A DNA stretch of 11,013 nucleotides, taken from assembly GCA_003525045.1 (NCBI GenBank), contig DQGF01000158.1, positions 4,181 to 15,193 on the forward strand, written 5' to 3'. The position numbers and the translations under genes are program-made. This stretch comes from Pseudomonas sp. Lineage in GTDB: Bacteria > Pseudomonadota > Gammaproteobacteria > Pseudomonadales > Pseudomonadaceae. Positions 1 to 11,013 of the stretch are shown one piece after another; the stretch's first letter is position 1, and each line of letters begins with the position of its first letter. The notes beneath the pieces were generated by a model, which was given only the letters and a program-made list of their open reading frames with translations, was not told where the DNA came from and made no database searches.

Positions 1-20
1 CGTGGCTGTGGGATTTTCAT
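1..20 (-). CDS. Possible first codons of a divergent gene leaving the window
   Basis: On the minus strand an ATG lies at 20-18, preceded by a purine-rich Shine-Dalgarno-like run (GGAGG at 36-32, 11 bases upstream). The frame stays open to the window edge and reads MKIPQP. Only six full codons are visible, so neither the coding status nor the function can be judged. If real, the gene is divergent from rnfA and the 1-107 interval holds both promoters. This is an inference from the ribosome-binding site alone; chance is a fair alternative. Confidence 0.22.
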
Positions 21-107
21 ATCTGGTCCGCCCTCCTTCCTTGCCGGATAATGCCTAACCTTGTTAGACAGCTTAATTAGAAAGCCCCCGTTCTTGCCGG
101 CACGATC

Positions 108-677
108 ATGACCGAGATACTGCTTACGCTTATCAGCGCTGCCCTGATCAACAACCTCGTGTTGCACTGGCCGCTGGGCGTCGATCCACTGTTGGGCAGC
201 GAGCGCCGCCAAGTGCATGCGCTGGGCATTGCGACGACAGGCCTGATGCTGATTGTCGGCATGTCGAGCCACGCGCTTTATCATTGGCTGCTGGTTCCTT
301 TGGGGCTGACGTCGCTACGTCTGTTCGTGTTTCTGCCACTGAGCGTGCTGTTGATCGCGCCAATGTTGAAACTGCTTGCGCGGTTGCTTGAGAAGCTTTC
401 GTTCGAGGGCCTCTGGCCGCTGCTGCTGGGTAACGCCGGGGTGCTCGGTCTGGCGCTGATCAACGCTCAGGATGACAAAGGCTTCTTCCACGCCACGGCC
501 TTGAGCCTCGGCGCCGGGCTGGGTTTCTGGCTGGTACTGAGCCTGTTCAGCGACTTGCGCCAGCGCACACTCGATAACGATATCCCCCTGCCCTTTCGCG
601 GCCTGCCGATCGATCTGATCGGCGCCGGACTGATCGCAGTGGCTTTTCTCGGATTCAGCGGGCTGATCAAAACATGA
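108..677 (+). CDS. rnfA: RnfA-like (RsxA-like) membrane subunit lacking the [2Fe-2S] cysteines
   Basis: A 189-residue polytopic inner-membrane protein that aligns along its whole length with RnfA/RsxA (about 193 residues). Shared landmarks are the start [10 protein letters not shown] at 15-16, and the C-terminal PFRG (162-165) followed by GFSGLIK. RnfA normally pairs with RnfE, and together they hold an intramembrane [2Fe-2S] cluster through two cysteines in each subunit. Here both positions are changed: the LGLCP motif reads LGVDP (Asp26) and the TNCAVLG motif reads GNAGVLG (Ala110). The protein contains no cysteine at all. The ATG at 108 is the only plausible start because an in-frame stop lies at 78-80; no clear Shine-Dalgarno precedes it. 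It overlaps rnfB by four bases (ATGA), implying translational coupling. The family assignment is secure; the electron-transfer role is doubtful for this copy. Confidence 0.9.
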
Positions 678-1684
678 GTCTGATTCAACGCATCGACGCC
701 CTTTTGCCGCAGACCCAGTGCGGCAAATGCGGCCACCCCGGATGCAAGCCTTACGCCGAAGGCATCGCCAGCGGCGAGCCGATCAACAAGTGCCCGCCGG
801 GCGGCAACGAAACCATCGAGGCCCTGGCTGAACTGCTGAAGGTACCGGTGCTGGACCTGGACATCAGTCGCGGTTCGGCTCCCGCGCAAATCGCCTATAT
901 CCGCGAGGCCGAGTGCATCGGTTGCACCAAATGCATCCAGGCTTGCCCGGTGGACGCCATCGTCGGTGCAGCCAAACTGATGCACACGGTCATTGTCGAC
1001 GAATGCACCGGTTGCGACCTCTGTGTAGCGCCCTGCCCGGTGGATTGCATCGAGATGCGGCCATTGCCGTTGACCACGGTAGTACCGGTCGTCGGCGGCC
1101 TGGCGTTCACTCTTGATGAGCAACGGGCTCGCGCCGCCAAACGCAATCACGCACGGCGCCGCTTCGAACAGCGCAACGCCCGCTTGCGTCGCGAAGAAGA
1201 ACAGAAACTCGCCGAGCGCCACGCCCGCGCGCAACGTGCCGTACCGCAGCACAGTGACGTGACGCTCGACCCGGTGCAGGCAGCCCTTGAACGCGTCCGC
1301 GCGCAAAAGGCCGCCAATGCCGATGCGGCACTGAAAAAGGCCAGGATCGACCTGGCGATGAGCCGCGCGCAACTGAACAAATCGCTCAAGGCTTTCGGGC
1401 ATCCGCCGACTTTCGAGCAGCAATCGCAACTGATCGTGCTGCAACAGCAGTTCGAGGCCGCCGAGCAAGCCTTGGCCAGACTGGAGGGCGGTGCTGCACC
1501 TGCCCCGGCGCCTGTTGTCCCGGTGAAGAATGCGCAGCTGAATCGGGCGAAGATCCAATTGGCCATGCGCCGTGCCGAACTCAAGAAAGCTCAAGCCAGT
1601 GAAGCATCGGTCGAACATATTGAAGCGTTGGAGCGCGCGGTGATTGAAGCCGAGCACCAGGTGGATGCCCATGCCACTTCTTGA
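674..1684 (+). CDS. rnfB: RnfB-like polyferredoxin without membrane anchor and with a long repeated C-terminal tail
   Basis: A 336-residue iron-sulfur protein. Residues 5-44 match the RnfB Fe-S domain ([14 protein letters not shown], Cys16/19/24/40). Residues 76-128 hold two ferredoxin-type 4Fe-4S motifs (Cys81/84/87/91 and Cys111/114/117/121). All twelve ligands are present. Normal RnfB has about 190 residues and starts with a membrane helix of roughly 25-30 residues. Here translation starts just before the first Fe-S domain, and the upstream in-frame codons inside rnfA encode a polar, Arg/Asp-rich string rather than a helix. After residue 145 comes a charged Arg/Glu/Ala-rich region of about 190 residues, probably helical. 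It contains two related units (about 219-267 and 288-330) sharing the pattern A-[RK]-I-x-L-A-M-x-R-A-x-L-x-K. This resembles the Ala/Lys repeats at the end of RnfC, a subunit missing from this operon. rnfB overlaps rnfD by 14 bases. Confidence 0.88.
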
Positions 1685-2663
1685 ATCGGTCGACGAACGC
1701 CTCCAGCAGGCCATGAAGCTGGTGTTGCTGGCCACCGTGCCGGGGATGCTGGTGTTGTTCTGGTTGTATGGCTGGGGCGTGTTGATCAACCTGATTCTGA
1801 CGGGTGTGACCGCACTGGCGGTTGAATCGGCGGTGTTGCAGCTGCGCAAGCGCCCCATCAAACCGACCTTGAGCGACGGCAGTGCGCTGGTCAGTGCGAC
1901 GCTGTTGGCACTGGCCTTGCCGCCTTATTGCCCGTGGTGGCTGACGGTCAGTGCCGCGGCCTTTGCGCTGTTGTTTGGCAAGCACCTGTATGGCGGCGTC
2001 GGCAAGAATCCGTTCAACCCGGCCATGCTCGGTTTTGCCCTGGTGTTGGTGGCCTTTCCCCAGCAGATGACCCACTGGCCATCGTCCCATGGCATGGACC
2101 TGCTCGGCGGCTTGCGCCAGGTGTTCGGCTTCAGTCTCGGCCAGACGCCGGATGCCTGGGCCCAGGCCACGGCTCTGGACAGCCTGCGGATCAACAAAAG
2201 CCTGACCATGGACGAACTTTTCACCGGCAACCCGGCATTCGGCCACTTCGGCGGACGTGGTATGGAATGGGTCAACCTGGCCTTTCTGGCGGGTGGCGCG
2301 TTTCTGCTGCAACGGCGGGTGTACAGCTGGCATGCGCCGGTCGGCATGCTGGCCAGCCTGTTCGTGATCAGTCTGCTGTGCTGGAACGGCTCCGGCTCCG
2401 ATTCCCATGGTTCACCACTGTTTCATCTGCTCACTGGCGCGAGCATGCTGGGCGCATTCTTTATCGTCACCGAACCGGTGTCCGGCGCCAAAAGCCCCGG
2501 TGCCCGACTGCTGTTCGGCGTGGGCGTGGGACTGCTGACGTATTTGATTCGCACCTGGGGCGGCTATCCGGACGGCGTTGCCTTTGCCGTACTGCTGATG
2601 AACCTGTGCGTACCGGCGCTGGAGCGGATCGCCGTGTCCAGGCAGGAGCGGATGGAGCCATGA
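1671..2663 (+). CDS. rnfD: RnfD-like (RsxD-like) FMN-binding membrane subunit
   Basis: A 330-residue polytopic inner-membrane protein, close to the 352 residues of E. coli RsxD. Diagnostic motifs are [16 protein letters not shown] (104-119), [18 protein letters not shown] (252-269) and [13 protein letters not shown] near the C-terminus. RnfD carries covalent FMN on a threonine attached by ApbE. The equivalent segment here reads [12 protein letters not shown], keeping the Asp and the acceptor Thr (Thr167). I chose the ATG at 1671 because AGGTGG ends six bases upstream; ATGs at 1644 and 1665 are in frame but less well placed. It begins inside the end of rnfB and ends with a four-base overlap (ATGA) on rnfG. 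In a standard operon rnfC would sit between rnfB and rnfD; there is no room for it here. Confidence 0.9.
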
Positions 2664-3271
2664 GTCGAGCGGCGAGCGTTGTGATCCTGATGTTACTGGC
2701 AGGCCTGGGGATTGGCGCGACCTACCTCATTCAGCGCACCAGCGCGCCACACATTGCGGCGCAACAGCGCCTGATCGACAGTCGAAACCTGCTCGACCTG
2801 CTGCCCGCTGACAGTTATGACAATCAGCCGCTGGAACAGCCCCTCAGCCTTGCAAAAACAGAATTGCCTGACAGCACGCTGCTGGGTGGCTACAAGGCGA
2901 CCAAGGCCGGACAACCCAGCGCCGTATTGCTGCGCAGCCAGACCCTGGGCTATGCAGGTTCTATCGAGTTGCTGATCGCCATCGGTGCAAATGGCCAGTT
3001 GCTGGGTGTCAAAACCCTCAATCAAGCGGAAACCCCAGGGCTGGGTGGCAAGATTGCCGACTGGCCCAATGCCTGGCTTCAAGTCTTTGCCGGCAAATCG
3101 CGAGCCGAACCCGGCGATGCGGGCTGGGCGCTGAAAAAAGATCAGGGGACATTCGATCAGATCGCTGGCGCGACCATCACTTCAAGAGCGGTGATCAACG
3201 CCATCCATGACGCGTTGCGCTACTTCGATGAACACTCGCAACAGCTGATCGGGAGTAGCGCCCATGAATAA
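2660..3271 (+). CDS. rnfG: RnfG-like (RsxG-like) periplasmic flavoprotein subunit
   Basis: A 203-residue protein with an N-terminal membrane helix (about residues 6-24) and a periplasmic FMN-binding domain. Length matches RsxG (206 residues). The flavin attachment segment FDQIAGATITSRAV (165-178) is present, with Thr172 as the expected covalent FMN site; the residue three before it is Ala instead of the common Ser/Thr. ETPGLG (124-129), another family hallmark, is also intact. The correct start is the ATG at 2660, overlapping the rnfD stop as ATGA. The frame is open far upstream, but that part is the shadow of rnfD. It overlaps rnfE by eight bases. In normal Rnf the RnfG and RnfD flavins carry electrons on the periplasmic side. 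Confidence 0.9.
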   Translation: MSRAASVVILMLLAGLGIGATYLIQRTSAPHIAAQQRLIDSRNLLDLLPADSYDNQPLEQPLSLAKTELPDSTLLGGYKATKAGQPSAVLLRSQTLGYAGSIELLIAIGANGQLLGVKTLNQAETPGLGGKIADWPNAWLQVFAGKSRAEPGDAGWALKKDQGTFDQIAGATITSRAVINAIHDALRYFDEHSQQLIGSSAHE

Positions 3272-3851
3272 CTCATCGACTCTGCAAAATTCGCTGATGC
3301 TGGCGCCCCTGATCGGCGCGACGGACTCACTGATGAAGGCGCTGGGCGTGTGGCTGATATTCATCGTGGTGAGCAGTGTCTTTGGCATGTGCATGGGCGC
3401 CTTGCGCGATCGACTGATTCCGGCGACACACCTATTAGCCAGCGTCGTGCTGGCGGCCACGCTGACCAGTTGCGCGGAATTTGGGGCGCAAGCCTGGTCG
3501 CTTCAATGGCATCAACACTTGGGGGTGTATGCAGGATTGATTGCCTTGCAATGCGTCGTCATGGACCGGAGCGGTTTTTTCCAGCGTACATGGCGTGATC
3601 GCCTGCGCCTGTGTGGCCTGTTTGGCGCGTTGTTGATGGTTATGGGCCTGCTGCGAGAACTGATCGGCAGCAGCACACTGGGCAGCCACCTGCCGTGGCT
3701 GGCTGGCGCCACGCACCCGGACTGGCAAGGCTGGGTCCTGACCGCCGACGGTGGGTTGCGCCTGGCCATCCTGGTGCCCGGTGGATTCATTCTGCTCGGG
3801 CTTCTGCTCGCCGCCTGGCAGGCCTGGGCCCACCCGACTCCTTCACACTGA
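3264..3851 (+). CDS. rnfE: RnfE-like (RsxE-like) membrane subunit, shortened, one Fe-S cysteine lost
   Basis: A 195-residue polytopic membrane protein related to RsxE (231 residues). Matching segments are the N-terminal NSLMLAPLIGATDSLMKALG (10-29), LGVYAGLIALQC (86-97) and LLRELIGSSTLG (129-140). RnfE normally supplies two cysteines to the intramembrane [2Fe-2S] cluster it shares with RnfA. The first (LGLCPLL motif) is Ala14 here; the second is kept as Cys97. Other cysteines (43, 70, 117) lie elsewhere. The protein is about 35 residues shorter than RsxE and the charged C-terminal tail is missing. The start ATG at 3264 follows GGGAG (3251-3255) and lies inside the end of rnfG. It is the last Rnf-type gene of the operon, 25 bases before nth. 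Confidence 0.85.
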   Translation: MNNSSTLQNSLMLAPLIGATDSLMKALGVWLIFIVVSSVFGMCMGALRDRLIPATHLLASVVLAATLTSCAEFGAQAWSLQWHQHLGVYAGLIALQCVVMDRSGFFQRTWRDRLRLCGLFGALLMVMGLLRELIGSSTLGSHLPWLAGATHPDWQGWVLTADGGLRLAILVPGGFILLGLLLAAWQAWAHPTPSH

Positions 3852-3876
3852 CTGTCTTCGAGGAAAATCACTGTCC

Positions 3877-4515
3877 ATGAATGCTGCAAAACGCCTGGAA
3901 ATTTTCCGCAGGTTTCACGAAGACAACCCGGAACCGAAGACCGAACTGGCCTACTCGTCGCCGTTCGAATTACTGATCGCCGTGATTCTTTCGGCACAGT
4001 CGACCGATGTCGGCGTCAACAAGGCCACCGCCAAACTCTATCCGGTGGCCAATACGCCGGCCGCGATTCACGCCTTGGGCGTCGAGGGGTTGTCGGAATA
4101 CATCAAGACCATCGGCCTGTTCAACAGCAAAGCGAAAAACGTGATCGAGACCTGTCGTTTGCTGGTGGAGCGCCATGGAGGCGAAGTGCCGCAAACCCGC
4201 GAAGCGCTGGAAGCGCTACCGGGTGTCGGCCGCAAAACGGCCAACGTAGTGCTCAATACCGCATTCCGTCAGCTGACCATGGCGGTGGACACCCATATCT
4301 TCCGGGTCAGCAATCGTACCGGGATTGCTCCGGGCAAGAATGTGGTCGAGGTCGAGATGAAACTGATGAAGTTCGTGCCCAAGGAATACCTGCTCGATTC
4401 CCATCACTGGCTGATCCTCCACGGTCGCTACGTCTGCCTGGCTCGCAAGCCCCGCTGCGGCAGTTGCCGGATTGAAGACCTGTGCGAATACAAGCACAAG
4501 ACCTCGGACGATTGA
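3877..4515 (+). CDS. nth: Endonuclease III, DNA glycosylase/AP lyase
   Basis: A 212-residue protein nearly collinear with E. coli Nth (211 residues). It removes oxidised pyrimidines from DNA and cleaves the resulting abasic site in base excision repair. The helix-hairpin-helix LPGVGRKTANVVL (114-126) carries the catalytic Lys120; the catalytic Asp138 is in VDTHIFRV. The C-terminal [4Fe-4S] cluster ligands Cys187, Cys194, Cys197 and Cys203 are all present, as is LILHGRYVC. The ATG at 3877 gives MNAAKRLEIF, matching the family start; the reading frame extends upstream through rnfE but that part is not homologous. AGGA at 3861-3864 is a distant ribosome-binding site. nth following the rnf/rsx genes is a widely conserved arrangement and nth is probably co-transcribed with them. 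Confidence 0.97.
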   Translation: MNAAKRLEIFRRFHEDNPEPKTELAYSSPFELLIAVILSAQSTDVGVNKATAKLYPVANTPAAIHALGVEGLSEYIKTIGLFNSKAKNVIETCRLLVERHGGEVPQTREALEALPGVGRKTANVVLNTAFRQLTMAVDTHIFRVSNRTGIAPGKNVVEVEMKLMKFVPKEYLLDSHHWLILHGRYVCLARKPRCGSCRIEDLCEYKHKTSDD

Positions 4516-4557
4516 GGCGCTATTACGTTTTTTGATCTATCGATTGAAAAAATCTTT

Positions 4558-4586
4558 TTTACCCGCCGCAAGAATGTCGATATAAG
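4558..4586 (+). promoter_or_regulatory. Sigma-70 type promoter for the PA3496-like gene
   Basis: A -35 box TTTACC (4558-4563) and a -10 box TATAAG (4581-4586) are separated by 17 bases. They match the consensus at four and five of six positions. Transcription would start near 4592, about 30 bases before the ATG at 4623. Just upstream lies an AT-rich tract (4524-4560) that could act as an UP-like element. The assignment is by consensus only. Confidence 0.5.
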
Positions 4587-4622
4587 GAGCGCCAAAGGCA
4601 GCCTTAGCCTGGAGTTAACCTT

Positions 4623-4802
4623 ATGAGTACTGGCAAAGAGCAATTGGACGTAGAAGACGACTTTACCCCCGTTGAGGCTGATGACGCCGAACCCGTGGTT
4701 GAAGCGGCAAAGACCAACCTCAGCAAACGCCGCACCATCGACAATCTGCTGGAGGAGCGCCGACTGCAAAAGCAATTGGCCGATTACGATTTTGACCTAT
4801 GA
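4623..4802 (+). CDS. Small acidic protein of the PA3496 family (putative envelope integrity protein)
   Basis: A 59-residue protein starting MSTGKEQLDVEDDF. The first 28 residues are very acidic (DVEDD, EADDAEP), followed by a basic helical segment with SKRRTIDNLLEERRLQKQL (34-52) and the tail ADYDFDL. No signal peptide, membrane segment or cysteine is visible. GGAG at 4611-4614 is well spaced for the ATG at 4623. Its place directly after nth and the KRRxIDxLLEERxLxK core fit the PA3496 family that annotation pipelines label putative envelope integrity protein; the molecular function is unknown to me. It has its own promoter and a strong terminator right after the stop, so it looks like a short independent transcript, although read-through from nth is possible. 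Confidence 0.82.
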   Translation: MSTGKEQLDVEDDFTPVEADDAEPVVEAAKTNLSKRRTIDNLLEERRLQKQLADYDFDL

Positions 4803-4807
4803 CACCT

Positions 4808-4835
4808 GAAAGCCTCCCGCAACGGAGGCTTTTTA
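4808..4835 (+). terminator. Rho-independent terminator after the PA3496-like gene, partly bidirectional
   Basis: An inverted repeat AAGCCTCC (4810-4817) and GGAGGCTT (4824-4831) encloses a six-base loop and is followed by a T run (to 4834). The T run makes it a good + strand terminator five bases after the stop of the small gene. Read on the minus strand the same stem is followed by TTT only, so it may also weakly stop the response regulator transcript arriving from the right. Confidence 0.85.
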
Positions 4836-4885
4836 CTAAGTGCCGCCCCCGACAAACCTTTGCATGTCGTCAAACGCTGCCGCCG

Positions 4886-5512
4886 TTACACCAAGCCATT
4901 GCGTTGCGCCAATTCGATCAGATCGACCAGGGAGCGCGCATTGAGTTTCAACAACAAGCGAGTCTTGTAAGTACTGACGGTTTTATTGCTGAGGAACATT
5001 CCGTCGGCAATCTCCTTGTTGGTCTTTCCACGGGCCAATTGCTGCAAGACCATCATTTCCCGCCCGGAAAGACGATCGACCATATCGGCCTCACTGGCAT
5101 TGCCCAGACTGGAACGCACAGTGTGCAAGGCTTGATTCGGAAAATAACTGTAGCCTGACAACACAGCCTTTATTGCACTGAGCAATTCGGTCAGATCCTG
5201 TTGTTTGCAGACATAGCCGGCAGCCCCCGACTGCATGCAACGCATAGAGAAATGCCCAGGAGCCTGCGACGTCAAAATCAATACTTTCATTGGCATGGCT
5301 GCCGATGTCAGACGCGCAATGACTTCCAACCCGTCGAGTTTCGGAATTCCAATATCCAGGATTACAATATCGGGCATAAGTTCGCGGGCAAGCTGTAACG
5401 CATCCACGCCATTATCTGTTTCTGCAATGACTTCGTAGCCATGACGTTCCATCAGCATACGTACCGCAAGACGAATGACGGGGTGATCATCCACGATCAG
5501 CACTTTATTCAT
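4886..5512 (-). CDS. NarL/FixJ-type response regulator, orphan
   Basis: A 208-residue two-domain regulator. The receiver domain (1-120) has the acidic pair Asp8-Asp9, the phospho-acceptor Asp53 in VILDIGIPKLDG, the switch Thr81 and the conserved Lys103 in VCKQQD. The C-terminal LuxR-type helix-turn-helix (about 146-208) reads LSGREMMVLQQLARGKTNKEIA and continues FLSNKTVSTYKTRLLLKL. It should bind DNA when phosphorylated. The ATG at 5512 gives MNKVLIVDDHPVIR, the normal family start; a TTG at 5524 would add only four residues. The sequence resembles the BvgA/EvgA/RocA1-like subgroup used in Pseudomonas for adhesion and biofilm control, but I cannot pick a named orthologue. It is not GacA. No sensor kinase is adjacent, so its partner must be encoded elsewhere. 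Confidence 0.92.
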   Translation of the reverse strand: MNKVLIVDDHPVIRLAVRMLMERHGYEVIAETDNGVDALQLARELMPDIVILDIGIPKLDGLEVIARLTSAAMPMKVLILTSQAPGHFSMRCMQSGAAGYVCKQQDLTELLSAIKAVLSGYSYFPNQALHTVRSSLGNASEADMVDRLSGREMMVLQQLARGKTNKEIADGMFLSNKTVSTYKTRLLLKLNARSLVDLIELAQRNGLV

Positions 5513-6006
5513 GGGCAAGTCCAATTTTCGCTGTTCGAATTTTTAGAGCCCGCACAATAGCCTAGTCGTTTCCCCCATGGCATGCCGCCCCCCCCGGCCA
5601 CCTACAGCAAGAGACATTCCCTACACACAATACAGATTATTCTTACAAAAAATCTTCGAATACAATGCATCAGAAAACGTGGCAGCCTCGCGACCTTGCA
5701 TTTTTCAACAGTTTTTTGTATCGATTTGCAACCACAAAATAAAACAAAAAGACTCAGTGACCGGAAATACGGTACACAACGACTGTTGAGCTATCCTGAA
5801 AAGTAACCGATATTTTCCGAGCCAGGACTCATATCAAAACATCGCCCATTTATCATCCCTCTACCCATTCAGCCAAATAACAACGAAGTCTTTATTTAAT
5901 AAAACAGATATACCCGAACCACTAACAAACAGTTACCCTCTGAGTAGCAGACCAAAATACCTCCCGCCAACCCATGAGAAAAGACAAACTTTAATGAGAA
6001 TAAAAC
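5513..6006. other. AT-rich intergenic region with no convincing gene
   Basis: This stretch of about 490 bases is clearly richer in A and T than either flank, with many A runs. It separates the divergent response regulator gene and the gene at 6007. The open frames inside it (for example starting at 5577 and 5582) are short, lack a ribosome-binding site and have an unnatural composition, so I do not call them. It must hold the promoters of both neighbours; one candidate for the right-hand gene is listed separately. A small inverted repeat ACCG/CGGT lies at 5760-5773, inside looser CTCAGT/ACTG pairing. I see no tRNA, CRISPR or mobile element. Confidence 0.6.
5786..5814 (+). promoter_or_regulatory. 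Candidate sigma-70 promoter for the gene at 6007
   Basis: TTGAGC (5786-5791) and GATATT (5809-5814) are separated by exactly 17 bases and match the -35 and -10 consensus at four of six positions each. A transcript from here would have an untranslated leader of about 185 bases. In such AT-rich DNA matches of this quality arise by chance, so the call is tentative. Confidence 0.25.
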
Positions 6007-6702
6007 ATGGAAAAAATCAAACAAAGAATCACCAACCCCATGACACTCATTGCGATCTTCGCAACACTGTCTGAAACTTCAGCAGCTATCTCCCTGCCCT
6101 TCCTCGATGAGGAAGACAGAGATATCTACGTCTGGTTCTTGATCAGCTTTCCTTTTTATTTGCTCTTTCTTTTCTTTGCCACACTCAACTTCAATTATCG
6201 GTCGCTTTACGCCCCCTCCGATTTTGAAAAAGGCGAGCACTTCATAAAAGCCATGAAAAACGCCGAGGGCCCGGAAAAGAGCGACTCCAGGATGACATCC
6301 AAAAACTTGGCCCGTCATCAATCGATGATTGATCCCCGATCCACTCACCCTCCCTGTTACGCACAGGACCCATCAGAAACGGATCGGCAGACCCCGGCGG
6401 AGCACTACGTCCGCCTGCCGGAGCGCCTCAAAGACCTGTACATCGTTGATGTTCGCGGGATGAGCCAAAAAGTCGAAATGGGCGCCTCGCTGGAGAGGAT
6501 TCAAAAAGAACAGGGAAAACCTGCGCATGCCATCGTGTTCATCACATGTGCTGAATCGGAGAGACTACTGAAAGAGAGCACAATCAAACATTCAAAAAAC
6601 GCAAAGAAACACAGTGCATCGCTCTATGTTGCTTACAATTTGAATTCAAATGGCGTGACGGTCATTGATCAAACGTATCCATTGACGAACAACAGTCAAT
6701 AG
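6007..6702 (+). CDS. Uncharacterised protein with two membrane segments and a cytoplasmic C-terminal domain
   Basis: A 231-residue protein I do not recognise by function. Two hydrophobic segments (about 12-32 and 40-60) form a membrane hairpin, with the acidic loop DEEDRD between them. Directly after comes NFNYRSLYAPSDF (61-73), which I have the impression of seeing in other bacterial proteins with two N-terminal membrane helices. Residues 75-133 are polar and probably disordered. Residues 134-227 look like a small alpha/beta domain (LYIVDVRGM, AIVFITCAE, SLYVAYNLN). With no signal peptide and a basic N-terminus, both ends are probably cytoplasmic. The weak site GAGAA (5996-6000) precedes the ATG. 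The gene is AT-rich with AAA, ATC and AAC common, unlike its neighbours, which suggests horizontal origin. It converges with argG. A membrane-anchored sensor or defence-type effector is conceivable, but nothing in the sequence demonstrates it. Confidence 0.75.
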   Translation: MEKIKQRITNPMTLIAIFATLSETSAAISLPFLDEEDRDIYVWFLISFPFYLLFLFFATLNFNYRSLYAPSDFEKGEHFIKAMKNAEGPEKSDSRMTSKNLARHQSMIDPRSTHPPCYAQDPSETDRQTPAEHYVRLPERLKDLYIVDVRGMSQKVEMGASLERIQKEQGKPAHAIVFITCAESERLLKESTIKHSKNAKKHSASLYVAYNLNSNGVTVIDQTYPLTNNSQ

Positions 6703-6787
6703 CGCTTGAAGACCGGTCATAGGGTAGATAGGAAGGTAATCAGAACACTGCAGCGCACTGCCAGGCAGAACACCCCCCTTTCAGATT

Positions 6788-6814
6788 GGCGGCCTTGTCA
6801 ACGACAAGGCCACC
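6788..6814 (-). terminator. Strong hairpin downstream of argG, possible terminator without T run
   Basis: GGCCTTGTC (6791-6799) and GACAAGGCC (6803-6811) are a perfect nine-base inverted repeat around a three-base loop. Read on the minus strand the stem extends to twelve pairs with one G-T wobble. It lies about 37 bases beyond the argG stop, between two convergent genes. No T run follows on either strand, so it may be a transcript-end stabilising or transcription-blocking hairpin rather than a classical terminator. Confidence 0.5.
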
Positions 6815-6850
6815 CATCCATTTCGCTCATCCACTACAGTGTCAAAGGTC

Positions 6851-8068
<1,218 letters not shown>

Positions 8069-8120
8069 GCCATTACTCCACGGGGTTCTACGGAAAGCCG
8101 TCAAGTCTACCGGTCATGCA

Positions 8121-8185
8121 GAATAATTTACAGAGGCGCGACAGCTTATGACGACGAAGCGACAGATTATGTCGAGCGAGCGACG
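8121..8185 (-). promoter_or_regulatory. ArgR operator of three tandem half-sites upstream of argG
   Basis: On the minus strand, TGTCGC occurs at 8143-8138 and 8164-8159, and CGTCGC (one mismatch) at 8185-8180; each is exactly 21 bases from the next. The Pseudomonas ArgR half-site, as I remember it, is TGTCGC-N8-AA-N5, also 21 bases and arranged in tandem. The argG-proximal copy fits fully, with AA at 8129-8128. AT-rich -10-like sequences (TAAATT 8130-8125, TATTCT 8126-8121) lie just downstream, so bound ArgR would cover the -35 region and probably represses argG when arginine is present. The same DNA is the spacer after the motY stop. Confidence 0.7.
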
Positions 8186-8197
8186 ACTATGGCCGAT

Positions 8198-9103
8198 TCA
8201 GGACGTCTTCGCCGTGGCCGATGCAGTTGCCTGAGGCGCCGGCGGCTCGATGGGCGCGACCCGCGCGAGCTGCACAATGACCCGACGGTTCTTCGCCCGG
8301 TTGGCAGCATTGGTGTTGGGCGCCAACGGATAACGTTCGCCGTGGAAGCGCAGGGTAATCTGCGATTCCTGAACACCGTTGGCCTTGAAGAACTCCATGA
8401 CCGCCAGGGCCCGGCGCCGTGACAGGTCACGGTTGGTCAAGCGGTTGCCGCTGTTGTCGGAGTGGCCATCGAGCTCGACGTGATTGACTGTCGGGTCGGC
8501 CTTCATGAAGTCCAGCATCACTTGCAATTGCGCCTTGGCCTGCGCGTCGAGATCGAGCCCTTCGCCGGGGAAGCCGATCTCGGATTGCCTGATCTGCTGG
8601 AAATTCTTCGGCAGCAGTTTCGCCACACAACCCTGGTAATCGTTAAAGGCCTTGCTGAACTTGACCGGCAACAGACGCACTTCCGAGACCAGGCCGTCGC
8701 CCGAATAATGCCGCACCACCGGACTGCGACCGTCCATCAAGCCACTGAGCAATCGCCCGGCCTGAACCTGCGAACTGTTGAACAGCACATTGCCGCTGCC
8801 GATTCGCACGGAACCGAGGTTGATATCGCCACGCCCCGGCTGCCAAGGCGCTGCGGCCGCCAGCAACGTCGCCGATCCGCCACCGATCATCGCGTTGTAG
8901 GCCTTCAGACGAAACGTCGCCTGCTCACCGGCGCGGCGCACGAACTCACCCGATCCGAAATCGGTGATCGGTTGCGTCAGGCGGCACTCGAACTTGTCCC
9001 CTTCCACCGTCCACTCAATGCTCTCCATACGGGTCTGGAAAGTGAGCGCCATCGCGGGAAGGCTGGCAAACACACTGAGCAGGGCTAAATAACGCTGGCG
9101 CAC
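8198..9103 (-). CDS. motY: MotY, periplasmic flagellar stator-associated protein with OmpA-like domain
   Basis: A 301-residue exported protein. Residues 1-21 form a signal peptide (MRQRYLALLSVFASLPAMA and on). The N-terminal domain (about 22-175) has two cysteines, Cys40 and Cys159, spaced as in MotY proteins where they form a disulfide. An OmpA-like peptidoglycan-binding domain follows (208-282) with VELDGHSDNSGNR (Asp216), LSRRRA (Arg231) and a final NRR motif. MotY sits around the basal body in the periplasm and supports stator units for swimming; P. aeruginosa PA3526, also between argG and pyrC, is MotY. The start is taken as GTG at 9103, because GGAG lies six bases upstream; a GTG at 9115 would disturb the signal peptide. 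A Pro/Ala/Thr-rich tail ends the protein. No motA/motB genes are nearby. Confidence 0.88.
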   Translation of the reverse strand: MRQRYLALLSVFASLPAMALTFQTRMESIEWTVEGDKFECRLTQPITDFGSGEFVRRAGEQATFRLKAYNAMIGGGSATLLAAAAPWQPGRGDINLGSVRIGSGNVLFNSSQVQAGRLLSGLMDGRSPVVRHYSGDGLVSEVRLLPVKFSKAFNDYQGCVAKLLPKNFQQIRQSEIGFPGEGLDLDAQAKAQLQVMLDFMKADPTVNHVELDGHSDNSGNRLTNRDLSRRRALAVMEFFKANGVQESQITLRFHGERYPLAPNTNAANRAKNRRVIVQLARVAPIEPPAPQATASATAKTS

Positions 9104-9168
9104 GGGAGGCTCCACTGGCTTCTACAACAAAAAGACCGACACACAGATGTTCACGGCATACCTGTTGG

Positions 9169-9195
9169 ATATCGGAAGCTTCCCGCAAAACTTGA
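9169..9195 (-). promoter_or_regulatory. Sigma-28 (FliA) type promoter for motY
   Basis: On the minus strand TCAAGTTT (9195-9188), an 11-base spacer and TCCGATAT (9176-9169) closely follow the flagellar sigma-28 consensus TAAAGTTT-N11-GCCGATAA: seven of eight and six of eight matches with exact spacing. Transcription would start near 9162, giving a leader of about 58 bases before the GTG at 9103. The match fits the flagellar role of motY and would place it among late flagellar genes. Confidence 0.7.
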
Positions 9196-9262
9196 TAGCG
9201 AGTGCCTGGAAGAGTCTTTTCCGGTAGCATTCCCCAGAGTTTGACCCGCCTGGAATCCCCTC

Positions 9263-10309
9263 ATGTCCGACCGCCTGACCCTGCTGCGTCCCGACGACTG
9301 GCACATTCATCTTCGCGATGGTGCCGTGTTGACCAATACCGTTGCGGATGTCGCGCGCACCTTTGGTCGCGCCATCATCATGCCCAACCTGGTACCTCCG
9401 GTGCGTAACGCCGCTGAAGCCGACAGCTATCGCCAGCGGATTCTCGCTGCACGCCCGGCTGGCAGTCGCTTCGAACCGTTGATGGTCCTTTACCTGACCG
9501 ACCGCACCCAGCCCGAAGAAATTCGTGAGGCCAAGGCCCGCGGCTTCATTCACGCCGCCAAGCTTTATCCGGCCGGCGCGACCACCAATTCGGACTCTGG
9601 CGTCACCAGCATCGACAAGATCTTCCCTGCACTCGAGGCCATGGCCGAAGTCGGGATGCCCTTGCTGGTTCACGGTGAAGTCACCCGTGGCGATGTCGAT
9701 GTATTCGACCGCGAAAAACTCTTCATCGATGAGCACTTGCGTCGTGTGGTCGAGCGTTTCCCGACGCTCAAAGTGGTGTTCGAACACATCACCACCACCG
9801 ACGCCGTGCAGTTCGTCAATGAGGCCTCGGCCAACGTCGGCGCGACCATCACCGCCCATCACCTGTTGTACAACCGTAACCATATGTTGGTGGGCGGGAT
9901 TCGGCCGCACTTCTACTGCCTGCCGATTCTCAAGCGCAATACGCATCAGGAAGCGTTGCTCGACGCCGCCACCAGCGGCAGCGACAAGTTCTTCCTTGGC
10001 ACCGACTCGGCGCCCCATGCCCAGCACGCCAAGGAAGCCGCGTGCGGCTGTGCCGGTTGCTACACCGCTTATGCCGCAATCGAGATGTATGCCGAAGCCT
10101 TCGAACAGCGCAACGCGCTGGACAAGCTCGAAGCCTTCGCCAGCGTCAATGGCCCGCGCTTCTATGGCCTGCCCGTGAACACCGATCGCATCACCCTGGT
10201 CCGCGACGAGTGGACCGCCCCAACCAGCCTGCCCTTTGGCGAGCTGACCGTTATCCCGCTGCGCGCCGGTGAAAAACTGCGCTGGCGCCTGCTGGAGGAA
10301 CACGCGTGA
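9263..10309 (+). CDS. pyrC: Dihydroorotase, class II
   Basis: A 348-residue zinc enzyme that closes carbamoyl aspartate to dihydroorotate in pyrimidine synthesis. It is the catalytically complete short type: the HxH metal motif is [10 protein letters not shown] (His14, His16), Lys100 is the carboxylated bridging lysine in HAAKLYPAG, His137 and His175 are further metal ligands, and Asp248 in LGTDSAPH is the catalytic aspartate. The ATG at 9263 gives [16 protein letters not shown] as in other pseudomonads; the ribosome-binding site is weak. It is divergent from motY, sharing a 159-base intergenic region, and overlaps rnt by four bases, so the two are probably co-translated. Confidence 0.97.
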
Positions 10310-10983
10310 GTGAAGACCATTTCGACGACGAACAGGACGGTCAAGGCGGCGGAGGTGGTTCGCGCCACCCGATGGCTGAGCGCTTCCGTGGATACCTGCC
10401 AGTCGTTGTCGACGTTGAAACCGGTGGTTTCAACTCTGCCACTGACGCCTTGCTGGAAATTGCCGCGACTACCATCGGCATGGATGAAAAAGGGTTTGTA
10501 TACCCCGACCACACTTACTTTTTTCGCGTAGAACCGTTCGAGGGCGCCAATATCGAAGCGGCCGCCCTGGAATTCACCGGGATCAAACTCGATCACCCGT
10601 TGCGCATGGCCGTGAGTGAAGAAGCCGCGCTGACCGATATCTTCCGCGGCATCCGCAAGGCTCTGAAAGCCAATGGTTGCAAACGGGCGATTCTGGTCGG
10701 GCACAACAGCAGTTTTGATCTGGGTTTCCTTAACGCGGCTGTCGCGCGTCTGGACATGAAGCGCAACCCGTTTCATCCGTTCTCCAGCTTCGATACCGCG
10801 ACCCTGGCCGGTCTGGCTTACGGTCAAACCGTACTGGCCAAGGCCTGTCAGGCAGCCGATATCGACTTCGACGGTCGCGAGGCCCACTCGGCTCGTTACG
10901 ACACCGAGAAGACGGCTGAGCTGTTCTGCGGCATCGTCAATCGCTGGAAACAAATGGGTGGCTGGGAAGACTTCAACGACTGA
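10306..10983 (+). CDS. rnt: Ribonuclease T, 3'-5' exoribonuclease
   Basis: A 225-residue DEDD-family exonuclease that trims 3' ends of tRNA and other stable RNAs. Exo I is [10 protein letters not shown] (Asp36, Glu38), Exo II is [10 protein letters not shown] (Asp138) and Exo III is [14 protein letters not shown] (His194, Asp199), the same spacing as in E. coli RNase T (215 residues) with an offset of 13. The extra residues are an acidic, glycine-rich N-terminus ([13 protein letters not shown]) that is probably disordered. The start is GTG at 10306, overlapping the pyrC stop (GTGA) and preceded by the strong site GGAGGAA (10293-10299). Coupling to pyrC is expected. Confidence 0.96.
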
Positions 10984-10993
10984 TTTGTATGCG

Positions 10994-11013
10994 TCTGTAG
11001 GAGCGAGCTTGCT
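10994..11013. repeat. Start of a Pseudomonas REP element, cut by the window edge
   Basis: The last 20 bases read ctgtaggagcgagcttgct, which matches the opening of the short palindromic REP repeats common between genes in fluorescent pseudomonads (TGTAGGAGCGAGCTTGCTCGCGA type). Only one arm is visible, so the full palindrome and any inverted partner lie outside. Its position, about ten bases after the rnt stop, is typical. Confidence 0.7.

Follow-up and report, generated by a model that had tools for sequence, protein, structure and literature searches.

The Rnf complex RnfABCDGE, which corresponds to RsxABCDGE in E. coli, passes electrons by a known route, from RnfB through a membrane cluster to RnfG, RnfD, RnfC and then NAD+. 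We analyzed a stretch of 11,013 nucleotides from Pseudomonas sp. (assembly GCA_003525045.1, contig DQGF01000158.1, positions 4,181 to 15,193 of the forward strand; hereafter, the window), in which rnfC is missing from an rnf operon and only one of the four [2Fe-2S] ligand cysteines of RnfA and RnfE is left (RnfE C97). Since the RnfC core and three cluster cysteines are lost, the known route is cut both at the cluster and at RnfC. What, then, can such an operon still do? Its genes and the neighboring nth are as follows, in window positions.

108..677, + strand: rnfA, 189 aa, cysteine-free; D26 (GAT, 183-185) and A110 (GCC, 435-437), both at cluster-ligand sites
674..1684, + strand: rnfB, 336 aa; Fe-S core at residues 16-125 (719-1048) with 13 conserved Cys; without N-terminal membrane helix
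1322..1669, + strand: rnfB residues 217-332, the C-terminal part, homologous to the tail of RnfC
1671..2663, + strand: rnfD, 330 aa; flavin-attachment Thr167 (2169-2171) present
2660..3271, + strand: rnfG, 203 aa; flavin-attachment motif AGAT with Thr172 (3173-3175) present
3264..3851, + strand: rnfE, 195 aa; A14 (GCG, 3303-3305) replacing a ligand, C97 (TGC, 3552-3554) as the one ligand left, and C70 (3471-3473), also conserved
3880..4515, + strand: nth (endonuclease III), the neighbor gene marking an nth-linked rnf locus

By their Pfam and NCBIfam matches, RnfA, RnfD, RnfG and RnfE, the membrane core encoded in this one operon, are Rnf homologues. The curated NCBIfam subfamily cut-offs were exceeded by RnfB, RnfD and RnfG of the window and missed by RnfA (TIGR01943, 115 bits, under the 229-bit cut-off) and RnfE (TIGR01948, 69.6 bits, under the 213-bit cut-off). 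In all 63 reduced clusters of this kind that were read, nth adjoins the rnf cluster, and the reading frames of A, D, G and E are uninterrupted and close to normal in size (175-223, 314-344, 188-208 and 163-221 aa, respectively).

The ligand sites were set by alignment to solved Rnf/NQR chains and to 27 Cys-bearing reference clusters. These alignments agree with the earlier note, which had read Asp26 and Ala110 at the ligand sites of an RnfA without any cysteine, and Ala14 for the first ligand of RnfE with Cys97 as the sole one left. The loss of three of four ligands, noted there for the window, turned out to be common to the reduced clusters: cysteine is found at RnfA 26, RnfA 110 or RnfE 14 in 0/63 of them, whereas all four ligand cysteines are present in 27/27 references, which rules out sequencing error at these codons. 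Merely shifted cysteines are also ruled out, because only 7, 2 and 2 of the 63 clusters, respectively, have a cysteine no more than five residues away from these sites, and the window has none there. In a second set, consisting of the best 80 of 586 named GTDB loci, at least six of which share genomes with the first set, all 54 loci without the RnfC core had no RnfA ligand cysteine and at most one in RnfE. Among the loci with the RnfC core, both RnfA cysteines were present in 24/24 and both RnfE cysteines in 23/24, the remaining locus (L236) having a gap at the N-terminal RnfE ligand column; two further loci were clipped by a contig end. AlphaFold models of the single chains (pLDDT 71 and pTM 0.66 for RnfA, pLDDT 72 and pTM 0.62 for RnfE) resemble RnfA/NqrE and RnfE/NqrD, respectively, with TM scores of about 0.6-0.7. 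The lost-ligand loop of RnfA (residues 22-31) has pLDDT below 50, so the models are silent on substitute ligands at this site.

With regard to RnfC, the subunit with NADH/FMN and 4Fe-4S domains, the absence of rnfC described earlier was confirmed in the operon, and no rnfC-family match exceeded the cut-off in the window's genome. As this genome is 79.7% complete, the absence is better judged from near-complete relatives. An rnfC over the cut-off is absent in 107/113 reduced genomes, which makes a supply of RnfC in trans unlikely. In the other six it lies elsewhere, as part of a nif-type Rnf (G022) or as a separate RnfC class (G021, G057, G072, G093 and G103). A clean deletion of rnfC is ruled out, because the RnfC tail survives fused to RnfB. 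Of the 48 RnfB proteins, 46 have a tail similar to RnfC tails, and no RnfB tail gave a match to the RnfC core; 46 of 48 also score above all 140 locally shuffled controls, and one relative shows 51% identity over 188 aa. In L140 and L145 the RnfB tail is shorter and without significant RnfC match; of the 46 that do match, only 23 extend to 20 or fewer residues from the end of RnfC. By these comparisons, the catalytic core of RnfC is lost and its C-terminal tail is retained by fusion to RnfB.

The 13 conserved Fe-S cysteines are kept in 48/48 RnfB proteins of the reduced clusters. On the other hand, none of the 48 has a membrane helix (19-residue window with mean hydropathy of at least 1.6) upstream of the first Fe-S motif, where some have fewer than 19 residues. 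A helix was detected in 15/17 Pseudomonas references with a looser motif and 17/17 with a stricter one, and in 4/4 scored outgroups, six others being unscored. The helix-free RnfB of the window resembles the RnfB models PRK06991 (residues 2-271, 250 bits, cut-off 281) and PRK08764 (184 bits, cut-off 220), but it differs from them in lying inside an rnf operon and in having a tail related to that of RnfC. Outside Pseudomonas, RnfB of the PRK06991/PRK08764 type may often adjoin nth. Moreover, the core occurs without rnfB over the cut-off in 16/113 reduced genomes (15 of them read), and the tree suggests that RnfB was, most simply, lost at least four times inside the clade with A, D, G and E retained.

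The 63 reduced clusters form one group in the tree (SH-aLRT 100) on a stem branch of 0.56, and this deep clade is placed among Cys-bearing nth-linked operons of Pseudomonas. Thus the expectation of a distinct subtype, a clade sharing both the cysteine losses and the rnfC absence, held in alignment and tree. The view of the earlier note that the complex is paralogous did not hold. The window's genome has a single A/E pair, and where the Cys-bearing nth-type operon occurs (24 genomes), every listed A/E match belongs to the strong class. In a genus sample of 199 genomes, sorted by profile score, the Cys-bearing form with rnfC occurs in 24 (16 read individually) and the reduced form in 113 (63 read individually), and no genome has both. 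A paralogue is thereby ruled out, and from tree and genome counts the window operon is an orthologous nth-linked rnf operon, reduced in place. A, D and E are absent altogether from 59/199 genomes of the genus, so the core is dispensable.

To what extent the remaining subunits are still constrained differs between RnfD and RnfG on one side and RnfA and RnfE on the other. The threonine for covalent FMN is found in 62/63 RnfD (Ser in one) and 61/63 RnfG (Ser in two). Residues invariant in the 27 references are kept on average at 0.83 in RnfD, 0.66 in RnfG, 0.85 in RnfB (48 sequences), 0.41 in RnfA and 0.31 in RnfE. Median dN/dS, obtained from pairwise counts, is similar between the reference and A-B-D-G-E clusters for D (0.24 vs 0.26) and G (0.30 vs 0.31), and is raised for B (0.07 vs 0.22), A (0.05 vs 0.33) and E (0.18 vs 0.48), with single-pair maxima of 0.90 in A and 1.16 in E. 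The RnfA/RnfE scaffold has lost much of its constraint, and the flavin half of RnfD and RnfG is retained. All five operon genes are less constrained than nth, and the amino-acid rate relative to nth rises from references to reduced clusters in D (1.6 to 4.8) and G (3.6 to 8.4). ApbE, a flavin transferase that serves other proteins as well, is present in 113/113 reduced genomes, including 16/16 without RnfB, and in 10/59 genomes without A/D/E; these counts come from related genomes and are uncorrected for phylogeny. The conserved flavin sites and the co-occurrence of ApbE favor a different, flavin-only electron path.

Because the flavin core is conserved despite the loss of the cluster cysteines and the NADH subunit, many Pseudomonas species seem to rely on a pared-down Rnf. 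We give about an even chance to a cluster-free flavin core, in which electrons would probably pass through RnfD and RnfG in a single direction. By the comparisons above, the nth-linked rnf operon of one Pseudomonas ancestor lost the RnfC core, the RnfB helix and three of the four [2Fe-2S] cysteines; most likely, RnfA-D-G-E would still pass electrons in one direction by flavins only. Electrons may enter at the cytoplasmic side of RnfD, via the riboflavin freed by the RnfC loss, and then move from FMN on RnfD to FMN on RnfG and to a putative periplasmic acceptor; the putative donor would be RnfB where it is present, or another cytoplasmic donor. The reduced complex is probably neither a ferredoxin:NAD+ oxidoreductase nor a known type of ion pump. 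We give a slightly less than even chance to a free-standing RnfA-D-G-E core with zero Fe-S clusters, in several lineages also without RnfB and RnfC, which would carry out flavin-only electron transfer across or along the membrane.

Alternatively, the operon may be decaying, with little or no function after the loss of RnfC and the cluster and now on its way out. The raised dN/dS of A and E, the repeated loss of RnfB and the absence of the core from 59 genomes of the genus speak for this, but we regard it as unlikely: open frames of near-normal length persist in 63/63 clusters of a deep clade, the flavin threonines are almost invariant, dN/dS of RnfD and RnfG stays near the values of Cys-bearing operons, and the window compared with its nearest relative L077 gives 0.13 for A, 0.12 for D, 0.17 for G and 0.23 for E. 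It is also conceivable, though clearly improbable, that the operon mainly serves RnfB as a soluble polyferredoxin adjoining nth, with A-D-G-E as passengers. In favor of this, RnfB keeps its 13 cysteines in 48/48; with an RnfC-like tail, it adjoins nth without A/D/G/E in 11/11 such loci read, and among the 59 genomes that lack A/D/E, rnfB over the cut-off persists in 49. However, the reverse case, in which the core has outlived RnfB, occurs as well in the 16 genomes mentioned above.

Two further explanations keep a role for the site of the lost cluster. A metal centre with other ligands (RnfA Asp26, RnfE Cys97 and Cys70) might lie between RnfA and RnfE, so that electrons still cross there, and the frequency of these residues in the reduced clusters fits this idea: C97 is present in 59/63, C70 in 57/63, both together in 54, and Asp26 in 43/63. 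Yet C70 is also present in 24/27 Cys-bearing references, where it is outside the four ligands, position 26 is other than Asp in 12/15 clusters without RnfB, site 110 of RnfA carries one of Ala, Gly, Val, Thr and Leu in each of the 63 clusters, and the constraint on A and E has dropped, so that we judge such a centre improbable. Asp26 could instead take part in ion movement by the core; the dimer is described as alternating between inward and outward access (PMC12174285). Among the 20 clusters without Asp, 11 have Glu or Gln, in line with this reading, but position 26 varies among clusters and the AlphaFold confidence is below 50 at the site, and we hold it to be very unlikely.

Compared with known systems, the window operon shares with nth-linked proteobacterial Rnf the order A-B-D-G-E-nth, the domains PF02508, PF03116 and PF04205, the Fe-S core of RnfB and the flavin threonines of RnfD and RnfG. 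Unlike Rnf, it has no RnfC core, no RnfB helix and only one of the four cluster cysteines, and RnfB is also absent in some relatives. NqrB, C, D and E of Na+-NQR are homologous to RnfD, G, E and A, but no match to NqrF or NqrA was found among the five operon genes of the window. NQR is described with one [2Fe-2S], placed between NqrD and NqrE (PMC12174285). In NQR/RNF-like systems, which are defined by an NqrB/RnfD domain fused to the NAD-binding NqrF domain, an RnfD-type flavoprotein is thought to export electrons one way from the cytoplasm (PMC8238504). The window RnfD differs in having PF03116 as its sole domain, without NqrF fusion, and in being accompanied by RnfA, G and E. Among the papers listed by searches of the PMC open literature, none deals with an Rnf in Pseudomonas that lacks RnfC or the cluster cysteines.

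If such a free-standing core exists, evolution would be able to take Rnf apart into two halves, one of flavins and one of iron-sulfur clusters, and the reduced operons would be natural cluster-free variants for probing the role of the intramembrane cluster. A genus with 113/199 reduced genomes by profile score (63 read) is a natural test of the contributions of the cluster, RnfB and RnfC. In addition, the label "electron transport complex protein RnfA" in Pseudomonas gives no license for assuming ferredoxin:NAD+ oxidoreduction or ion pumping.

As for distribution, a class-wide RnfA search of 274 genomes with our alignment A1 gave at most 225 bits outside the genus against 288 for the window, which is a weak test because A1 includes four Cys-bearing rows. 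A PF02508 search across 244 genomes of the order, from 112 genera, showed weak-class pairs only in the window's genus (G000 and G083), in a view of best hits that would hide a genome with a normal plus a reduced pair. PF02508 matches at 1e-32 to 1e-34 were seen in G230, G334, G342 and G395.

The genes of the window's operon and the adjoining nth are as follows.
108-677, forward strand: rnfA
674-1684, forward strand: rnfB
1671-2663, forward strand: rnfD
2660-3271, forward strand: rnfG
3264-3851, forward strand: rnfE
3880-4515, forward strand: nth

No rnfC gene separates rnfB from rnfD in this operon (the earlier note had spoken of a missing rnfC), and the absence of rnfC from the source genome (Pseudomonas-type, 610 contigs) is based on an incomplete assembly (79.7%). 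Among the 120 RnfA matches listed, all relatives with an organism name are Pseudomonas except one compost metagenome. According to a passage of PMC9588780, the cluster-site residues of solved Rnf are RnfA Cys25 and Cys113 and RnfE Cys26 and Cys109, which are termed invariant. We compared the window with the solved chains by phmmer and, in multiple alignments, with 27 Cys-bearing references, of which 16 are nth-linked operons of Pseudomonas, one is a nif-type operon and 10 belong to other families of the order. Three ligand sites are occupied by RnfA D26 (GAT) and A110 (GCC) and RnfE A14 (GCG), and the fourth by RnfE C97 (TGC). All four sites are Cys in 27/27 references, and thus the claimed loss of three of four ligands was confirmed. 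No Cys was found at any of the three lost sites in the 63 reduced clusters read (nth-linked operons without the RnfC core), and the equivalent of RnfE C109 is retained in 59 of them. As a separate observation, RnfE C70 and C97 (window 3471-3473 and 3552-3554), only one of which is a cluster ligand in known structures, are retained together in 54/63.

The reduced clusters comprise 48 of the A-B-D-G-E type (window included) and 15 of the A-D-G-E type, and nth adjoins all 63. Maximum likelihood was applied to RnfD+RnfG with a quick search (90 rows, SH-aLRT support without bootstrap), and in the resulting tree the reduced clusters form one clade (63/63, SH-aLRT 100, stem 0.56), so that ligand loss and rnfC absence are shared by a single lineage. 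Together with the 16 nth-linked operons of this genus that have the cysteines, the clade makes up a 79-row group (SH-aLRT 89), whose internal branching order is not settled by the tree. The same association was seen in a second set, 80 named GTDB loci that were the best of 586 and include at least six genomes of the first set: both RnfA Cys are present in 24/24 loci with the RnfC core and RnfA ligand Cys in 0/54 loci without it, the other two being cut by contig ends. The reduced form carries the labels P. fluorescens, protegens, chlororaphis, brassicacearum, umsongensis, cichorii, viridiflava, mosselii, entomophila, alkylphenolica and otitidis, and the Cys-bearing form Stutzerimonas, P. indoloxydans, P. 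chengduensis, P. guineae, P. abyssi and Halopseudomonas. In the genus sample (199 genomes, classes set by PF02508 and rnfC scores), 113 have the reduced form by score (cysteines read in 63; gene content alone in G022, G028 and G054), 24 combine the Cys-bearing form with an rnfC (16 read), three have only an NQR-type pair and 59 no A/E pair. Four genomes of other families of the order (G230, G334, G342, G395) gave best PF02508 matches of just 1e-32 to 1e-34, which may reflect partial assemblies or other divergent forms. With regard to taxonomy, a paper on Pseudomonas (PMC10797017) includes a one-residue RnfD deletion among the markers for the Straminea clade.

Judged by sequence similarity, RnfB of the reduced clusters ends in a tail related to that at the C-terminus of RnfC. 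In a two-sequence comparison (E 2e-40), the RnfB tail of locus L062 and the RnfC of locus L078 were 51% identical over 188 residues, and the match stopped no more than three residues short of the RnfC end; the window's tail showed 45% identity over 116 residues. Matches to the RnfC tail were found for 46/48 RnfB tails, 23 of the 46 extending into the last 20 residues of RnfC, and to the RnfC core for 0/48. The real score exceeded that of every locally shuffled RnfC control (7 sets of 20) in 46/48. The NCBIfam RsxC model also hit the RnfB of the window, weakly (31 bits against a cut-off of 345); the match covers positions 365-556 of its 556 and takes in the ferredoxin part. The simplest history would be an in-frame deletion joining rnfB to the end of rnfC. 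Moreover, RnfB of the reduced clusters lacks its membrane helix: among the matches listed, alignment to the rnfB profile begins at position 14-34 for reduced and stand-alone RnfB versus 1-3 in Cys-bearing operons, and an upstream hydrophobic stretch is missing in 48/48.

The core and RnfB are separable. rnfB is absent from 15/63 reduced clusters read, which retain A, D, G and E, and in the genus sample no rnfB passes the cut-off in 16/113 reduced genomes. On the RnfD+RnfG tree, rnfB changes inside the clade number at least four as forced by starred branches and five by parsimony, and are most simply losses. Conversely, rnfB is present in 49/59 genomes without A/D/E. In the 11 such loci read, it always adjoins nth and its tail always matches RnfC tails, so genomes that have since lost the core share the fusion. 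One stand-alone match (G195:C10:117039-117455) has a TGA within the reported frame, and the nth-adjoining open frame of locus L255 was read as it stands.

The conserved half of the reduced complex is RnfD and RnfG. The flavin threonine is Thr in 62/63 RnfD and 61/63 RnfG, the remainder being Ser, and the 13 conserved RnfB cysteines are retained in 48/48. The mean kept fraction of residues invariant in the 27 references is 0.83 for RnfD, 0.85 for RnfB, 0.66 for RnfG, 0.41 for RnfA and 0.31 for RnfE. Pairwise dN/dS (Nei-Gojobori) was calculated for pairs with RnfD dS below 0.8, though often near it (86 Cys-bearing, 80 A-B-D-G-E and 58 A-D-G-E pairs). The medians, in this order, are 0.05, 0.33 and 0.35 for A, 0.18, 0.48 and 0.42 for E, 0.24, 0.26 and 0.23 for D, 0.30, 0.31 and 0.28 for G, and 0.09, 0.045 and 0.04 for nth; those of B are 0.07 and 0.22 in the first two. 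Relative to nth, dN is raised for every subunit in reduced forms (D from 1.6 to 4.8x, G from 3.6 to 8.4x), and the highest single pairs reach a dN/dS of 0.90 for A and 1.16 for E, so constraint in the reduced forms is not equal to the former one. The flavin transferase ApbE is present in 113/113 reduced and 24/24 Cys-bearing genomes, 9/49 with rnfB alone and 1/10 with neither.

In the known route, as outlined in part of PMC12174285, electrons pass from RnfB via the membrane cluster, RnfG FMN, and RnfD FMN and riboflavin to RnfC. Without the cluster and RnfC, this loop lacks its entry and exit. The most economical reading is that electrons probably flow one way over the flavins of RnfD and RnfG, starting at the cytoplasmic side of RnfD and going outwards, and that RnfA and RnfE would serve as scaffold. 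One-way flow has been argued for other NQR/RNF-like systems in a section of PMC8238504. The AlphaFold models of RnfA and RnfE are single chains of moderate confidence.

Within the window, a 231-aa open frame (6007-6702, forward strand) had no NCBIfam or Pfam match; its neighbour on the opposite strand is a response regulator gene (4889-5524). Elsewhere, six open frames scanned in locus L147 (genome G057) revealed another cluster (6092-9700), which has apbE, a complete RnfC (RnfC_N, Complex1_51K, Fer4) and an RnfD-like protein and may have further subunits nearby. The same cluster was located by coordinates in G021, G072, G082, G103 and G180, and by rnfC match in G060, G093 and G185. RnfC of this class occurs in 9/199 genus genomes.
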